The translations under genes were made by a program, and so were the position numbers. This document shows, piece after piece, positions 1 through 64,000 of a stretch of DNA of 64,000 nt. Each line of letters opens with the position of its first letter. Position 1 is the stretch's first letter. This DNA comes from Dyella lipolytica (lineage in GTDB: Bacteria; Pseudomonadota; Gammaproteobacteria; Xanthomonadales; Rhodanobacteraceae): positions 1,796,328-1,860,327 of the forward strand of contig NZ_BSNQ01000003.1 in NCBI RefSeq assembly GCF_030160075.1. Direction: 5' to 3'. The notes beneath the pieces are model-generated. The model worked only from the letters and a program-made list of their open reading frames with translations, made no database searches and was not told the DNA's origin.

Positions 1-448
1 TCCGGCCCGTGAGCCGCGCCATCGCGACGAAGCACCGCGCGATGCCGCACCACGCCAGGCTCGCCCCCATGCCACCGAAGCGGGCAAGCGCACCTATCGC
101 ATCGAAGTGGGTCACGAGCATGGCGTAAAACCCGGCAATATCATCGGCGCCATCGCCAATGAAGCCGGACTGGAAAGCCAATACATCGGCCGCTTGAGCA
201 TCCGCGGCGACTACAGCCTCATCGATCTGCCCGACGGCATGCCCGCCGAAATCTTCGAGCATCTGAAAAAGGTGTGGGTGAACCAGCAAATGCTACGCAT
301 CGCCGAATGGAAGGGCAGCGATGACGATGCCGGCGGACGTCCGCCGCGCAAATCCGGGCCCGGGTTCAAGCCTGCTCATGCGCGAGGTCACGGCGACAAA
401 CCGCGCCCGCATGGGCATGGCGGCGGCAAGCCACCGCGTCGCAAGTAA
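1..448 (+). CDS. DEAD-box ATP-dependent RNA helicase, C-terminal part (5' end outside window)
   Basis: Reading frame 2 is open from the window edge to the TAA at 448. The visible part holds a DbpA-type RNA-binding fold (RTYRIEVGHEHGVKPGNIIGA, then SIRGDYSLIDLP), known from the C-terminus of DbpA/DeaD-type helicases, where it guides the enzyme to structured RNA such as ribosome assembly intermediates. A basic tail rich in Gly, Arg, His and Pro follows, typical of unspecific RNA contacts. The helicase core itself (DEAD box) lies outside the window, so the family call rests on the C-terminal domain only. DeaD or RhlE-like subfamily cannot be decided. Confidence 0.8.
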   Translation, partial: PAREPRHRDEAPRDAAPRQARPHATEAGKRTYRIEVGHEHGVKPGNIIGAIANEAGLESQYIGRLSIRGDYSLIDLPDGMPAEIFEHLKKVWVNQQMLRIAEWKGSDDDAGGRPPRKSGPGFKPAHARGHGDKPRPHGHGGGKPPRRK

Positions 449-455
449 GCGACGC
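436..455 (+). terminator. Weak hairpin overlapping the helicase stop codon
   Basis: GCGTCGC (436-442) pairs with GCGACGC (449-455) around a 6-nt loop containing the TAA stop. Only a short T-stretch (gtcgttt) follows, so it is a weak candidate for an intrinsic terminator. Confidence 0.3.
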
Positions 456-556
456 GAGTCGTTTCAGCAAGGCGACACTGCGTTTCGCTTTTCCACCGCT
501 GAAAAGCCACGCTTCGGCCCATACTTGTGCGGTATCGAACCGCATAAGTGGCCGCC

Positions 557-1366
557 ATGAACGCACTGCCCAGCCTCTACATCTCGCACGGCTCGCCGAT
601 GACCGCCCTCCATCCGGGCCGGGTCGGCGAGCGGCTGGCCGAACTTGCCGCGGCGCTGCCTCGCCCCAAGGCGATTGTGATCGCGACGGCACACTGGCTG
701 GCGCACAAGCCCACGGTTGGCGGTGCGGCGCAACCTGAAACCATTCACGACTTCTACGGTTTTCCACGCGAGCTTTTCGAGATCCGCTATCCGGCGCCGG
801 GCGCGCCCGCCGTCGCTGCACAAGTCATGCGGTTGCTCGCAGAAGCAGATCTCGCGCCCGCGCTCGATCCCGCACACGGCCTCGACCATGGCGCCTGGGT
901 GCCGTTGCGCCTGCTTTATCCGCAAGCAGACATTCCAGTCGTACCGTTATCGATCCAGCCCAACCTGGGACCGGCACACCAATACGCGGTCGGACAAGCG
1001 CTCGCTCCGCTGCGCGAGCAAGGCGTGCTGGTGATCGGTTCGGGCAGCATTACGCACAACCTGCACGACCTCCGCGCCGGCTACAGTGAAGAACGCGAAG
1101 CGCCCTACGTGCGTCCGTTCATCGGCTGGATCGAACAGAAGCTGGCGGCTGGCGACGTCGACGCCCTGCTCGACTACCGTCGCCAGGCGCCATTCGCCGA
1201 GCGCGCGCATCCCACGGACGAACATCTGCTGCCGCTCTATGTGGCACTCGGCGCCGCCGGCGAACATGTCGGTGCGCAACGTATCGATGCCGGCATCGAT
1301 CTCGGTTTCCTGGCCATGGATATCTATCGCTTCGATACCCAGGAAACCGCAGTCACTGCACGATGA
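557..1366 (+). CDS. DODA-type extradiol aromatic ring-opening dioxygenase (YgiD family)
   Basis: The protein starts NALPSLYISHGSPM, the hallmark of the YgiD/4,5-DOPA dioxygenase family. These are class III extradiol dioxygenases that use a non-heme metal ion to open catechol rings. Expected metal ligands are visible: the early His in SHGSPM, a second His in the AHGLDHGAW segment, and a later one in GSGSITHNLHDL. At about 269 residues it has the usual family length. I chose the ATG at 557; an in-frame GTG at 548 would add three residues, and neither has a strong ribosome-binding site. It stands alone, convergent with the cupredoxin gene. The physiological substrate is unknown. Confidence 0.85.
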   Translation: MNALPSLYISHGSPMTALHPGRVGERLAELAAALPRPKAIVIATAHWLAHKPTVGGAAQPETIHDFYGFPRELFEIRYPAPGAPAVAAQVMRLLAEADLAPALDPAHGLDHGAWVPLRLLYPQADIPVVPLSIQPNLGPAHQYAVGQALAPLREQGVLVIGSGSITHNLHDLRAGYSEEREAPYVRPFIGWIEQKLAAGDVDALLDYRRQAPFAERAHPTDEHLLPLYVALGAAGEHVGAQRIDAGIDLGFLAMDIYRFDTQETAVTAR

Positions 1367-1715
1367 TGGTGCCCACCATCATCGGATGAATCGAACAGTA
1401 GTAGGTATACGTTCCCGACTTGGCAAACGTCACGACGTAAGAGTCGCTGGTATCCAGCGCTTTCGATGACGTAAACAGCGAACCGGCGCTGGTGACGACA
1501 TGCGGCTCCTCGTCGTGATTGGTCCACACCACACGAGCACCCACCGGCACGGTGAGTGTCTTCGGCGCAAAGGCAAAGTTGCGTATCTCGATCTGAAACG
1601 CTTTCGCGTCTTTCGATGAGGATGCATCGGCAGCGACAGCAGTTCGACCGATACCGCACAGCGCCATCATGATCATCAAGGCGCATCCCAGCCTGCGTGT
1701 GGCGATGGCACTCAT
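1353..1715 (-). CDS. Exported cupredoxin (amicyanin/plastocyanin-like blue copper protein)
   Basis: A 120-residue protein with an N-terminal signal peptide (hydrophobic stretch ending near AVAA, about residue 28) and one cupredoxin domain. The four copper ligands can be placed: His72 (EEPHVV), then Cys107, His110 and Met113 in YYCSIHPMM. The C-x2-H-x2-M spacing is that of amicyanin-like proteins. It should carry electrons or bind copper in the periplasm. Its ATG overlaps the TGA of the upstream metallophosphoesterase (ATGA), so the two are translationally coupled and share the promoter facing the ECF sigma operon. It overlaps the tail of the dioxygenase gene by 14 bases on the opposite strand. 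The redox partner is unknown. Confidence 0.85.
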   Translation of the reverse strand: MSAIATRRLGCALMIMMALCGIGRTAVAADASSSKDAKAFQIEIRNFAFAPKTLTVPVGARVVWTNHDEEPHVVTSAGSLFTSSKALDTSDSYVVTFAKSGTYTYYCSIHPMMVGTIIVQ

Positions 1716-2647
1716 GACAGCACCTCATCGGTCACCGCCAGCGCATGGGCGCCTCGTACATGACGCACATCGCGGATGCCCAAGTAACGATGCAAGGCTT
1801 CCGGCGTCACGCTCTGCAACGGTCCAGGCCCCGGCCCTACACCCGGCGCCGGTTGTGGATAGGCCGTCGAGCGTGCCGTGTAGAACGTAATGGTGCCTTC
1901 CACCTTCTGCTGGATCTGGTGGATATGCCCATTCAACACACTGACCGATCCAAAGCGCCGCAAATAAGTCAGCGCTTCGGCACTGTCGTCGGTGCCCCAG
2001 CCCCATGACGGATACAACGGCCACAGCGGCATATGCGCAAAGACCACCAAGGGCGTGTCGGGCGACAGGCCGGCAAGATCGTTCTTCAACCAAGCCAGCT
2101 GATCGGCGCCTAACGAACCCAGACCGCCAGCACGAAGGTTGAGCACATTGATCAAGCCGACAAAATGCACGCCGCCCTGATCGAAGCTGTACCAACCGCC
2201 TGACTGCTGCCGCTCGCCAAAGCGACGAAAGAATTCCGCACCGTTGTCGCCGATTACATCGTGCTCACCCGGCACATAGAACGTACGCCCCACGTGCGCC
2301 TCCTGCATCAGTCCGGCCAGCGTGTCGAATTCCTCGGGCTTGGACAGGTGCGTCAGATCGCCCGTGTGCAGCACAAAGGCCGGACGCGTTGTCTGGGCAT
2401 TGATCTGCGTCAGCGATTGGCGCAGCGTGGCCGCCACATCCATGTTCGGCGCTTTGTGAAAGCCGATATGCGAATCGCTGATCTGCACAAAACTGAAACT
2501 GGCATCCTTGGCGGCTGCACCATCGCCCAGCGGTTGCGCCTGCAGCACGCCGCTCTTCATCAGCCAAAGGGTGCCGGCCCCGGCCCAGGCCATGCACTTG
2601 AGGAACTGCCGCCGGCCATCGATTTCGTTTTCATGGGTATCTTGCAT
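1712..2647 (-). CDS. Tat-exported metallophosphoesterase (calcineurin-like)
   Basis: A 311-residue protein with a Tat-like signal (GRRQFLK followed by a hydrophobic stretch) and a calcineurin-like phosphoesterase fold. Metal-site motifs in order: D58-S-H60, GDLTH (D97), PGEHD (127-130), FAHMP and GHIH. The usual GNHD is GEHD here, so the bridging Asn is replaced by Glu, which may be a subfamily feature or may alter substrate choice. It likely hydrolyses a phosphoester in the periplasm; the substrate is not predictable. A good Shine-Dalgarno (GGAG) precedes the ATG at 2647. It is the first gene of a two-gene operon with the cupredoxin, behind an ECF-type promoter at 2699-2725. Confidence 0.85.
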   Translation of the reverse strand: MQDTHENEIDGRRQFLKCMAWAGAGTLWLMKSGVLQAQPLGDGAAAKDASFSFVQISDSHIGFHKAPNMDVAATLRQSLTQINAQTTRPAFVLHTGDLTHLSKPEEFDTLAGLMQEAHVGRTFYVPGEHDVIGDNGAEFFRRFGERQQSGGWYSFDQGGVHFVGLINVLNLRAGGLGSLGADQLAWLKNDLAGLSPDTPLVVFAHMPLWPLYPSWGWGTDDSAEALTYLRRFGSVSVLNGHIHQIQQKVEGTITFYTARSTAYPQPAPGVGPGPGPLQSVTPEALHRYLGIRDVRHVRGAHALAVTDEVLS

Positions 2648-2698
2648 GATCGGTTACTCCGCTGGGATCGAGCAGCCATCGCGCCGCCCTCACCTGCT

Positions 2699-2725
2699 TT
2701 ACCGAACTTCCCCTCGGCCTATTCC
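2699..2725 (-). promoter_or_regulatory. ECF-type promoter for metallophosphoesterase-cupredoxin
   Basis: Read on the minus strand: GGAATA (2725-2720), 15 bases, CGGTAA (2704-2699). The same two hexamers with the same spacing occur on the plus strand at 2741-2767. The -35 resembles the GGAAY core common to ECF promoters. Transcription would start near 2692, leaving a leader of about 45 nt. Confidence 0.65.
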
Positions 2726-2740
2726 GGCTTTTCCGCATAG

Positions 2741-2767
2741 GGAATAAAGTCACGGCCATAGCGGTAA
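2741..2767 (+). promoter_or_regulatory. ECF-type promoter for the sigma/anti-sigma operon (autoregulation)
   Basis: GGAATA (2741-2746), 15 bases, CGGTAA (2762-2767), identical in hexamers and spacing to the minus-strand element 16 bp away. The start codon at 2776 lies only 8 bases past the -10, so the transcript would be leaderless or nearly so. Confidence 0.65.
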
Positions 2768-2775
2768 TACCTCTT

Positions 2776-3348
2776 ATGCCAGCCGACCTTCACCGCATTC
2801 CGCCGGACCCGCACGCCGCCAGAAGCGCGAGCTTCGAAGCGCACGTGCTGCCGCACCTGGATGCTGCATACAACCTGGCGCGTTGGCTGGCGCGCGACGA
2901 TGCGGATGCCCAGGACGTGGCGCAGGAAGCCATGCTGCGTGCGTTTCGCTACTTCGACAGCTTCCACGGTGGCGATGCGCGCGTCTGGCTGCTCGCCATC
3001 GTGCGCAACACGTACTACTCGTTGCGCATGAAGACGCCACCGGACGCGTTGCACGAAACCTTCGACGATGAGGTACACACCCTGGTCGACGAGCAACCCT
3101 CGCCGGAAGCCCGAACGTTGATCGCCATGGACATCGGATCGTTGCAAGCTGCATTGGAAAATCTGCCCCATCCGCTGCGCGAAGCGATCGTGCTGCGCGA
3201 ACTCGAAGAATGCTCCTACAAAGAAATCGCTTCGATCACCGGACAAAAGATCGGCACCGTCATGTCGCGACTCGCGCGTGCGCGAGAACGACTGAAAGCC
3301 GAACTGACCCGCCACTCCACGGAGGCACGCCGTCATGATGTGCAATGA
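2776..3348 (+). CDS. ECF-family RNA polymerase sigma factor
   Basis: A 190-residue sigma-70 family protein. Region 2 is seen as AYNLARWLARDDADAQDVAQEAMLRA-type sequence (about residues 31-56), followed by the RVWLLAIVRN segment. Region 4 spans about 135-180, with the helix-turn-helix at SYKEIASITGQKIGTVMSRL. No region 1.1 or 3 is present, which makes it an ECF factor. It overlaps the anti-sigma gene by 14 bases, the standard arrangement for coupled expression. Its probable targets are itself and the divergent metallophosphoesterase-cupredoxin operon, because both carry the same promoter element. The inducing signal is unknown; copper, oxidative or envelope stress are guesses from the cupredoxin. 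Confidence 0.9.
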   Translation: MPADLHRIPPDPHAARSASFEAHVLPHLDAAYNLARWLARDDADAQDVAQEAMLRAFRYFDSFHGGDARVWLLAIVRNTYYSLRMKTPPDALHETFDDEVHTLVDEQPSPEARTLIAMDIGSLQAALENLPHPLREAIVLRELEECSYKEIASITGQKIGTVMSRLARARERLKAELTRHSTEARRHDVQ

Positions 3349-4117
3349 CGCCAGGCTGCTCGTGCATGCCTACCTCGATGATGAGCTGGACGCCGCGCAG
3401 AGCGTGGCGATTACCCGACACATGCAAGGCTGCGCCAGCTGCGCGGCCAACTATGCCGACTACGTTCAGCTGCACAAGTCGCTGAAGCAGCCGTCGCTTT
3501 ACCGGCGTGCACCGAGCGCACTACGCGAACAGTGGTCAACATCGACATCGATGCCCGCACCTTCGCGAAATCGCGTGACAGTGCGTCGCGCACCTACCGC
3601 CCTGGCGATGGCAGCAGGGTTTGCAGCCGCTTTGCTACTCGCCGCACCCTTGTGGGTTTACACATCCTCGCAGCGCAATGCTGAAACGAATCAGGTCATC
3701 GGCGAGGCAGTCTCCAGTCACATCCGTTCCATGCAGCCAGAGCATCTGATGGATGTCGTCTCTACCGATCAGCACACGGTAAAGCCGTGGTTCGACGGCA
3801 AGCTCGATTTTTCGCCAAAGGTGAAGGATCTGGCCGGCGAAGGTTTCCCGCTGGTGGGTGGGCGGCTCGATGCGCTTGATGGGCACAGCGTCGCCGCACT
3901 GATCTACAAGCGACATCTGCATATCATCAATCTCTACCAATGGCCCGATTCATCCGCTGCCTCGTCGGAGGAAGCATCTCAGTGGCGCGGTTATAACGTC
4001 ATCCGCTGGACCGCTAGCAACATGCGTTACGTTGCGGTCTCCGACGTCAACGAGGGTGAACTTCAGCAATTCGTGCTCGCGTTCCAAAACGACGCAGCAA
4101 CACCGCCGATGCGTTGA
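3335..4117 (+). CDS. Membrane anti-sigma factor with zinc-finger (ZAS) domain
   Basis: A 260-residue protein. The N-terminal 45 residues carry the ZAS signature H-x3-C-x2-C (HMQGCASC), preceded by an upstream Cys (MCNDARLL); this binds and holds the ECF sigma factor in the cytoplasm. A basic linker leads to one membrane helix (about residues 91-109, LAMAAGFAAALLLAAPLWVY). The remaining 150 residues should lie in the periplasm as a sensory domain of unknown fold, which contains the motif GFPLVGGRLDAL also seen in other anti-sigma C-terminal domains. It overlaps the sigma gene by 14 bases. Release mechanism (proteolysis or zinc loss) is not evident. Confidence 0.88.
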   Translation: MMCNDARLLVHAYLDDELDAAQSVAITRHMQGCASCAANYADYVQLHKSLKQPSLYRRAPSALREQWSTSTSMPAPSRNRVTVRRAPTALAMAAGFAAALLLAAPLWVYTSSQRNAETNQVIGEAVSSHIRSMQPEHLMDVVSTDQHTVKPWFDGKLDFSPKVKDLAGEGFPLVGGRLDALDGHSVAALIYKRHLHIINLYQWPDSSAASSEEASQWRGYNVIRWTASNMRYVAVSDVNEGELQQFVLAFQNDAATPPMR

Positions 4118-4124
4118 TCGCGAC

Positions 4125-4490
4125 TCAGGAATCCGTCGGCACGTAGTCGACCCAATCCTGCGGCGTCAGTGGCGACATCCCATGCGCAACGCGTGCCTTA
4201 TCGCATTGCGAACTCAGCGTGCCGAACTCCCAGGAAGGCTGCACTTCGCGACACACCGAGGGGCGCTGCGCATAGATACCGCAATGCGCTTCCTGACCGA
4301 CGGCGCCAACCAGGGCTACGCAACGAGGACGCGACGCCTGCGTGCCGCGCATGACCAGACGATGCGGATCGAGTTTCTCGGTAAGTGCAGGCGGCACGTC
4401 GCCAGCCATAGCGATGTCGGCTTCGGACCAATGGAAAGCCACACGGAAATGGGCGCAACAGGCGCCGAAGCGCAAACATGGGTGAGTCAT
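4125..4490 (-). CDS. YkgJ family cysteine cluster protein
   Basis: A 121-residue soluble protein with the YkgJ/UPF0153 Cys pattern: C5-x5-CC (PCLRFGACC), later C57, C70 (EAHCGIY), C79 (SVCREV) and C95 (SSQC). These cysteines are thought to bind zinc or iron. The biochemical role of the family is not established. It is convergent with the anti-sigma gene (7-base gap) and lies downstream of the YpfJ-type peptidase on the same strand, but a palindrome (4506-4529) separates them. Confidence 0.8.
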   Translation of the reverse strand: MTHPCLRFGACCAHFRVAFHWSEADIAMAGDVPPALTEKLDPHRLVMRGTQASRPRCVALVGAVGQEAHCGIYAQRPSVCREVQPSWEFGTLSSQCDKARVAHGMSPLTPQDWVDYVPTDS

Positions 4491-4505
4491 AACGACCGCG
4501 TATAT

Positions 4506-4529
4506 CCCTCCCCTGCGTGCAGGGGAGGG
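4506..4529. repeat. 11-bp perfect palindrome with 2-nt centre, terminator or dispersed repeat
   Basis: CCCTCCCCTGC (4506-4516) and GCAGGGGAGGG (4519-4529) are perfect inverted arms. No T-run follows on either strand. It sits just after the ypfJ-like gene on the minus strand. It could be an intrinsic hairpin stabilising the mRNA end or a copy of a dispersed extragenic palindrome. Confidence 0.5.
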
Positions 4530-4541
4530 GTCAGACCTTGC

Positions 4542-5405
4542 TTAGACCGGCCCATCGAACGTATTGCACTGTTGAATATCGCCACTCTGCAACCCGGTCT
4601 TGAACCACTGCACTCGCTGCGCCGACGTGCCATGCGTAAACGAATCCGGCACCACCGTACCGCGTGCCTCGCGCTGCAAGGTATCGTCGCCGATCTGGCT
4701 TGCCGCGTTAAGCGCCGACTCCACATCACCCGGCTGCAACCACTGCAAGCGCTGTTGCGTGCGATTGGCCCACACCCCGGCAAAACAGTCGGCCTGCAAT
4801 TCCTGCCGCACCGACAAACCCTGCGCGCCTTCCATCGGTGCGCCTTGCCGCTGCAACTGGGCGACTTTGTCGAATACACCCAGTAGCTTTTGCACGTGAT
4901 GTCCTACTTCGTGCGCAATGACATAGGCCCGCGCGAAATCGCCGCTGGAATGGAAACGCGTATCCAGCTCCTGGAAGAAGCCAAGATCCAGATAAACCTT
5001 CTGGTCACCTGGGCAGTAGAACGGACCGACAGCCGTGGAGGCCGCGCCGCACGCCGTATTTACGCCGCCGCTAAAAAGATCGAGCTTCGGATCGACATAG
5101 GTGCGACCCATGCTGCTGAAAATGCCGTTCCAGGTTGTTTCGGTCGAGCCGAGAATCTTTTCGACAAACAACTTCTGCTGCGGATCCACCTGCGCCGGTT
5201 GACTGTTGGGTGCATAAGCGCCCGGCTGTCCTCCGCTTTGATCCAGCAACGCCAGCGGGTTCTTGAAAAAGATCCAGCCCAGCAAGGCCATGATGATGAG
5301 GCCGCCGATACCCAAGCGCCCTCCTCCGCCGAATCCGCGGCCACCACCGCCACCGCCGCTATCGACTTCGACATTCTGACTCTGTTCGCCCTTCTGCCAG
5401 TCCAT
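4542..5405 (-). CDS. Membrane-anchored neutral zinc metallopeptidase, YpfJ family
   Basis: About 287 residues starting MDWQKGEQSQNVEV, the conserved start of the YpfJ (zinc_peptidase) family; upstream in-frame codons are less likely. A Gly-rich segment (GGGGGGRGFGGGG) is followed by one membrane helix (LGIGGLIIMALLGWIFF). The catalytic domain contains HEVGHHVQ, an HExxH zinc site, in YVIAHEVGHHVQKLLG, plus a downstream QADCFAGVWA segment supplying further ligand or structural residues. The enzyme should face the periplasm. The natural substrate is unknown. It is transcribed divergently from the MAPEG gene. Confidence 0.9.
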   Translation of the reverse strand: MDWQKGEQSQNVEVDSGGGGGGRGFGGGGRLGIGGLIIMALLGWIFFKNPLALLDQSGGQPGAYAPNSQPAQVDPQQKLFVEKILGSTETTWNGIFSSMGRTYVDPKLDLFSGGVNTACGAASTAVGPFYCPGDQKVYLDLGFFQELDTRFHSSGDFARAYVIAHEVGHHVQKLLGVFDKVAQLQRQGAPMEGAQGLSVRQELQADCFAGVWANRTQQRLQWLQPGDVESALNAASQIGDDTLQREARGTVVPDSFTHGTSAQRVQWFKTGLQSGDIQQCNTFDGPV

Positions 5406-5503
5406 AACTCCCCCGACGCGCGCGTCATGAAACAGTCGGCCGGCCGCTCCGGCCATCCCCCACAGCATGGCACCAAAAAGCTACAGTGGCATCACCCTTT
5501 CAC

Positions 5504-5911
5504 ATGAGCGAAATCATGATTCAGAACCTGCCCGCCCTGGTCACCCTGCTAACCGTCCTGTTGCAGTTCGGCACCATGTACGCGGTGGGCCGGGCGCGGG
5601 GGAAATATCGCATCGAGGCCCCGGCGACCAGCGGACATCCTGCCTTCGAGCGTGCGTATCGGGTGCAGATGAACACCCTGGAAAGCACGGTGATGTTTCT
5701 GCCGGCGCTCTGGTTGGCGGCGCATTACGGCTATGGCCTGTGGGCAGGCGTCGCGGGCCTGATCTGGATCGTGGGTCGCGTCTGGTACGCGGGCGCTTAT
5801 CTGCGCGACGCCAGCAAGCGCGGGCCGGGATACATGCTCGGCATGCTCGGCTGGGCCGCGTTGGTGGTGATGGCGGTGATGGGGCTAGGCCGCGCGATGG
5901 TGGCGGGCTGA
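5504..5911 (+). CDS. MAPEG family membrane protein
   Basis: About 135 residues with four predicted membrane helices. The family signature is clear: FERAYRVQMNTLESTVMFLPALW, where the Arg and the N-T-x-E residues contact glutathione in microsomal GST/MAPEG enzymes, and RVWYAGAYLRDASKRGPGY further on. Bacterial members are usually of unknown function; some conjugate glutathione or reduce lipid peroxides. I chose the ATG at 5504; a GTG at 5486 and an ATG at 5516 are alternatives. The next gene starts 11 bases after its stop. Confidence 0.85.
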   Translation: MSEIMIQNLPALVTLLTVLLQFGTMYAVGRARGKYRIEAPATSGHPAFERAYRVQMNTLESTVMFLPALWLAAHYGYGLWAGVAGLIWIVGRVWYAGAYLRDASKRGPGYMLGMLGWAALVVMAVMGLGRAMVAG

Positions 5912-5922
5912 AGCAGCGCATC

Positions 5923-6738
5923 ATGGCCGATCTGCCGATCAAGCCGGGCGATCCGGCACCGACTTCGCCCATGGCTGGCGCGGTGCAAGCACCCAGCGTG
6001 GTGTATGCGCTCGGCTTGATCCTGCTTTACTTTCTGTTGCAGCTTGCAGCCGGCGGATTGGTCAGTTTCGTGGTCGGCCTTCTGGAAAGGTATCGTCATC
6101 CCGATCTGCCGCATGCCGACGTGCAGCGGCATGTGATGACTTTGCTACAGCAGCCCGACAGCAACGCATTGCTGGTGATCGTGGCTCTGCCGCTGATCAC
6201 CTTGATCATGCTTGCCGCAGTGCGACGCGCCTGGCCATCGTTATGGTTGTTGCCGCGGCCGCCGGGCTTTGGACTGAATGCGCCGATCGCAGCAAACTGG
6301 TATGCGCTCGCGTTGCTGGTCGGCCTGGTAATGCCGCTGCTGGGCGGCGTCCTCACTCAGTGGCTGGCGCACGGGCATGAGATCACACAGAACGTCGAGG
6401 AACTCAGCCGCAAAGCATCCGGCAGTTTGCGCCTGCCGCTCGCGATCGTGGCCGTCACCGTTGGCCCCATGATCGAAGAGGTGATGTTCCGCGGCGTGCT
6501 GCTGTCTGCGCTGATGCGTCGTCTATCGACCGGTTTATCGGTAACGATCTGCGCCGTACTGTTTGGTGCGGTCCACTTGGGCGGCCTGGATTTTCAGTGG
6601 TACGCGCTGCCCAATCTGATCCTGCTTGCCGCCGCCCTATGCTGGCTGCGATTGAAATCGGCATCGCTGTGGCCTGCGATCCTCGCGCACGGCGTCTACA
6701 ACCTGTTTGCACTGGTTGCTCTGTTCGCCGCTGCGTGA
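5923..6738 (+). CDS. CPBP family intramembrane glutamic endopeptidase (Abi/CAAX-like)
   Basis: About 271 residues with seven or so membrane helices. The three CPBP motifs are present: EEVMFRG (E-E-x3-R), FGAVH (F-x3-H) and HGVYN (H-x3-N), which form the intramembrane active site in this family. Bacterial members act in protein processing, bacteriocin self-immunity or regulation; nothing here points to one substrate. The frame is open upstream through the MAPEG gene, but the ATG at 5923 fits the family N-terminus and the operon spacing. Ends convergent with maf. Confidence 0.88.
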   Translation: MADLPIKPGDPAPTSPMAGAVQAPSVVYALGLILLYFLLQLAAGGLVSFVVGLLERYRHPDLPHADVQRHVMTLLQQPDSNALLVIVALPLITLIMLAAVRRAWPSLWLLPRPPGFGLNAPIAANWYALALLVGLVMPLLGGVLTQWLAHGHEITQNVEELSRKASGSLRLPLAIVAVTVGPMIEEVMFRGVLLSALMRRLSTGLSVTICAVLFGAVHLGGLDFQWYALPNLILLAAALCWLRLKSASLWPAILAHGVYNLFALVALFAAA

Positions 6739-6742
6739 ATCG

Positions 6743-7321
6743 CTAAAGCGGAACGATGCCGAAGTTTCTCAGCAAGCGCGCGGTCTCGAACAACGGCAAC
6801 CCCATCACACCGGAATAGCTGCCCTCCAGATGTTCGATCAAGGTCGCACCGCGTCCTTGGATGGCATAGGCGCCAGCCTTGCCGAACGGTTCGCCGCTTG
6901 CGACATACGCGGCAATCGAGGCCTCGTCGAGTTTTGCAAAACGCACCCGCGACACGCAGACATCTCCGAGCTCGCGGTCTGCACAGACCAACCACACCGC
7001 AGAAATCACTTCATGCGTGCGTCCCGATAAGCGATGCAACATCGCCGTCGCATCCGCAACATCGCGCGGCTTGCCGAACACATCCCCATCCAGCACGACT
7101 TCCGTATCCGCACCTAGCACGATGGCATCCGTGCGCTGATTCGCATCGAGCGACGCAAGACCCGCACGCGCCTTGTCGTGCGCAACGCGATGAACATAAT
7201 CCTTCGGCGATTCGTCGATAGCTCGCTGTTCCGTCACGTCCACATCCAGTACGGAAAATGTCGCAGCGAGCTGTCCAAGCAGATCGCGGCGGCGCGGCGA
7301 CTGCGAGGCGAGGTAAAGCAT
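6743..7321 (-). CDS. maf: Maf family nucleotide pyrophosphatase
   Basis: The protein begins [18 protein letters not shown], the diagnostic Maf start (S-x-SPRR), which fixes the ATG at 7321. About 192 residues. Further Maf motifs: [12 protein letters not shown] and [30 protein letters not shown]. Maf proteins hydrolyse modified or canonical pyrimidine nucleoside triphosphates (dTTP, UTP, m5UTP, pseudo-UTP depending on subgroup), acting as house-cleaning enzymes. It is the last gene of the rsfS-rlmH-GNAT-maf series; rng, which often follows maf in related genomes, is not next to it here. Confidence 0.93.
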
Positions 7322-7399
7322 GGGCGGCTCCCGTTTGATGTCGGGTGCAAGCATAGCGGCAGGAGGCGCCTTGATTTGGACCTTAACGGCAAATGCCGC

Positions 7400-7873
7400 C
7401 TACGTAGCATTGATCAGAGCATCCTTAAGCACCAACCCATACTCGCAAAACTCTTGATCACGCTGCCAACCCAACGACTCATAGAGCGCCTGCGCAGGAG
7501 CGTTATCCCGCGCAGTGGATAGCGACAGGCTGACCGCTCCTAGTGCGCGCGTGTAATCGGCGGCGGCGATCAATAAAGCCTTTGCGACGCCATCCCTACG
7601 CGCCTCGACCACAACGAACAAATCGTTGAGCAAGTAAGTACGCACTGTACGTACCGATGAAAACAATGGATACAACTGGGTGAAACCCAGGCCATCGCCA
7701 CGTTCATCGCAAGCCAACAGAATCAGCGATTCGTGGTGCGCGAAGCGCTCGGCAAGAAACGTACGCGCACGCGCCGGATCGGATGGCTGCTTGTAAAACT
7801 GCCGATAGCCGTCGAACAGCGGCACTAAAACATCGAGATCGTGAATGGTGGCCTGGCGAATCTGAAAACTCAT
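7400..7873 (-). CDS. GNAT family N-acetyltransferase
   Basis: A 157-residue single-domain acetyltransferase. It shows the N-terminal IRQATIHDLDVLVPLFDGYRQFY, the central LLNDLFVVVEARRDGVAKALL with a degenerate acetyl-CoA-binding loop (R-x2-G-x-A), and the C-terminal NAPAQALYESLGW motif. The substrate is unknown. It sits between rlmH and maf on the same strand, an insertion into the usual rlmH-maf order. Confidence 0.85.
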   Translation of the reverse strand: MSFQIRQATIHDLDVLVPLFDGYRQFYKQPSDPARARTFLAERFAHHESLILLACDERGDGLGFTQLYPLFSSVRTVRTYLLNDLFVVVEARRDGVAKALLIAAADYTRALGAVSLSLSTARDNAPAQALYESLGWQRDQEFCEYGLVLKDALINAT

Positions 7874-7934
7874 ACCGACTCCGCTTGCGATGCAGTGATA
7901 CCGATTCGCGACGAACGCTTACGCTGCCTTGCCG

Positions 7935-8405
7935 TTACGCGCGATGGTAAGGATGGCCGGCGAGTAAAGTCGTAGCGCGGTAAAGCTGCTCGGCCAACAC
8001 CAGCCGAACCAGCATATGCGGGAGCGTCAGCGGACCCAATGACCACTTTTGATCGGCACGAGCTAACACTTCGGGCGAGTGGCCATCGGGACCACCGATA
8101 AGGAACGCCAGATCGCGTCCAGCCATGCGCCATTTGGCGAGTTGTTCGGCCAGTTCTTCGCTGGACCAGCTCTTGCCGTGGCCGTCGAGCGCAATCACAT
8201 GGATGTCGCGAGGTAGGGCAGCGAGTATCGCCGCGCCTTCGTCCTGCATGGCGCGCGCATCATCGCGACCCTTGCCGCGTGTGCCAGGCTTGAGTTCGAC
8301 AAGTTCGAGGGGCAAATCGTGGGACAGCCGTTTGCGGTATTCGGCAAACCCTTCTGCTACCCATGCGGGCATGCGTTCGCCGATGGCGATCAGGCGGGCA
8401 CGCAT
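7935..8405 (-). CDS. rlmH: 23S rRNA (pseudouridine1915-N3)-methyltransferase
   Basis: A 156-residue protein of the SPOUT class. Diagnostic motifs are FLIGGPDGHSPEV, the SAM-binding knot with its G-x-GPxG-like loop, and LTLPHMLVRLVLAEQLYRA near the C-terminus, both nearly invariant in RlmH. It methylates pseudouridine 1915 in helix 69 of 23S rRNA on assembled ribosomes. The neighbour rsfS, 13 bases upstream, is its usual partner gene. Confidence 0.96.
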   Translation of the reverse strand: MRARLIAIGERMPAWVAEGFAEYRKRLSHDLPLELVELKPGTRGKGRDDARAMQDEGAAILAALPRDIHVIALDGHGKSWSSEELAEQLAKWRMAGRDLAFLIGGPDGHSPEVLARADQKWSLGPLTLPHMLVRLVLAEQLYRATTLLAGHPYHRA

Positions 8406-8418
8406 GCCGGTATGTTGT

Positions 8419-8826
8419 TTAACCTGCGAGGGCGGCTTCGCCCTGGGTGTCGCGGTCGTTGACGGTCCACAAACGTTCCAGGCCGTAGAACTCGCGGATG
8501 CGCGGCAGCATCACGTGCACGATGACGTCGCCCAGGTCCACCAGCACCCACTCCGCTTCCTGTTCGCCTTCGACACCCAGCGGCATCACGCCCGCCTTTT
8601 TGGCGAACCTGACCACTTCGTCGGCGATGGATTTGACGTGGCGTGCCGAGGTGCCGGAAGCAATCACGAGCAGGTCGGCGATGGAGGTTTTGCCGCGGAC
8701 ATCGATCTCACGAATGTCTTTGGCCTTGAGGTCTTCGAGTGCGGAGATAACAGATTTACGCAGGGTGGCCGTGGTGACGGCCTTGTTGTGGCCGGCCTTG
8801 TTGTGGCGCGTAGTAGTCGTGGTCAA
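8419..8826 (-). CDS. rsfS: Ribosomal silencing factor RsfS
   Basis: 135 residues; the core [47 protein letters not shown]-type sequence and the [29 protein letters not shown] end are diagnostic. RsfS binds ribosomal protein L14 and blocks subunit joining when nutrients are scarce. The start appears to be a TTG at 8826: a TAA lies in frame just upstream and no ATG or GTG occurs before the conserved core. Only a weak GAGG precedes it, suggesting low translation. In most relatives nadD lies directly upstream; here about 5 kb intervenes. Confidence 0.95.
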
Positions 8827-8901
8827 GAGTTAGGGCCTCGCGGCGTATCGGCTGCGCGGGATGGCGCAGGTGAAGTATATCCGCCTAGCTATAACGCTAC
8901 G

Positions 8902-9972
8902 TCAAGCGACAATTTGTTTACGGGCCGCCCGGTACTCATCCATCAGCACGTTAACCAGTTCCGCGGCAGGCATCGGCCGCACCAAGCCGGCGGCCTGACC
9001 GCACCATTCGGAGACCAGATCGCCTCGCCCGGCCTGCCCAGCGGCACGGCGCAGGGGGGCGGTTAGCGCGTTCAGAACGGGGTATGCCGGCAGTTCTGCT
9101 TCATAGGGATGCATCGCCTGGGTGTAACGGTTCTGCAAACCGCGCGCGGCGCGACCGGAAAAGCTGCGGATGGTGCCGACGCGGTGGTCCTCGGCCTGCG
9201 TCAGGTCGTGCTTCCAAGCGTCGGCGGCGGCGGATTCCGGACAGGTGAGGAAGGCCGTGCCGATCTGGCTGGCGGCCGCGCCCAGTACCTCGGCCGCCAG
9301 CATGCCGCGGCCATCCATGATGCCGCCTGCCGCGATCACCGGGATATCGACGGCGCGCACCGTCAACGGCAGCAAGGCGAACAGTCCGATCAGCGCCTCT
9401 TCCGGCTGATGCAGGAACGTACCGCGATGGCCGCCTGCTTCCGCGCCTTGCACGCATACGGCATCGACACCCAGTTCGGCCCATGCGCGTGCTTCGGCCA
9501 CGGTGGTGGCGGTGCCGATGACATAGATATCGCGCCGGCGCAGTTCGCGCAGCTGCGCCGGCGTGATCAGGTTGAAGACAAAGCTCGCCACCGCCGGGCG
9601 CGCTTCGCAAAGTGCCGCGAATTGATCGGAGAACGACGGCGCCCAGTGCGGCGGGCGGCTGGTACGCACCGCCAGGCCTTCGCGTTCCATCAGTGCGTCC
9701 AGACGTTCGCGCGCACGTGTTACGGCAGCTTCATCGACCTCGAACGTATCCGGCATGACAAACAGGTTGAGGGCAAATGGCTTGTCGGTTTGCGCGCGCA
9801 CCTGTGCCGCTTGATCGAGGATGGCCTGCGGCTCGGTATAACCCACACCGAGCGAACCCAGTCCGCCGCCGCGACTGACCGCCGCCGCCAGTGCCGGCGT
9901 GTTGGCGCCGGACATGGGGGCCTGAATCAAAGGGTGCGCCATACCGAGGCGATGCAGCAGCGAGGAAGGCAT
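8902..9972 (-). CDS. Nitronate monooxygenase (NPD/2-nitropropane dioxygenase family)
   Basis: A 356-residue FMN-dependent TIM-barrel enzyme. It starts with PLIQAPMSGANTPALAAAVS and GGLGSLG (FMN phosphate and active-site loops), then DAVCVQGAEAGGHRGTF, whose His is the conserved catalytic base of class I enzymes, and PVIAAGGIMDGRGM plus QIGTAFL at the end. It detoxifies alkyl nitronates such as propionate 3-nitronate. It opens the block between rsfS and nadD and lies downstream of nrsF, separated by 75 bases, so it may or may not belong to the sigF operon. Confidence 0.92.
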   Translation of the reverse strand: MPSSLLHRLGMAHPLIQAPMSGANTPALAAAVSRGGGLGSLGVGYTEPQAILDQAAQVRAQTDKPFALNLFVMPDTFEVDEAAVTRARERLDALMEREGLAVRTSRPPHWAPSFSDQFAALCEARPAVASFVFNLITPAQLRELRRRDIYVIGTATTVAEARAWAELGVDAVCVQGAEAGGHRGTFLHQPEEALIGLFALLPLTVRAVDIPVIAAGGIMDGRGMLAAEVLGAAASQIGTAFLTCPESAAADAWKHDLTQAEDHRVGTIRSFSGRAARGLQNRYTQAMHPYEAELPAYPVLNALTAPLRRAAGQAGRGDLVSEWCGQAAGLVRPMPAAELVNVLMDEYRAARKQIVA

Positions 9973-10047
9973 AGAGGACGTCCTGGCTTGGGGAGTCCCT
10001 AGTATTTCCGATTCGATGTAATCAATGCATTCACGCCGCTGAAACGC

Positions 10048-10698
10048 TCACGCTTTGGATAGCAGCCGTCCACCCATGATCATGTTGGCCACCACCACAA
10101 TCGCTACCGCTAGCGCGTGCATCAGCAGATCGGTCGCGGCGGCATCGAAGTTGTGGCAGATCTCCAGCAGACTCGCCGATGCAGACGCGCTGGCAAGGCC
10201 GACCATGACAGCCGTTAACACCGGCCGCAGTGGGCAGGCGCGACGCAACAACCAGATCATCAGGCCCGACAGCGGAATCGAGAAGCTGATGATGAAGATC
10301 AGGCAATCGTTGGCACCATGCAGATCCAGCACGGGCATGCCGGGTATGTGGGCGCGCAAACAGCCCAGGCCGCTGGCGCCGATCCACAGTAGCGCACTCG
10401 GCACGGGCAGCCATGCCCATGTGATAGGACGCCCGGGCACCGCGAGCACAAACGCCGCCAGCGCCCCGGTAATCGCGGTGATCGCCGCACCACAGGCAGC
10501 CCAGCCAAGGTCCGGTGCTGCGTCCCAACGACGTAGCATGGTGCCTGCGCCGTAATGCATGAACAGCACCACGGCAACGAGCGCCACCGCCAACAGCCAG
10601 CCGAGCGTGCGCCGCCACGGCGGCAGCAGACGCCGCACCGGCATCAGCTCGGCACCGAGCGTGTCGATCAGGGCTTCATGGCGCGATGTGTCGGACAT
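10048..10698 (-). CDS. NrsF-like membrane anti-sigma factor (DUF1109)
   Basis: 216 residues with six hydrophobic helices and a short cytoplasmic N-terminus (MSDTSRHEALIDTLGAELMPVRRL), the typical layout of NrsF, the negative regulator of sigma F first characterised in Caulobacter. Membrane-embedded cysteines are visible (WAACGA, GLGCL, NDCLIF, RRACPL, EICHNFD); paired cysteines in this family are implicated in signal sensing. It starts 5 bases after the sigma gene, so the pair forms one operon. The role as anti-sigma factor is inferred from family and position. Confidence 0.85.
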   Translation of the reverse strand: MSDTSRHEALIDTLGAELMPVRRLLPPWRRTLGWLLAVALVAVVLFMHYGAGTMLRRWDAAPDLGWAACGAAITAITGALAAFVLAVPGRPITWAWLPVPSALLWIGASGLGCLRAHIPGMPVLDLHGANDCLIFIISFSIPLSGLMIWLLRRACPLRPVLTAVMVGLASASASASLLEICHNFDAAATDLLMHALAVAIVVVANMIMGGRLLSKA

Positions 10699-10703
10699 CG
10701 GAA

Positions 10704-11381
10704 CTAGGATTCTCCGTGCAATCGATCGCGCAGCGTTTTGAGCGCGCGATGCAGGTTTACTTTCAAAGCACCGGTATTGCGACCGGTGCGTTCGGCCGCT
10801 TCGGCCAGCGATTGCTCCTTCAAACCGAGCTGTTCGACAGCTTCGCGCTGACCCGGCGGCAAGGTTTTGATCGCCTCGCGCAAACGTGTCGCTTCCTGCT
10901 CGCGCTCGGCTCCTGCGCTAGCGTCATCACGGTCCGCATGGTGGTCGAGAGCGAATTCGTCATGCACTTCGCGCCGATCGCGGCGACCGTGGCTGCGCAG
11001 CGTATCGATGGCACGCCGGCTGGCGATGGCCGACAACCAGGCGTCGTAGGAACGCGAGGGATCGAACGTATGTCGAACGCGATGCACCGTGAGCAGGGTC
11101 TCCTGCACGACATCATCCAGCGTATCCACCGGCACACCCTGCCGTCGCGCCACTGCGCGGATCAACGACACCGAATCGGTCAGCAAACGCGCATACGCGC
11201 GCTGATCGCCGGCCTGCGCAGCAGCCATCCACGCCGCCCGTTGCCGGTCAGCCTGATCGGTGGCGCTAGTGGACTCGGTTGGCACGGCCTTATCGATACC
11301 CGAAACCCTGGGTGGGAGTTCGCGTAGTAGTACCCACGTATCCCCAAAGGTCAAGGTGTTGAAGGTCAGGGTGTGGGACAT
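10704..11381 (-). CDS. ECF sigma factor, SigF-like
   Basis: About 225 residues from the ATG at 11381. Sigma region 2 (AYARLLTDSVSLIRAVARRQG, then LDDVVQETLLTVHRVRHTFDPSR) and region 4 (LPPGQREAVEQLGLKEQSLAEAAERTGRNTGALKVNLHRAL-type) are both clear, with no extra domains. A start at 11414 is excluded because it overlaps the -10 element; the ATG at 11381 leaves a leader of about 25 nt. The N-terminal 45 residues before region 2 are unusually long, so a later start is possible. The downstream NrsF-like gene and the mirrored GTAACC-N16-CGAA promoters indicate autoregulation plus control of dipZ-msrB. Confidence 0.9.
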   Translation of the reverse strand: MSHTLTFNTLTFGDTWVLLRELPPRVSGIDKAVPTESTSATDQADRQRAAWMAAAQAGDQRAYARLLTDSVSLIRAVARRQGVPVDTLDDVVQETLLTVHRVRHTFDPSRSYDAWLSAIASRRAIDTLRSHGRRDRREVHDEFALDHHADRDDASAGAEREQEATRLREAIKTLPPGQREAVEQLGLKEQSLAEAAERTGRNTGALKVNLHRALKTLRDRLHGES

Positions 11382-11413
11382 GGCTGATCCGTGCTTGGCG
11401 CTACAGATGTTCA

Positions 11414-11439
11414 TTCGTTGAAAGGTCGGATTCGGTTAC
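11414..11439 (-). promoter_or_regulatory. SigF-type promoter for sigF-nrsF
   Basis: On the minus strand GTAACC (11439-11434), 16 bases, CGAA (11417-11414). This matches the form I recall for Caulobacter sigma F promoters. The same element with the same spacing lies on the plus strand at 11468-11493. A second GGTAACC copy lies 10 bp further upstream (11444-11450). Confidence 0.75.
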
Positions 11440-11467
11440 TTCGGGTTACCGGTGCCGCACACTTGGC

Positions 11468-11493
11468 GTAACCGCGCCACCCTCCTGTACGAA
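11468..11493 (+). promoter_or_regulatory. SigF-type promoter for dipZ-msrB
   Basis: GTAACC (11468-11473), 16 bases, CGAA (11490-11493). Start of transcription would fall near 11500, which rules out the upstream in-frame codon at 11452 and supports the ATG at 11527 for the downstream gene. Confidence 0.75.
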
Positions 11494-11526
11494 TACTCAC
11501 CAGTAGCCGCATCAACGAGCCGACTC

Positions 11527-13251
11527 ATGATTCTGCTGATCCTTGCCTTTCTGGGTGGTGTGCTGACCATTCTCAGCCCATGCATCCTGCCTGTATTGCC
11601 GTTTGTGTTCGCGCGTGCCGATCGACCTTTCGCGCGCAATGGATTGCCGATGCTGATCGGCATGGCGCTGACTTTCGCGCTGGTGGCGACGCTGGCGGCG
11701 GTAGGCGGCGGCTGGGCGGTGCGTGCGAATCAATACGGGCGATACGCTGCGCTGCTGGTGCTGGCGATACTCGGCCTTACTCTGCTTTCATCGCACTTCG
11801 CCGAGTGGATCAGCCGTCCATTCGTGAACCTGGGCAACCGGCTTACCAAACATTCGGATACGCAAAGCGACTCGCCATGGTCGGCGGCGGGATTGGGTAT
11901 TGCTACCGGCTTGCTATGGGCGCCGTGCGCCGGACCGATTCTTGGCCTGCTGCTGACGGGTGCCGCACTGCAGGGAGCCAGCGTGCAGACCACCTTGTTG
12001 CTGCTTACTTATGCCGGCGGTGCTGCGGTTTCGCTGGCGCTTGCGCTGGTGGTGGGCGGCCGCGTGTTCGCTTTGATGAAACGCTCGCTTGGTGCCGGCG
12101 AATGGGTGCGGCGCGCGCTGGGTGTATTAGTGCTAGGCGGCGTGGCAGTCATCGCGCTGGGTGTCGATACGGGTTTGTTGACGCGTGTGTCGCTGGCGAG
12201 CACGAGCGGCATCGAGCAGAAACTTATCGACGCCGTGCGTCCCGCGACGGTTGCCGCGGCGCCTGTCCTCAAAGCAGGCGAAGCACTGCCGATGGAAGGG
12301 GAATTCCCCTCGCTGTCCGGCGCCACGCAATGGTTCAACAGTGCGCCGCTGTCGCCCGAATCGCTGCACGGCAAAGTAGTGCTGGTCGATTTCTGGACCT
12401 ACTCTTGCATCAATTGCATCCGTTCGCTGCCCTATGTCAACGCCTGGGCGCAGAAGTATCGTGATCACGGCCTGGTGGTGATCGGCGTCCATTCGCCGGA
12501 GTTCGCGTTCGAAAAGGACCCCGACAACGTAGCCAAGGCGATCAAGGATTTTGGCATCACCTATCCGGTGGCGATGGACGACAACTACGCCATCTGGCAA
12601 GCCTTCAACAACGAATACTGGCCGGCGCACTACTTCATCGACGCTCAAGGTCAGATTCGCTCTCACCACTTCGGCGAAGGCGACTATGCCGGCAGCGAAG
12701 ACATGATTCGCCGCTTGCTGACCGATGCCGGTTACAAGGATCTGCCAGGTGGTTACGTGCAACCTGGCGCATCCGGTGCGGAAGCCGCCGGCTCCAACGA
12801 TGCAAATCGCTCGCCCGAAACCTACGTAGGCTACGCACGCGGTGCGAATTTCGCAGGGGGCGAGATTGCGCATGACGACAGCTGGAACTATCGCGCGCCT
12901 GATGCGCTGCAGGCCAACCAATGGGCGTTCAACGGTCACTGGACCGTGCACGAACAGAGCGCATCCCTCGACAAGCCCGATGGCGGCATCGTCTACCGCT
13001 TCCGCGGTCGTGACCTGCACCTGGTGCTGGGACCCGGCATGGACGGCAAACCCGTGCGTTTCCGCATCACTCTCGATGGCAAGGCCCCCGGTGCCGACCA
13101 CGGCGCGGATACCGATCCCGACGGTAACGGCACCGTAACCGAACAACGGCTCTACCAACTGGTGCGCCAGGCGCATGGCACGGGTGAGCGCGTGTTCGAA
13201 ATCACTTTCCTCGATCCGAACGTACGCGCCTACGCCTTCACCTTCGGCTGA
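11527..13251 (+). CDS. dipZ: DipZ-like thiol-disulfide carrier: CcdA/DsbD membrane domain + thioredoxin-like domain + C-terminal beta domain
   Basis: A 574-residue fusion. Residues 1-225 form a CcdA/DsbD-type electron-carrying membrane domain with the paired cysteines expected in helices 1 and 4 (SPCILPVLPF, Cys18; WAPCAGP, near 134). A TlpA/thioredoxin-like domain follows (about 260-420) with the active site Cys294-I-N-Cys297 in FWTYSCINCIRSLPYVN. The last 140 residues (from ETYVGYARGANF) match the extra beta-sandwich, carbohydrate-binding-like domain of mycobacterial DipZ. Role: moving reducing power from the cytoplasm to the periplasm. It likely feeds the periplasmic MsrB encoded next. Expressed from the SigF-type promoter at 11468. 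Confidence 0.88.
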   Translation: MILLILAFLGGVLTILSPCILPVLPFVFARADRPFARNGLPMLIGMALTFALVATLAAVGGGWAVRANQYGRYAALLVLAILGLTLLSSHFAEWISRPFVNLGNRLTKHSDTQSDSPWSAAGLGIATGLLWAPCAGPILGLLLTGAALQGASVQTTLLLLTYAGGAAVSLALALVVGGRVFALMKRSLGAGEWVRRALGVLVLGGVAVIALGVDTGLLTRVSLASTSGIEQKLIDAVRPATVAAAPVLKAGEALPMEGEFPSLSGATQWFNSAPLSPESLHGKVVLVDFWTYSCINCIRSLPYVNAWAQKYRDHGLVVIGVHSPEFAFEKDPDNVAKAIKDFGITYPVAMDDNYAIWQAFNNEYWPAHYFIDAQGQIRSHHFGEGDYAGSEDMIRRLLTDAGYKDLPGGYVQPGASGAEAAGSNDANRSPETYVGYARGANFAGGEIAHDDSWNYRAPDALQANQWAFNGHWTVHEQSASLDKPDGGIVYRFRGRDLHLVLGPGMDGKPVRFRITLDGKAPGADHGADTDPDGNGTVTEQRLYQLVRQAHGTGERVFEITFLDPNVRAYAFTFG

Positions 13252-13287
13252 GCGCGCGAACGATCACAAAGCAAACAGGAGATTCAT

Positions 13288-13914
13288 ATGACATCCACGT
13301 TCGATCACAAAGCCATGGATCGCCGTCGCTTTCTGTTTGCGGCGCTTGGCGGTGGCGGCTTGCTGGCGCTAGGCGGCTTATCGGCCGAGCGCTTGTTCGG
13401 CAACAAAGGAAATGGCGTCATGGCAGCGGCAACTGGCACAGCAGCGCCTGCGCAGGATCTGCTGCTGGAATGTTTCGCCGATGATGATGGCCATCATCTT
13501 GGCACCTGTCAGGTCCGCAAACTGGTGTTGAGCGATGCGCAGTGGCATCAACGTCTTTCGGATGAGGCTTTTAATGTCATGCGCCGCGCGGGTACCGAGA
13601 TGGCCTTTAGCGGTCCGCATGAGAAGCCGAACAGCAAAGGTCTCTATCGTTGTGTCGGTTGCGATACGGCGCTGTTCAATGGAGCGACACAATTCGACTC
13701 CGGTACGGGTTGGCCTAGTTTCTGGCAGCCGATTGCAAAGAAAAATGTGATCGAAACCAGCGATACCAGTTTCGGCATGGTTCGTACCGCCGTCAGCTGT
13801 GCGGGATGCGACAGCCATTTGGGACACGTATTCGACGACGGCCCGGCGCCGACCGGGCTGCGTTATTGCATGAATTCGGTGGCGTTGCGGTTTGTGGCCT
13901 TTCGCGTGAGCTAA
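13288..13914 (+). CDS. msrB: Tat-exported peptide-methionine (R)-S-oxide reductase MsrB
   Basis: 208 residues. A Tat signal (DRRRFLFAALGGGGLLALGG) precedes a complete MsrB domain. It carries two zinc-binding CxxC pairs (CVGC about 122-125 and CAGC about 171-174), the substrate loop FDSGTGWPSFW, HLGHVFDDG, and the catalytic Cys in RYCMNS (about 194; usually RYCINS). It reduces methionine-R-sulfoxide in exported proteins. A strong Shine-Dalgarno (AGGAG) 7 bases upstream fixes the start at 13288. It follows dipZ by 36 bases, and dipZ could supply its electrons. Export of MsrB alone by Tat is less common than the MsrAB fusions or MsrPQ. Confidence 0.93.
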   Translation: MTSTFDHKAMDRRRFLFAALGGGGLLALGGLSAERLFGNKGNGVMAAATGTAAPAQDLLLECFADDDGHHLGTCQVRKLVLSDAQWHQRLSDEAFNVMRRAGTEMAFSGPHEKPNSKGLYRCVGCDTALFNGATQFDSGTGWPSFWQPIAKKNVIETSDTSFGMVRTAVSCAGCDSHLGHVFDDGPAPTGLRYCMNSVALRFVAFRVS

Positions 13915-13918
13915 GGGC

Positions 13919-14566
13919 TTACCGTGGTGAATGCTGCTCGCGATAAGGTGCGAGCAGCGCCGGATCGTCGAACAAACCCGCCGGCAGCAGATAACGCGGA
14001 TCACGTCCCGCTGCGAGCAACTCGCGAATGCGCGTAGCGGACACTTCCAACGGCGTCACTGCCAATTCGATCACCCTGCCCGCCGGTTGCCCTCGGATGA
14101 CCGCAGGGTCGTCTGTGCGTCGCGGCGCCACCGCACGCTCAAGCTCCACGGGTATGCACGCCTCGACACCGGGCCGATTGATCACACCAATGTGAGTGAT
14201 GCTGAATAGATCGCGCCAGCGGTGCCAGCTGCGCAAACCCGCGAACGCATCTGCGCCGAGCAACAACACCAGCGGACGCTCGCCGAACTCGCTGCGCAGT
14301 TCGTCCAATGTATCCACCGTATAGGAAGGACCGCTGCGATCGAGCTCGCGCGTATCCAGCGTCAGTCTGGATTGACCGCGCAGGGCGGCACGCAGCATGT
14401 TCACGCGTTGCTCGGCGCTGGCGGTGGGCGAGGAACGATGCGGCGGCACGCTGGCTGGCATCAGTCGCACTTCGGCATCGAGCTGTTCGGATGCTTCCCA
14501 GGCAACACTGAGATGGCCGATATGGATCGGATCGAAGGTGCCACCAAAAATCGCGAGCGGTTTCAT
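13919..14566 (-). CDS. nadD: Nicotinate-nucleotide adenylyltransferase
   Basis: 215 residues beginning MKPLAIFGGTFDPIHIGHL, the nucleotidyltransferase motif GGTFDPxHxGH that fixes the start at 14566. The later motif SATRIRELLAAGRDPRYLLP matches the I-S-S-T-x-I-R segment of NadD. It forms nicotinate adenine dinucleotide from NaMN and ATP in NAD synthesis. Its ATG overlaps the TGA of holA (ATGA). Convergent with msrB, 4 bases apart. Normally followed by rsfS, which here lies about 5 kb away. Confidence 0.96.
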   Translation of the reverse strand: MKPLAIFGGTFDPIHIGHLSVAWEASEQLDAEVRLMPASVPPHRSSPTASAEQRVNMLRAALRGQSRLTLDTRELDRSGPSYTVDTLDELRSEFGERPLVLLLGADAFAGLRSWHRWRDLFSITHIGVINRPGVEACIPVELERAVAPRRTDDPAVIRGQPAGRVIELAVTPLEVSATRIRELLAAGRDPRYLLPAGLFDDPALLAPYREQHSPR

Positions 14567-15573
14567 GCCAGCGCCTGCGCCGCCCTGGGCTCGGCGATCG
14601 CCGCGATCAATCGCTGGGCTTCCAGCCATGCGTCGCCGCCCTCGCGTCCCTTGGCGATACGATCGATGCGTGCGGCGCGCGCCAGACATTGCATCCAGTG
14701 CTCGCGCGGCGCGCGGCGCAGCGCCTTGCGGAAAAGTTGCTCCCGCGCCGGCCACAGTCGCTCCGCGCGCGCTTGCGCGCCGAAGTCCTGGGCGTTAGCC
14801 AGTCGCATGGCAAGCTGCAACTGATTGACGATCCAACCCATCAGCGCGATCAGTTCATCGCCCTCGGCATGCAAGCCATCCAGAATGCGTAATGCGCGCG
14901 CGCCGTCGCCGCCAAGCGCGGCATCGGTGAGTTTGAAAGCATCGTAGCGTGCGCTGTCGGCGACCAGATGCTCCATCTCGACCGCATCGATCTTCCCCTG
15001 CCCATGCAGCACAACTAGCTTGTCGATTTCCTGCGCGGCGGCAAGTAAGTTGCCTTCCACGCGTTCGGCCAGCAGTGCAATGGCTTCGGGCGCCGCGGCG
15101 AGACCGCGCGAGGCCAGCCGTGCGCCAATCCAGGATTCCCACTCGTTCGGTCGCGGCGCGTTGAACACTACGACGGTTCCGGTGCTGTCGATCTGCCGCG
15201 TCCACGCGCCTTCGTGCTTGTTGCTCCATTCCACCGCAGTGATCAGCAGGCTCACATCCGGCGGTGGGTTTGCGCAAAATTCGGTGATCGCCTTGGCGCC
15301 CTCGGTGCCGGGACGCCCCGTCGGCAAGCGCAGATCGAGCAGGCGGCGGCTGGCAAACAGCGACATGCCGGCGGCAGCCCGTGCCAGGTCGTCCCAGTCG
15401 AAATGCGCGCCTACATCGAGCACCTCGCGCTCGGTGTAACCGAGCTTGCGCGCCTGAGCACGCAGGGCATCGGCCGCTTCAAGCACCAGCAATTCTTCGC
15501 CGGCCAGCAGATACACCGGGCTGAGGCTGTTCGCAGCCAGTGCTTTCTGCCACTGCGCGTGGTTGAGGGGCAT
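14563..15573 (-). CDS. holA: DNA polymerase III delta subunit
   Basis: 336 residues; starts MPLNHAQWQKALAANSLSPVYLLAGEELLVLEAADALR, the HolA N-terminus with its degenerate P-loop. Later segments LEGNLLAAAQEIDKLVVLHGQG and VADSARYDAFKLTDAALGGD are typical. Delta opens the beta clamp as part of the clamp loader. Gene order lptE-holA-nadD is the usual one; holA starts 5 bases after lptE ends. Confidence 0.95.
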   Translation of the reverse strand: MPLNHAQWQKALAANSLSPVYLLAGEELLVLEAADALRAQARKLGYTEREVLDVGAHFDWDDLARAAAGMSLFASRRLLDLRLPTGRPGTEGAKAITEFCANPPPDVSLLITAVEWSNKHEGAWTRQIDSTGTVVVFNAPRPNEWESWIGARLASRGLAAAPEAIALLAERVEGNLLAAAQEIDKLVVLHGQGKIDAVEMEHLVADSARYDAFKLTDAALGGDGARALRILDGLHAEGDELIALMGWIVNQLQLAMRLANAQDFGAQARAERLWPAREQLFRKALRRAPREHWMQCLARAARIDRIAKGREGGDAWLEAQRLIAAIAEPRAAQALA

Positions 15574-15578
15574 ACGAC

Positions 15579-16169
15579 TCAGTACGACGAGCTGGCCGGC
15601 GCGAGTTGCGGCGTTGTCTGCGACGAACTGGCGGACGACGGTCCGGCACCCGCTGCCTGCGCCGCAGCCGCCTCGCCGTGTTTGTTGACCGCCTGCAGAC
15701 GGAACAGGATGGACTGCACCACGTCATCGATCAGACTGCCCTCGATCGCTTCGATCTGGGCCTGCGTACCAACCGGCTGGCTCGCCTGGTAACTGTATTC
15801 ACGTTGCCGATCGATGGTTTCGCTCGGAACGATGGTCTTGCCATTCGCATCCTGCGCGCTGAACACAACGTGGTAGTGCACCGCGAATTCGGTGACCTGT
15901 GCGACACCGTTGACGGTAAGTATCTGCGACGAGAAGATCTGGGTCGGTATATGCAGTTCCGCGATCCCGGGGCCGCTCTCGTCCTCGACGGTGACGTTGG
16001 ATGCGAGCAACGCACGGGCCACCTTGCGCTGCAGATCGCCACCGCCACCGACCGTGAGATGCACGCGCTCCATACCCTTGGGCAAAGCGGCGCTACCTCG
16101 TAAGTGGAAACCGCATGCGGCGAGCACGAGCACGGGCAGCAGCGAGACAATTTTCAGCATGCGGTTCAT
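15579..16169 (-). CDS. lptE: LPS-assembly lipoprotein LptE
   Basis: About 196 residues. The signal peptide ends in the lipobox LAAC, followed by GFHLRG, the nearly invariant start of mature LptE (Cys-G-F-x-L-R-G). It plugs the LptD barrel and helps insert LPS into the outer leaflet. I chose the ATG at 16169 because it gives a normal lipoprotein signal and lies just after the leuS stop; an upstream codon at 16214 would overlap leuS. The C-terminal 30 residues are Ala/Ser/Gln-rich and probably disordered. Confidence 0.94.
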   Translation of the reverse strand: MNRMLKIVSLLPVLVLAACGFHLRGSAALPKGMERVHLTVGGGGDLQRKVARALLASNVTVEDESGPGIAELHIPTQIFSSQILTVNGVAQVTEFAVHYHVVFSAQDANGKTIVPSETIDRQREYSYQASQPVGTQAQIEAIEGSLIDDVVQSILFRLQAVNKHGEAAAAQAAGAGPSSASSSQTTPQLAPASSSY

Positions 16170-16173
16170 GAAG

Positions 16174-18819
<2,646 letters not shown>

Positions 18820-18923
18820 TTATGCGTTTTTCGGCAGCTCATGGCGTCCATCGCCATGCACTGCATTGAACGCGGCAGACTAGCAGAAATGGCCTGGAGC
18901 TTGGACCCGGACCGGGGCGCGCA

Positions 18924-19541
18924 TCACCGGACTGGGCATGCCGGGACGGTACCCACCGCCATGGCCGGGGCGACGCTTGCGATCTGCTGGGCTAATTCGC
19001 TCAGCGCCCGCTGGTGGCCCGCCACCAACCCCTCATAGCCCTGTCCGACGTCCTCGTTGATCCGGCTGCTGCAGGTCAACACGACGTTGCCTGTGCCTTT
19101 CAGCGGGCGGACGGTCCAGGTGGCTTCGATCAGCGCGTAGCTGCCGGGCGAAGAATCGAAACGGCGCAGGTCGACCTTGATACGCAACACCGGTTTGCCA
19201 TCCACCGGCAACCCGCTGCTGATGTCTTGTGCGTTGAGCCGGCGCGACAAATCGACTGAGAGCGCACCGCGTATATCGTCCGCCAGCGGTGCGATCCAGC
19301 GCTCGCCGTTGAGCAGGGCGACCGCCTGGCCTCCCTGGCGCACAACGAGCTGTGGCACATCGTCCTGCGCGGGAATGCCAACCGGCAGCAATTCGAACTG
19401 GAAGCTCGCCGGCGGCGCAGAGCCTTCGGCCTGTGCGTTATCCGGCGCAGGGATCAGCGTGTAGTAATGCGTCGGTGCCGACGCACAAGCCGCCAGCAGC
19501 AGCGCAGCACATGCCGCCATCAGATGTCGCACACGAATCAT
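18924..19541 (-). CDS. pqiC: PqiC-type ABC transport auxiliary lipoprotein (DUF330)
   Basis: 205 residues with a lipoprotein signal (LAAC, then ASAPTHYYTLIPAP; the xYYTL start is typical of the family). PqiC is an outer-membrane lipoprotein forming the distal end of the PqiB needle that moves lipids between the inner and outer membranes. It overlaps the end of pqiB by 4 bases and closes the pqiA1-pqiA2-pqiB-pqiC operon. Confidence 0.9.
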   Translation of the reverse strand: MIRVRHLMAACAALLLAACASAPTHYYTLIPAPDNAQAEGSAPPASFQFELLPVGIPAQDDVPQLVVRQGGQAVALLNGERWIAPLADDIRGALSVDLSRRLNAQDISSGLPVDGKPVLRIKVDLRRFDSSPGSYALIEATWTVRPLKGTGNVVLTCSSRINEDVGQGYEGLVAGHQRALSELAQQIASVAPAMAVGTVPACPVR

Positions 19542-21217
19542 GGCTTGCTCCCTTGCTGCGGCTTGACGGCGGGCGAACCGGTATCCGGTGGCGGCGCATC
19601 CTCACCTCGACCGCGGATCAGCGCACTGGGATGGGCGCTCAGATAATCGGTCAGCACACGCAACGAACGCGCCATGCGCTGCAGTTCTTGCAGCGTGCTG
19701 CCGAGATTCTGTTGCAGCGGCGAATCAGCCGACAGCGCGTCGTTCGCCACACCGAAGGTCTGGTTGGCACCCTTCAGCGTGTTCTGGAATTCCGGCAATA
19801 CCTGGCCATTGACATGTTTAAGCGTCGTATTGAGCTCGGCCAGCGTCTGATTGAGGTTGTTGCCGATGCTGTCGAATGGAATCTTGTGGACCTTGTCGAC
19901 GATCTGCGCCAACTGTTCCTGCAGCTTGTCGAAGCTGCCCGGCGCGGTGGGAATTTCCAGCGGGCGCGTGTTCGGATCGTAGGCCACCTTCGGCGCATTC
20001 GGCAGGAAATCTAGCGAAATATAGAGCTGCCCGGTGAGCAGATTGCCGCTCCTCGCCTGCGCGCGCAGACCGTGCTCGATCAAGGTGCCCATCATGTGGG
20101 AGAGATCGTCGTTGTCACCCTTCGACTTGGCCAGGGTGACCAGCTTTTGGTGTGCGGCACCGAGGCGATCCGGATAGATCACCGCGCCCACGTAGATGGG
20201 GAACCGCTCGGTTTTTTCGTCGTAGTCCATGCGGATGGATACAACGTTGCCGATGTTGATACCCAGGAACTCCACCGGCGCGTTGACCGCCAGGCCACGC
20301 AGCGGTTGATCGAAACGCATGCGGATGTAATGCGGTTCGCCATCCGGCGGAGCCATCGCGGTGGCTTCGGTATCGAACAGCGTAAAGCTGGCGTCCTCGG
20401 CGGCAGGTGTCGTCGTCGCGTGCGGGCCCGGCGAACCCAGGAAAGCCACACCACCGGCCAGCACCGTTGCCAACGATTGCGTGTTGAGCTTGAGGCCGTC
20501 AGCGCTTAGCGACACATCTACCCCACTGGCATTCCAGAAGCGCGCGTCGGTGCTTACGAATTTGTCGTACGGGCTTTCCACGAAAATCTGGACCGACACA
20601 CCCTTGCCGTCATCGTTGAGCCTGTAGGAGGCTACGCGACCCACCTGCAGACGCCGGAAATACACCGGCGACCCGATATCGAGCGAACCCAGATCGCTTG
20701 CGTGCAGCGTGAAACTCTTGCCTTGCGCATCGTGGGTGACGGAGGGCGGAGTCTCCAGGCCGACGAAATCCGTCTGCGGCTGATTGGAGTCGCCGACATC
20801 CACGCCGATGAAAGAACCCGACAGCAGCGTATCGATACCCGACACGCCACCCAGCCCGATGCGCGGACGCACCACCCAGAAGCGCGTGTCCGACACGGCA
20901 ATGTTGGCAACACTCTTTTCCAGATCGACCTTGACGATCACCTTGTGGTGATCCGGGCTCAAGTGGATTTTGGTTACCTTGCCGATCACCACGTCCTTGT
21001 ACTTCACCACGGTTTTCCCGGGCTCCAAGCCCTGAGCGGTCTGGAAGCTGATGGTGATGACCGGCCCGCGCTGCACCCAGGCGTTGATGACCAGCGACAG
21101 GCCAATCAACGCCGCCACGATCGGCACCAGCCAGATCAGCGACACGCTGACACGACGACGCCGCACCACGGGTTCGGGCAGATCGTTCCCGACATTCGGT
21201 TTGGTTTCGTCAGTCAT
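19538..21217 (-). CDS. pqiB: PqiB, intermembrane transport protein with tandem MCE domains
   Basis: 559 residues, close to the E. coli length. One N-terminal membrane helix (VSLIWLVPIVAALIGLSLVIN) is followed by three MCE/MlaD repeats, each with the G-x2-P-x2-V-x-Y/F-x5-G core (QGLEPGKTVVKYKDVVIGKV; DIGSPVYFRRLQVGRV; GLAVNAPVEFLGINIGNV). A long helical C-terminus (from about 440) forms the needle, ending in a Pro-rich tail. Role: lipid passage across the periplasm. Its start lies inside the end of pqiA2. Confidence 0.95.
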   Translation of the reverse strand: MTDETKPNVGNDLPEPVVRRRRVSVSLIWLVPIVAALIGLSLVINAWVQRGPVITISFQTAQGLEPGKTVVKYKDVVIGKVTKIHLSPDHHKVIVKVDLEKSVANIAVSDTRFWVVRPRIGLGGVSGIDTLLSGSFIGVDVGDSNQPQTDFVGLETPPSVTHDAQGKSFTLHASDLGSLDIGSPVYFRRLQVGRVASYRLNDDGKGVSVQIFVESPYDKFVSTDARFWNASGVDVSLSADGLKLNTQSLATVLAGGVAFLGSPGPHATTTPAAEDASFTLFDTEATAMAPPDGEPHYIRMRFDQPLRGLAVNAPVEFLGINIGNVVSIRMDYDEKTERFPIYVGAVIYPDRLGAAHQKLVTLAKSKGDNDDLSHMMGTLIEHGLRAQARSGNLLTGQLYISLDFLPNAPKVAYDPNTRPLEIPTAPGSFDKLQEQLAQIVDKVHKIPFDSIGNNLNQTLAELNTTLKHVNGQVLPEFQNTLKGANQTFGVANDALSADSPLQQNLGSTLQELQRMARSLRVLTDYLSAHPSALIRGRGEDAPPPDTGSPAVKPQQGSKP

Positions 21218-21833
21218 CTTCTTCCTTGCAATCCCATATCAAGCGCGGGTCGAAACTCATCGAGGCCAGCATGGTGAGTACCACGGTAAGGCCGAAATAC
21301 ACTACGCCAGGTAGCGGCTCCACTTGGCTGAAGAAGCCGAACTGCACCAGCGCCGTAAGCAGCGATACCACGAAGACATCCAGCATGGACCAATAACCGA
21401 TGAACTCTACCAGCCGGTACAGCTTGGCGCGCTGTGTGCGCGCCCAGTTGGTACCGCAGTGCACGCTCAAAAGCAGCGTGCCCAGGACCAGGAACTTCAG
21501 CATGGGCACTACGATACTCGCCGTGAAGACGATTACCGCAAGATCTGGCGAACCCTTCACCCACAATTCGACCACGCCGCTGAGGATGGTGTTGTCGTCC
21601 ACATCGCCCAGGCTCGCCGTGCGCATGATCGGCAGGAAGTTAGCCGGAATGTACAGAATGAATGCGGCAATCAGCAGCGCCCATGTGCGCGCACGGCTAC
21701 CCGGTGCACGTCGGTGCAGCGAGCCGCCGCAACGCGGGCAGGCTGCATCCGGCATTTGCGTATCGCGGCAGACCAGACCGCAAATATGACAGCCGATCAA
21801 ACCCAGTTCGTGCGCGCGGGGCAGTGCGCTCAT
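21210..21833 (-). CDS. pqiA: PqiA-family membrane protein, second half-size copy
   Basis: 207 residues from the ATG at 21833, which overlaps the TGA of the preceding PqiA-like gene (ATGA). It has a zinc-ribbon-like Cys set (GCHICGLVC and ACPRCGG) and four membrane helices with the PqiA motif ANFLPIM. This corresponds to the C-terminal half of E. coli PqiA, which is about 420 residues with two such domains. The frame is open far upstream (to 22838), but that extension runs antisense through cnoX and is not credible. Function: inner-membrane partner of PqiB. Confidence 0.88.
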   Translation of the reverse strand: MSALPRAHELGLIGCHICGLVCRDTQMPDAACPRCGGSLHRRAPGSRARTWALLIAAFILYIPANFLPIMRTASLGDVDDNTILSGVVELWVKGSPDLAVIVFTASIVVPMLKFLVLGTLLLSVHCGTNWARTQRAKLYRLVEFIGYWSMLDVFVVSLLTALVQFGFFSQVEPLPGVVYFGLTVVLTMLASMSFDPRLIWDCKEEDD

Positions 21834-22477
21834 GGCGCGGTCTCCGGGATCTTTTCCCACAGCTGACGCAAATCGATGCCGGAAAAGATCGTAATCAACA
21901 CAGCCAGCGCAGCATACGCGAACGCCCCCGCGTCCGGCGTCACGTCGAAATACAGATGCGCCTTCACGATCGATACCAGCACACCGAGCACGAATACTTC
22001 GCTCATGGTCCACGGCGCGAGGTAGTGCAACGTCACCATCAGTGGCCGGAACCCCGGTGCACGCCGTCCTACGCGCCCGTAAATGAGCAGCCAACCCAAC
22101 AGCAGCATCTTGCACAGCGGAAAGAAGAACAACGTCGCAGCCGCCAACACTGCCACCACCTGCGAGTGCTCCTGCCACATCATGGCGATGATGCCCCACA
22201 AGGTGGTATGTATCTGCTCGCCGTTGAAGCCCAGCGTCATGATCGGCCAGACATTCGCCTGCACGAACACCACCATCACCGTCAGCACCAGAGCCAGCAT
22301 CGTATTCAGGCTGATCCGCTGATGCCGCTCCAGCACCGCATGGCAGCGTGCGCAGCGCGCTACGTCGCCGCATGCCAGTGGGCGGCGACGATACACCGTG
22401 TCGCAGTGCTCGCAGATCAGCAGCGTCGAAACCAAGGCGTTGCGTGCGTGCTCGATGCCGGAAGGTGGCGGGTTCAT
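21830..22477 (-). CDS. pqiA: PqiA-family membrane protein, first half-size copy
   Basis: 215 residues. Zinc-ribbon-like N-terminus (ICEHCDTVY and RCARCHAVL) and four membrane helices with ANVWPIMTL, matching the N-terminal half of PqiA. Together with the next gene it equals one full PqiA split at the domain border, with a 4-base stop/start overlap so both halves are made together. First gene of the pqi operon; the 95-bp gap to cnoX holds divergent promoters. Confidence 0.88.
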   Translation of the reverse strand: MNPPPSGIEHARNALVSTLLICEHCDTVYRRRPLACGDVARCARCHAVLERHQRISLNTMLALVLTVMVVFVQANVWPIMTLGFNGEQIHTTLWGIIAMMWQEHSQVVAVLAAATLFFFPLCKMLLLGWLLIYGRVGRRAPGFRPLMVTLHYLAPWTMSEVFVLGVLVSIVKAHLYFDVTPDAGAFAYAALAVLITIFSGIDLRQLWEKIPETAP

Positions 22478-22572
22478 ACGGGCAATTCTCGCAAATCCGC
22501 GGCAACCGTGCCTGTACTTGATATGCTGCTTCGCGCCCCGATCTGGGTGGGATATTTCTTTGGGAAGTTACT

Positions 22573-23436
22573 GTGAACGCCACCGTCACCGCGCACGTTT
22601 TCGATGTGGACCAGGACAACTTTGAGGCGGAGGTGTTGCAGGCCTCGCTCAAGACCCCGGTGCTGGTCGATTTCTGGGCGACCTGGTGCGGCCCCTGCAA
22701 ATCACTGGGCCCTATGCTGGAAAAGCTGGCCGTCGAATACAACGGCGCATTTCGCTTGGGCAAAGTGGACGTCGACAAGAACCAGGAATTGGCAGGTGTT
22801 TTCGGCATTCGCAGCATTCCGACCGTGATGCTGGTCAAAGATGGCCAGATCCTTGATGGTTTCGCCGGCGCACTACCCGAAGGTCAGTTGCGCGAATTTC
22901 TCTCGCGTCATCTGCAACCGATCGATGGCGACATCGATGAAACACCCCAAGAAACGCCAGCTGAATCACCCGAACAAACGATCAATCGCCTGCAACAGCA
23001 GATTGCCGCCGAACCGAACCGCCCCGAGTTCAAGCTCGACCTGGCGCTAGCGCTGGCACAAGCCGGCCACGCCTCCGCTGCTGAAGCCGAGCTCAACGCC
23101 CTGCCCGCCAATCTCGCCATCGATACACGCGCAGTTCGTCTGCGCAGCCAGCTTGATCTTTCTCGATCGCTTGAAGGCACCCCAGCGCTCGAGACACTGC
23201 AGCAACGCGTGCAGGCCAACCCGCAGGATTGGGAAGCGCACGATCTGCTCGGCGTGCGCCTGCTGTTGGGCAACGATCCTGCCGCCGGCCTGGATCACTG
23301 GCTATTGCTGCTCGAACGCGCGCGCGACTGGAACGATGGCCAGGCCAAGAAACGCCTGCTGGCCGCTTTCAACACGCTCGACGACGCCGAATTGGTGGGC
23401 CGCTACCGCCGCAAGATGGCCTCGCTGCTGTTCTAA
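22573..23436 (+). CDS. cnoX: CnoX/YbbN-like co-chaperone: thioredoxin domain + TPR
   Basis: 287 residues. Residues 1-115 form a thioredoxin fold with an intact CGPC active site (FWATWCGPCKSLGP); the E. coli protein has lost this motif (SQHC), so this one may be redox-active. The rest (from about 135) is helical TPR-like repeats (PETIN-type region, then RPEFKLDLALALAQAGHASAAEAELNAL). CnoX binds unfolding proteins under chlorine stress and hands them to GroEL and DnaK. GTG start at 22573 with a GGGAAG ribosome site 5 bases before it. Confidence 0.9.
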   Translation: MNATVTAHVFDVDQDNFEAEVLQASLKTPVLVDFWATWCGPCKSLGPMLEKLAVEYNGAFRLGKVDVDKNQELAGVFGIRSIPTVMLVKDGQILDGFAGALPEGQLREFLSRHLQPIDGDIDETPQETPAESPEQTINRLQQQIAAEPNRPEFKLDLALALAQAGHASAAEAELNALPANLAIDTRAVRLRSQLDLSRSLEGTPALETLQQRVQANPQDWEAHDLLGVRLLLGNDPAAGLDHWLLLLERARDWNDGQAKKRLLAAFNTLDDAELVGRYRRKMASLLF

Positions 23437-23443
23437 ACGAATG

Positions 23444-23471
23444 CACTCCCTCTCATAGTCGGAAGGGAGTG
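23444..23471 (+). terminator. Hairpin after cnoX
   Basis: CACTCCCT (23444-23451) pairs with AGGGAGTG (23464-23471) over a 12-nt loop; no T-run follows. Weak candidate for an intrinsic terminator or mRNA end. Confidence 0.3.
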
Positions 23472-23524
23472 ATCCATACGCATGAGTATGGTAGGCTGCA
23501 TGCACTCTTCCGCGAGAGCCTCCA

Positions 23525-23977
23525 ATGCGCGCTTCCACCTTCCGCCGCCTGCTCAACCTGTGGCCGCCGTTCCTGTTCAACAGCATCCGTGTGCTGAGCC
23601 TGGATGACGACTACACCGACGCGCGCGTGGTGCTGCGGCTACGTCCGTGGAATCGCAATTACGTGCGCACCCAATTCGGCGGCAACTTGTTCGCCATGGC
23701 CGATCCATTCTGGATGCTGCTGATCATCCAGCACCTGGGTAAAGACCATTACGTGTGGGACAAAGCCGGCGCGATCGATTTCGTCGCACCGGGCCGCGCG
23801 GATGTCTACGCCCACTTCAAACTGGAACCGGGCGTACTGGATGAGCTGCGCACCGCCGCTGCGAATGGCGAGAAAGTGCTGCGCTGGTTCGAAGTACAGC
23901 TAAAAACGGCCGCAGGCGAAGTAGTGGCGATCGTACGCAAGCAAATCTACGTGCGACTAAAACCGCGAGAGCGTTAG
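23525..23977 (+). CDS. DUF4442 hotdog-fold protein (thioesterase-like)
   Basis: 150 residues. Recognised by the N-terminal [45 protein letters not shown]-type block; the N-x-N-x-V-x-T-Q-F-G-G sequence is the conserved hotdog helix start of DUF4442. Related proteins are putative acyl-CoA thioesterases; substrate unknown. Stop overlaps the tail of the SDR gene by 4 bases (tail to tail). Confidence 0.8.
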
Positions 23978-24780
23978 GCCTCCATCGCCGGCATGGCCGC
24001 CGAACCGGCGAGAATGCCGCCATCGATGTTGAGCTCGGTACCTGTCATATAAGCGGCCTCGTCGGAAGCCAGCAGCAGCGCCAGCGCGGCGACTTCCTCC
24101 GGTTTGCCAAAGCGCTGCATCGGCGTGTCGTGCACGCAGGCGCGCATGTTCGCTTCACGTTCCGGGCCGCGGCCTAGCATCGGCTCCCACATCGGCGTAA
24201 GAATCGCTGCCGGATGAATGGAATTGCAGCGGATCGCCAACCCCTGCTCCGCGCAATACAAAGCCACCGTCTTGCTGTGATTGCGCACGGCAGCTTTTGA
24301 CGAAGCATAAGCCGCCGCGGCCGGGATACCCACCAAGCCGGAGCGCGACGAAATATTGATGATCGAACCGCGGCCTTGTTCGCGCATCGCACGAATCGCC
24401 TGCCGGCAACCCAGAAAGACGCCATCGAGATTGGTGCGGTGGACTGCATGCCAGTCTTCCAGCGTTGCATGCTCCGGATCGTGCAGTCGCATGCCGTCTT
24501 CGAACCCGGTCACGCCTGCATTATTGACCAGCACATCGAGCTGGCCATGATCGAGCAGGATCTGCACCATGACGCGCTTCCAGTCGAGTTCGACGCGCAC
24601 ATCGAGGTGACAGTAAGAAGCATTTGCCCCGATGGCCTTCGCCGCCGCCTGCCCCTCTGCATCGCGGATATCGCTGAGGATGACTTGCGCTCCCTCCGCG
24701 GCGAACACGCGCGCGATGGCTTCGCCGATTCCGCGCGCAGCACCCGTGACTAATGCCACTTTGCCTTCAAGACGACGCAT
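23974..24780 (-). CDS. Short-chain dehydrogenase/reductase (SDR)
   Basis: 268 residues, classical SDR. Nucleotide loop [13 protein letters not shown] at the end of beta 2 ([10 protein letters not shown]), which favours NAD over NADP; NNAGVTG; catalytic Ser in [10 protein letters not shown]; catalytic Y-x3-K in AYASSKAAV. The closest recognisable types are hydroxysteroid or cyclic alcohol dehydrogenases, but the substrate cannot be assigned. Monocistronic. Confidence 0.9.
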
Positions 24781-24941
24781 GCGCTTCCCCTGTTAGCGCG
24801 TTGGACAACCATTCTCATTCGAAGCATGCGATCTGCTCAAGCACGAGTTATGTTTTTTGCTAACCGAGAGCACATCCTTATTACTTGACCTCTCGCGACT
24901 CCCTACAATGGATGTCCCCACCTTTTCCGCCAGATACCCCC

Positions 24942-25607
24942 ATGCCGCGGTTACGTCTTAAGCGCTATCTCTTCACCGGACTGCTGACCGTGATGCCGTT
25001 ATGGATCACCTGGCTGGTCTTCAAGTTTGTCCTCGGCCTGTTGGCGGGCATGGGCGCGCCGCTGGTTTCCGCATTCCTGGGCACCTTGGGCTTTGTGGCG
25101 CCGCAGGCCGCCAATCAGCTCAACCAGACGTGGCCGACTTTCGTGCTTGCCCTGATGCTGACGCTGATCGCGCTGTACTTGATCGGCTTCCTTGCCAACC
25201 GAGTGATCGGCCAGCGCTTGTTTCATGCTTTCGACACGTTGCTGCAACGTATCCCGCTGGTGCAGACCATCTACGGCGGCACCAAGAAATTGATGGCCGT
25301 ATTGCAAAACAAACCCAGCGGCGTGCAGCGCGTGGTACTGGTGGACTTTCCGCGCAAAGGCATGAAAGTGGTCGGCTTTGTAACGCGCGTGATGATCGAG
25401 GAAGGCACAGGTCGGGAAATGGCGGCTGTCTATATCCCCACCACTCCCAATCCCACCGGCGGTTATCTGGAAGTAGTGCCCGTCGAAGAACTGACACCGA
25501 CCGACTGGACTATGGATCAGGCCATGGCCTTCATCATTTCCGGCGGCGCTGTGGCTCCCGATACGTTGCCGGCGCCGCCTGCCGCACTATCTGAGGATCG
25601 TACATGA
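24942..25607 (+). CDS. DUF502 family inner membrane protein
   Basis: About 221 residues from the ATG at 24942 (MPRLRLKRYLFTGLLTVMPLWITWLV, the usual DUF502 start); a further upstream ATG at 24885 would add a non-conserved extension. Two membrane helices near 13-35 and 65-87, then a soluble domain with the signature IPLVQTIYGGTKKLM and VYIPTTPNPTGGYLEVVP. Role of the family is not established in bacteria. Its TGA overlaps the ATG of the M14 peptidase gene. Confidence 0.85.
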   Translation: MPRLRLKRYLFTGLLTVMPLWITWLVFKFVLGLLAGMGAPLVSAFLGTLGFVAPQAANQLNQTWPTFVLALMLTLIALYLIGFLANRVIGQRLFHAFDTLLQRIPLVQTIYGGTKKLMAVLQNKPSGVQRVVLVDFPRKGMKVVGFVTRVMIEEGTGREMAAVYIPTTPNPTGGYLEVVPVEELTPTDWTMDQAMAFIISGGAVAPDTLPAPPAALSEDRT

Positions 25608-27412
25608 CGAAGCGTCGCGTGTTGATGTCTTTCTTATTGGGAGCTATCGCCATGAGCACGCATGCCGCCGGCCCACACGACACGGACTGGACCACGCCCG
25701 CGGAAGCTGCGCATTTCCGCACCACGCCGACTTATCTGCAAACGCTGACCTACCTGCAACAGCTGCAACAGGCGGCGCCAAACAAGATCAAGTTGGAGAC
25801 GTTTGGCGTCACGCCGCAAGGGCGCCCCATGACGGTGGTCATTGCCAGCAATGGCGGCACGTTCACACCCGACGCAGCGCGCGCTGCGCACAAACCCATC
25901 GTGCTGGTGCAGGCGGGCATCCATCCTGGCGAGATCGAAGGCAAGGACGCCGGCCTGATGCTGTTGCGCGATATCTCCGTCACCGGCAAATACGCGCACC
26001 TGCTCGATCATGTGGTGCTGGTCTACATTCCCGTCTTCAGCGTCGATGGCCACGAGTACAGCTCGCCCTACAACCGCATCAACCAGAACGGCCCGGACAG
26101 CATGGGCTTTCGCGGCCAGTCGCAATACTTGAACCTCAACCGCGATTACATCAAAGCCGATGCTCCGGAAATGCTGGCGTGGCTGAAACTGTGGCAAACA
26201 TGGCTGCCGGATTTTCTGGTCGACGTGCACACCACCGATGGCGCCGATTACCAGTACGACCTGACCTGGTATACCGAAGACCCGCATAAGCTCGATCCAG
26301 CCGTTGCCGCCTGGCAGCACAAAACGATTGTCGACGAAGCGATACCTGCTTATGAGAAGCACGGCCATCTCGCCTCCATCTATCTGGAATTCAAGGACGG
26401 TCGCGATCCTCGCAAAGGCATCCAGAACTTCGGTTCCGGACCGCGCTTCTCCACCGGTTACGCCGCGCTACAAAACCGCCCCGCGTTGCTCGTCGAAACA
26501 CACATGCTCAAGTCGTATGCGGTGCGTGTATATGCGGTCTATGACCTGTTGCGCGTGCTGCTTGAAGAGATCGACCGCGATCCCGCCGCACTGCTCGCCG
26601 CCACGAGCAAGGCCGACGCCGACACTATCGCCCGCGCGCAGGATGCCAAGGCACTCGTGCCGCTGACCTTCAAACCCGATTCCACGCCCACACCCTTCGC
26701 ATTGAAGGGTTATGCGTTTACCCAAGCGCACAGCGACGTATCCAACGACATCTGGATCCAGTACGACCCGACCAAACCGCAAACGTATCGCATCGACAAC
26801 TGGAACGGCCTGTTACCCGATCTGTCGATCTCGCCTCCGGCCGCTTACGTTGTACCTGGAGAGTGGACCTCGATCATCCAGAAGCTCGATGCTCATGGCA
26901 TCGCCTATCGCCGCATCGGACATCCCATGAAGGAAGTCGATGCCGAAGCGTACCAACTCGGCGAGCCGCAATGGGCTAACGAACCGTTCGAAGGTCATCT
27001 GATGCTGCACAGCTTTACGCTGCGCGCAGTACCCATCGAAGTAACGTTGTCGCCAGGCTCCATCGTCGTGCCGATGAACCAGCGCGCGGCCAATGTCGCC
27101 ATCGCGCTGCTAGAACCACAGGCGCCCGATTCGTTGCTGCGCTGGGGCTATCTCAACGCTATCTTCGAAATCAAGGAATACGGCGAACCGCGCGTGCTGG
27201 AAAAACTGGCGCGCGACATGATGGCGAAGGATCCCAAGCTGAAGGCCGAGTTCGAGCAGAAGCTGCATGACGATCCGGCTTTTGCCGTCGATAGCCACGC
27301 CCGGCTGAACTTCTTTTTCCAACGCTCCCCTTGGTATGGCGTGCAACGCGTCGGGGCTTATCCGGTGTTGCGACTCGACGCCGCGCAGTTGGCTATTTTG
27401 GGAACCAAGTAA
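25604..27412 (+). CDS. Secreted M14 family zinc carboxypeptidase
   Basis: 602 residues with a signal peptide (VLMSFLLGAIAMSTHA). The catalytic domain has the M14 zinc site H-x2-E in QAGIHPGEIEGKDAG, substrate-binding Arg/Asn in the SPYNRINQNGPD and YLNLNRDYIK segments, and the third zinc ligand in VDVHTTDGADYQ. The C-terminal 250 residues (from about 350) form an additional domain of unknown role. Likely a periplasmic or secreted peptidase releasing C-terminal residues. Translationally coupled to the DUF502 gene. Confidence 0.88.
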   Translation: MTKRRVLMSFLLGAIAMSTHAAGPHDTDWTTPAEAAHFRTTPTYLQTLTYLQQLQQAAPNKIKLETFGVTPQGRPMTVVIASNGGTFTPDAARAAHKPIVLVQAGIHPGEIEGKDAGLMLLRDISVTGKYAHLLDHVVLVYIPVFSVDGHEYSSPYNRINQNGPDSMGFRGQSQYLNLNRDYIKADAPEMLAWLKLWQTWLPDFLVDVHTTDGADYQYDLTWYTEDPHKLDPAVAAWQHKTIVDEAIPAYEKHGHLASIYLEFKDGRDPRKGIQNFGSGPRFSTGYAALQNRPALLVETHMLKSYAVRVYAVYDLLRVLLEEIDRDPAALLAATSKADADTIARAQDAKALVPLTFKPDSTPTPFALKGYAFTQAHSDVSNDIWIQYDPTKPQTYRIDNWNGLLPDLSISPPAAYVVPGEWTSIIQKLDAHGIAYRRIGHPMKEVDAEAYQLGEPQWANEPFEGHLMLHSFTLRAVPIEVTLSPGSIVVPMNQRAANVAIALLEPQAPDSLLRWGYLNAIFEIKEYGEPRVLEKLARDMMAKDPKLKAEFEQKLHDDPAFAVDSHARLNFFFQRSPWYGVQRVGAYPVLRLDAAQLAILGTK

Positions 27413-27567
27413 CCGGCGGTGCTACCCCCTGTTGCACCGTTATTGGCGAGCTCCGCTATGGCAAAGCGCATCGGCTCAGACCGGAATGAGTTACGCCCCC
27501 GATCCTGGCACCAAAATTTCGGTATCGACGCACAACCCGACACCCTGGACTCCTACACCCCCCCCTT

Positions 27568-27619
27568 ACCTTTGACACTGTGTAGCCCATGACCTTTGAC
27601 CTAGCTTGGGAAGTCATGG
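27568..27619. promoter_or_regulatory. Direct and inverted repeats upstream of the M13 peptidase
   Basis: In the 291-bp gap before the M13 gene, ACCTTTGAC occurs at 27568-27576 and again at 27592-27600 (24 bp apart). Overlapping this, CCATGAC (27587-27593) and GTCATGG (27613-27619) form an inverted repeat. Such spacing could be a regulator site; no known consensus was recognised. The rest of the gap shows nothing clear. Confidence 0.3.
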
Positions 27620-27703
27620 CCGTGAAGGGGAGAGTCCACGGGAGCGGCCAGCACGACCGGTAACGCCTGCGGGCGATTTATTGACACCTTCAGAGGGATA
27701 TTC

Positions 27704-29830
27704 ATGACCTACCAGCATTTGAAGCCGCTCATACTCGCCGCGAGCGTCACCTTCGCGCTTGCCGCCTGCGGCAAACAGGAACAGGCCGCCGCGCCGGCAC
27801 CGGCCCCCGCGGCCAGCGCACCGGCAGCCGCTTCCACCACCGCCAGCGCCGCCAAACCGGTCAGCGTCTTCGACGCCAACGAACTGGACAGCAGCATCAA
27901 CGCTTGCCAGGACTTCAACGGCTTCGTAAACGCCAAGTGGATCGCCGCGAACCCGATTCCCTCGGATCACACCAGCTGGGGCGCCTTCAACCAGCTCGCC
28001 GAGCAGAGCCTCAACACCCAGCACGACTTGGTCGAGAACGCCGCCAAGAATGCCGCGCAGGCCCAAGCAGGCTCGATCGATCAGAAGATCGGCTGGCTGT
28101 ACCAGGCCGGCATGGATCAGGACGCCGTCAACAAGGCCGGTTTCGATCCGCTCAAGCCGAAGCTGGACAAGATCGCCGCATTGAAGAACACCGCCGACGT
28201 CGTCTCGTTTATCAATGACAGCTTCAGTCATGGCGACCAGCAAGTGTTCAACTTCGGCTCCGGCGCCGATTTCAAAGACGCCAGCAATCAGATCGGCTTC
28301 GCCCAACAGTCCGGCCTGGGCCTGCCCACGCGCGACTACTACACCGACCCGAAGCAGGCCGAACTGCGCGACGCTTACAAGGCGTACATCGTGAAGTCGC
28401 TGACCCTCACCGGCGTGTCCGATGCCGATGCGAAGAAGCAGGCCGATGAAGTGCTGGCCTTCGAAACCGAGTTGGCCAAGGCCTCGCTGTCGCCCACCGA
28501 ATTGCGCGACCTCGACAACGAGTACCACTTCGTGAGCGTGCCGCAGGCCGACAAGGTCACCCCGCACTTCAACTGGGAAAAGTTCTTCACTGCCCAGGGG
28601 CTGACCATCGACAAGGGTTTCTCGCTGTCGCAGCCGAAGTTCTTCACCGAGTTCGACAAGCTGCTCGCGTCGGCGCCGATTTCGCAGTGGCAGGCGTACC
28701 TGCGCTTCCACGCCATCGACGATGCTGCGCCCTACCTCAGCACCGCGTTCCAGGACAACCGCTTCGACTTCTACGGCAAAACCCTCTCCGGTCAGCCGGA
28801 ACAGAAGCCGTTGTGGAAGCGCGTGCTGGACACCGTCAACACCTCGATGGGCGAAGCGCTCGGCCAGCTCTATGTGGCCAAGGAGTTCACGCCTGAAGCC
28901 AAGCAGCGCGCTAGCGAACTGGTCACCAACGTGCGCGAAGCGCTTAAGGAACATATCGAGCATTCGGACTGGATGAGCGACGCCACCAAGCAGAAGGCGA
29001 TCGACAAATGGAACAAGTTCCTGCCGAAGATCGGCTATCCCGATCATTGGCGCAGCTGGGACGGCCTCGATATCAAGCAGGGCGACTATTACGGCGACGT
29101 GATGGCCGCAGCGAAATTCAACTATGACTACGACATCGGCCATATCGGCAAGAAGACGGACCGCACCGAGTGGGGCATGACACCGCAGACGGTCAATGCC
29201 TACTACGATCCGAGCACCAACACGATCAACTTCCCGGCCGCGATCCTGCAGCCGCCGTTCTTCTATCCGAATGGCGACGACGCGATCAACTACGGCGGTA
29301 TCGGCGCGGTGATCGGTCACGAATCCAGCCACGGCTTCGACGACCAGGGCTCGCAGTTCGATGGCGACGGCAACAAGGCCGACTGGTGGACGGCGCAAGA
29401 TAAGTCGCAGTTCCAGGCACGCAGCGGCAAGCTGGTCGATCAGTTCAACGGTTATGCCCCGCTGAAAGACAAGCCTGATCTGCACGTCAACGGCAAGCTG
29501 ACCTTGGGCGAAAATATCGCCGACCTGGGTGGCCTCAACGTGGCCTACGACGCACTGCAGAACTCGCTGAAGAACAACCCGACCGAAGCGCAACAAAAGA
29601 TCGACGGTTATACCCAGGACCAGCGCTACTTCCTGAGCTGGGCCCGCGTATGGCGCAACAACATGCGCGAGAAGACCGCCGAGCTGCGCTTGAACACCGA
29701 TCCGCACGCTCCGGCGTCGCTGCGCGCCATCGGTGCGCCGTCGAACATGCCGGCGTTCGCCGAGGCGTTCCAGTGCAAGCCGACCGATCCGATGGTTCGT
29801 GCCGGCGATAAGCAGGTGAAGATCTGGTAA
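27704..29830 (+). CDS. M13 family (neprilysin/PepO-like) lipoprotein metallopeptidase
   Basis: 708 residues. Lipoprotein signal with lipobox LAAC, then an Ala/Pro linker (about 25-55). The M13 fold shows N-A-Y-Y-D-P (substrate binding), the zinc motif HESSH in VIGHESSHGFDDQG, the third ligand in ENIADLGG, and C-terminal P-x-W-region sequence ending in W (KIW), the family hallmark CxxW reduced here to KIW. It cleaves peptides in the periplasm or at the outer membrane. A Shine-Dalgarno (AGAGGGA) precedes the ATG at 27704. Full length. Terminated by a strong hairpin. Confidence 0.94.
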   Translation: MTYQHLKPLILAASVTFALAACGKQEQAAAPAPAPAASAPAAASTTASAAKPVSVFDANELDSSINACQDFNGFVNAKWIAANPIPSDHTSWGAFNQLAEQSLNTQHDLVENAAKNAAQAQAGSIDQKIGWLYQAGMDQDAVNKAGFDPLKPKLDKIAALKNTADVVSFINDSFSHGDQQVFNFGSGADFKDASNQIGFAQQSGLGLPTRDYYTDPKQAELRDAYKAYIVKSLTLTGVSDADAKKQADEVLAFETELAKASLSPTELRDLDNEYHFVSVPQADKVTPHFNWEKFFTAQGLTIDKGFSLSQPKFFTEFDKLLASAPISQWQAYLRFHAIDDAAPYLSTAFQDNRFDFYGKTLSGQPEQKPLWKRVLDTVNTSMGEALGQLYVAKEFTPEAKQRASELVTNVREALKEHIEHSDWMSDATKQKAIDKWNKFLPKIGYPDHWRSWDGLDIKQGDYYGDVMAAAKFNYDYDIGHIGKKTDRTEWGMTPQTVNAYYDPSTNTINFPAAILQPPFFYPNGDDAINYGGIGAVIGHESSHGFDDQGSQFDGDGNKADWWTAQDKSQFQARSGKLVDQFNGYAPLKDKPDLHVNGKLTLGENIADLGGLNVAYDALQNSLKNNPTEAQQKIDGYTQDQRYFLSWARVWRNNMREKTAELRLNTDPHAPASLRAIGAPSNMPAFAEAFQCKPTDPMVRAGDKQVKIW

Positions 29831-29877
29831 GCCGCCCCACCTCTCGCGGGTTGATTACCGCGATTTGAAAGGCGAAA

Positions 29878-29910
29878 GGCCCCGCATGCGAATGCGGGGC
29901 CTTTTTCTTT
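29878..29910 (+). terminator. Rho-independent terminator after the M13 peptidase
   Basis: GGCCCCGCAT (29878-29887) pairs perfectly with ATGCGGGGCC (29892-29901), loop GCGA, followed by TTTTTCTTT. Textbook intrinsic terminator. Confidence 0.92.
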
Positions 29911-29972
29911 CCTCCTCCGCCGCGGCCTGTCCCTTCCTACGGAAGCTTCACAAGTCTGTAACTGCATGTGAT

Positions 29973-29991
29973 AATAGGAACGATTCTTATT
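29973..29991. promoter_or_regulatory. Fur box upstream of the TonB receptor
   Basis: The 19-mer on the minus strand, AATAAGAATCGTTCCTATT, agrees at 15 of 19 positions with the palindromic Fur/xanthomonad iron box AATGAGAATCATTCTCATT. It lies about 125 bp before the receptor start and fits iron-dependent repression of receptor and hydroxylase. Confidence 0.65.
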
Positions 29992-30115
29992 TACTAGACC
30001 CAGCCGTGTCGGGCAGCAAGCGGGATTGAGGCTGGTCGTGGAGTGCCACTCCAACGACCTACTCAAGCGAGCCAACCACCGTGTTCGGGCGTTTCCACCT
30101 CATCGACTCGCCACT

Positions 30116-32296
30116 ATGCCCGCTAACTTCCGCGCTACACCCCTACAAACCGCCCTGCTACTGGCCCTCACCCTTCCCGCGGTCACCCACGCGCAAACAA
30201 CGTCCCAGGCCAGTGATACATCCAGCACGCCGCAAACGACCGGACATCCGAAAACACTGAGTTCGGTACACGTCACCGGCAGCGTGGTGGGCACCGATTA
30301 CGATGCCGACGCATCCACCGTGGGCGCCAAGGTACCGACCTCTCTGCGCGATATTCCGCAATCCATCGTGGTGGTGAACCGCGATCTGCTCGATGCGCAA
30401 GGTGCGACCTCATTGCAGGACGCCTTGCGCAACGTGCCGGGCATCACCATCGGTGGCGCCGAAGGCGGACAGATCGGCAACAACATCAATTTGCGCGGCT
30501 TCACTGCACGCACCGATATTTATCTGGACGGCTTCCGCGATCCGGGTCAGTACTACCGCGACACGTTCGACCTATCGGCCATCGAAGTACTCAAAGGCCC
30601 CTCCTCCATGCTGTTCGGCCGTGGCTCCACCGGCGGCGTGATCAACCAGGTCACCAAGGAGCCGGAGCTGAAAGCGTTCGGCGAAGTGACGGCCACCGTG
30701 GGAAGCAGCGATCGGTATCGCACAACGGCCGATTTCAACCAGCCTCTATCTGACACCGCCGCCGTGCGACTGAACGTGTATGGCCAAGACATGCACTCCA
30801 CGCGAAACGTAGCCAAGAACCAGGACGATGGCATCGCGCCATCGGTGCGCTTCGGCATCGGCACGCCTACGCAAATCACACTATCCGCGCTGATCCAGCG
30901 CAATCACGATATGCCCGACTACGGCCTGCCGCCCATCAACGGACGTCCGGCCCAGGTCAACGACAAAAATTGGTACGGACTCACCAACGACCGTACCAAC
31001 CAGAGCGTCAACGAATTCAACGCGCGCGTTGAACACACATTCTCGGACTACGTAAGCCTGCGTTCGCAGCTGCAATACAGCGACTACACGACCGATGCGC
31101 GTGAGACCGCTGCCAACAGCGTGGTGACTGCAGGCGGCATAACGCTCAACAAGACGCTGGGCAACCCGACCAATCTGCCGCTGCAAGATCTGTACGTACA
31201 GCTTGCGAGCCACGACCGCGTGATTCACGACAAGACCATCGACAGCCAGACCGACCTGGTGACCAAGTTCGATACCGGTGGCTTGCAGCACACGCTCATT
31301 ACCGGCATGGAGCTCTCGCGCGAAACCTACAACAACCAATCCTATACGCGAAACGGATTGCCGCTGCTTTCGCTGCTGAATCCTGTACAGGAAGCCACGC
31401 CGGCCAACGTCACCACCACGGTAGGCAACTATGCGCAATCCGTCGGCAAGACTGCCGCGATATATGCGAACGACACTATCCGCTTTAACGATCAATGGAT
31501 GGTAGTAGCCGGCGTGCGCCGCGACGAATTCGACGCGCACATCAGCAACACCGTCTCGCTACCGGCTTACGCGCAGCAGACGGTGTATTTCACGAGCGTG
31601 CGCGGTGGCGTGATCTATCAGCCGAGCGAAACGCAGTCCTACTATGCGTCGTACGGCACGTCATTCGATCCATCGTTGGAACAGCTCACGCTCACCAACG
31701 GTACGCAGAACCTGGCGCCAGAAAAAAACCACTCGTATGAAATTGGCGGCAAGTGGAACCTGCTGGGCGACATGCTGTCGATCAACGCCGCGCTGTACAA
31801 CTTGGAACAAACCAACGCACGCACCCAAACTTCGTCCGGCGAATACGCGCTGGACGGCAATATCCGCGTGCGCGGTGCGGAACTGGGCGTCATCGGCCAT
31901 CTTACGAAGAACTGGCAGATCTTCTCCGGCTATAGCCACATGGACGGTAGGATCATCAAAGCGCTGGACGGCACCCAAGGCAACGTGCCCGCCAACACGC
32001 CGCGCAACACGTTCACGACGTGGACCACCTATACCTTCGCGCAGCACTGGGAGGCCGGCGGCGGTCCCACCTACATGTCACAGCGTTACGCGGCGAATAC
32101 GGATACGGTCAGCGTAGGTGGCTATACGCGCTGGGACGCCACGCTGGCATACCATCAACCTAGCTACGACATTCGTCTCAACGTGCTCAACTTAACCGAC
32201 AAGCACTACTTCGACGCGCTGATCCCGTCGGATGGTGGCCGTTCGGTGCCAGGCATCGGCCGCACCGAAATGGTGACGTTCACGTACAAGTTCTGA
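30116..32296 (+). CDS. TonB-dependent siderophore receptor (Fiu/PiuA type)
   Basis: About 726 residues from the ATG at 30116, which gives a normal signal peptide (TALLLALTLPAVTHAQ); an upstream codon at 30026 would add a 30-residue non-signal extension. The plug domain shows VPTSLRDIPQSIVVVNRDLL, GATSLQDALRNVPGITIGG and NINLRGF; the barrel ends GRTEMVTFTYKF with a terminal Phe. It imports ferric siderophores, energised by TonB-ExbBD. A Fur box lies upstream, and a PiuC-type hydroxylase follows 14 bases later, the pairing known from fiu-ybiX and piuA-piuC, which favours catecholate substrates. Confidence 0.92.
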   Translation: MPANFRATPLQTALLLALTLPAVTHAQTTSQASDTSSTPQTTGHPKTLSSVHVTGSVVGTDYDADASTVGAKVPTSLRDIPQSIVVVNRDLLDAQGATSLQDALRNVPGITIGGAEGGQIGNNINLRGFTARTDIYLDGFRDPGQYYRDTFDLSAIEVLKGPSSMLFGRGSTGGVINQVTKEPELKAFGEVTATVGSSDRYRTTADFNQPLSDTAAVRLNVYGQDMHSTRNVAKNQDDGIAPSVRFGIGTPTQITLSALIQRNHDMPDYGLPPINGRPAQVNDKNWYGLTNDRTNQSVNEFNARVEHTFSDYVSLRSQLQYSDYTTDARETAANSVVTAGGITLNKTLGNPTNLPLQDLYVQLASHDRVIHDKTIDSQTDLVTKFDTGGLQHTLITGMELSRETYNNQSYTRNGLPLLSLLNPVQEATPANVTTTVGNYAQSVGKTAAIYANDTIRFNDQWMVVAGVRRDEFDAHISNTVSLPAYAQQTVYFTSVRGGVIYQPSETQSYYASYGTSFDPSLEQLTLTNGTQNLAPEKNHSYEIGGKWNLLGDMLSINAALYNLEQTNARTQTSSGEYALDGNIRVRGAELGVIGHLTKNWQIFSGYSHMDGRIIKALDGTQGNVPANTPRNTFTTWTTYTFAQHWEAGGGPTYMSQRYAANTDTVSVGGYTRWDATLAYHQPSYDIRLNVLNLTDKHYFDALIPSDGGRSVPGIGRTEMVTFTYKF

Positions 32297-32310
32297 TGGA
32301 GTACGGCTAA

Positions 32311-32997
32311 ATGCTGGTGCATATACCCGCCCTGCTCGACAGCAAACAACTGGCACACTTCCGTCGACAACTCGACGCCGATAACGCGCCCTGGGTGGAC
32401 GGACGCGTCACTGCGGGGCACCAAGGCATACACGTAAAGCAGAACCAGCAAATCGCCGAGGGCTCTGCCCTGGCGATTGAGCTGGGCCATGTCGTGCTAG
32501 CCGCGCTGGAACGGCACCCATTGTTCATCAGCGCGGCGTTGCCCCATCGCGTTTATCCACCGATGTTCAATCGCTATCAAAGCGGCATGCACTTCGGCAG
32601 CCATGTCGACGGTTCGGTGCGGTTATTGCCGGACACCGGCGAGAAAATCCGCACCGATCTTTCCGCGACACTGTTCCTCGCGCCGCCAGATAGCTACGAC
32701 GGCGGCGAGCTGTTGATCGAAGACACTTACGGCACGCAGACCGTCAAGCTCGCCGCCGGCGACATGATTCTGTATCCGGCCAGCAGCCTGCACCGTGTGA
32801 GCCCTGTCACACGAGGCACTCGCCTTGCATGTTTTTTTTGGGTGCAAAGCATGGTGCGCGACGATGGACAGCGCACGTTGCTTTTTGACCTAGATAACGC
32901 CATCCAGCAGCTCACCGCGACGCAGGCCGATGAAGCCGCACGCACACGGCTTACCGGCTGTTACCACAACCTTTTGAGGATGTGGTCGGAGGTCTAA
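32311..32997 (+). CDS. piuC: PKHD-type Fe(II)/2-oxoglutarate hydroxylase PiuC/YbiX
   Basis: 228 residues, the normal PiuC length. Iron facial triad: His-x-Asp in [10 protein letters not shown] and the distal His in [11 protein letters not shown]; the 2-oxoglutarate-binding Arg is in [24 protein letters not shown] is a family signature. Linked to iron uptake receptors across Proteobacteria; the exact substrate (siderophore or receptor-related) is not established. Cotranscribed with the receptor. Confidence 0.94.
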
Positions 32998-33032
32998 GCC
33001 CGCCCAGGGCCAGCCATTTTGTTGATCACCAT

Positions 33033-33224
33033 CAAAGTTCCAACGACGAACGGCGCCCTTCCGCCGATGAACGGTCGTTCAAATCAGACTTTACCTACAA
33101 GATAATCATCTTAAGCTGAGGGTCCGTCTTTACGGTTCCCTAAGCAGTTGAGGGAGTCAGGGGCGCCGGACCTGTCCGGTAGGGAATTGGCACGTCAACT
33201 CACGTGCCAGACGGGGGCTAGTTC
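33033..33224 (+). promoter_or_regulatory. Region before fimT with several hairpins, possible structured leader
   Basis: Upstream of the promoter, AACGAC...GTCGTT encloses CGGCG...CGCCG (around 33040-33079). Within the putative leader three further stems occur: TCCCT/AGGGA, CCGGAC/GTCCGG around a 2-base centre, and TGGCACGT/ACGTGCCA with a 6-base loop, the last ending just before the ribosome site (gggggct) of fimT. No match to a riboswitch class known to me, and no terminator T-run. Confidence 0.4.
33078..33106 (+). promoter_or_regulatory. Putative sigma-70 promoter of the minor pilin operon
   Basis: TTCAAA (33078-33083), 17-bp spacer, GATAAT (33101-33106). The -10 agrees at five of six positions; the -35 is weaker. 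Start near 33113 would leave a leader of about 110 nt. Confidence 0.45.
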
Positions 33225-33836
33225 ATGAGTACGGTGTGCAGGCATCGCAAGCCGGCAGGTGGTTTCACTATCGTCGAATTGATGGTGGTGATTGTCATCG
33301 TTGCCATCATTTCGGTTTTCGCGATCCCGTCTTACAAGGGTTTGATGACCCAGAACCGGATGGCCGGCGAGATGAACGATCTGTCTACCGACATCGAATT
33401 GGCGCGCTCCGCGGCAGTCAAGCAAGGTCTGACGGTCACTATCTGCGCATCGGCCGCGCCCACTAGCGCCACCCCCACCTGTAATAACAGCGCCGAGTGG
33501 AACACTGGGTGGATTGCCTTCATCGATGTCGCCGGCAATCAGACCTTCAGCACTGCCACCGGTGACACCCTGCTGCGCGCCCACGGCCCCTTCACCAGCA
33601 GTGACACCCTGGTGTTCTCTACCACCGGCGGGACACTGAATTCCATCACCTTCAACCGCATGGGCGGCACGACCAGCTTCGGCGCCACCGCCAACAATAG
33701 CGATACCAACACCGGCACGCTGACCTTGCACGACGCCACCAACAACCCGACCTGGCACCGCTGCGTGATCGTGTCCGAGGCGGGGACCATGACCGTGGAT
33801 TCCGAACAGAACCAACAGCAGGCGTCTTGTCCATGA
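33225..33836 (+). CDS. fimT: Minor pseudopilin FimT/GspH
   Basis: 203 residues. Type III leader ending in Gly, then FTIVELMVVIVIVAIISVFAIP, with Glu at position 5 as needed for assembly and methylation. The mature domain fits GspH/FimT: MAGEMNDLSTDIELARSAAVKQG and a late Cys pair. FimT-type minor pilins have been linked to DNA uptake through type IV pili in some relatives. First gene of fimT-pilV-pilW-pilX-pilY1-pilE. Confidence 0.9.
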   Translation: MSTVCRHRKPAGGFTIVELMVVIVIVAIISVFAIPSYKGLMTQNRMAGEMNDLSTDIELARSAAVKQGLTVTICASAAPTSATPTCNNSAEWNTGWIAFIDVAGNQTFSTATGDTLLRAHGPFTSSDTLVFSTTGGTLNSITFNRMGGTTSFGATANNSDTNTGTLTLHDATNNPTWHRCVIVSEAGTMTVDSEQNQQQASCP

Positions 33837-34366
33837 TTATTCTTACTCCCCATCGGATGCGTGGCTTCACCTTGCTGGAAGTGCTGGTTGCACTGGTGAT
33901 TCTTTCTATCGGCGTGCTTGGTCTGGCTGCCATGCAAGCAACGGCGCTATCAAGCACGCACGGTTCGCAAACCGAATCAATGGTGGTGATCCAGGCGCGA
34001 AGTCTGGCCGATGCCATGACCGCCAACCCCGATTACTGGGGCATCACGTCGCCCACCTTCACCGTCACTGGTACGCCCAACAACCTCACCTACACTGGCA
34101 ACCCGCCCACCTACTCGGGTGCCAATTGCAGCACCGCTACTTGCTCGTACACCGACATGGCAGGCTATGACCTGCAGCAATGGGCAAACCAATTGCTGAC
34201 CCAGGTTCCTGGTGCCAAGGGCAGTATCACTTGCACAGGAAGCGCTCCTGTAGGTTGCAGCATTACGATCACCTGGACACAGAACTCGGCGGCCGCTCTC
34301 AACAGCGGCACCGCCAACGCGGCCGCTACGACACAGATGTCCTACACGCTGCTCAACCAGATCTAA
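33833..34366 (+). CDS. pilV: Minor pilin PilV
   Basis: About 177 residues from the ATG at 33833, which overlaps the TGA of fimT. Prepilin leader MIILTPHRMRG, cleaved before FTLLEVLVALVILSIGVLGL, with Glu at +5. The GVLGLAAMQA segment is characteristic of PilV. Two Cys pairs in the C-terminal half (NCSTATC and TCTGSAPVGC) probably form disulfides. Part of the tip priming complex of the type IV pilus. Confidence 0.92.
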   Translation: MIILTPHRMRGFTLLEVLVALVILSIGVLGLAAMQATALSSTHGSQTESMVVIQARSLADAMTANPDYWGITSPTFTVTGTPNNLTYTGNPPTYSGANCSTATCSYTDMAGYDLQQWANQLLTQVPGAKGSITCTGSAPVGCSITITWTQNSAAALNSGTANAAATTQMSYTLLNQI

Positions 34367-34369
34367 GCC

Positions 34370-35113
34370 ATGAATATCCATCTCCGTAAACAACGCGGCT
34401 TGAGTCTGATTTCGCTGATGATTGCGCTTCTCATCGGCACCTTTCTGCTTGCCGGCCTGTTCACCGTGTGGTTCCAGACACGCCAGACCTTCAGCGCGCA
34501 AAACAAGATGGCGCAGTTGCAGGACAACGAGCGAATGGCGCTGACTATCCTGGGCAATACGGTGGAATCGGCGGGCTACTATCCCGTAGCGGCGAACTAT
34601 GGCACCAATCCACCCAGCCCAGCCTATACACAAGCTAACGTCTTTACGGCTACTTCGCCGTTCACCGTAGCGGGGCAGTCGGTTTACGGCACGCATCCGA
34701 CGACGGGCAACGACACGCTGGAAGTGCGCTTCATGGCAGACAACAACCTGGGCAACACGCTCGATTGCCTGGGCCAGACCGACACCGCCCGCACGCTAGT
34801 CACTAATACTTTCAAGATCGACGCCAGCAACAATCTGACTTGCTCGGTCAACGGCCAGGCGGGACTGCCGATCGTGCCGGGTGTCCAGACCTTCGTGGTG
34901 TACTACGGCATCTCCACCACGCACGACAGTTCGGTCACCGAATACCTTACAGCCGATCAGGTGACGGCCAATGCACTGTGGAGCTATGTGCAGTCGGTCA
35001 ACTTGCAGCTCACGTTTCTCAACCCGCTGTTTGGCCAACCCGGACAACCGGGACAAGCGTCAACGACACCGACGGTTACCCGAATCGTTTCGTTGACGCA
35101 AACGGCGAAGTGA
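34370..35113 (+). CDS. pilW: Minor pilin PilW
   Basis: 247 residues. Leader MNIHLRKQRG, then LSLISLMIALLIGTFLLAGLFTVW; the PilW family shows F-Q-T-R-Q-T-F-S-A-Q just after the helix, as here. Position +5 is Ser instead of Glu. The globular domain contains TLEVRFMADNN and C-x-n-C typical of PilW. Follows pilV after 3 bases. Role in pilus assembly with PilX and PilY1. Confidence 0.92.
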   Translation: MNIHLRKQRGLSLISLMIALLIGTFLLAGLFTVWFQTRQTFSAQNKMAQLQDNERMALTILGNTVESAGYYPVAANYGTNPPSPAYTQANVFTATSPFTVAGQSVYGTHPTTGNDTLEVRFMADNNLGNTLDCLGQTDTARTLVTNTFKIDASNNLTCSVNGQAGLPIVPGVQTFVVYYGISTTHDSSVTEYLTADQVTANALWSYVQSVNLQLTFLNPLFGQPGQPGQASTTPTVTRIVSLTQTAK

Positions 35114-35144
35114 TAGCCGCGCAATGATGCTCAAGAGAACCCCC

Positions 35145-35717
35145 ATGCATAGCAACCCTAAAATCAGGTCACATAAAGAAGGCGGCTTTGTGCTGATCGC
35201 GAGCCTGCTGATGCTGATCGTGATGACGCTGCTGGCCGTCAGCCTTTATCACAACTTTACCGTGCAGGAAAACGTCGCCTCGAACACCAAGGAAAAAGGG
35301 CGCGCCTTCCAACTGGCTCAAAGCACGCTGCAGTACGCCGAATACGTGCTGGTGAAAAACTCGGCGGCCCTCCCGGCCACGACCGCCTGCGCAGGCAAGC
35401 TGAGCACGCTCACAATCTGCTCGAACGCGTACAGCATCACCGCCCCCACGTCGGCCGGTGCTGCCATGACACTGAGCAGCTACGCGCCTTACACCAGCAT
35501 GCAACCGGCCATCGCGATATCGACGACTGGCGGCAGCAATACGTACTACGGCAATCCGCAGTACTACCTCCAATTCCTTGGCGCAGCACCGGGCGGTGTT
35601 GGCCAGATCTACCAGGTAACCGCTTTGAGCTATGGCAGCACAGCCAGCGCGGTGTCGGTGGTGCAGAGCACCTATGAGTTGTCGTCCGGCACCAAGTGCC
35701 TGTCCTGCGGGCCATAA
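35145..35717 (+). CDS. pilX: Minor pilin PilX
   Basis: About 190 residues from the ATG at 35145, chosen because AAGAG lies 7 bases before it; codons at 35124 and 35127 are alternatives. Leader with GG, then FVLIASLLMLIVMTLLAVSLY and QENVASNTKEKGRAFQLAQSTLQYAE, the PilX_N signature. It lacks Glu at +5, as PilX-type proteins often do. C-terminal Cys pair (KCLSC). Acts with PilW and PilY1 at the pilus tip. It overlaps no gene; PilY1 starts 17 bases on. Confidence 0.9.
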   Translation: MHSNPKIRSHKEGGFVLIASLLMLIVMTLLAVSLYHNFTVQENVASNTKEKGRAFQLAQSTLQYAEYVLVKNSAALPATTACAGKLSTLTICSNAYSITAPTSAGAAMTLSSYAPYTSMQPAIAISTTGGSNTYYGNPQYYLQFLGAAPGGVGQIYQVTALSYGSTASAVSVVQSTYELSSGTKCLSCGP

Positions 35718-35734
35718 ATACAGGGTCGAATAAC

Positions 35735-38700
35735 ATGAAAACCACACGGATATTCGCAAGCTGGCTCGCACTCATCGGTCTTACCGCATGGTTGCCCGTA
35801 GCCAACGCGCAAACCTCGAACGTAGTGCAGGACAGCTTTACCGGTGCGTCGGCCACCATTAATTGGATCCCGTCCCACGGCGCGTGCCTGACGGCCGGTA
35901 GCGGCACCGGTACCGTTCCCGCCTGCAATGGGCTGGCCTACTACGGCAGCCAAACCCAGGCCGGCCTGACCGGCAACGTCGACCCCGTGGGCAGTGGTGC
36001 GCTGCGCCTGACCAACGGTTGCGCCGGCGGTTCCGGTGGCACCTGCTATGGCAACCAGAGTGGCGCCATTATTTCGAATACACCTTTTTCGTCGAGCCAA
36101 GGCATCCAGGTCACTTTCACCACCTATGCCTACAGCGGCAACCGCGGCGGTGGAGCGGGCGACGGCGCGGATGGTATCGGCTTCTATCTGCTGGATGCTT
36201 CCAAGGTGGCATCCACCACTAGCGGCGGCACGACCACCTATGCCCCACAAATTGGCGCGTTCGGCGGCAGCCTTGGCTACAGCTGCTCGAACACCAACAA
36301 CCCTCATGACGGCATGGTGGGTGCGTATCTCGGCCTGGGCATGGACGAATTCGGCAACTTCCTCAACGGTGCCTACCAAAGCGGCTATACCGGCGACAAC
36401 ACGGCCACCGGTCAGATGGCAACTAACAGCAATGGTGGCAACGGTCAGCAGTATCAGCCGCAGCGTATCGGTTTGCGCGGCTACGGCAACGTCTACCTGA
36501 GTGAGTTGCAGGCGCTCAACCCTAACGCCACTGAAAATGACGTGAAAAACACGTGCGAGAACGGCGGCACTTACAGCTACACGACGACCGGGCCAACCCA
36601 GTACACGTTCGCCTATACGTATCAGCCCAACGGCTATTACACGACCCTTGTCTCTACCACCTACACGTACACCCCAACCAATCCCAATAGCAACAACAAC
36701 ACGAAAGCCTGCGCCGGCGCCCAGCCGGCGAACACCACCATCGGTGGCGCCGGCTCTACCAACGGGACAGCTATTGCTATCGCTGGCGGAACGCCGCTCT
36801 ATCAGCAGACCTCAGTGGTAGCACCCAGTGTCAATACGTCTGGCCAGGTTTCGGTGACTTACAGCAACGGCAAGACATATACCTGCAATACACAAACTTC
36901 CGTCACCACAACTACGTACACCTATAGCCAACCGTCTTCGAGTGCGACTCCGAGTGTGCCGAGTGCGACAGTAGGCGGCACGTCGACCACCAACGATGAC
37001 GGGTATTACGGTACCAGTGGTCCGCCTTTCGTGCTGGTCAATGGCAAGTACTACCCGGTTACAGAATCGACGTCTTCGAACACACCCACGAATACAAACA
37101 CTGCAACATTTCCCGATTACGCAGCCATTCCCAACGCGTATGTAAACCTGCCCAGCACCACGCCCATCGCCAACGAAAGTGCACTCACACGTTCGGCGGC
37201 GACACCTATTGCCTACAAGCTGCAGATTACCCAGACCGGCCTGCTAAGCCTGTGGTACAGCTACAACGGCGGCAGTTATGTGCCAGTCCTGACCTCGCAA
37301 AGCATTGCCTCGACCAACGGCGCCATGCCGGCCAATTTCTTGTTTGGCTTTGGCGGCTCTACCGGTGGTAGTGAAAATGTTCACGAGATCACTTGCTTCC
37401 AAGCCACACCCGCGGACGTGTCTGCCAGCTCGGCAGGCATCAACGTGCAGCAAACGGGTGAGGTGCAAACCGGTACGCAGGTGTACCTGGCTTACTACCA
37501 TCCCAACAACTGGTGGGGCGAGCTGGATTCGCAGAATCTGGTCTACAACAGCAGCACCGGCACGGTATCGATCGCCTCGATAGCGAACTGGGATGCATCC
37601 TGTGTTCTGACAGGCGGCAGCTGCGCGGCGACCGGCGCAACCAGCATGACTGCGCAAACTAGCCGCAGCATGGTTACCTGGACCGGTGGACCGAACGACA
37701 ATGCCAGCAGTCCGGGCGCCGCCCCCTTTAACTGGGGCCGCCTGACAACGAACGAACAGGCATGGCTGGGCGCCAACGACTCCGTCGCGAACGCCGGTCA
37801 GGTAGCGCAGGATCGCGTCAACTATCTGGGGGGCGATCGCACCAACGAGGTCACCGTATCGGGTTCGTCTGTAGCCAATGCAGCGGGCTCGTATGACAAT
37901 TTCCGTGCTCGTAACAGCGTGCTGGGCGACATCATCGACTCCAGCCCGACCTGGGTAGGGCCGCCCGTGACGCCTTATCCGAATACGTGGTCCGATCTGC
38001 TTTACCCCTCAGCCACCATGCCGGAGAACGCGACGAGCGCCACCACCTATGGGACGTTCGCCAGCAACGAAGCTTCGCGCCTGAACGTGGTCTACGTGGG
38101 TGCGAACGACGGCTTCATGCATGGTTTTGAAACTGGCTACTACAAGTCCGACGGCACCTACGCGTGCGCCCCGTCCAATGGCACCAACCTCTGTGCGGAC
38201 GGCACTTACAACGATGGCCATGAGGTGCTTGCCTACATACCGGGAGCCGTGCTGGCGACGATCCACAACGCCGCTACTTCGACGCTGGACTACTCCTCGG
38301 TGAACTACGCGCACAACTTCTTCGTGGATGCCACGCCGGGTACCGGCGACCTGTTCTACAACAATGGCTGGCATACGTGGCTTGTGAGCGGCCTGGGCAC
38401 CGGGGGCAATGCCATTTTCGCCCTAGATATCACGGATCTTGGTTCAGGCGGCGCATCGCCCTGGGGTACCGGTAGCGTGAAGGGTGAGTGGAGCACGGCA
38501 GTAACCACGACTCCCGCCTCGGGAAGCACGCCAGCAAGCACCACGGTGGCCACCACACTTGCGTGTGCCAACGACACTTCAACCAGCTTGTGTGGCGACG
38601 ATCTCGGCCAGACCGTCGGCACGCCACAGATCCGCCGCCTGCACAACGGGCAGTGGGCCATTATCTTCGGCAACGGCTTCAACAGCGTCACGGGCCATGC

Positions 38701-40012
38701 CGGCATCTATGTGATGACTATCAACAACGGCAACATCAATGCCTCCAGCAGTGCAACGTCCGGCGTCTATTTCCTGGATACAGGCGTGGGCAGTACAAGC
38801 AACCCCAACGGTATTGGCTATATCTCTGCAGTCGATCTCGACGGTGATCACATTACCGACTACGTCTATGCCGGTGATGCCTATGGCAACGTGTGGCGTT
38901 TTGACCTGACTAGTAGCACCCCTGCCAGCTGGTCCGTTTCCAACTTCGGCAACAGCTCGCCCACTCCCTTGTTCACTACACCGGCGATCAAGACGGTGTA
39001 CACCACCACCACGACAACCAGCGGTGGTACCACTACCACCACCACGTCATCGCCGACGATCACCATCCTGGGGCCGGTATCCGTATCGCAACAATCCACC
39101 TATGGATACGGCACCACCAGTACGACCAGCGGCAATACCACCACCTATACGGTTATCAGCCCCCAGCCGATTACGACCCAGCTGGTTGTGGTCTCGACGT
39201 TGGAACCAAGCTCCAGCTCTTCCACACCTTATGTGCTGGTGGAATTTGGCACCGGCTCTACCACGCCGCAGTCGGTGTCTTCCGGTGCCGTCTATTCGGC
39301 CGGACCGCAAACGTTGTACGGCATCTGGGACTGGGACTTGGGTGTAGCGGGCACGGCAGGTTCCAGCTATGCCGGCCTGGTCGGAGCGTCCGGCGCCCCT
39401 ACGGCATCCACGCCGATTACGCAAAGCAGCTTGCAACAACAGACTGTCACCAGCACCACGACCGCATCCGGCTCTACCGCCATCCTTGGCTACCGCACGA
39501 TTAGCGAAAACACGGTGTGTTTGGTTGGCACGACCTGCACCACGGTCAATTCGAGCGGCACTACCGTTTCGGCGGCCGGTACGTCGTACGGTTGGTATCT
39601 GAGCCTGCCAGGCTTCACCGGCGTACCCTGGGTTGGCGCCAGCAACCAGACCGAGCAGGTGATCTACAGCCCGATCGAGTCCGAAGGCGCCTTTATCGTG
39701 AATACGACGATCCCGGCGAACAACTCACCGCTGACCTGTTCGGTGAACACGGCCGCCGGCTGGACCATGGCATTGAACCCGGCCACGGGCGGAGGTTTCA
39801 CCAACTCGTTCTTCTTCGATACCACAGGCAACGTGATCAGTGGTTCCATCAGCGGCATCGCGCTCAATGCGGTGGGTAGCCCGTCGGTGGTGACGGCGAA
39901 CGGCCATCCTTATCTGGTCAACCAGACCATTACAGGTACTGGCACGGTCAATCAGATCAATCCTCCGGGCGGACAAAGCGGCCAGCGGCTGACATGGCTG
40001 CAACTGCATTGA
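35735..40012 (+). CDS. pilY1: PilY1-type pilus tip adhesin with L-type lectin-like N-terminal domain
   Basis: About 1425 residues from the ATG at 35735 (signal peptide MKTTRIFASWLALIGLTAWL...NAQ). Residues about 30-235 resemble a bacterial L-type lectin: DGADGIGFYLLD, GAFGGSLGYS, VGAYLGLGMDEFGNF. A Thr/Ser/Asn-rich stretch (about 240-480) interrupts it, and the lectin-like end (FLFGFGGSTGGSENVHEITCF) resumes near 500-556. The C-terminal PilY1 propeller starts near 690 (VNYLGGDRTNE, LGDIIDSSPTWVGPP) and holds a calcium loop DLDGDHITD near 1033. A second Thr-rich insert lies near 1087-1110. No von Willebrand A domain was seen. Role: pilus biogenesis, adhesion and surface sensing. Confidence 0.9.
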   Translation: MKTTRIFASWLALIGLTAWLPVANAQTSNVVQDSFTGASATINWIPSHGACLTAGSGTGTVPACNGLAYYGSQTQAGLTGNVDPVGSGALRLTNGCAGGSGGTCYGNQSGAIISNTPFSSSQGIQVTFTTYAYSGNRGGGAGDGADGIGFYLLDASKVASTTSGGTTTYAPQIGAFGGSLGYSCSNTNNPHDGMVGAYLGLGMDEFGNFLNGAYQSGYTGDNTATGQMATNSNGGNGQQYQPQRIGLRGYGNVYLSELQALNPNATENDVKNTCENGGTYSYTTTGPTQYTFAYTYQPNGYYTTLVSTTYTYTPTNPNSNNNTKACAGAQPANTTIGGAGSTNGTAIAIAGGTPLYQQTSVVAPSVNTSGQVSVTYSNGKTYTCNTQTSVTTTTYTYSQPSSSATPSVPSATVGGTSTTNDDGYYGTSGPPFVLVNGKYYPVTESTSSNTPTNTNTATFPDYAAIPNAYVNLPSTTPIANESALTRSAATPIAYKLQITQTGLLSLWYSYNGGSYVPVLTSQSIASTNGAMPANFLFGFGGSTGGSENVHEITCFQATPADVSASSAGINVQQTGEVQTGTQVYLAYYHPNNWWGELDSQNLVYNSSTGTVSIASIANWDASCVLTGGSCAATGATSMTAQTSRSMVTWTGGPNDNASSPGAAPFNWGRLTTNEQAWLGANDSVANAGQVAQDRVNYLGGDRTNEVTVSGSSVANAAGSYDNFRARNSVLGDIIDSSPTWVGPPVTPYPNTWSDLLYPSATMPENATSATTYGTFASNEASRLNVVYVGANDGFMHGFETGYYKSDGTYACAPSNGTNLCADGTYNDGHEVLAYIPGAVLATIHNAATSTLDYSSVNYAHNFFVDATPGTGDLFYNNGWHTWLVSGLGTGGNAIFALDITDLGSGGASPWGTGSVKGEWSTAVTTTPASGSTPASTTVATTLACANDTSTSLCGDDLGQTVGTPQIRRLHNGQWAIIFGNGFNSVTGHAGIYVMTINNGNINASSSATSGVYFLDTGVGSTSNPNGIGYISAVDLDGDHITDYVYAGDAYGNVWRFDLTSSTPASWSVSNFGNSSPTPLFTTPAIKTVYTTTTTTSGGTTTTTTSSPTITILGPVSVSQQSTYGYGTTSTTSGNTTTYTVISPQPITTQLVVVSTLEPSSSSSTPYVLVEFGTGSTTPQSVSSGAVYSAGPQTLYGIWDWDLGVAGTAGSSYAGLVGASGAPTASTPITQSSLQQQTVTSTTTASGSTAILGYRTISENTVCLVGTTCTTVNSSGTTVSAAGTSYGWYLSLPGFTGVPWVGASNQTEQVIYSPIESEGAFIVNTTIPANNSPLTCSVNTAAGWTMALNPATGGGFTNSFFFDTTGNVISGSISGIALNAVGSPSVVTANGHPYLVNQTITGTGTVNQINPPGGQSGQRLTWLQLH

Positions 40013-40029
40013 GACAAGGTGAATCAGCA

Positions 40030-40527
40030 ATGGCTAAGATATTCGACAAAGCACACATTCATCATCGCTCAACGCGTGCGACATGGCGTCATCACGATGG
40101 CTTCTCGCTGATCGAATTGATGATTGTGGTGGCTATCGTTGCGATTCTCGCTGCCATTGCGCTGCCCGCTTACCAAAGGCAGATCAGGCAATCGCGCGAA
40201 TCGTCCGCCAAGTCGGCACTGCTCGACTTGGCGCGGCGCGAAGAAACGTACTATTCCACCAACAACTACTACACCCTACAAATGGCGAGCCTTGGCTATA
40301 GCACCGTCGCCAACAATGCCATCCAAGTACCTAACAACACCGGCGAAGACTATTACCAAGTCGCGATTACGCCGGCCGGGGCCGCCACCACCGCAACGTC
40401 GTATACGGCAACGGCTGTGCCACAAGGCTCTCAGGCCAATGATGTATGCGGTACGTACTCAATCAATAACGTCGGCGTACAGACAGCTCAAGGAACGACG
40501 TCGGGTGGTGGGGTCAACTGCTGGTAA
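40030..40527 (+). CDS. pilE: Type IV pilin-like protein PilE
   Basis: About 165 residues from the ATG at 40030 (AAGGTG ribosome site). The leader is unusually long and His/Arg-rich (about 24 residues, up to HHDG), cleaved before FSLIELMIVVAIVAILAAIALPAY with Glu at +5. Segment QSRESSAKSALLDLARREETYYSTNNYYT is the usual PilE alpha1 end. Two C-terminal cysteines (DVCGTYS and NCW) form the D-loop. In this operon position PilE is usually a minor pilin, not the main subunit. Confidence 0.92.
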   Translation: MAKIFDKAHIHHRSTRATWRHHDGFSLIELMIVVAIVAILAAIALPAYQRQIRQSRESSAKSALLDLARREETYYSTNNYYTLQMASLGYSTVANNAIQVPNNTGEDYYQVAITPAGAATTATSYTATAVPQGSQANDVCGTYSINNVGVQTAQGTTSGGGVNCW

Positions 40528-40607
40528 GCGGGAGAAACTCAACGGGACGTAGCCAGCACGAACCGTTGCGCGGATAATCGGCAACCCCTACGTATTGCGG
40601 CTGCCTG

Positions 40608-43448
40608 ATGTTCGTACCCGGTCAACGCTGGATCTCTACCGCCGAGCCCGAGCTCGGTTTGGGTACCGTACTTCGCGTCGAAGGGCGCGGTGTGCAGGTG
40701 TTGTTTGCCAAATCCGGCGTGCTGCGCCCCTACGCAATGGACTCCGCCCCGCTCGTCCGCGCCGAATTTCGTGCCGGACAGCGTGTGGCTGGCAAGGGAA
40801 TCGCTTTCCTGGTGGAGCGAATCGAGGAACGTGAAGGTCTGCTGGTCTACCGTGGCGAAGGCCGCGAGCTGCAAGAAGGGCAGCTTGATGACGAGCAGAG
40901 CGTCAGCCAGGCCGACGATCGGCTAATCGGCGGACGCACCGACCCAACCCATCATTTCGAGCTGCGCCTGGAAGGCTTGAAACGCCGCGCCGACGCGCGA
41001 CGCTCGCCCACCTGGGGACTAGGTTCCGCGCGCATTGGGCTGGTACCGCATCAGCTGCGCGTCGCCGGCATTGCCGCATCGCGGCATCCACCGCGCGTAC
41101 TGCTGGCCGATGAAGTGGGTCTGGGCAAGACCATCGAAGCAGGCATGGTCATTGCGCGCCAGATTGCCACGGGCCGCGCATCGCGTGTACTGGTGCTGTT
41201 GCCGGATACACTGGTCTACCAATGGTTCGTCGAGCTGTTGCGGCGTTTCAACCTGAGCTTTGCGATCTACGACGAAGAACGTTGCGAGGCCGTCGAGCAG
41301 TCCGATAGCGGCCACAATCCGTTCGAAGACGAGCAGCTGGTAATCGCCGATTTCAGCTTTCTCGAGCACAGCCCGAAACGCGCTTCACAATTGCTTGACG
41401 CCCGCTGGGACTTGCTGGTCGTGGATGAAGCACACCACCTGGCCTGGACGCCGGAGGCCGCCAGCCCGCGCTACACCTTAGTCGAACAGCTCGCCGCAGC
41501 CACCCCCGGGGTGATCTTGCTCACCGCCACACCGGAACAATTGGGACGCAGCGGACACTTCGCGCGTTTGCGTCTGCTCGATCCGCAGCGTTATCACCAT
41601 CTCGATACATACCTGATGGAAGCCGAGCACTTCCAATCGCTTTCACACGTAGCCGACAAGCTATTGGAACGCGTGCCGCTCGAGCCTACCGAACTGCAAG
41701 AGCTGCAAAAGGCCTTCGAGAGCGATGCATCATTGCAGGCCTGCCTGGCCGACACGACCAAACCCGAACACAGCCGCGAATTGTTGGCGGCGCTGATCGA
41801 TCGTCACGGCACCGGCCGCTCGATGTTCCGCAATCGTCGTGCAGGCATCGGCGGCTTTCCGAAACGCGTGCCGCAATGGGAGTTGATTGACGCCGAGCGC
41901 CTGGACGACAACACGCGTCAGACGCTGCTTGCCGAATTCCACGCGGACATCCAGCAACCGGTGCCCGCGCTTGAACTCGATTACACCAGCGATCCGCGCG
42001 TCGACACGCTCGTTGCGTTGCTGGAGGCACACCCACAGGACAAATTCCTGCTGATCTGCCGTAGCCAAGCCAAGGTACTCGCGCTGGAAGAAGCGTTGCG
42101 CACACGCACCGGCGCAGGTATCGCTCGCTTCCACGAAGGCTTGGGGATCGTGCAGCGCGACCGCAATGCGGCTTACTTCGCGCAGGCCGATGGCGCGCGT
42201 TTGCTGATCTGTTCGGAGATCGGCTCGGAGGGTCGCAACTTCCAGTTCGCCCATCGTCTTGTGTTGTGGGACCTGCCGCTCGACCCCGACCTGCTCGAGC
42301 AACGCATCGGCCGTCTCGATCGCATTGGTCAAAAACACGACATCAGCATCCACATCATCGCCACCACCGACAGCGCGCAACACGTGCTGGCACGCTGGTA
42401 CGACGAAGGCGTCGACGCTTTCCGCACCAGCCCAGCGGACGGGCGCGAGCTGCTGCGCCGTTTCGGCGAGCCGCTAGCTCGACTCGCCGACGAACATGCG
42501 CGCGGCGACGATCAGCGCGACCAGGAGCTGGATGTGCTGCTTGCCGAGACGCGCGCCAGCCATGAACAGATGGCCGAACTGATCCGCGCCGGTCGCGATC
42601 ATCTGCTCGAACTGGCGGCAAGTCGCGACCCGCACTCCGAAGAGCTTGCACAAGCGTTTCGTCGCGAAGACGACGACCCGTCACGCGATGCGTTCCAACA
42701 GCGCTTGCTCGAATCCTTCGGCATTCATGTCGAGGAACTCAGCAGCAAAGTGCTGTTGCTCGATCCGCAATATCTGTCCACAGATGCGTTGCCGGGCTTC
42801 AGCGAAGGTCCGCTGTCCATTACTTTTGCCCGCGATACTGCGCTCTCGCGCGAGGATTTGCCGCTATTGAGGCTCGACCATCCGATGATCGTGGGTGCGA
42901 TGGAGCTGGCGCTTTCCAGTGAACGCGGCAACGCCGCCTTCATGGTTGATGACGCGCTGCCACCGCGCAGCGCACTGCTTCAAGCCGTCTACGTGCTGGA
43001 ATGCGTAGCTGAGCGCAGCCTCGACGCCGAACGCTTCCTGCCAACACAACCCATCGTGGCGACCATCGATACCCGGCTTGCCGAGCGCTCCAACTTTCAA
43101 CCGAGTGATATCGCCGTACGCAAAGCCGGCGAGCGCAATATCGAAGTATCGCGTTACCGCAAATTCCTCGCCAAACTCGTGCCGCCGATGCTGGAGAAGG
43201 CCGAAGCCGCCGCCGCGTTGCGTGCGCAGAGTAGCATCGCGTCTGCGGTAACCGAGGCTAGGGAATTACTGGATGCTGAGCTCGCGCGCCTGCATGCGTT
43301 GCGCGACATCAACCCTTCGATCAGCGAAGCTGAAATCGCCAGCGTCGAGCATGAGCGTTCTGCCCTGCTCGGCGTGCTGCCGCAAGCACGCTTGCGGCTT
43401 GACGCTGTGCGCTTTGTAGTGAGTCCGGATTTCCTCGCGCTGCGCTAG
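40608..43448 (+). CDS. rapA: RNA polymerase-associated ATPase RapA (HepA)
   Basis: 946 residues, near the E. coli length. N-terminal Tudor-like domains (MFVPGQRWISTAEPELGLGTV), SWI2/SNF2 ATPase with Walker A DEVGLGKTIEAG (about 167-178) and DEAHHL (about 273), helicase C lobe with SEGRNFQFAHRLVLWDLPLDPDLLEQRIGRLDRIGQ, and the RapA-specific C-terminus. It releases stalled RNA polymerase for recycling. Monocistronic, 80 bases after pilE. Confidence 0.97.
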   Translation: MFVPGQRWISTAEPELGLGTVLRVEGRGVQVLFAKSGVLRPYAMDSAPLVRAEFRAGQRVAGKGIAFLVERIEEREGLLVYRGEGRELQEGQLDDEQSVSQADDRLIGGRTDPTHHFELRLEGLKRRADARRSPTWGLGSARIGLVPHQLRVAGIAASRHPPRVLLADEVGLGKTIEAGMVIARQIATGRASRVLVLLPDTLVYQWFVELLRRFNLSFAIYDEERCEAVEQSDSGHNPFEDEQLVIADFSFLEHSPKRASQLLDARWDLLVVDEAHHLAWTPEAASPRYTLVEQLAAATPGVILLTATPEQLGRSGHFARLRLLDPQRYHHLDTYLMEAEHFQSLSHVADKLLERVPLEPTELQELQKAFESDASLQACLADTTKPEHSRELLAALIDRHGTGRSMFRNRRAGIGGFPKRVPQWELIDAERLDDNTRQTLLAEFHADIQQPVPALELDYTSDPRVDTLVALLEAHPQDKFLLICRSQAKVLALEEALRTRTGAGIARFHEGLGIVQRDRNAAYFAQADGARLLICSEIGSEGRNFQFAHRLVLWDLPLDPDLLEQRIGRLDRIGQKHDISIHIIATTDSAQHVLARWYDEGVDAFRTSPADGRELLRRFGEPLARLADEHARGDDQRDQELDVLLAETRASHEQMAELIRAGRDHLLELAASRDPHSEELAQAFRREDDDPSRDAFQQRLLESFGIHVEELSSKVLLLDPQYLSTDALPGFSEGPLSITFARDTALSREDLPLLRLDHPMIVGAMELALSSERGNAAFMVDDALPPRSALLQAVYVLECVAERSLDAERFLPTQPIVATIDTRLAERSNFQPSDIAVRKAGERNIEVSRYRKFLAKLVPPMLEKAEAAAALRAQSSIASAVTEARELLDAELARLHALRDINPSISEAEIASVEHERSALLGVLPQARLRLDAVRFVVSPDFLALR

Positions 43449-43459
43449 CAAACTCCAAA

Positions 43460-44827
43460 CTACAGAGCATTCATGTCGTTGGCGGCGAGATTCATGCGCC
43501 GCCCGATGCCGAACACCACGTAAGCGACGCTCAACAGCACCACCCATGCCGCGCCGACATACAGCGCCACGCGCGTATCCGGGCTGTAACCGAGCATCAC
43601 CACTACGAACATCAGGAACGCCAGGCATACCACGCTGCTCAACGGCCAACCGCGCAATGGAAATGCAGTAGCGCCGTAGCGGCGGCGGAAGCTGAAATGA
43701 GCGATCAGCACCATCGACCAGGTCCACACGGTGTTGAAGGACAGGATCGACATCATCATCGCGAAAATGCGTCCGGGCACCAGGTAGTTAAGCAGCACGC
43801 CGACGACCAGACACGCCAGGCACGCCAGCACGCTGCGCGTCGGTACACCATGTTCGTTCACCTTGCCAAACACCGCAGGCGCCTGCGCTTTGTGCGACAG
43901 GCTGTACAGCATGCGACTACCGCTGAACGTGGTGCTATTGAAACCCGAGAGCGCCGCGGTGATGACTACGAAGTTGATCACTCCCGCCGCCTGATGAATG
44001 CCAAGCTTCGCAAAGGTGGTCACGAACGGACTACCCTGCGTGCCGAGCTGATTCCACGGATAGATCGCCATGATCACGAACAGCGCGCCCACGTAGAAAA
44101 TCATGATGCGCCAGAGCACCGAATTGACCGCGCGTGGAATGTTGCGCTCCGGCTGCTCCGCCTCGGCAGCTGCCATGCCGATGGTCTCGATGCCGCCGAA
44201 GGCGAACACCACGATCGGCAACGCCAGCACCATGCCTTTTACCCCGTTGGGAAACCAGCCGCCGTGACTCCACAGGTTGCTCAAGCCCAAGGGCTGGCCG
44301 CCGTTGCCCCAGCCTAGCCAGATCATGCCAGCACCGCCGAGTATCATCAGCACCACGGTCACCACCTTGATCATGGTGAACCAGAATTCCATCTCGCCGT
44401 AAACGCGCACAGCCATCAAGTTGAGTGTGCCGATCATCACCACGCTGCCGAACACCCAGATCCATTGCGGCAAGTCGGGGAACCATTCCTTCATATAAAT
44501 GCCGACGCCAGTACTCTCGGCCATGCCCACGCCAACCATCAGCAGCCAGTAATTCCAGCCAGTGAGGTACCCGGCAAACGGTCCCAGGTAGCGATGCGCA
44601 TAACTACTGAACGAACCGGCGACCGGATCGTGCACGGCCATTTCGCCCAGAGCACGCATGATGATGTAGATCATCAAGCCGCCAAACATGTACGCCAGGA
44701 TCACGGACGGACCGGCCATCATGATGGAGTTGGCCGAGCCGAGGAACAGGCCGGTGCCGATGGCCATGCCCAGCGCCATGAAGGTGATGAGACGCGAGGT
44801 CAATCGGCGCTGCAGATGTTGGGTCAT
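43460..44827 (-). CDS. Amino acid permease, APC superfamily (AAT family)
   Basis: 455 residues with about twelve membrane helices. The AAT start is clear: LTSRLITFMALGMAIGTGLFLGSANSIMMAGPSV, with the G-x-G-x-G-L/F substrate loop, and later FAFGGIETIGMAAAEAEQPERNIPRAVNSV. Resembles ProY/CycA/YifK-type proton symporters; the amino acid cannot be named safely. Monocistronic, convergent with rapA. Confidence 0.88.
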   Translation of the reverse strand: MTQHLQRRLTSRLITFMALGMAIGTGLFLGSANSIMMAGPSVILAYMFGGLMIYIIMRALGEMAVHDPVAGSFSSYAHRYLGPFAGYLTGWNYWLLMVGVGMAESTGVGIYMKEWFPDLPQWIWVFGSVVMIGTLNLMAVRVYGEMEFWFTMIKVVTVVLMILGGAGMIWLGWGNGGQPLGLSNLWSHGGWFPNGVKGMVLALPIVVFAFGGIETIGMAAAEAEQPERNIPRAVNSVLWRIMIFYVGALFVIMAIYPWNQLGTQGSPFVTTFAKLGIHQAAGVINFVVITAALSGFNSTTFSGSRMLYSLSHKAQAPAVFGKVNEHGVPTRSVLACLACLVVGVLLNYLVPGRIFAMMMSILSFNTVWTWSMVLIAHFSFRRRYGATAFPLRGWPLSSVVCLAFLMFVVVMLGYSPDTRVALYVGAAWVVLLSVAYVVFGIGRRMNLAANDMNAL

Positions 44828-44897
44828 GGACTCCGCCTGTGCGTGTAAAAATGTTGGAAGAGTCTCGGAGAAACGGTTTTCTATCGTTTCGTCGAGC

Positions 44898-45551
44898 TCA
44901 GCGCATCAACCGGCGCTTGGGTTTAATCGGAAACTTTCCACGCCAATACTCGATCATCAAAAAGCCACCCAGCATACCGCCGAGATGGGCAAAGTGCGCC
45001 ACGTCCGCTTGCCGGCCGGTAACGCCAAGCACCAGCTCCACGGCGCCATAGCCGATCACGAATAACCACGCCGGTATCGGAATGGGCAGGAAGATCAGCA
45101 TGAGTTTTTCTTGCGGGTACAGCATGCCGAACGCGAGCAGCAATCCGAAGATGGCGCCGGACGCACCCAGTGTAGGTTCGAAGCCATGCGTGTAGTACTT
45201 CACCACCACCAATTGGGCCAACGCAGCGACCAGCAGACATACGAAGTAGTACACCGTGAAATTACGCGAACCGAACGTCCGCTCGATCGTCCCACCGAAC
45301 ATATACAGTGCGAACATGTTGAAAAAGATGTGCATGTAACCGCCATGCATGAACGCGTATGTCACCAACTGCCATGGCCGAAAGCCAATAGCTATGGTGC
45401 TGCCATCCGTCATCTGCGTCAGCTGATCGGGTCCTAAAGGCCACAACGCAAAGTGCGCGATCAAGGGATCGTTCATCACTTGCTGCAACAGAAACACCAC
45501 GACATTGGCGATGAGCAAGTTGCGGGTAACCGGCGGCAAATTGGTCGGCAT
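44898..45551 (-). CDS. Rhomboid family intramembrane serine protease
   Basis: 217 residues with six membrane helices. The catalytic dyad is visible: Ser in GASGAIFG and His in ADVAHFAHLGGMLGG; the oxyanion His/Asn region is TYAFMHGGYMHIFFNMFALYMFG. Unlike GlpG it lacks a long N-terminal cytoplasmic domain. Substrates unknown. Lies downstream of the NlpC/P60 gene but past its terminator. Confidence 0.92.
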   Translation of the reverse strand: MPTNLPPVTRNLLIANVVVFLLQQVMNDPLIAHFALWPLGPDQLTQMTDGSTIAIGFRPWQLVTYAFMHGGYMHIFFNMFALYMFGGTIERTFGSRNFTVYYFVCLLVAALAQLVVVKYYTHGFEPTLGASGAIFGLLLAFGMLYPQEKLMLIFLPIPIPAWLFVIGYGAVELVLGVTGRQADVAHFAHLGGMLGGFLMIEYWRGKFPIKPKRRLMR

Positions 45552-45600
45552 GGGAACCTCGTTTGGATGCCTCGGTAGTATCAGTCACGACCAGCCCAAC

Positions 45601-45622
45601 AAAAAGGCCACCGTGGGTGGCC
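45601..45622 (-). terminator. Rho-independent terminator after the NlpC/P60 gene
   Basis: On the minus strand GGCCACC (45622-45616), loop CAC, GGTGGCC (45612-45606), then TTTTTG. Good intrinsic terminator for the gene at 45653-46351. Confidence 0.88.
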
Positions 45623-45652
45623 TTTCGCTAAAGATCGCTACAACGAGGGGAG

Positions 45653-46351
45653 TTAGCCGCTATGCGTGCCCGAATTGATCTGGGCCATGGCATCCGGACG
45701 GCGGGCGCCCGCGAAGCGCTTCGCCCAGTAGCTATCTGAAAGACTGTCCACGCGTACGGATTCGCCATGACGCGGCGAGTGGATAAAGCGCCCGTCACTG
45801 AGATAGATACCAACGTGCGATACGCGACCTTTGCCGTGCCGGCCGGCGGTGCGGAAGAACACCAGGTCGCCGGGCTGCATGTCATTGCGCAGAACGATAT
45901 GCCCGATCAGGTACTGCGACGCCGAATTGGTCGGCAGCTGCAGACCGATCGCGCGCTCGAACACGTAACGCACAAAGCCGCTGCAATCGAAGCCGGTGGA
46001 CGGATCGTGACCGCCGCGCACATAGCGCACATTGCGCAGCTGCATGGCAAGGCCGATCAACGTGTCGCGTAGATCCTGCCCCAGCTTGGCATCGCTGAAC
46101 TGGTCGGCATCAAGTGCTTGGCCGGCCTCGGCAGTCTTGGCGGGAGCTAGGGCTGCAATGGGCAACTGCGTGGGAAGAGTGGACTGCGCCAGCGAGGGCG
46201 CGGGGGTGAAGGCGGACAGCGGACTGAGCAACGAAGAAGAGATCTTGGCCGATACCTGTGCCTGCAAGCCGCCATCAGTGGCTGCCAGGGCTGTACCGGA
46301 AAAGCACATGGCCGAGGCAAGCGCGGCGAGTACAAGTCGCGTTTTTGGCAT
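45653..46351 (-). CDS. Exported C40 NlpC/P60 peptidoglycan hydrolase
   Basis: 232 residues with a signal peptide (LVLAALASAMCFSGTALAA). The C40 domain (about 95-225) has the catalytic Cys in GFDCSGFVRYVF, the His in RVSHVGIYLSDG and a third polar residue (His) in RFIHSPRHGESV. It should cut the D-Glu-diaminopimelate bond in peptidoglycan stem peptides. The region before the domain is Ala/Pro-rich. Preceded by an AT-rich leader with a GC hairpin. Confidence 0.92.
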   Translation of the reverse strand: MPKTRLVLAALASAMCFSGTALAATDGGLQAQVSAKISSSLLSPLSAFTPAPSLAQSTLPTQLPIAALAPAKTAEAGQALDADQFSDAKLGQDLRDTLIGLAMQLRNVRYVRGGHDPSTGFDCSGFVRYVFERAIGLQLPTNSASQYLIGHIVLRNDMQPGDLVFFRTAGRHGKGRVSHVGIYLSDGRFIHSPRHGESVRVDSLSDSYWAKRFAGARRPDAMAQINSGTHSG

Positions 46352-46621
46352 GCGGAGGATCTCTGGGCGGTTACTAATCCGGTCGCCGCCCCCTCGGGGC
46401 GACCGTGACGAAGCAGTGAAGGTAACAAAGCAACACCGGCCGCATGTTCGGATGAAGTTAACTGAACTCTATCGTTTGGAAAGTCCAATGGTCACAAGAT
46501 ATAAGCACAATACATTGAATTTAAACAGTAAATTTTGCTTTGCCGAAGATTGCCGACCAAGGCCATTTTAAAATTTTCGCAATCTTTACGCCGAATTGAG
46601 ACAAAACGCACAAGCCGGGTC
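46352..46621 (-). promoter_or_regulatory. AT-rich intergenic leader of the NlpC/P60 gene
   Basis: 270 bp without a gene. The part from about 46490 to 46620 is clearly AT-rich against its surroundings (for example TTTAAAATTTTCGC). Near the gene, GGTCG (46381) to CGACC (46404) with internal CCCC/GGGG forms a hairpin in the untranslated leader. Holds the NlpC promoter, which I cannot place with certainty. Confidence 0.4.
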
Positions 46622-47314
46622 TTAGGAGCGGCTGCCAAAAATGGCCGTTCCGATACGTACCTCGGTGGCTCCCTCGGCAATAGCCAGCGGGAAATCTGCG
46701 CTCATACCCATTGAAAGCCGTGGCAAGTCATGCCCAGCAGCAGCACAGCGGTTGCGCAGTTCGCGCAATTGTCGAAAGCAGGACCGTACCTCTCCGGCGT
46801 CTTCGGAAAGCGTCGCAAGAGTCATCAAACCGCGCACGTGAAGGGTGGGAAAGGCCCGCAAACGCTCCAGGAAAGCGGCTAGCTCCGCCCCAGGCAGGCC
46901 GTACTTGGTCTCTTCCCGCGCGGTTTTCACTTGCACCAACACATCCAAGGTTCGACCCTCGATCTGCAGCCGGTGATGCAAAGCCTCGGCCAGCTCCAGC
47001 CGATCCAGCGATTGCACCTCGCTGGCCAGTCGCGCGACGTCCCTGGCCTTGTTGGTTTGCAGGTGGCCGATCACCACCCACTCGATGCTGTCATCAGCGA
47101 GCGCCGCGGCCTTGTCGCGAATCTCCTGCACCTTGTTCTCGCCGAAACGGCGCAAACCCAACGCCACGGCCACACGCACGGCGTCGGGCCCGAAGGTCTT
47201 GCTGACCGGCAGCACGCTTACTTCCGCGGGATCGCGTCCGACGGCGCGGCAAGCCTCATCGACCCGCCGGCGGACTGTCGTCCAATTCGCGGCCAGTTGC
47301 GTGGCGTCGATCAA
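46622..47314 (-). CDS. yggS: PLP-binding homeostasis protein YggS/PLPBP
   Basis: 230 residues, single TIM-barrel domain as in alanine racemase. Family marks: VLPVSKTFGPDAVR (PLP Lys in the SKT motif), RRFGENKVQEIRDK, EWVVIGHLQTNKARDVA, GLMTLATLSEDAG and RLSMGMSADFPLAIAEGATEVRIGTAIFG. It buffers pyridoxal phosphate and has no known catalysis. Starts 4 bases after the M20 peptidase stop, so the two are cotranscribed. Confidence 0.96.
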   Translation of the reverse strand: MIDATQLAANWTTVRRRVDEACRAVGRDPAEVSVLPVSKTFGPDAVRVAVALGLRRFGENKVQEIRDKAAALADDSIEWVVIGHLQTNKARDVARLASEVQSLDRLELAEALHHRLQIEGRTLDVLVQVKTAREETKYGLPGAELAAFLERLRAFPTLHVRGLMTLATLSEDAGEVRSCFRQLRELRNRCAAAGHDLPRLSMGMSADFPLAIAEGATEVRIGTAIFGSRS

Positions 47315-47318
47315 TGTC

Positions 47319-48743
47319 TCAGCCTCGCGCGGCCTGTTGGAAATGCCGCGCCACCACTTCGGCCACCACCATCGACACCTTCTTGCCGGTCGGGATATGG
47401 ATGAACTCGTTGGGGCCGTGCGCGTTGGAATGCGGCCCCAGCACGCCAGTAATCAGAAACTGCGCCTGTGGGAATTTGCCGCCCAACATGCCCATGAAGG
47501 GAATCGAGCCACCCTCGCCCATGTACGCCGCCGGCGCGCCGAAATAGTGTTGCGACGCATCGGCTACGGCCTGTTCCAGCCACGGCGACAGCTGCGGTGC
47601 GTTCCAGCCGCTGCCATCTTTTTCCAGCTTGAAGCTGACTTTGGCGCCGTAGGGCGGATCTTTCTCCAGCAGCTCTTTCAGAAACTCACCTGCCTTGGCG
47701 CCATTGAGCGTAGGCGGCACACGCAGGCTGAGCTTGACCGACGTCTTGGGACGCAACACGTTGCCGGCGCTCTCTAGAGGCGGCATGCCATCGACGCCGG
47801 TTACCGCCAATTGCGGACGCCAGGTTCGATTGAGCACGAGCTCGGTGAGATCCTCCGTCACAGGCTGCATGCCTTCGACAAAGGGGAACTTCTCGTAGAC
47901 GGCCTTGCCTAGCACTTCGGCCGAGATCTTGGCCTGGTCGATGCGCTGCTGCGGAATCTCCGCATACAGCTCCTTCGGCTTGATCCGGCCCGTTTCCTGA
48001 TCTTCCAGGCGCGACAGCAAGTCACGCAGGATACGGAAGCTGGACGGCACGACACCGGACGCATCACCCGAATGCACGCCCTCCTCCAGCACCTGCACCG
48101 TCAGCTCGCCGCCGGTCATGCCGCGCAGCGAGGTAGTCAGCCATAGCTGATCGTAATTGCCGCAGCCGGAATCCAGGCACACCACCAGCGAGGGGTTGCC
48201 GATGCGCTGGGCCAAATGATCCACGTAATAGGGCAAGTCGTAGCTGCCCGATTCTTCGCAGGCTTCGATCATGATCACGCAGCGCGCATGCGGCACGCCC
48301 TGCTCCCGCAGCGCAAGCAGCGCAGCGAGCGAACCGAAGATGGCATAGCCATCATCCGCACCCCCGCGGCCGTAGAGCTTGTCGCCCTTGAGCACCGGCG
48401 TCCACGGACCCAAACCGTCGGACCAACCGGTCATTTCGGGCTGCTTGTCCAGATGGCCGTACAGCACCACGGTGTCGTCGTTTTGTCCGGGCACTTCGAT
48501 GTAGATGAGCGGCGTACGCCCTTCCAGCCGCACCACTTCGAGCGTGGCACCGGGCAACAGCGGCAGCTTGGTGCGCGCCCAGGTCTCCATCAGCTTCACG
48601 GCGGCATCCATATGGCCGTGCGCCACCCAATCCTTGTCGAACATCGGGGACTTGTTGGGAATCCGGATGTAATCCATCAGCTGGGGCACGATTTCGGCAT
48701 CCCACAGATCGCTGATGTAGCGGGTAATACGCGCAGTATCCAT
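47319..48743 (-). CDS. M20 family metallopeptidase (dipeptidase)
   Basis: About 474 residues from the ATG at 48743 (MDTARITRYISDLWDAEIVPQLMDYIRIPNKSP). Zinc ligands and catalysis: GHLDKQPEM, GGADDGYAIFG (bridging Asp), EACEESGS (Glu base and ligand), later CLDSGCGNYD and a final His in GPHSNAHGPNEFIHIP. Resembles cytosolic non-specific dipeptidases of the M20 clan. Upstream codons to 48956 are not credible. Operon with yggS. Confidence 0.93.
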   Translation of the reverse strand: MDTARITRYISDLWDAEIVPQLMDYIRIPNKSPMFDKDWVAHGHMDAAVKLMETWARTKLPLLPGATLEVVRLEGRTPLIYIEVPGQNDDTVVLYGHLDKQPEMTGWSDGLGPWTPVLKGDKLYGRGGADDGYAIFGSLAALLALREQGVPHARCVIMIEACEESGSYDLPYYVDHLAQRIGNPSLVVCLDSGCGNYDQLWLTTSLRGMTGGELTVQVLEEGVHSGDASGVVPSSFRILRDLLSRLEDQETGRIKPKELYAEIPQQRIDQAKISAEVLGKAVYEKFPFVEGMQPVTEDLTELVLNRTWRPQLAVTGVDGMPPLESAGNVLRPKTSVKLSLRVPPTLNGAKAGEFLKELLEKDPPYGAKVSFKLEKDGSGWNAPQLSPWLEQAVADASQHYFGAPAAYMGEGGSIPFMGMLGGKFPQAQFLITGVLGPHSNAHGPNEFIHIPTGKKVSMVVAEVVARHFQQAARG

Positions 48744-48976
48744 ACGGACTCCATCGAAAAGGTCAAAAAGCCATTCTAACAGCCCCGGCTTGTCGAGCCC
48801 GTGAGCGACCTCAGGCCACAACCCACAATGTCTGCAGCCCGATGCCCACGCTCGCGCTGGCGTTATGCGAGTGCAGCCACACGCGCTGCGCCGACTGTGC
48901 CGCGATGGGACACGCGGCGCAAAGTGATATCGCGGCGCCGGAAACGCCGCCTTCATTCATCCAGGGAGACACCGTT

Positions 48977-49327
48977 ATGTTTCGTAGAATCGCCGCCATC
49001 GTCGGCTTGACGCTGGCGCTTGCTCTGCCGGCTTTCGCTGCCACGCCGGTCAATATCAACACGGCGGACGCCGCCACCATCGCCAATGCGCTCGATGGCG
49101 TCGGACTAAGCAAGGCGAAAGCCATCGTGGCCTTTCGCGAGGAGCATGGCCCGTTCAAGAACGTCGATGACCTGACTCAGGTCAAGGGAATCGGCCCGGC
49201 CACGCTACAGCGCAACCACGACGCCATCCTGCTTTCCGGCGAAGGCGCAAAGCCAAGCGCGGAGACACCTGCCAAGCCCAAGCACGCCAAGAAACCGAAA
49301 CCCGCCACGGCGCCAGCGGAAGACTGA
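48977..49327 (+). CDS. ComEA-like helix-hairpin-helix protein, exported
   Basis: 116 residues from the ATG at 48977 (GGGAG ribosome site). Signal peptide ending FAA, then the HhH domain: PVNINTADAATIANALDGVGLSKAKAIVAFREEHGPFKNVDDLTQVKGIGPATL. The C-terminus is Lys/Pro/Ala-rich. ComEA binds incoming DNA in the periplasm during natural transformation; together with the pilus genes in the window this hints at competence, though small HhH proteins can have other roles. Confidence 0.9.
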   Translation: MFRRIAAIVGLTLALALPAFAATPVNINTADAATIANALDGVGLSKAKAIVAFREEHGPFKNVDDLTQVKGIGPATLQRNHDAILLSGEGAKPSAETPAKPKHAKKPKPATAPAED

Positions 49328-49403
49328 TCGAGCACTTTGCCGGTACGGCCCATGGCGGGCCGTACCGCTTGCGCTACACTCCGCGCGGATTCCACCGCCT
49401 GCC

Positions 49404-49886
49404 ATGCCCGTCGCCATGATCGTTCCGCGCTACCGTATCGACGCCTCCCGCATTAGCGGTGCCGGCAAAGGCCTATTTTTGGACGAACCCGTCAGCGCAG
49501 GCCGGATCATCACTGCCCCCGACACCATCGAACACACGTACCGGCTGGACGACCTGCTGTCCAAGCCCGAGCAGATGTATGCCAGCGCCCGTTGGTTCGA
49601 AGACCGTTACACCTTCTCGCCGGATTGGCCCGACGAGTGCTTCATCAATCACAGCTTCGAACCCACCGGCCTGTGGCATCTGGGTTTCGTCTTCGCTCTA
49701 CACGACCTGCCCGCCGGCACGGAGATCACGGTGGACTACCGGCACCTGCTACCCCCTGGCCAGGCCGAAGACTTTATCGACACCGCCAGTGGTGAGAGAA
49801 TCGTAGGTCTGCCCTGGTACGAGAGTCTGATGACGACGACCCGCGCACTGGCCCGTGTGCTGGATAGCGCAAACCTCGCTGACTGA
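49404..49886 (+). CDS. SET domain-containing protein
   Basis: 160 residues. SET motifs: SGAGKGLFLDEPVSAG (first SAM loop), CFINHSFEPTG (the N-H-S core; eukaryotic enzymes have NHSC) and LPAGTEITVDYR (the catalytic Tyr region E-L-x-x-D-Y). It lacks the post-SET cysteines. Bacterial SET proteins are putative lysine methyltransferases of unknown target. Followed 6 bases later by a GNAT gene, so likely cotranscribed. Confidence 0.87.
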   Translation: MPVAMIVPRYRIDASRISGAGKGLFLDEPVSAGRIITAPDTIEHTYRLDDLLSKPEQMYASARWFEDRYTFSPDWPDECFINHSFEPTGLWHLGFVFALHDLPAGTEITVDYRHLLPPGQAEDFIDTASGERIVGLPWYESLMTTTRALARVLDSANLAD

Positions 49887-49892
49887 TCCGCA

Positions 49893-50432
49893 ATGATCAA
49901 CATTCCCACCCTGCAAACCGCGCGCCTTCGTCTGACGGCGCTCACCGAACGCCACTTCAATGACTACGCCGCGATGCTCGCCGACCCGGAGAGCACCCGC
50001 TGGATCGGCGACGGTCTGCCGCTAGACCGCACCAACGCATGGCGTTCGCTGGCTATGCTGATCGGCCACTGGCAACTGCGCGGCTACGGCATGTGGGCGC
50101 TGGAACTGAAATCGACAGGCGAGTTCATCGGACGCGCAGGGTTGCTGCACCCCGAAGGCTGGCCGGATATCGAAATGGGCTGGATGCTCAAGCCCAAACA
50201 CCGCCATCACGGCTACGCCACCGAAGCCGGTGCTGCGGTACTGGATTTCGCCTGGGAACAACTGCACGTGCAGCGCGTGATTAGCATGGTCCGTGTGGGC
50301 AACGATGCGTCCGATCGCGTCGCCGAGCGCTTGGGCGGCGAACATATCGAAGACATCGATTTCTTCGGCAGCGACAACCACGTTTTCGCTTACTATCCGC
50401 CGCATCGCGAGTCCCGTCGCGCCTTCGCGTGA
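49893..50432 (+). CDS. GNAT family N-acetyltransferase (RimJ-like)
   Basis: 179 residues. Starts IPTLQTARLRLTALTERHFNDYAAM, typical of the RimJ/RimL subgroup (L-x-T-x-R-L-x-L-R). Central EMGWMLKPKHRHHGYATEAGAAVLDFAW holds the acetyl-CoA loop (here R-H-H-G-Y-A), and VGNDASDRVAERLGGEHI the C-terminal motif. Substrate unknown. Overlaps the next gene by 4 bases. Confidence 0.9.
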   Translation: MINIPTLQTARLRLTALTERHFNDYAAMLADPESTRWIGDGLPLDRTNAWRSLAMLIGHWQLRGYGMWALELKSTGEFIGRAGLLHPEGWPDIEMGWMLKPKHRHHGYATEAGAAVLDFAWEQLHVQRVISMVRVGNDASDRVAERLGGEHIEDIDFFGSDNHVFAYYPPHRESRRAFA

Positions 50433-51001
50433 GCAGACTGAGCCTGGTGCCAGTCACATCCCTGCGCACGCAGGCATGGGCCAATGGCGCCGGTACCACC
50501 ACGGTTATCGCCAATGGACCGGACGACACGCACTGGCAATGGCGACTGAGCATTGCCGATATCGCACAGGCGTGTACGTTCTCTCCCTACCCTGACACTC
50601 GCCGCCAGTTCGTTGCACTGGATGCACCACTACAGCTGCACTTTGACGATGGCCGCGACGTTTTGCTTTTGCGCTTGTCCGTCACGCATTTCGACGGCGC
50701 CGATGCGCCGCATGCCTCATTACCGGAAGGCCCTACCCGCGCATTCAATCTGATGCTGCGCGGTGCGACTGAAGGCGCGCTAATCGCGCGCCCCTTGAAC
50801 GGCAGCATGTGGCTACCGTTACGGGCGCAATGGCGCTGGTTCGTGCATTTGCTGAGTGGCCGCGCCGACGTGCACGCCGACGATGAACGCATCGCCATGG
50901 ATGCCGGATCGAGCCTATGGATCGATGCGCAGCCCGGCGAACGGGTACGCATCGAAGGCGGTGGCGAGCTGGTGCTGATCCAACTTGCCACCGCGCACTG
51001 A
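50429..51001 (+). CDS. HutD/Ves family cupin-like protein
   Basis: 190 residues, GTG start overlapping the GNAT stop (GTGA). HutD/Ves family marks: TQAWANGAGTTTVIA (W-x-N-G-x-G-x-T), WQWRLSIADIAQACTFSPYPDTRRQFVALD, and FNLMLRGA. HutD in pseudomonads is linked to control of histidine degradation, but no hut genes are nearby here. The fold is a bicupin; the ligand is unknown. Confidence 0.88.
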   Translation: MSRLSLVPVTSLRTQAWANGAGTTTVIANGPDDTHWQWRLSIADIAQACTFSPYPDTRRQFVALDAPLQLHFDDGRDVLLLRLSVTHFDGADAPHASLPEGPTRAFNLMLRGATEGALIARPLNGSMWLPLRAQWRWFVHLLSGRADVHADDERIAMDAGSSLWIDAQPGERVRIEGGGELVLIQLATAH

Positions 51002-51003
51002 GC

Positions 51004-51915
51004 TTATCGATATTCCGCTTGCGGACCGGGACCGGGCACTACGGACCGAGCCACGTCAGCCAGCGCGAACAAGCGTGCCGTCCGCATCCAGCCGATCGCG
51101 AGCACGATCAATTGACCAAGCACGATCGCCAGCACGAAGCCGAAGAGGCCAAACGCGGTGACGTGGACACGTGCCACGCCGAACACCGACGCCAGCACCA
51201 AACCGATCAGCGTTACGACCACATAGAACAACAGCGTTCGCAATGGGCGTCGGAACAACTGCCGAATACCTCGCCACAGCGCACGCATCGCCGACCGTAA
51301 AGTGGTATCGGCGATGAAGGCCGCTCGCGCCGACTCCACGATCGATTGAATCAACACAAACACGACCAGCAAGACCCAATGCGCGACACTGGCATACCTA
51401 TCGGCCTGTGATTCCAGCACCGCTTTTTCGGCATGCTTGTCGGCCAGGTGCATGCCCAATCCCGCCACCGCTGCCACCAGCGCGTACGGCAGCAGCGACC
51501 AGAGCATCAGGCGAAACATGCGGCCGTATTCGATCAGACCGTTCTGCAGCAACGCGCCGAAGCCCAACACGCGTTCAGCGCGGCCACTGCCTACGATCAT
51601 GCCATCCAGGAATGGCGACAGCAGCAAGGTCAGCACCAAGCCGATCATCGCCGTTGCGCCGAACCACTCGGCATGATCGCTCAGCGAGAACATCACATCG
51701 GTAAACATCGCTGCGCTGAAGTGCTGCGCCCATTGCGCCGCATGCACGGAGGAATCGAGCATGCCACCAAGCATATGCAGCAACGGCCACGCCACCACCG
51801 TCGCCGGTATCAGCATGATCAGCAACCACAGCAACAACAGGCGCCATTGCACAGCGGCAAGCATGGCGGACAGCAGGGCACCAAGGCCCGCAGAACGGGA
51901 TGTGTTGTTGGCCAT
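51004..51915 (-). CDS. Hypothetical six-helix integral membrane protein
   Basis: About 303 residues. I do not recognise the family with certainty. Hydrophobic segments near 24-46, 87-107, 132-155, 180-200, 232-255 and 258-282 suggest six helices. It has many aromatic and Arg residues between helices (SIVESARAAFIADTTLRSAMRALWRGIRQLFRRPLRT). Its ATG at 51915 overlaps the stop of the M1 peptidase gene (TGATG), so the two are translated together and may work together at the membrane. Confidence 0.7.
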   Translation of the reverse strand: MANNTSRSAGLGALLSAMLAAVQWRLLLLWLLIMLIPATVVAWPLLHMLGGMLDSSVHAAQWAQHFSAAMFTDVMFSLSDHAEWFGATAMIGLVLTLLLSPFLDGMIVGSGRAERVLGFGALLQNGLIEYGRMFRLMLWSLLPYALVAAVAGLGMHLADKHAEKAVLESQADRYASVAHWVLLVVFVLIQSIVESARAAFIADTTLRSAMRALWRGIRQLFRRPLRTLLFYVVVTLIGLVLASVFGVARVHVTAFGLFGFVLAIVLGQLIVLAIGWMRTARLFALADVARSVVPGPGPQAEYR

Positions 51916-54140
51916 CACAGGGTCACCAGCATGGAGTAGAGGGTCTGCAGTACGGCTGCTACATCCGCCGTCCAGCGCCGTGAGGCTGCACCATCGGAAT
52001 GGGTCGTTAGACTGTCGCTGAGCTTGATGTCCAGATAGTTATGCTGGTTGGGATCGAGTTCGGCCGATACCGCTTTGCTGGGTTTGACGAAATCGAAACG
52101 TGCCCAGCGGCGATCGTCGTTCCATGACACATCTTCATGCGTGCCATCTTCGAAGTTCACTCGCAGCAACTCCGGCGCGGGCACACCGTCACGCGTCACC
52201 GTAATCGTGCTGTGCCAGGGGAAAGGTCCGGGCGCGCCGGGCTTCGCATTCGGATGCGCCTTGTTCCAATCGCTGCGCTGCTTGTCGACCTGCTTGTCCA
52301 GATCGCTCCCAACGATCTCGACCTGCTTTCCGTCTTTCCAGGTGACGCCTGCCTGAGGGAGTACTTCATAGGTGTCGATATCCGCAACGCTGTCTTTCAT
52401 GACGCCGGTGCCGTAAACGTATTCGTTGAAGATGGCATCCACATCTTTGGCATTGCCGGAGCTGTCGATCAGCGCAGCGCGAAGATCGGCGACCGAAGGG
52501 TGACGGAAGCGCCAGCGCTGGTAATACAGGCGAAATGCCTTCTCCAACGCGGGTGTACCCAACCGTTCTTCCAGATCATGCATCGCTGTGGCGGTGCGCG
52601 AATACACCGTACCGTAGCTGGTGCCCGAGAGGCGGTCCCAACTGTTCTGTGCCAGCGGATCGGCGGGATGTTTCAGGGTCGCGGTCATGCGCTCGAAGTC
52701 GAAACCGCTGATGTGCGGCGTAATACCCAGCCATTTCATGAGCGGCGTGGCGACGACGAGATCCTGCTTGCGCTCCCGCAACATGCGGTTGTCCCAGTAT
52801 TCGTTGAGGCCCTCGTCAAGAATGGGCTCCTCGAATTCATTGGAGGCGAGAATGCCGTAGAAGTAGCCATGACCGAATTCGTGGATGTTGACGAAATCGC
52901 TGAGCATCTGGGTATAGGTGTCGGGCTCAACCTTCTTGAATCCCTCGGACGTAAAGAAGGTCGGGTATTCCATGCCACCCGCTTCGTCCGCGTTGTAGGG
53001 CGGAACGACCGCCGTCAACGTTTCGTACGGATACGGCCCCAGCGTCTTGGAGAAATAGCCGATGGCATCGATGCTCGACTTTAAGGTCGGCGCGGCGCTG
53101 CCTTCGTATTCCGGCGGATAGATCACCCGCACTGCCACTTTCGGGCTGCCCGGTCCTTCATACGTGCCATCCAGCGTCTTGAAGCCCTTGGCGGCCACCC
53201 AGGCGAAATCGTGCACATCGCCCTGCACGAAGTGATAGGTCGTTTTACCGTCCTTCTGTTCCGGGGTGCCCTGCAACTTGCCGACAGCGCCGACTGTGTA
53301 ATCGCTCGGCACGGTCAGATGCACGTCGTACAGGCCAAAGTCGGCGAAGAACTCACTGCTGAAGTGGAATTCATGCGCATTCCAACGCACCTGTGTGGCG
53401 CCGCGTTCGCCAGGCAACTCCAGCACGGCGATTTTCGGGAACCATTGTCCAATCAGATTGAAATCGCCCCACCACCCCGTGCGCTCCACAACACGCGGCA
53501 ACTGGCTAAGAAAATCGATATCCAGCGCGAGCGTGCCGCCCGCAGGCACTGGCTGCGCCAGGTCGATCCGCACCACGGTCTGGTCGGTATCGGGGCCGCC
53601 ATCGGGGTGCACGAAGCTCCACTTCAGTGCGGTGCCACCCTGCTGCACCTGCTGCAAGCGGACCCAGCCCCATTGCCCTTTCTCGAGTACCGCCGCGCCG
53701 CGCGACTGACCATGGGCAGTCAGCACCTTGCGCTCGGTGAAGAAGGTGCTGCCTTCGTTCTGAAAAGCGTTGAGATAAAGATGGAAGTACACGCTGCGCA
53801 CATCGCGATCGCTGCGATTGCGCCAGGTCATGTGCTCCTTGCCGGTCACCGCGTGCTTCGCGGCATCCAGATCGGCATCGATGGTGTAACTCACGACGCG
53901 GTCGGAAAGCGTCGGCTCATTGCCGGTGCGTTCGCCACCCCACGCGTTGGTAGCGCTCTGCTGGGTGATGATGGTGTCGTGCGCCGGGGCGAACGGAATA
54001 TCCTCCGCCACCGCAACCGTCGCCGCGGCAGCCGGCTGTGGCTTCGTATCGGGTGTCCGCGCCTGAGCGCCTGCTCCCCAGGAACACAACACGATCAACG
54101 CGGCGAGCCATGGGCCGCCTCTATTCGTTGCTAACCTCAT
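51915..54140 (-). CDS. Exported M1 family metallopeptidase
   Basis: About 741 residues from the ATG at 54140, which gives a signal peptide (PWLAALIVLCSWGAGAQA). The zinc site is HEFGHGYFYG with the third ligand in LDEGLNEYWDN; the substrate loop is EAGGMEYPTFFT (G-x-M-E-Y in place of G-A-M-E-N), seen in M1 members that are not classic aminopeptidases. The N-terminal beta domain and a C-terminal beta domain ending near residue 720 are present. It is coupled to the membrane protein downstream. Confidence 0.93.
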   Translation of the reverse strand: MRLATNRGGPWLAALIVLCSWGAGAQARTPDTKPQPAAAATVAVAEDIPFAPAHDTIITQQSATNAWGGERTGNEPTLSDRVVSYTIDADLDAAKHAVTGKEHMTWRNRSDRDVRSVYFHLYLNAFQNEGSTFFTERKVLTAHGQSRGAAVLEKGQWGWVRLQQVQQGGTALKWSFVHPDGGPDTDQTVVRIDLAQPVPAGGTLALDIDFLSQLPRVVERTGWWGDFNLIGQWFPKIAVLELPGERGATQVRWNAHEFHFSSEFFADFGLYDVHLTVPSDYTVGAVGKLQGTPEQKDGKTTYHFVQGDVHDFAWVAAKGFKTLDGTYEGPGSPKVAVRVIYPPEYEGSAAPTLKSSIDAIGYFSKTLGPYPYETLTAVVPPYNADEAGGMEYPTFFTSEGFKKVEPDTYTQMLSDFVNIHEFGHGYFYGILASNEFEEPILDEGLNEYWDNRMLRERKQDLVVATPLMKWLGITPHISGFDFERMTATLKHPADPLAQNSWDRLSGTSYGTVYSRTATAMHDLEERLGTPALEKAFRLYYQRWRFRHPSVADLRAALIDSSGNAKDVDAIFNEYVYGTGVMKDSVADIDTYEVLPQAGVTWKDGKQVEIVGSDLDKQVDKQRSDWNKAHPNAKPGAPGPFPWHSTITVTRDGVPAPELLRVNFEDGTHEDVSWNDDRRWARFDFVKPSKAVSAELDPNQHNYLDIKLSDSLTTHSDGAASRRWTADVAAVLQTLYSMLVTL

Positions 54141-54378
54141 CCGTCCTCTCCCCTCAAGATGATTGCCGAGCCTGAGCCAAGCATACTGATGGAGCATCGG
54201 CCATAGGTCACGGCCATGGCATCGGACATGCCGACTTGCCCACAACTTCATGCATTCTTGGCCGTAGGCGCTAAGCTGCCAGCACCCGGCGAGCGGCATT
54301 CATGCAGCACAATGGAAGATGCTGAAAACTATGGAAATACAAGCCTCGGTGGACCGGGCCTGAAGAGACCAGCGAATC

Positions 54379-55053
54379 ATGCGTATTTTGATTGCCGAAG
54401 ATGATCCTTCCATTGCCGCAGGCGTCAGTGCTGCGTTGCGCCAGGGCGGCCATGCCGTCGATCACGTGGCCGATGGCATTCGCGCAGACGCGGCGCTGAA
54501 AGACACGCCTTACGACTTGCTGGTGCTCGACCTGGGCCTGCCGGGACTGGACGGCAGTGAAGTACTGCAGCGGGTGCGTCGGCGTGGAAGCGGCCTGCCA
54601 GTGCTAGTCATCACCGCGCGCGAAGGCTTGCGCGAACGGGTGCGTGTGTTGGATCTCGGCGCAGACGACTATCTGGTCAAGCCTTTCGCCCTGGCGGAGT
54701 TCGAAGCGCGCGTGCGCGCGTTGCTGCGCCGCTATACCACACAGGGTGCTCCGGAATTGACACTGGGGCGCCTGCGCCTCGACCTGCCCGGTCACCGCGC
54801 CTGGGTCGACGACACCGCGCTCGAACTCACCGCACGCGAATTCGGCCTGCTTGAAGCACTGGCAGCGCGTCCTGACCGCGTCACCAGTCGCGCGCAGCTG
54901 ATCGAAGCCTTGTGCAGCTGGGACGAAGAACTCACCGACAACGGCTTGGATATCGCCATTTACCGGCTGCGCCGCAAACTGGTCGACTCCGGCACACAAG
55001 TACGTACCATCCGCGGCCTCGGCTATCTGCTGGAAGAGGTCAAGGAAGCATGA
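54379..55053 (+). CDS. OmpR-family response regulator (TctD/QseB-like)
   Basis: 224 residues. Receiver domain: acidic pair EDD (8-10), phosphoacceptor Asp51 in LLVLDLGLPG, Thr/Ser in VITAR, Lys in DDYLVKPF. Winged-helix DNA-binding domain: LELTAREFGLLEALAARPDRVTSRAQL and YRLRRKL...IRGLGYLL. Its stop overlaps the kinase start (ATGA). The 238-bp upstream gap to the M1 gene holds its promoter, for which no clear box was seen. Confidence 0.94.
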   Translation: MRILIAEDDPSIAAGVSAALRQGGHAVDHVADGIRADAALKDTPYDLLVLDLGLPGLDGSEVLQRVRRRGSGLPVLVITAREGLRERVRVLDLGADDYLVKPFALAEFEARVRALLRRYTTQGAPELTLGRLRLDLPGHRAWVDDTALELTAREFGLLEALAARPDRVTSRAQLIEALCSWDEELTDNGLDIAIYRLRRKLVDSGTQVRTIRGLGYLLEEVKEA

Positions 55054-56453
55054 ACCAGCGCATGCTGTGGCGCGAGGGACGCCAAAGTCTGCGCAGGCGC
55101 CTGCTGACTACCTTGCTGGTACCGCTGACGATGCTGTTGCTGTTCAACAGTCTCATCACCTACGTCGGCGCGTTGATCTATGCCAATCACGTGCACGACG
55201 AAAACCTCATCAACGACACCCAGACCCTGGTGCAGATGATGGCCACCGAAAGTCCGGATGGCCGCGTCACGTCTCAGGCGCAGTTCCTGCTGGAATACGA
55301 ACCGGAGGGGCGCAACTACTTCAGCGTCTTCAGCGCCAAGCATGGCTTGATTGCCGGCAATCCCGTATTGAAACCACCGGGGGGATTATTCACCGGCGAC
55401 GGTAAGCAACCGCAGCTCTACGACGTGCAGATCGATAAGCGCTCTCTGCGCGCGGCAAGTCTGCTGATGACCAATACGCGTGATCCAGGCGACCAACTGG
55501 AAGTCACCGTCGCCGAAACCTTGCGGGATCGTCACAAGGAAGCGAGGCAGATCCTTCTGCTTAGCATTCCCGCGCAAACGCTGCTGATTCTTGCGGCTTT
55601 CATGCTGGTTTGGTTTGGCGTACGTACCGGCTTGCGTCAGCTCGATCCGCTAACCACCCAGCTCGCGAATCGCGAACACGATCTCGCACCGATCGGCGAT
55701 GCCAATGTGCCGGTGGAAATTCTGCCGCTGACACGTACCATCGACGGTCTGTTCGCGCGTCTGCGCAGCATGCTGGCCTTGCACGAACGATTCATCGCCG
55801 ATGCCGCACATCAACTGCGTACACCATTGGCCGGCCTTAGCGTACATGCCGAACGCGCCAAGGCCAGCTCCGACCCCGAGACGATCTCGGACGCGTTGAC
55901 TCATATCCAGCGATTGATACAGCGCGCGAATCGCACATCCAGTCAGTTGCTTGCTCTGACCCGCGCGCAAACCACCGTGCATGAAGCGGGCGACTCTGCA
56001 CCGCTCAATCTGGCGACCCTCATTCCCGAACTGGTGGGTCAGCGCGTGCACGAAGCCTTGGCCGCCGACGTCGATTTAGGTTACGACGGCCCTGCGGGGC
56101 CGTTATGGGTCGATGGCGATCGTCACCGCCTGCAGGAAATGCTGGACAACCTCATCGACAACGGTCTGCGCTACGCCGGACGCGGCAGCCTGATGACAGT
56201 GTCGTTGACGCGGGAAAGTACTGAGATATGTCTCGCTGTCGAAGACAACGGGCCAGGCGTTCCACCATCGTGGATCGAACGTTTGGGCGAACGCTTCTTC
56301 CGCGTTCCCGGCAGCAAAGAGGAAGGTAGCGGCCTTGGGCTTGCTATCGTGCAACGCATAGCGGAGTGGCACAACGCGCGCGTCCGCTACATGACCGGCA
56401 GCCAGGGCGGCCTGCGGGTTGAAGTCGTTTTCCCGTCGATGCGCGTCGCATAA
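55050..56453 (+). CDS. Sensor histidine kinase (TctE-like)
   Basis: About 467 residues from the ATG at 55050. Two membrane helices (about 20-42 and 167-189) flank a periplasmic domain. The dimerisation H box is FIADAAHQLRTPLAGL; ATP-binding boxes follow (LDNLIDNGLRYA, VEDNGPGVP, GSGLGLAIVQRI). The periplasmic part has the TctE-type N-terminal domain length, a family often tied to tricarboxylate sensing; no transporter gene is adjacent, so the signal is open. Confidence 0.92.
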   Translation: MNQRMLWREGRQSLRRRLLTTLLVPLTMLLLFNSLITYVGALIYANHVHDENLINDTQTLVQMMATESPDGRVTSQAQFLLEYEPEGRNYFSVFSAKHGLIAGNPVLKPPGGLFTGDGKQPQLYDVQIDKRSLRAASLLMTNTRDPGDQLEVTVAETLRDRHKEARQILLLSIPAQTLLILAAFMLVWFGVRTGLRQLDPLTTQLANREHDLAPIGDANVPVEILPLTRTIDGLFARLRSMLALHERFIADAAHQLRTPLAGLSVHAERAKASSDPETISDALTHIQRLIQRANRTSSQLLALTRAQTTVHEAGDSAPLNLATLIPELVGQRVHEALAADVDLGYDGPAGPLWVDGDRHRLQEMLDNLIDNGLRYAGRGSLMTVSLTRESTEICLAVEDNGPGVPPSWIERLGERFFRVPGSKEEGSGLGLAIVQRIAEWHNARVRYMTGSQGGLRVEVVFPSMRVA

Positions 56454-56480
56454 AAAAGCGGCGGCGCCTAAGCGCCGCCG
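56452..56480 (-). terminator. Bidirectional intrinsic terminator between kinase and aminotransferase
   Basis: CGGCGGCGC (56459-56467) pairs with GCGCCGCCG (56472-56480), loop CTAA. On the minus strand it is followed by CTTTTTT, a strong terminator for the aminotransferase; on the plus strand the T-run is poor (ggttt). Confidence 0.85.
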
Positions 56481-56562
56481 GGTTTGCCAGCTTCCCCTGC
56501 ATGGGAAAATCGACAACAACCGTTTTCCGAATGCGGACGTCCAGACGCCCGCACCCGTGGAA

Positions 56563-57972
56563 TTACATCCCCTTCTTTGCCTTGGTCAGCAGCTGATCTA
56601 GCAATGCGACAGCCAGGTCGATCTCTTCGTGCGTGATGTCGAGTGACGGCGCGAACGTAATCACGTTCTTGTACCAGCCACCCACGTCCAGCACGAGGCC
56701 CATCTTCTTGCCGTTATGCTGGAGATCCCCGGCCAGACCGATGTCGACCATCTTGTCCAACAGTGCCTTGTTCGGCGTGAAGCCGTCGTCAGTGCAAATC
56801 TCGGCGCGCAGTGCCAGACCCAGACCATCGACGTCGCCGATTTCCTTGTGGCGCTTCTGTAGATCTTTCAGCGCATCGAGGAAGTGCGCACCCTTCTCGG
56901 CGACGGTTTTCTCGTAGTTGAGCTCGTAACCCATCTTGATCACTTCGAGGCCGAGCGACGTGCCAAGCGGATTAGAATTGAACGTGGAGTGCGTCGAGCC
57001 CGGCGGAAAGATGGTCGGGTTGATCATCTCTTCACGCGCCCACAGGCCGGAGAGCGGATTCAGGCCGTTGGTCAGCGCCTTGCCGAACACGATGATGTCC
57101 GGCGTCACGCCGAAGTGCTCGATCGACCACAGCTTGCCGGTGCGCCAGAAGCCCATTTGGATTTCATCGACCACCATCAGGATGCCGTACTTGTCCAACA
57201 CCTTTTTCAAGTCGCGGAAGAAGTTCTTCGGCGGGATCACGTAACCGCCCGTGCCCTGGATCGGTTCGACGTAGAACGCAGCGTATTCGGCCTGATTGAC
57301 CTTGGGATCCCACACGCCGTTGTATTCGGTCTCGAACAAGCGCTCGAACTGGCGCACGCAGGCATCCGAATATTCTTCCGGCGTCATGCCCTTCGGGCGA
57401 CGGAACGGATACGGGAACGGGATGAACATCGCGCGCTCGCCGAAGTGGCCGAAGCGGCGGCGATAGCGATAGCTGGAAGTGATCGACGATGCACCCAGCG
57501 TGCGGCCGTGGTAGCCGCCCTCGAAGGCGAACATCAGACTCTTGCCGTTCTTGAAGTTGCGCACCAGCTTCAGCGAATCCTCGACCGCCTGCGCACCGCC
57601 CACGTTGAAGTGCACGCGGCCCTTCAGACCGAACTTCTGCTGCGCGTCGACGGCAATCGTCTTGGCCAGCTCGATGCGGGTCTGGTGCAGGTACTGGCTG
57701 GCCACTTGAGGCAGCACGTCAATCTGGCGCTTCAGCGTGTCGTTGAGGCGCTTGTTGCCGTACCCGAAATTGACGGCCGAATACCACATCTGCAGATCGA
57801 GGAAAGGCACACCGGCGGTGTCGTACATCCAGCTGCCTTCGCCGTGACGGAAGATCTTCGGCGGATCGACGTAGTGCACGGTATCGCCGAAAGAGCTGTA
57901 TTGCGCTTCGTCGGCCAGCAGCTGGGCGTCAGGAATCACGCCGGTTGCGGCGTTGGGGTCGTAAGCGTTCAT
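56563..57972 (-). CDS. Class III PLP-dependent aminotransferase of unassigned substrate
   Basis: 469 residues. Class III marks: GAQAVEDSLKLVRNF, FEGGYHGRTLGASSIT, VEPIQGTGGYVIPPKNFF, VDEIQMGFWRTGKLW, and the PLP lysine in VFGKALTNGLNPLSG, followed by STHSTFNSNPLG. The N-terminal block DLQMWYSAVNFGYGN is unusual and sets it apart from GabT/ArgD/HemL. Probable role: transamination of an omega-amino compound. It precedes no other gene in its operon; the MtnX-like phosphatase lies upstream on the same strand. Confidence 0.85.
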   Translation of the reverse strand: MNAYDPNAATGVIPDAQLLADEAQYSSFGDTVHYVDPPKIFRHGEGSWMYDTAGVPFLDLQMWYSAVNFGYGNKRLNDTLKRQIDVLPQVASQYLHQTRIELAKTIAVDAQQKFGLKGRVHFNVGGAQAVEDSLKLVRNFKNGKSLMFAFEGGYHGRTLGASSITSSYRYRRRFGHFGERAMFIPFPYPFRRPKGMTPEEYSDACVRQFERLFETEYNGVWDPKVNQAEYAAFYVEPIQGTGGYVIPPKNFFRDLKKVLDKYGILMVVDEIQMGFWRTGKLWSIEHFGVTPDIIVFGKALTNGLNPLSGLWAREEMINPTIFPPGSTHSTFNSNPLGTSLGLEVIKMGYELNYEKTVAEKGAHFLDALKDLQKRHKEIGDVDGLGLALRAEICTDDGFTPNKALLDKMVDIGLAGDLQHNGKKMGLVLDVGGWYKNVITFAPSLDITHEEIDLAVALLDQLLTKAKKGM

Positions 57973-58049
57973 GGGGACAAGGCCTGGTTAACTAAAGAAT
58001 GCGGCCGTGCATGGCCGCTTTTTGATCTTCGCGTTCATGGATCAACGCA

Positions 58050-58751
58050 TTAAAAGCCTGCAGCAGCAGGCAGCACGTGCGGCTGATGCTCGGCCAACAG
58101 ACTGCCGTCGAGCAGGCGAGGCAACAGTTCAAGCGCATCCTCGAAGCCGGTGATCGGCACATAAGGAATGCCCGCCGCGCGGCAATGCTCGATCAAGCGA
58201 TGCTTGGCAAACACGAAATCGACCTGGTCGGCAGCACAGAAGTCCGACGCACCATCGCCGATCAGCAAGGTCTTCGCGCCACCCGTGCGAGCTTGCGCCA
58301 CGCAGGCACATTTGCAGGTGCCGCTGCGGCAGCCTTCGGCCTGGAACGGCGAAGTCAGCTGCCATTGACGCGGCGGCGTGGCCGGGGCCAGGTGATTGGC
58401 CGCCAGCGGAAGATTGTCCAGATCATAGCGACCCAGAATGCGGTGAATGGCGTAATCCAGGCCATCGCTGACGACCCGGATCGGCGTCTGCAGTTCACGG
58501 GCGCGGGCGACGAACGCAGGAAACGCATGGTCGATCCACAGGCCGTCCAGGTGCGCGTCCAGCTCCTGCTGACGCATGTCCAGCAAGGCCACCTGCCCGC
58601 TCATGCACTCGCGTGAGCCGATGCGGCCCGCACGCCAGTCCTGTTCCAGCGCTTCCCATCCGGGGCGCCCGAAACGGTCTAGCAGCGAGTCGATCACGTC
58701 TTCGACGGAAATGGTGCCGTCAAAGTCGCAGAGGATGTTCCAGGCAGTCAC
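58050..58751 (-). CDS. MtnX-like HAD-IB phosphatase
   Basis: About 233 residues. HAD motif I DFDGTIS (nucleophile and acid/base Asp), motif II Ser in RVVSDGLDYAI, motif III Lys and motif IV GDGASDFCAA. The Cys-rich CRSGTCKCACVAQ is a known feature of the MtnX-like group. I chose the GTG at 58751 (GGAG ribosome site), which places the catalytic Asp close to the start; a TTG at 58790 is possible. Substrate unknown: the methionine salvage genes that would support MtnX activity are absent nearby. Confidence 0.85.
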   Translation of the reverse strand: MTAWNILCDFDGTISVEDVIDSLLDRFGRPGWEALEQDWRAGRIGSRECMSGQVALLDMRQQELDAHLDGLWIDHAFPAFVARARELQTPIRVVSDGLDYAIHRILGRYDLDNLPLAANHLAPATPPRQWQLTSPFQAEGCRSGTCKCACVAQARTGGAKTLLIGDGASDFCAADQVDFVFAKHRLIEHCRAAGIPYVPITGFEDALELLPRLLDGSLLAEHQPHVLPAAAGF

Positions 58752-58818
58752 GCACGCCACTCCGGCAATAGGTAACGAGCATCTTTGCAAGTGACCCCTT
58801 TCGGTCCCCTTTCTTAGG

Positions 58819-58865
58819 GCCTGCCTAAGGTCTCCGAGTAGCCCGCGTTGAGACCTTAGGCAGGC
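58819..58865. repeat. 16-bp perfect inverted repeat with 15-nt loop
   Basis: GCCTGCCTAAGGTCTC (58819-58834) and GAGACCTTAGGCAGGC (58850-58865) are perfect inverted copies. Pairing can extend three positions outward through a G-T wobble. It lies in the divergent gap between the phosphatase and the exporter operon, so it is not a 3'-end terminator. It could be a dispersed repeat, a MITE remnant or a regulatory hairpin. Confidence 0.8.
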
Positions 58866-58944
58866 TCTTGGCCCAGGTAAGCCAAAGCTTGGCTTGACCG
58901 GCTATGCTTACGGTTTGCACGCTTCATAAACGGTTTCCTAGCCC

Positions 58945-60417
58945 GTGCACGATTCCACCCTGCGCCATCCCATCCGTATCAGCCACTTGCCGATGGCTGG
59001 CCTACGTCTGCTCCCTGCGCTGGTCCTGACCTTGCTCGTGGGCTGTTCTGCCGCGCCGCTGCCGGCCTTGAAGCCGCCGGTGCCGCAAACCTGGCGCAAC
59101 GCTTCGGCTGCCACCGCGAACCCGGCGCAACCGGACCTGCACAACTGGTGGCATGCCTTCGATGATCCGGCCTTGAATGCCCTCGTCGAACGCGCTCTGG
59201 ATGGCAATCTGGACGTGGCCGCCGCTTCCGAACGCCTGCTGGCCGTGCGTACGCTTTACAAGCACACCAACGACAAGTACCTCCCTAATCTGCGGGCGGA
59301 TACCAACCAAGTCATCCAGCCCGACGCGAGCGCGTCGTATTTCATCGCTGGATTCGACGCCTTGTGGGAACTGCCGTTATTCGGCGCTCTCAAGAGCACC
59401 CACCGCCTTGCTAACGGCAATCTCGATGCGGCAAGCGCGCAGTTGCAGGGGACGTATGTCACGCTGGTCGCCGAAGTCGTGCGCTGCTGGGTTGAATTAC
59501 GCACTGCGCAGGAACAAGCGCGGCTGCTAGTGGCCGTGCGCGATGCGGACCGCGAAAAGCTGCGGCTGTTACAGGTCCGCGCTGGCCTCAAGTTGGTGTC
59601 GCCGGTCGACGTCGCTAACGCGCAAGCAGAAGTCGCCCGCGCCGACGCCGCGCTTACCGATCCTCAGCGCGCCATCAACGCCAACGCCCAGCAACTGGCC
59701 GTGCTGCTAGGTCAGAGTGAACCCGATCCGGCATGGCTGGAAGAAGGTGGCCAGCAGCCCCAGCTGGGCAGCTGGCAAATGACCAGCGCACCTGCTGATT
59801 TGCTCAGGACGCGTCCCGAAATCGCCCTCGCCGAAGCCGACGTGCTGCGTGCCGCAGGCGAAGCGGGCATCAGTCGCGCCGACGTTTATCCGCATATCGG
59901 TCTCGGCAGTTCGCTGGACTGGTCGCTGAACATTTTGGCCCACCGCCGCGTGATCCACTCCGGCGAAGGCATCTTCTCCATCGGCCCGGTCGTGGACATG
60001 CCCCTGTTCGACTGGGGCATGCGTATAGCTCAGGCGCACGCCAAAGATCATGAGTTGCAAGCGGCGGTCTATGCCTATCGGCAAGCGGTACTGCAAGGCG
60101 TGGCCGAAACCGAAACCGCCATGGGTGATTTGCAGCAATTGCATCTGCGCGAAACCGCTGCCGAACAAGTGACGCAAGCACTCGATGGCAACGCCGCTGC
60201 GCTAGACAAGCGTCGCAGCCTAGGCCTTAGCAGCACGCTAGAACTGCAGGATGCAGTGATTGCGCAGCAGAATGCGCAGCTCGCACTGGTTTCGGCCCGG
60301 GCCGAACGCGATCTCGCCTATGTATCGCTCTACAAGGCACTGGGTGGCGCGCCCTTGCCGCCCGTCGACGTCGCTGCAGACTACGACGCCCCCAAGCACG
60401 CGAAGGACGCCCGGTAA
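58945..60417 (+). CDS. Outer membrane efflux lipoprotein (TolC/NodT-like)
   Basis: 490 residues from a GTG at 58945; an ATG at 58993 would give a more standard lipoprotein signal (GLRLLPALVLTLLVGC, lipobox LVGC). OEP family repeats: WWHAFDDPALNALVERALDGNLDVAAASERLLAVR and the paired helices of the periplasmic tunnel, with GLKLVSPVDVANAQAEVARADA. It provides the outer-membrane exit duct for the ABC exporter encoded next; its stop overlaps the permease start (TAATG). Confidence 0.9.
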   Translation: MHDSTLRHPIRISHLPMAGLRLLPALVLTLLVGCSAAPLPALKPPVPQTWRNASAATANPAQPDLHNWWHAFDDPALNALVERALDGNLDVAAASERLLAVRTLYKHTNDKYLPNLRADTNQVIQPDASASYFIAGFDALWELPLFGALKSTHRLANGNLDAASAQLQGTYVTLVAEVVRCWVELRTAQEQARLLVAVRDADREKLRLLQVRAGLKLVSPVDVANAQAEVARADAALTDPQRAINANAQQLAVLLGQSEPDPAWLEEGGQQPQLGSWQMTSAPADLLRTRPEIALAEADVLRAAGEAGISRADVYPHIGLGSSLDWSLNILAHRRVIHSGEGIFSIGPVVDMPLFDWGMRIAQAHAKDHELQAAVYAYRQAVLQGVAETETAMGDLQQLHLRETAAEQVTQALDGNAAALDKRRSLGLSSTLELQDAVIAQQNAQLALVSARAERDLAYVSLYKALGGAPLPPVDVAADYDAPKHAKDAR

Positions 60418-61550
60418 TGGTCGCCCTGGCGCGCAAAACACTGATCCACGAATGGCGCCGCTTCCTGCCGGCGATTCTCGCCGTCGGATTCGCTGGCCTG
60501 CTGCAGCTATTGCAAGCGGCATTGGTGCTGGGCATTTTTGGAAGCGCCAGCGTCTATATTACCGGCTCCTCCGCCGATTTGTGGGCGAGCTATCCGGGTA
60601 CGCAGAGCGTCAACCTCGGACGTCCGATCAGCGAGGACGTCGCGATGCGACTTCGCATGGATCCGGACGTCACCAAGGTAGAACCCTTCCGTTGGGTCGA
60701 TGCCGACTGGCGCGGCCCGCGGGACACCGGCGGTGTCTCTGTGTTCGTATCCGGCATCGATCCGCGTCCCGACGGCATGATGTTCTCGCACGCCCTACCC
60801 CCAGCACTGCGTGCTCTTTTGAATGAGCCAGGCGCGGTGATTGTCGACAAGGCGGACCTCGACAGCCTCGGCGTGAATATCGGCGATACTGCAGCCATCA
60901 ACGGCCAGCGCGTGCGTGTGGTCGGCGTCAGCAGTGGACTGCGCGCGCTGGGCGGCGTAAACATCGTCGCTTCGCTCGACACCGCGCGCGTGCTCGACCT
61001 GGATCCCGCAGCCGCGGGCATGACGACCTACTTCGTCGCCAAGCTGCGCGATCCATCCAAGGCGAAAATGATCGCCAAGCGCCTGAGCGGACAGGATACG
61101 TTCGGGCCTTACACCGTTTGGACGGCCAAAGATTTTGCGCGCCAGTCGCAGCTGTACTGGATGTTCGATACCGGCGCCGGTGCGGGCGTGCTCTTCCTCG
61201 CTGGCATTGTCTTCCTGGTCGGCGCGGTGATCACCAGCCAGACCTTGATCGCTGCCGTGATCGGCTCGATCCGGGAATACGCCACCTTGAATGCGCTCGG
61301 TGTCGGCCGCGGCTCATTGCGCAAGGTCGTCATGGAACAGGCTTTCTGGGTCGGTGCGTTGGGGCTTATCTGCAGCATCGTGATCGGAGCATTGATGCTG
61401 ATCATTGCGCGCAACCGCAGCGTGCCGATGGAACTGCATCCGATCACCGCCGCACTCTGCATGGCGCTCAGCATGGCGCTGGCGATCGTGTCGGGACTCG
61501 CTGCGATGCGCAGCCTACGGCGCGCCGATCCGGCGAGTCTGCTGAGATAA
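60417..61550 (+). CDS. ABC transporter permease, FtsX/MacB-like (DevC type)
   Basis: 377 residues: one N-terminal helix (about 20-42), a large periplasmic domain, then three helices near 257-282, 312-335 and 348-368, the DevC/MacB layout with ISREYATLNALG-like coupling (SIREYATLNALGVGRGSL). Works with the ATPase and the membrane fusion protein of the same operon. Substrate unknown; DevBCA exports glycolipids in cyanobacteria, MacAB exports peptides and macrolides. Confidence 0.9.
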   Translation: MVALARKTLIHEWRRFLPAILAVGFAGLLQLLQAALVLGIFGSASVYITGSSADLWASYPGTQSVNLGRPISEDVAMRLRMDPDVTKVEPFRWVDADWRGPRDTGGVSVFVSGIDPRPDGMMFSHALPPALRALLNEPGAVIVDKADLDSLGVNIGDTAAINGQRVRVVGVSSGLRALGGVNIVASLDTARVLDLDPAAAGMTTYFVAKLRDPSKAKMIAKRLSGQDTFGPYTVWTAKDFARQSQLYWMFDTGAGAGVLFLAGIVFLVGAVITSQTLIAAVIGSIREYATLNALGVGRGSLRKVVMEQAFWVGALGLICSIVIGALMLIIARNRSVPMELHPITAALCMALSMALAIVSGLAAMRSLRRADPASLLR

Positions 61551-61552
61551 GC

Positions 61553-62317
61553 ATGTCCACGGCCACCAACACGCCCTCCATTTCGACATCGACGACGCTG
61601 CAAGCCTGCGGCGTACGCAAGTCGTTCGTCTCCGGGCGTCTCCAGAGCGTCGTCCTGCACGATCTGTGGCTGGACGTGCGCGCGAGCGAACTCACGTTGA
61701 TCTCAGGTCCATCGGGTTGCGGCAAGAGTACGTTGCTGGCGATCCTGAGCGGTCTGCAACCGGCCGATGCCGGTGGCGTGCGCGCGTTGGGACACGAACT
61801 CGGCGGCATGGGCATGCGCGAGCTGGAAAACTTTCGCCTGCAGCACACCGGCTTCGTGTTCCAAGGGTTCAACCTTTTCCCCGCACTGACCGCGCTGGAA
61901 CAAGTGGAGCTGCCGCTGAGCTACATGGGCCTACCCAAAGGCGTCGCACGCAAACGCGCCATCGAATCACTGGACGAGGTCGGCCTTGGGCCGCGCATGC
62001 GACTGCTTCCCGCCGAACTGTCCGGCGGCGAAAAGCAGCGCGTGGCCATCGCGCGTGCGTTGGCGAAGGAGCCCGAATTGCTGTTTGCCGACGAACCGAC
62101 CAGCTCACTGGATTCCGCGAACGGCCAGATCGTGATTGATATCTTGCATCGCATCGCCCGCAATCACGGCACCACCGTGCTTTGCGTAAGTCACGACCCG
62201 CGCCTGGTCGGCCATGCCGATCGGGTGCTAGCGATGGAAGATGGCCGGATTCTGAGCGACCATGTCCCGCCGGCATCGTTATCCACCACGCTCGAGGCCA
62301 AGGAGCCCTCTGCATGA
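61553..62317 (+). CDS. ABC transporter ATP-binding protein (DevA/LolD type)
   Basis: 254 residues. Walker A GPSGCGKST, Q-loop FVFQGFNLFPALTA, signature LSGGEKQRVAIARAL, Walker B LLFADEPTSSLD, His switch CVSHDPR. The N-terminal 15 residues are Thr/Ser-rich and not conserved. Starts 2 bases after the permease stop and overlaps the fusion protein gene (ATGA). Confidence 0.95.
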   Translation: MSTATNTPSISTSTTLQACGVRKSFVSGRLQSVVLHDLWLDVRASELTLISGPSGCGKSTLLAILSGLQPADAGGVRALGHELGGMGMRELENFRLQHTGFVFQGFNLFPALTALEQVELPLSYMGLPKGVARKRAIESLDEVGLGPRMRLLPAELSGGEKQRVAIARALAKEPELLFADEPTSSLDSANGQIVIDILHRIARNHGTTVLCVSHDPRLVGHADRVLAMEDGRILSDHVPPASLSTTLEAKEPSA

Positions 62318-63234
62318 ATCCGCGTGATCTTCGCCTTCCGCTCGCCCTGCTCGCGGCCACGTTGCTGGCCGGCTGCTCGCATGACGACGCGCCGGCGACC
62401 ACTAGCACGACGACGCCGGCTTATGTCGCCGTTGCACGCGGACGCATCGACATCGAAGGCGGCCTACTCAAGCTCGCCATGCCTAGTGAAGGCATTGTCG
62501 TCAGCGTTGGCGCACACGAAGGCGATCACGTGCACAAAGGACAGTTACTCGTCCAACTCAACGTCGAGCCGGCCAAGCTGGCGCTCGACTCTGCGCTAGC
62601 CGAACAACAGCAAGCCAGTGCCCAGGCCAGTGCACTGGAAGAACGGGTGAAATCCGCCAACTTGCGCGCATCCCGACTGCAGCAGGCCGCCAAGGCCGGT
62701 GCAGGCGACGTCCAGAGCGCGGATGACGCGACGGAAAATGCGCAACAAATACAGGCCGAGCTCGACAATGCACACGCCGCCGCTACGCTTGCCGCGCAGA
62801 AAGTCGCCGGCGCGCGCTATCAGCTCGATCTACGCAGCTTGCGCGCTCCGATCGACGGCCAGATCGTGCAACGCATGGTGCAACCCGGTGCTTCCGTATC
62901 GCCGGCGGCCGGACCGATCTTCGTATTGCTACCGGATTCGCCGCGCATCGTGCGCGCCGAGCTCAACGAATCCTTCGTCGGTGTCGTGCATGACGGCATG
63001 CCGGCCGAAGTGGATGACGACAGCGGTAGCGGCCTGGCCCCGTTGAAGGCACATGTACTGCGTATCGGCGACGTGTTCGGCGCCAGCACGCTGGAAGACG
63101 ACCCGCAGGTGCGCGCCAATTCGCGCACAGTGGAATGTGTGCTGTCGTTCGATCAACCGCCTGCGACGACGCTGCGCATTGGGCAGCGTGTCATGGTGAA
63201 ATTCGATCCCAAGCAGACGACTGCGTCGCACTGA
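62314..63234 (+). CDS. HlyD-family membrane fusion lipoprotein (DevB type)
   Basis: 306 residues. Lipoprotein signal with lipobox LAGC. Lipoyl-like halves PSEGIVVSVGAHEGDHVHKGQLLVQLN and SLRAPIDGQIVQRMVQPGASV flank an alpha-hairpin (about 90-160) of Gln/Ala-rich heptads. It bridges the inner-membrane ABC pair and the outer-membrane duct. Last gene of the four-gene exporter operon, all coupled by overlaps or very short gaps. Confidence 0.92.
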   Translation: MNPRDLRLPLALLAATLLAGCSHDDAPATTSTTTPAYVAVARGRIDIEGGLLKLAMPSEGIVVSVGAHEGDHVHKGQLLVQLNVEPAKLALDSALAEQQQASAQASALEERVKSANLRASRLQQAAKAGAGDVQSADDATENAQQIQAELDNAHAAATLAAQKVAGARYQLDLRSLRAPIDGQIVQRMVQPGASVSPAAGPIFVLLPDSPRIVRAELNESFVGVVHDGMPAEVDDDSGSGLAPLKAHVLRIGDVFGASTLEDDPQVRANSRTVECVLSFDQPPATTLRIGQRVMVKFDPKQTTASH

Positions 63235-63247
63235 GCGACGTCGCACA

Positions 63248-63565
63248 TCAGCGATCGTCGCGCGTCCAGATCAATCCATCGCTTTCACGAATCGGAAAAC
63301 GGGCGATTGGCTCATAGGCGGGCGGACAAGTCGGTGCGCCCGTGCGCAGGTCGAACCGCGCACCATGGCGTGGGCATTCCACTTCGAAACCAACGACGTC
63401 GCCTCCGGCCAGTTCACCGCCGTCATGCGTGCAGATGTCTTCCACCGCATACAGATCGCCGTCGATGTTGAACACGGCGATAGCCGTATCACCGTCCCAA
63501 ACCACTTTGTATTCGCCCGGCAACAGCTCCGAACGCGTGCCTACTTCCACCCACGCCTCACTCAT
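63248..63565 (-). CDS. Rieske-type [2Fe-2S] ferredoxin
   Basis: 105 residues. The cluster ligands are Cys-x-His in DICTHDGG and Cys-x2-His in VECPRHGARFD. No membrane anchor, so it is a soluble ferredoxin of the NirD/BphF-like group, which commonly serves oxygenases or sulfur and iron cluster enzymes. The partner is not in the window. The ATG overlaps the TGA of the GNAT gene upstream (ATGA). Confidence 0.92.
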   Translation of the reverse strand: MSEAWVEVGTRSELLPGEYKVVWDGDTAIAVFNIDGDLYAVEDICTHDGGELAGGDVVGFEVECPRHGARFDLRTGAPTCPPAYEPIARFPIRESDGLIWTRDDR

Positions 63566-64000
63566 GCGGCAGCTCCCGGGAAATCCTTGATCAGCAATTC
63601 GAAGCGTAGATCGTCGCGGCGCGGAACACCAAAGCGTTCCTCCCCATAAGGAAACGGCTTGTATTGGCCGGTACGGCGATAACCACGCCGTTCATACCAT
63701 GCGATCAGCTCGCTGCGCAGGTCGATCACCGTCATATGGATGGTGCGACAGTGCCAGGTTTCGCGCGCTATTCGTTCTGCTTCCGCCAACACCCGCCGGC
63801 CGAGGCCGCTGCCCTGCCAGGGTGGATCGACGGCGAACATGCCGAAGTAGGCCGAATCCTCGTGCCGTTCGATGTGACAGCAGGCGCGCAGCGCGCCATC
63901 GATAGTCGCCAGCAGCACCATGCTGTCGGGTTTGGTCAGCAGTTCGGCTACCAGTTCGGCATCGGTGCGCCGCCCGTCGAGCAGATCGGACTCGGTGGTC
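63562..64000 (-). CDS. GNAT family N-acetyltransferase, 5' end outside window
   Basis: The frame is open to the window edge; the residues before the first internal Met (TTESDLLDGRRTDAELVAELL) read like a normal GNAT N-terminal region, so the gene starts beyond 64000. Acetyl-CoA loop in FAVDPPWQGSGLGRRVLAEAE (Q-G-S-G-L-G) and the C-terminal WYERRGYRRTGQYKPFP motif are intact. Substrate unknown. Operon with the Rieske ferredoxin. Confidence 0.88.
   Translation of the reverse strand, partial: TTESDLLDGRRTDAELVAELLTKPDSMVLLATIDGALRACCHIERHEDSAYFGMFAVDPPWQGSGLGRRVLAEAERIARETWHCRTIHMTVIDLRSELIAWYERRGYRRTGQYKPFPYGEERFGVPRRDDLRFELLIKDFPGAAA

Follow-up and report, generated by a model that had tools for sequence, protein, structure and literature searches.

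A candidate sigma F/NrsF hub for thiol-driven periplasmic methionine sulfoxide repair in Dyella lipolytica

Introduction

MsrPQ, which repairs methionine sulfoxide (MetSO), is a molybdoenzyme that draws its electrons from the respiratory chain. In Azospira suillum, the SigF/NrsF/MrpX/YedYZ system reportedly combines an ECF16 pair with an adjacent MetSO-repair operon, an MsrPQ-type enzyme and a Met-rich MXKDX peptide.

In Brucella melitensis, the ECF16 pair BcrS/AbcS drives the adjacent periplasmic MetSO-repair operon BcrXQP, the arrangement proposed here for Dyella. The Brucella system also has a Met-rich MXKDX peptide, whose gene lies behind nrsF in other Rhodanobacteraceae as well, and its repair enzyme is MsrPQ, whereas that of Dyella is a thiol-based MsrB, probably fed by DipZ (PMC8315932). 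The ECF16 consensus printed in the same source is (T/C)GTAAC-N17-CGAA (PMC8315932). The Caulobacter crescentus sigma F promoter has the form GTAACC-N16-CGAA, as the original prediction for the Dyella locus had stated; sigF has such a promoter of its own, and NrsF contains two conserved cysteines, all as in Dyella (PMC3511200). The Caulobacter regulon, with its DUF2282/DUF692/DUF2063 operons and DoxX, resembles that predicted for Dyella. Its MetSO-related target is YedY, an MsrP-type protein, unlike in Dyella; msrA homologues were unchanged, and the regulon table in the portion of the source drawn on here contains neither DipZ nor MsrB (PMC3511200).

The Bradyrhizobium japonicum pair EcfF/OsrA is of the same sigma/anti-sigma type (ECF16, with OsrA a DUF1109 protein, that is, of the NrsF family) and promoter class. 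Its targets comprise three Msr genes, the DsbD-like membrane protein bll1027 and the periplasmic thioredoxin bll1026, the latter two of which its authors speculated to feed periplasmic Msr, and the start codon of ecfF was shifted downstream, as is that of sigF here (PMC3420878). In the present work, a 64,000-nucleotide stretch of Dyella lipolytica DNA (the window) was analysed. We propose, with a probability of roughly 0.8, that its sigF locus is the hub of a sigma F/NrsF (ECF16-type) envelope-stress regulon for thiol-driven periplasmic methionine sulfoxide repair.

Results

Genes of the locus

The nrsF gene (10048..10698, minus strand) encodes a membrane anti-sigma factor of 216 residues that matches PF06532 at 73.3 bits (E 3e-20; cut-off 26.8), and sigF (10704..11381, minus strand) encodes an ECF sigma factor of 225 residues with Sigma70_r2 and r4_2 above cut-off, so that the sigF-nrsF identity originally assigned is upheld. 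The start of sigF was re-assigned to ATG 11381, ATG 11414 being dropped because it overlaps the -10 element. Of 25 NCBIfam models listed for SigF, only the general sigma70-ECF model was above its cut-off; the ECF16 features seen were Sigma70 regions 2 and 4, an adjoining DUF1109/NrsF gene and a GTAAC-N17-CGAA promoter of autoregulatory type. Within NrsF, C113 and C132 were present in all 81 sequences (window included) and C181 in 78, the proteins of two genomes of the same genus (L034 and L036) being among those without it. By position number rather than alignment, Cys132 and Cys181 roughly coincide with the cysteine pairs studied in Caulobacter NrsF (131 and 181) and Bradyrhizobium OsrA (129 and 179). 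A simple hydropathy scan gave five hydrophobic segments, six transmembrane segments being the criterion for the NrsF family, and no relative of known structure was found by sequence at E values up to 0.1.

On the opposite strand, dipZ (11527..13251, plus strand) encodes a CcdA/DsbD-like membrane domain, a TlpA-like thioredoxin domain and a C-terminal Thioredoxin_10 domain (Pfam DsbD_TM, Redoxin and Thioredoxin_10), and the product matched PDB entries 5cyy and 2hyx, "Protein DipZ", at E about 1e-66. The start that respects the promoter is ATG 11527, not GTG 11452. The redox cysteines C19, C134, C294 and C297 were retained in 70 of 70 sequences, and a role for DipZ as the reductant of MsrB is plausible. 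The thioredoxin domain scored better against ResA (E 1e-16) than against the thioredoxin domain of MsrAB (E 3e-7).

The identity of msrB (13288..13914, plus strand) and the Tat-type export signal claimed for it were both corroborated, by matches to SelR (E 3e-46) and TIGR00357 (above cut-off) and by a twin-arginine-like signal. Catalytic Cys194 and four zinc-type cysteines in two CxxC motifs were found in 75/75 sequences, all of which carry Thr at the usual position of the recycling cysteine, which we take to lie within the SGxGWPSF motif of the 2-Cys class. The protein is thus of a 1-Cys-like class rather than the 2-Cys class; it has an extra cysteine pair, Cys62/Cys74. MsrB acts on methionine-R-sulfoxide only. 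Given this specificity, and given that MsrA, ccdA and a secreted thioredoxin are encoded elsewhere behind the same promoter type, the locus is not the complete periplasmic repair path that had been suggested.

A mirrored pair of predicted promoters

Two exact copies of GTAACC-N16-CGAA on opposite strands of the sigF-dipZ gap had been described, and both were recovered: one at 11414..11439 on the minus strand, reading into sigF-nrsF, and one at 11468..11493 on the plus strand, reading into dipZ-msrB, with 28 bp between them. The -10 element lies 32 nt from ATG 11381 of sigF and 33 nt from ATG 11527 of dipZ. Both predicted promoters also contain GTAAC-N17-CGAA; the preceding T/C of the printed ECF16 consensus occurs on the dipZ side only, the base 5' of the sigF-side GTAACC being A. 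No sigma-70-like site was found in the gap, where the chance expectation was merely 0.1.

When window shuffles (n = 100) were searched with spacers of 15-17 allowed, a mean of 0.28 matches was obtained, and at least two matches occurred in 3 of 100. The genome-wide search that had been put forward as a check revealed no excess of the exact motif (13 matches vs 15 for the reversed pattern), so that the motif alone is weak evidence; GTAAC-N17-CGAA was likewise not enriched (29 vs 40 for the control). Placement was different from that of a wrong-spacing control: 16/29 GTAAC-N17-CGAA matches vs 4/30 lay outside called genes (Fisher p 0.0009; among the 16 is the dipZ site, at which dipZ is over-extended by the gene caller), and 10/29 vs 3/30 were positioned as promoters (p 0.03), with three proposed targets missed and three likely chance matches accepted owing to the gene caller. 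What settles the case for the predicted promoter pair is position together with conservation, not the motif by itself.

Conservation across Rhodanobacteraceae

The comparison set comprised 80 named Rhodanobacteraceae loci, 79 with sigF and 69 with dipZ. The order sigF-nrsF was found in 79 of the 80, the remaining locus being cut by a contig end. An equivalent site (at most one mismatch) precedes sigF in 79/79 loci that have it, and a site precedes dipZ in 69/69, with diverged spacers among the conserved sites. Both the autoregulation of sigF and the sigma F control of dipZ-msrB that had been envisaged gain support from this pattern, as predictions at the level of sequence. The dipZ start lies 30-36 nt past the -10 element in 57 of 60 measured loci, the other nine of the 69 having escaped parsing by the distance script. 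In three loci (L169, L176 and L194) an extra gene separates sigF from dipZ and the site is still at dipZ, and in L204, where dipZ is ∼4.5 kb away, a GTAACT site is kept. Given that the gap between the -35 boxes (n = 74; median 22.5 bp) can be anything between -16 and 294 bp, a fixed palindromic operator was rejected.

An msrB gene accompanies dipZ in 68/69 loci that have dipZ, the exception being L204, which favours a direct DipZ-MsrB partnership. DipZ is not an obligatory neighbour of MsrB: in six loci msrB has no dipZ adjacent or in reach, and there the site precedes msrB itself (6/6).

Predicted targets elsewhere and the absence of MsrP

An exact site was found upstream of a lipoprotein msrA in 7/7 genomes examined, of a secreted thioredoxin in three of four same-genus genomes (own included) and of a catalase-like gene in 4/7 genomes, all three being Pfam-confirmed. 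Sites also precede a ccdA-like gene, one bufferin-type operon and a second msrB; those of the ccdA-like gene and the secreted thioredoxin occur in the same genomes. The regulon thus looks wider than dipZ-msrB, taking in msrA, ccdA, thioredoxin, the catalase-like gene, a bufferin-type operon and the second msrB as putative members. Several of the proposed members have GTAACT or GTAACG rather than GTAACC, and some site-to-start distances fall outside 28-37 nt (50 for the bufferin precursor, 72 for DUF1223, 122 for the own ccdA and 126 for the Rhodanobacter-type msrA). A Pfam search gave no match for the bufferin precursor gene of the own genome, and two of the three own bufferin-type operons lack a suitably placed site. 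The same lack led to the rejection of the own Met-rich MXKDX gene. A second DipZ paralogue was not counted either, since its closest suitably placed match, ∼21 nt before a likely start, has a spacer of 15 and three mismatches. At the loci of the family's other NrsF subtype (L014-L024), the gene opposite sigF encodes a DUF2282-like bufferin precursor, recognised by sequence signature in 11/11 and Pfam-confirmed in two, and mirrored sites occur in all 11.

The best match to MsrP (NF003767) in the own genome scored 35.8 bits against a cut-off of 207 and is a SorA-like protein (594.4 bits vs the SorA cut-off of 600). This is the sole PF00174 (Oxidored_molyb) protein, and MsrP was accordingly dismissed for this genome. 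Within a 200-genome sample, MsrP was above cut-off in 0/39 NrsF-positive genomes of the family and in 10/11 NrsF-positive genomes outside it.

Discussion

From the sites, their conservation, the gene identities and the cysteines described above, we infer that sigma F is the driver, what induces it and how electrons pass at each step, as follows. Sigma F would be held at the membrane by NrsF until oxidants or thiol-reactive metals act on the latter, probably via its conserved cysteines. Once released, sigma F would drive leftward transcription of sigF-nrsF, an autoregulation that includes its own brake, and rightward transcription of dipZ-msrB from the mirrored site. Electrons from cytoplasmic thioredoxin would cross the membrane through DipZ, whose thioredoxin domain may reduce exported MsrB, allowing it to mend methionine-R-sulfoxide in periplasmic proteins. 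The S form would be handled by the lipoprotein MsrA, sigma F-driven from another locus; a CcdA-like protein and the secreted thioredoxin, also sigma F-driven elsewhere, could provide a second electron line, and the catalase-like protein and the bufferin-type operon would likewise be expressed from other loci.

That both sites are chance matches, with dipZ-msrB read from an ordinary promoter, would fit the lack of genome-wide excess and the shuffles with at least two matches, but is very unlikely because the sites are conserved at every named locus with the gene in question, despite diverged spacers and at a near-fixed distance to dipZ. Also unlikely is an arrangement in which sigma F does drive dipZ-msrB but the co-regulated CcdA-like protein and secreted thioredoxin carry out most of the reduction of MsrB, DipZ being a general periplasmic thiol reductant that acts on protein disulfides or sulfenic acids or in the maturation of cytochrome c. 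The sites at the genes of these two proteins, the six loci with msrB and no adjacent dipZ, and the greater likeness of the DipZ thioredoxin domain to ResA are consistent with such a division of labour; the near-constant company of msrB and dipZ speaks against it.

A regulon that is chiefly a response to metals (copper, chromate, cadmium), with methionine repair as one arm and hypochlorite or peroxide not the natural signal, is somewhat unlikely. Caulobacter sigma F responds to chromium and cadmium, not to reactive oxygen species (PMC3511200), Buf1 bufferin clusters contain sigma and NrsF genes (PMC12452194), one of the three own bufferin-type operons has a site, and the bufferin precursors opposite sigF in L014-L024 point the same way. 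However, ECF16 relatives respond to peroxide in Bradyrhizobium (PMC3420878) and to hypochlorous acid in Brucella (PMC8315932), and the majority of the predicted targets are redox-repair genes. Thiol-driven repair of periplasmic methionine sulfoxide under sigma F/NrsF remains the preferred reading.

A broader proposal, on which we are evenly divided, is that the Rhodanobacteraceae switch has had MsrPQ replaced by a full thiol-driven network (DipZ-MsrB, lipoprotein MsrA, and CcdA with secreted thioredoxin), coupled to catalase, copper-binding bufferins and, in some members of the family, sacrificial Met-rich peptides, under one promoter class and often as mirrored pairs. The contrast in MsrP inside and outside the family makes mutual replacement of two enzyme chemistries under one switch testable. 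More generally, the analysis defines, with strong comparative support, the gene set that membrane anti-sigma switches of this class, on which little work has been done, probably control in a large soil-bacterial family.

Among more distant systems, the Haemophilus influenzae RpoE2/HrsE pair with MsrAB also places an ECF sigma factor over a periplasmic thiol-type Msr, and its regulon also has DoxX-type genes; it differs in that the sigma factor belongs to ECF13, its ZAS anti-sigma factor is small and cytoplasmic, and MsrA and MsrB form one protein (PMC7907618). The CcdA-Etrx-SpMsrAB2 system of Streptococcus pneumoniae is alike in that membrane CcdA and surface thioredoxins reduce an exported Msr through two parallel electron lines, whereas the organism is Gram-positive, the lipoprotein thioredoxins are apart from CcdA, and the part of the account used here mentions no sigma F control (PMC3914529). 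The general idea is not new, Bradyrhizobium EcfF/OsrA being already in print (PMC3420878). The EcfF target promoter differs, GTAAC(g,a)-N14-15-(c,t)CG(t,a), and that account, in the part considered, mentions neither DipZ nor a mirrored output of the dipZ-msrB kind (PMC3420878). New here are the DipZ-MsrB output, the depth of its conservation and the finding that none of the 39 NrsF-positive family members in the sample has MsrP above cut-off.

The sigF-dipZ locus

In the window, an nrsF-sigF unit (nrsF, 10048-10698; sigF, 10704-11381; both on the - strand) is arranged back to back with a dipZ-msrB unit (dipZ, 11527-13251; msrB, 13288-13914, 36 nt 3' of dipZ; both on the + strand). Pfam and NCBIfam agree on all identities (NrsF, an ECF sigma factor, DsbD_TM with Redoxin and Thioredoxin_10 in DipZ, and MsrB). 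The original prediction of mirrored promoters was borne out: two exact GTAACC-N16-CGAA sites lie between the units, one per strand (11414-11439, - strand, into sigF; 11468-11493, + strand, into dipZ). Given that the starts in the ORF list (ATG 11414 for sigF, GTG 11452 for dipZ) fall within the promoter elements or 5' to them, ATG 11381 and ATG 11527 were preferred; these lie 32 and 33 nt, respectively, downstream of the -10 elements. The same kind of start-codon correction is described for Bradyrhizobium ecfF in the available part of PMC3420878. A further GTAACC occurs at 11446-11451 (- strand), just upstream of the sigF-side site, which thus reads GTAACC-CGAA-GTAACC in a row; the extra GTAACC has no CGAA at spacing 16.

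Conservation of the promoter pair

An NrsF alignment scan of named genomes gave 97 relatives, and the best 80 of these, spanning Dyella, Rhodanobacter, Frateuria, Fulvimonas and unassigned bins, were analysed, with Dyella supplying the top matches. Among the best 80 loci, sigF was present in 79 (a contig end removes it from locus L197) and dipZ in 69. Allowing up to one mismatch, a site was found upstream of sigF in 79/79 loci and upstream of dipZ in 69/69. For dipZ, 62 of the 69 sites have spacer 16 and lie in the common sigF-dipZ gap, three are exact with spacer 15 (L136, L137 and L140), and the site persists where another gene separates sigF and dipZ (L169, L176 and L194) or where dipZ is ∼4.5 kb away (L204). 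The site scan placed both sites in 72 loci, 35 with both exact; its entry for L136 is a wrong site, and, this entry aside, any deviation in the chosen sites is at the sixth base of GTAACC. Column scores of 2.0 are a consequence of how the site filter was built and carry no weight of their own. The dipZ start, parsed in 60 of 69 loci, lies 30-36 nt past the -10 element in 57 and at 45, 46 and 195 nt in the other three.

The four loci L156, L188, L189 and L197, all cut short, have no dipZ, and L192 has neither dipZ nor msrB in reach. In six loci, msrB stands beside sigF without dipZ (L160, L171, L177, L179, L196 and L198, with L179 on a short contig). A single operator shared by both units was rejected, since the interval between the two -35 boxes ranges from -16 to 294 bp across loci, which argues for two independent promoters.

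Number and position of sites

With spacers of 15-17, 0.28 matches were expected in the window, and at least two occurred in 3 of 100 shuffles. The genome-wide search proposed in the original prediction did not succeed by number: exact GTAACC-N16-CGAA gave 13 matches in the same genome against 15 for a reversed control, and the ECF16 form GTAAC-N17-CGAA gave 29 against 40, so that motif number alone proves nothing. Position, by contrast, was informative. Sites outside called genes numbered 16/29 at the true spacing and 4/30 with a control spacer three bases longer, and promoter-positioned sites 10/29 and 3/30. Over-extension of dipZ by the gene caller accounts for the presence of the dipZ site (L011) among the 16. 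Three of the 10 promoter-positioned sites (L066, L068 and L069) look like chance matches.

Candidate regulon

Elsewhere in this genome, sites precede a signal-less second msrB (31 nt upstream), a CxxCxxCC protein (28 nt, GTAACT), a Cys-rich exported precursor with MNIO and DUF2063 genes behind it (50 nt, GTAACT), an msrA with a lipobox assigned by eye (35 nt), a catalase-like gene (37 nt), a DUF1223 gene (72 nt), a secreted thioredoxin (32 nt) and, opposite the latter, a CcdA-like gene (122 nt, GTAACT). The precursor, which had no Pfam match, heads one of three bufferin-type operons in the genome. The gene caller missed the second msrB, the CxxCxxCC protein and the bufferin precursor; as the caller is codon-based, the first two may have been acquired.

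A second mirrored pair (L047:2745-2902) lies between the CxxCxxCC protein and the second msrB. A third (L049:8921-9094; GTAACG and GTAACT) separates a bufferin-type operon from a Tat-like exported protein with an HExxH-like stretch and no Pfam match. A second DipZ paralogue (L049:2574-4448, - strand; contig C3, ∼950.6-952.4 kb) has no convincing sigma-F-type site; a bufferin-type operon is about 5 kb away from it, and the second msrB roughly 8 kb.

Three same-genus genomes contained 7, 11 and 13 exact sites, and three genomes assigned to other genera by database labels 3, 6 and 5; exact sites other than those given below mostly fall within called genes and probably reflect chance. An exact site precedes msrA in 7/7 genomes, this one included; all seven proteins are PMSR by Pfam, and the distance is 29-44 nt in five genomes, and 74 and 126 nt in L219, which overlaps an opposite ORF from the gene-calling script, and L220. 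Exact sites also precede a catalase-like gene in 4/7 genomes (all Catalase by Pfam), a secreted thioredoxin in 3/4 same-genus genomes including this one, a CcdA-like gene in 3/4 same-genus genomes, and an AraC-type regulator in two genomes; here the regulator, behind another bufferin-type operon, has a site with spacer 15. A DoxX gene has an exact site in genome G188. In two same-genus genomes (L107 and L111), an exact site lies 92 nt upstream of a secreted-protein gene.

Conserved cysteines

The CcdA-type cysteine pair and CxxC of DipZ were kept in 70/70 sequences, and its closest solved structures are of a DipZ (5cyy and 2hyx, from Mycobacterium). All 75 MsrB sequences share a single catalytic cysteine and four cysteines of zinc type, and all 75 carry Thr at the usual position of the recycling Cys. 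We infer that electrons flow from DipZ to MsrB. In the N-terminal part of MsrB, Cys62 and Cys74 are both present in 42 sequences, both absent in 32 and one alone in 1. This both-or-none pattern in 74/75 suggests a disulfide or relay pair dispensable in some lineages, and could also arise from shared descent alone.

In NrsF, C113 and C132 were found in 81/81 sequences and C181 in 78/81. In the available part of PMC3420878, the peroxide response of Bradyrhizobium required the second conserved cysteine of the anti-sigma factor; if the analogy holds, species without C181 must sense otherwise or be impaired. Loci L132, L140 and L183, and also L034 and L036, lack this cysteine and keep sigma-F-type sites; NrsF of L034 has a Cys five residues ahead of position 181.

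Met-rich peptides and MsrP

Other genera encode a short exported peptide of the MXKDX type, either behind nrsF or elsewhere with its own site, and 12 of 14 Met-rich ORFs in the best 80 of 97 loci satisfied the script's distance rule. TIGR02953 gave 21 matches over 200 genomes of the order (13 above cut-off; two look spurious). The scan placed a site at 14 of the 21 and none at this genome's own copy (L243, C3 ∼913.2 kb), in which most other genera checked differ, nor at four others.

By our own count of listings, 52 of the 200 genomes are from Rhodanobacteraceae. MsrP above cut-off was found in 0/39 NrsF-positive genomes of this family and in 8/13 of those with NrsF not above cut-off (Fisher p = 1.7e-6, uncorrected for shared descent). 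Among NrsF-positive genomes from other families, it was present in 10/11. Because some of the 39 are not dipZ-type genomes, MsrP absence follows the Rhodanobacteraceae NrsF lineages and not strictly dipZ-msrB. In the other NrsF subtype, represented by 11 loci (L014-L024), sigF is mirrored by a DUF2282-like bufferin precursor, recognised in 11/11 by sequence signature, with Pfam agreeing in both tested. Two of these loci (L018 and L021; G180 and G198) carry two nrsF genes within ∼1.9 kb, and their mirrored sites face the DUF2282-like gene.

Comparison with known systems

Literature searches on DipZ with periplasmic Msr, NrsF with methionine sulfoxide, ECF16 with MsrB/DipZ (among the matches listed) and Dyella/Rhodanobacter sigma factors with Msr gave no description of this locus in titles and abstract openings, with subscription papers mostly outside coverage. 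The Met-rich peptides of other genera tie the SigF/NrsF system here to the Azospira peptide MrpX. They likewise link it to the Brucella system, which has the Met-rich peptide BcrX according to the available part of PMC8315932. In the accessible portion of PMC3420878, an ECF16/NrsF-type pair governs a DsbD-like membrane protein and a thioredoxin as well as Msr genes, and an electron path to Msr is already proposed. The remaining parts have precedents, as far as the sections available extend, in Caulobacter (PMC3511200), Brucella (PMC8315932), Haemophilus (PMC7907618) and pneumococcus (PMC3914529).
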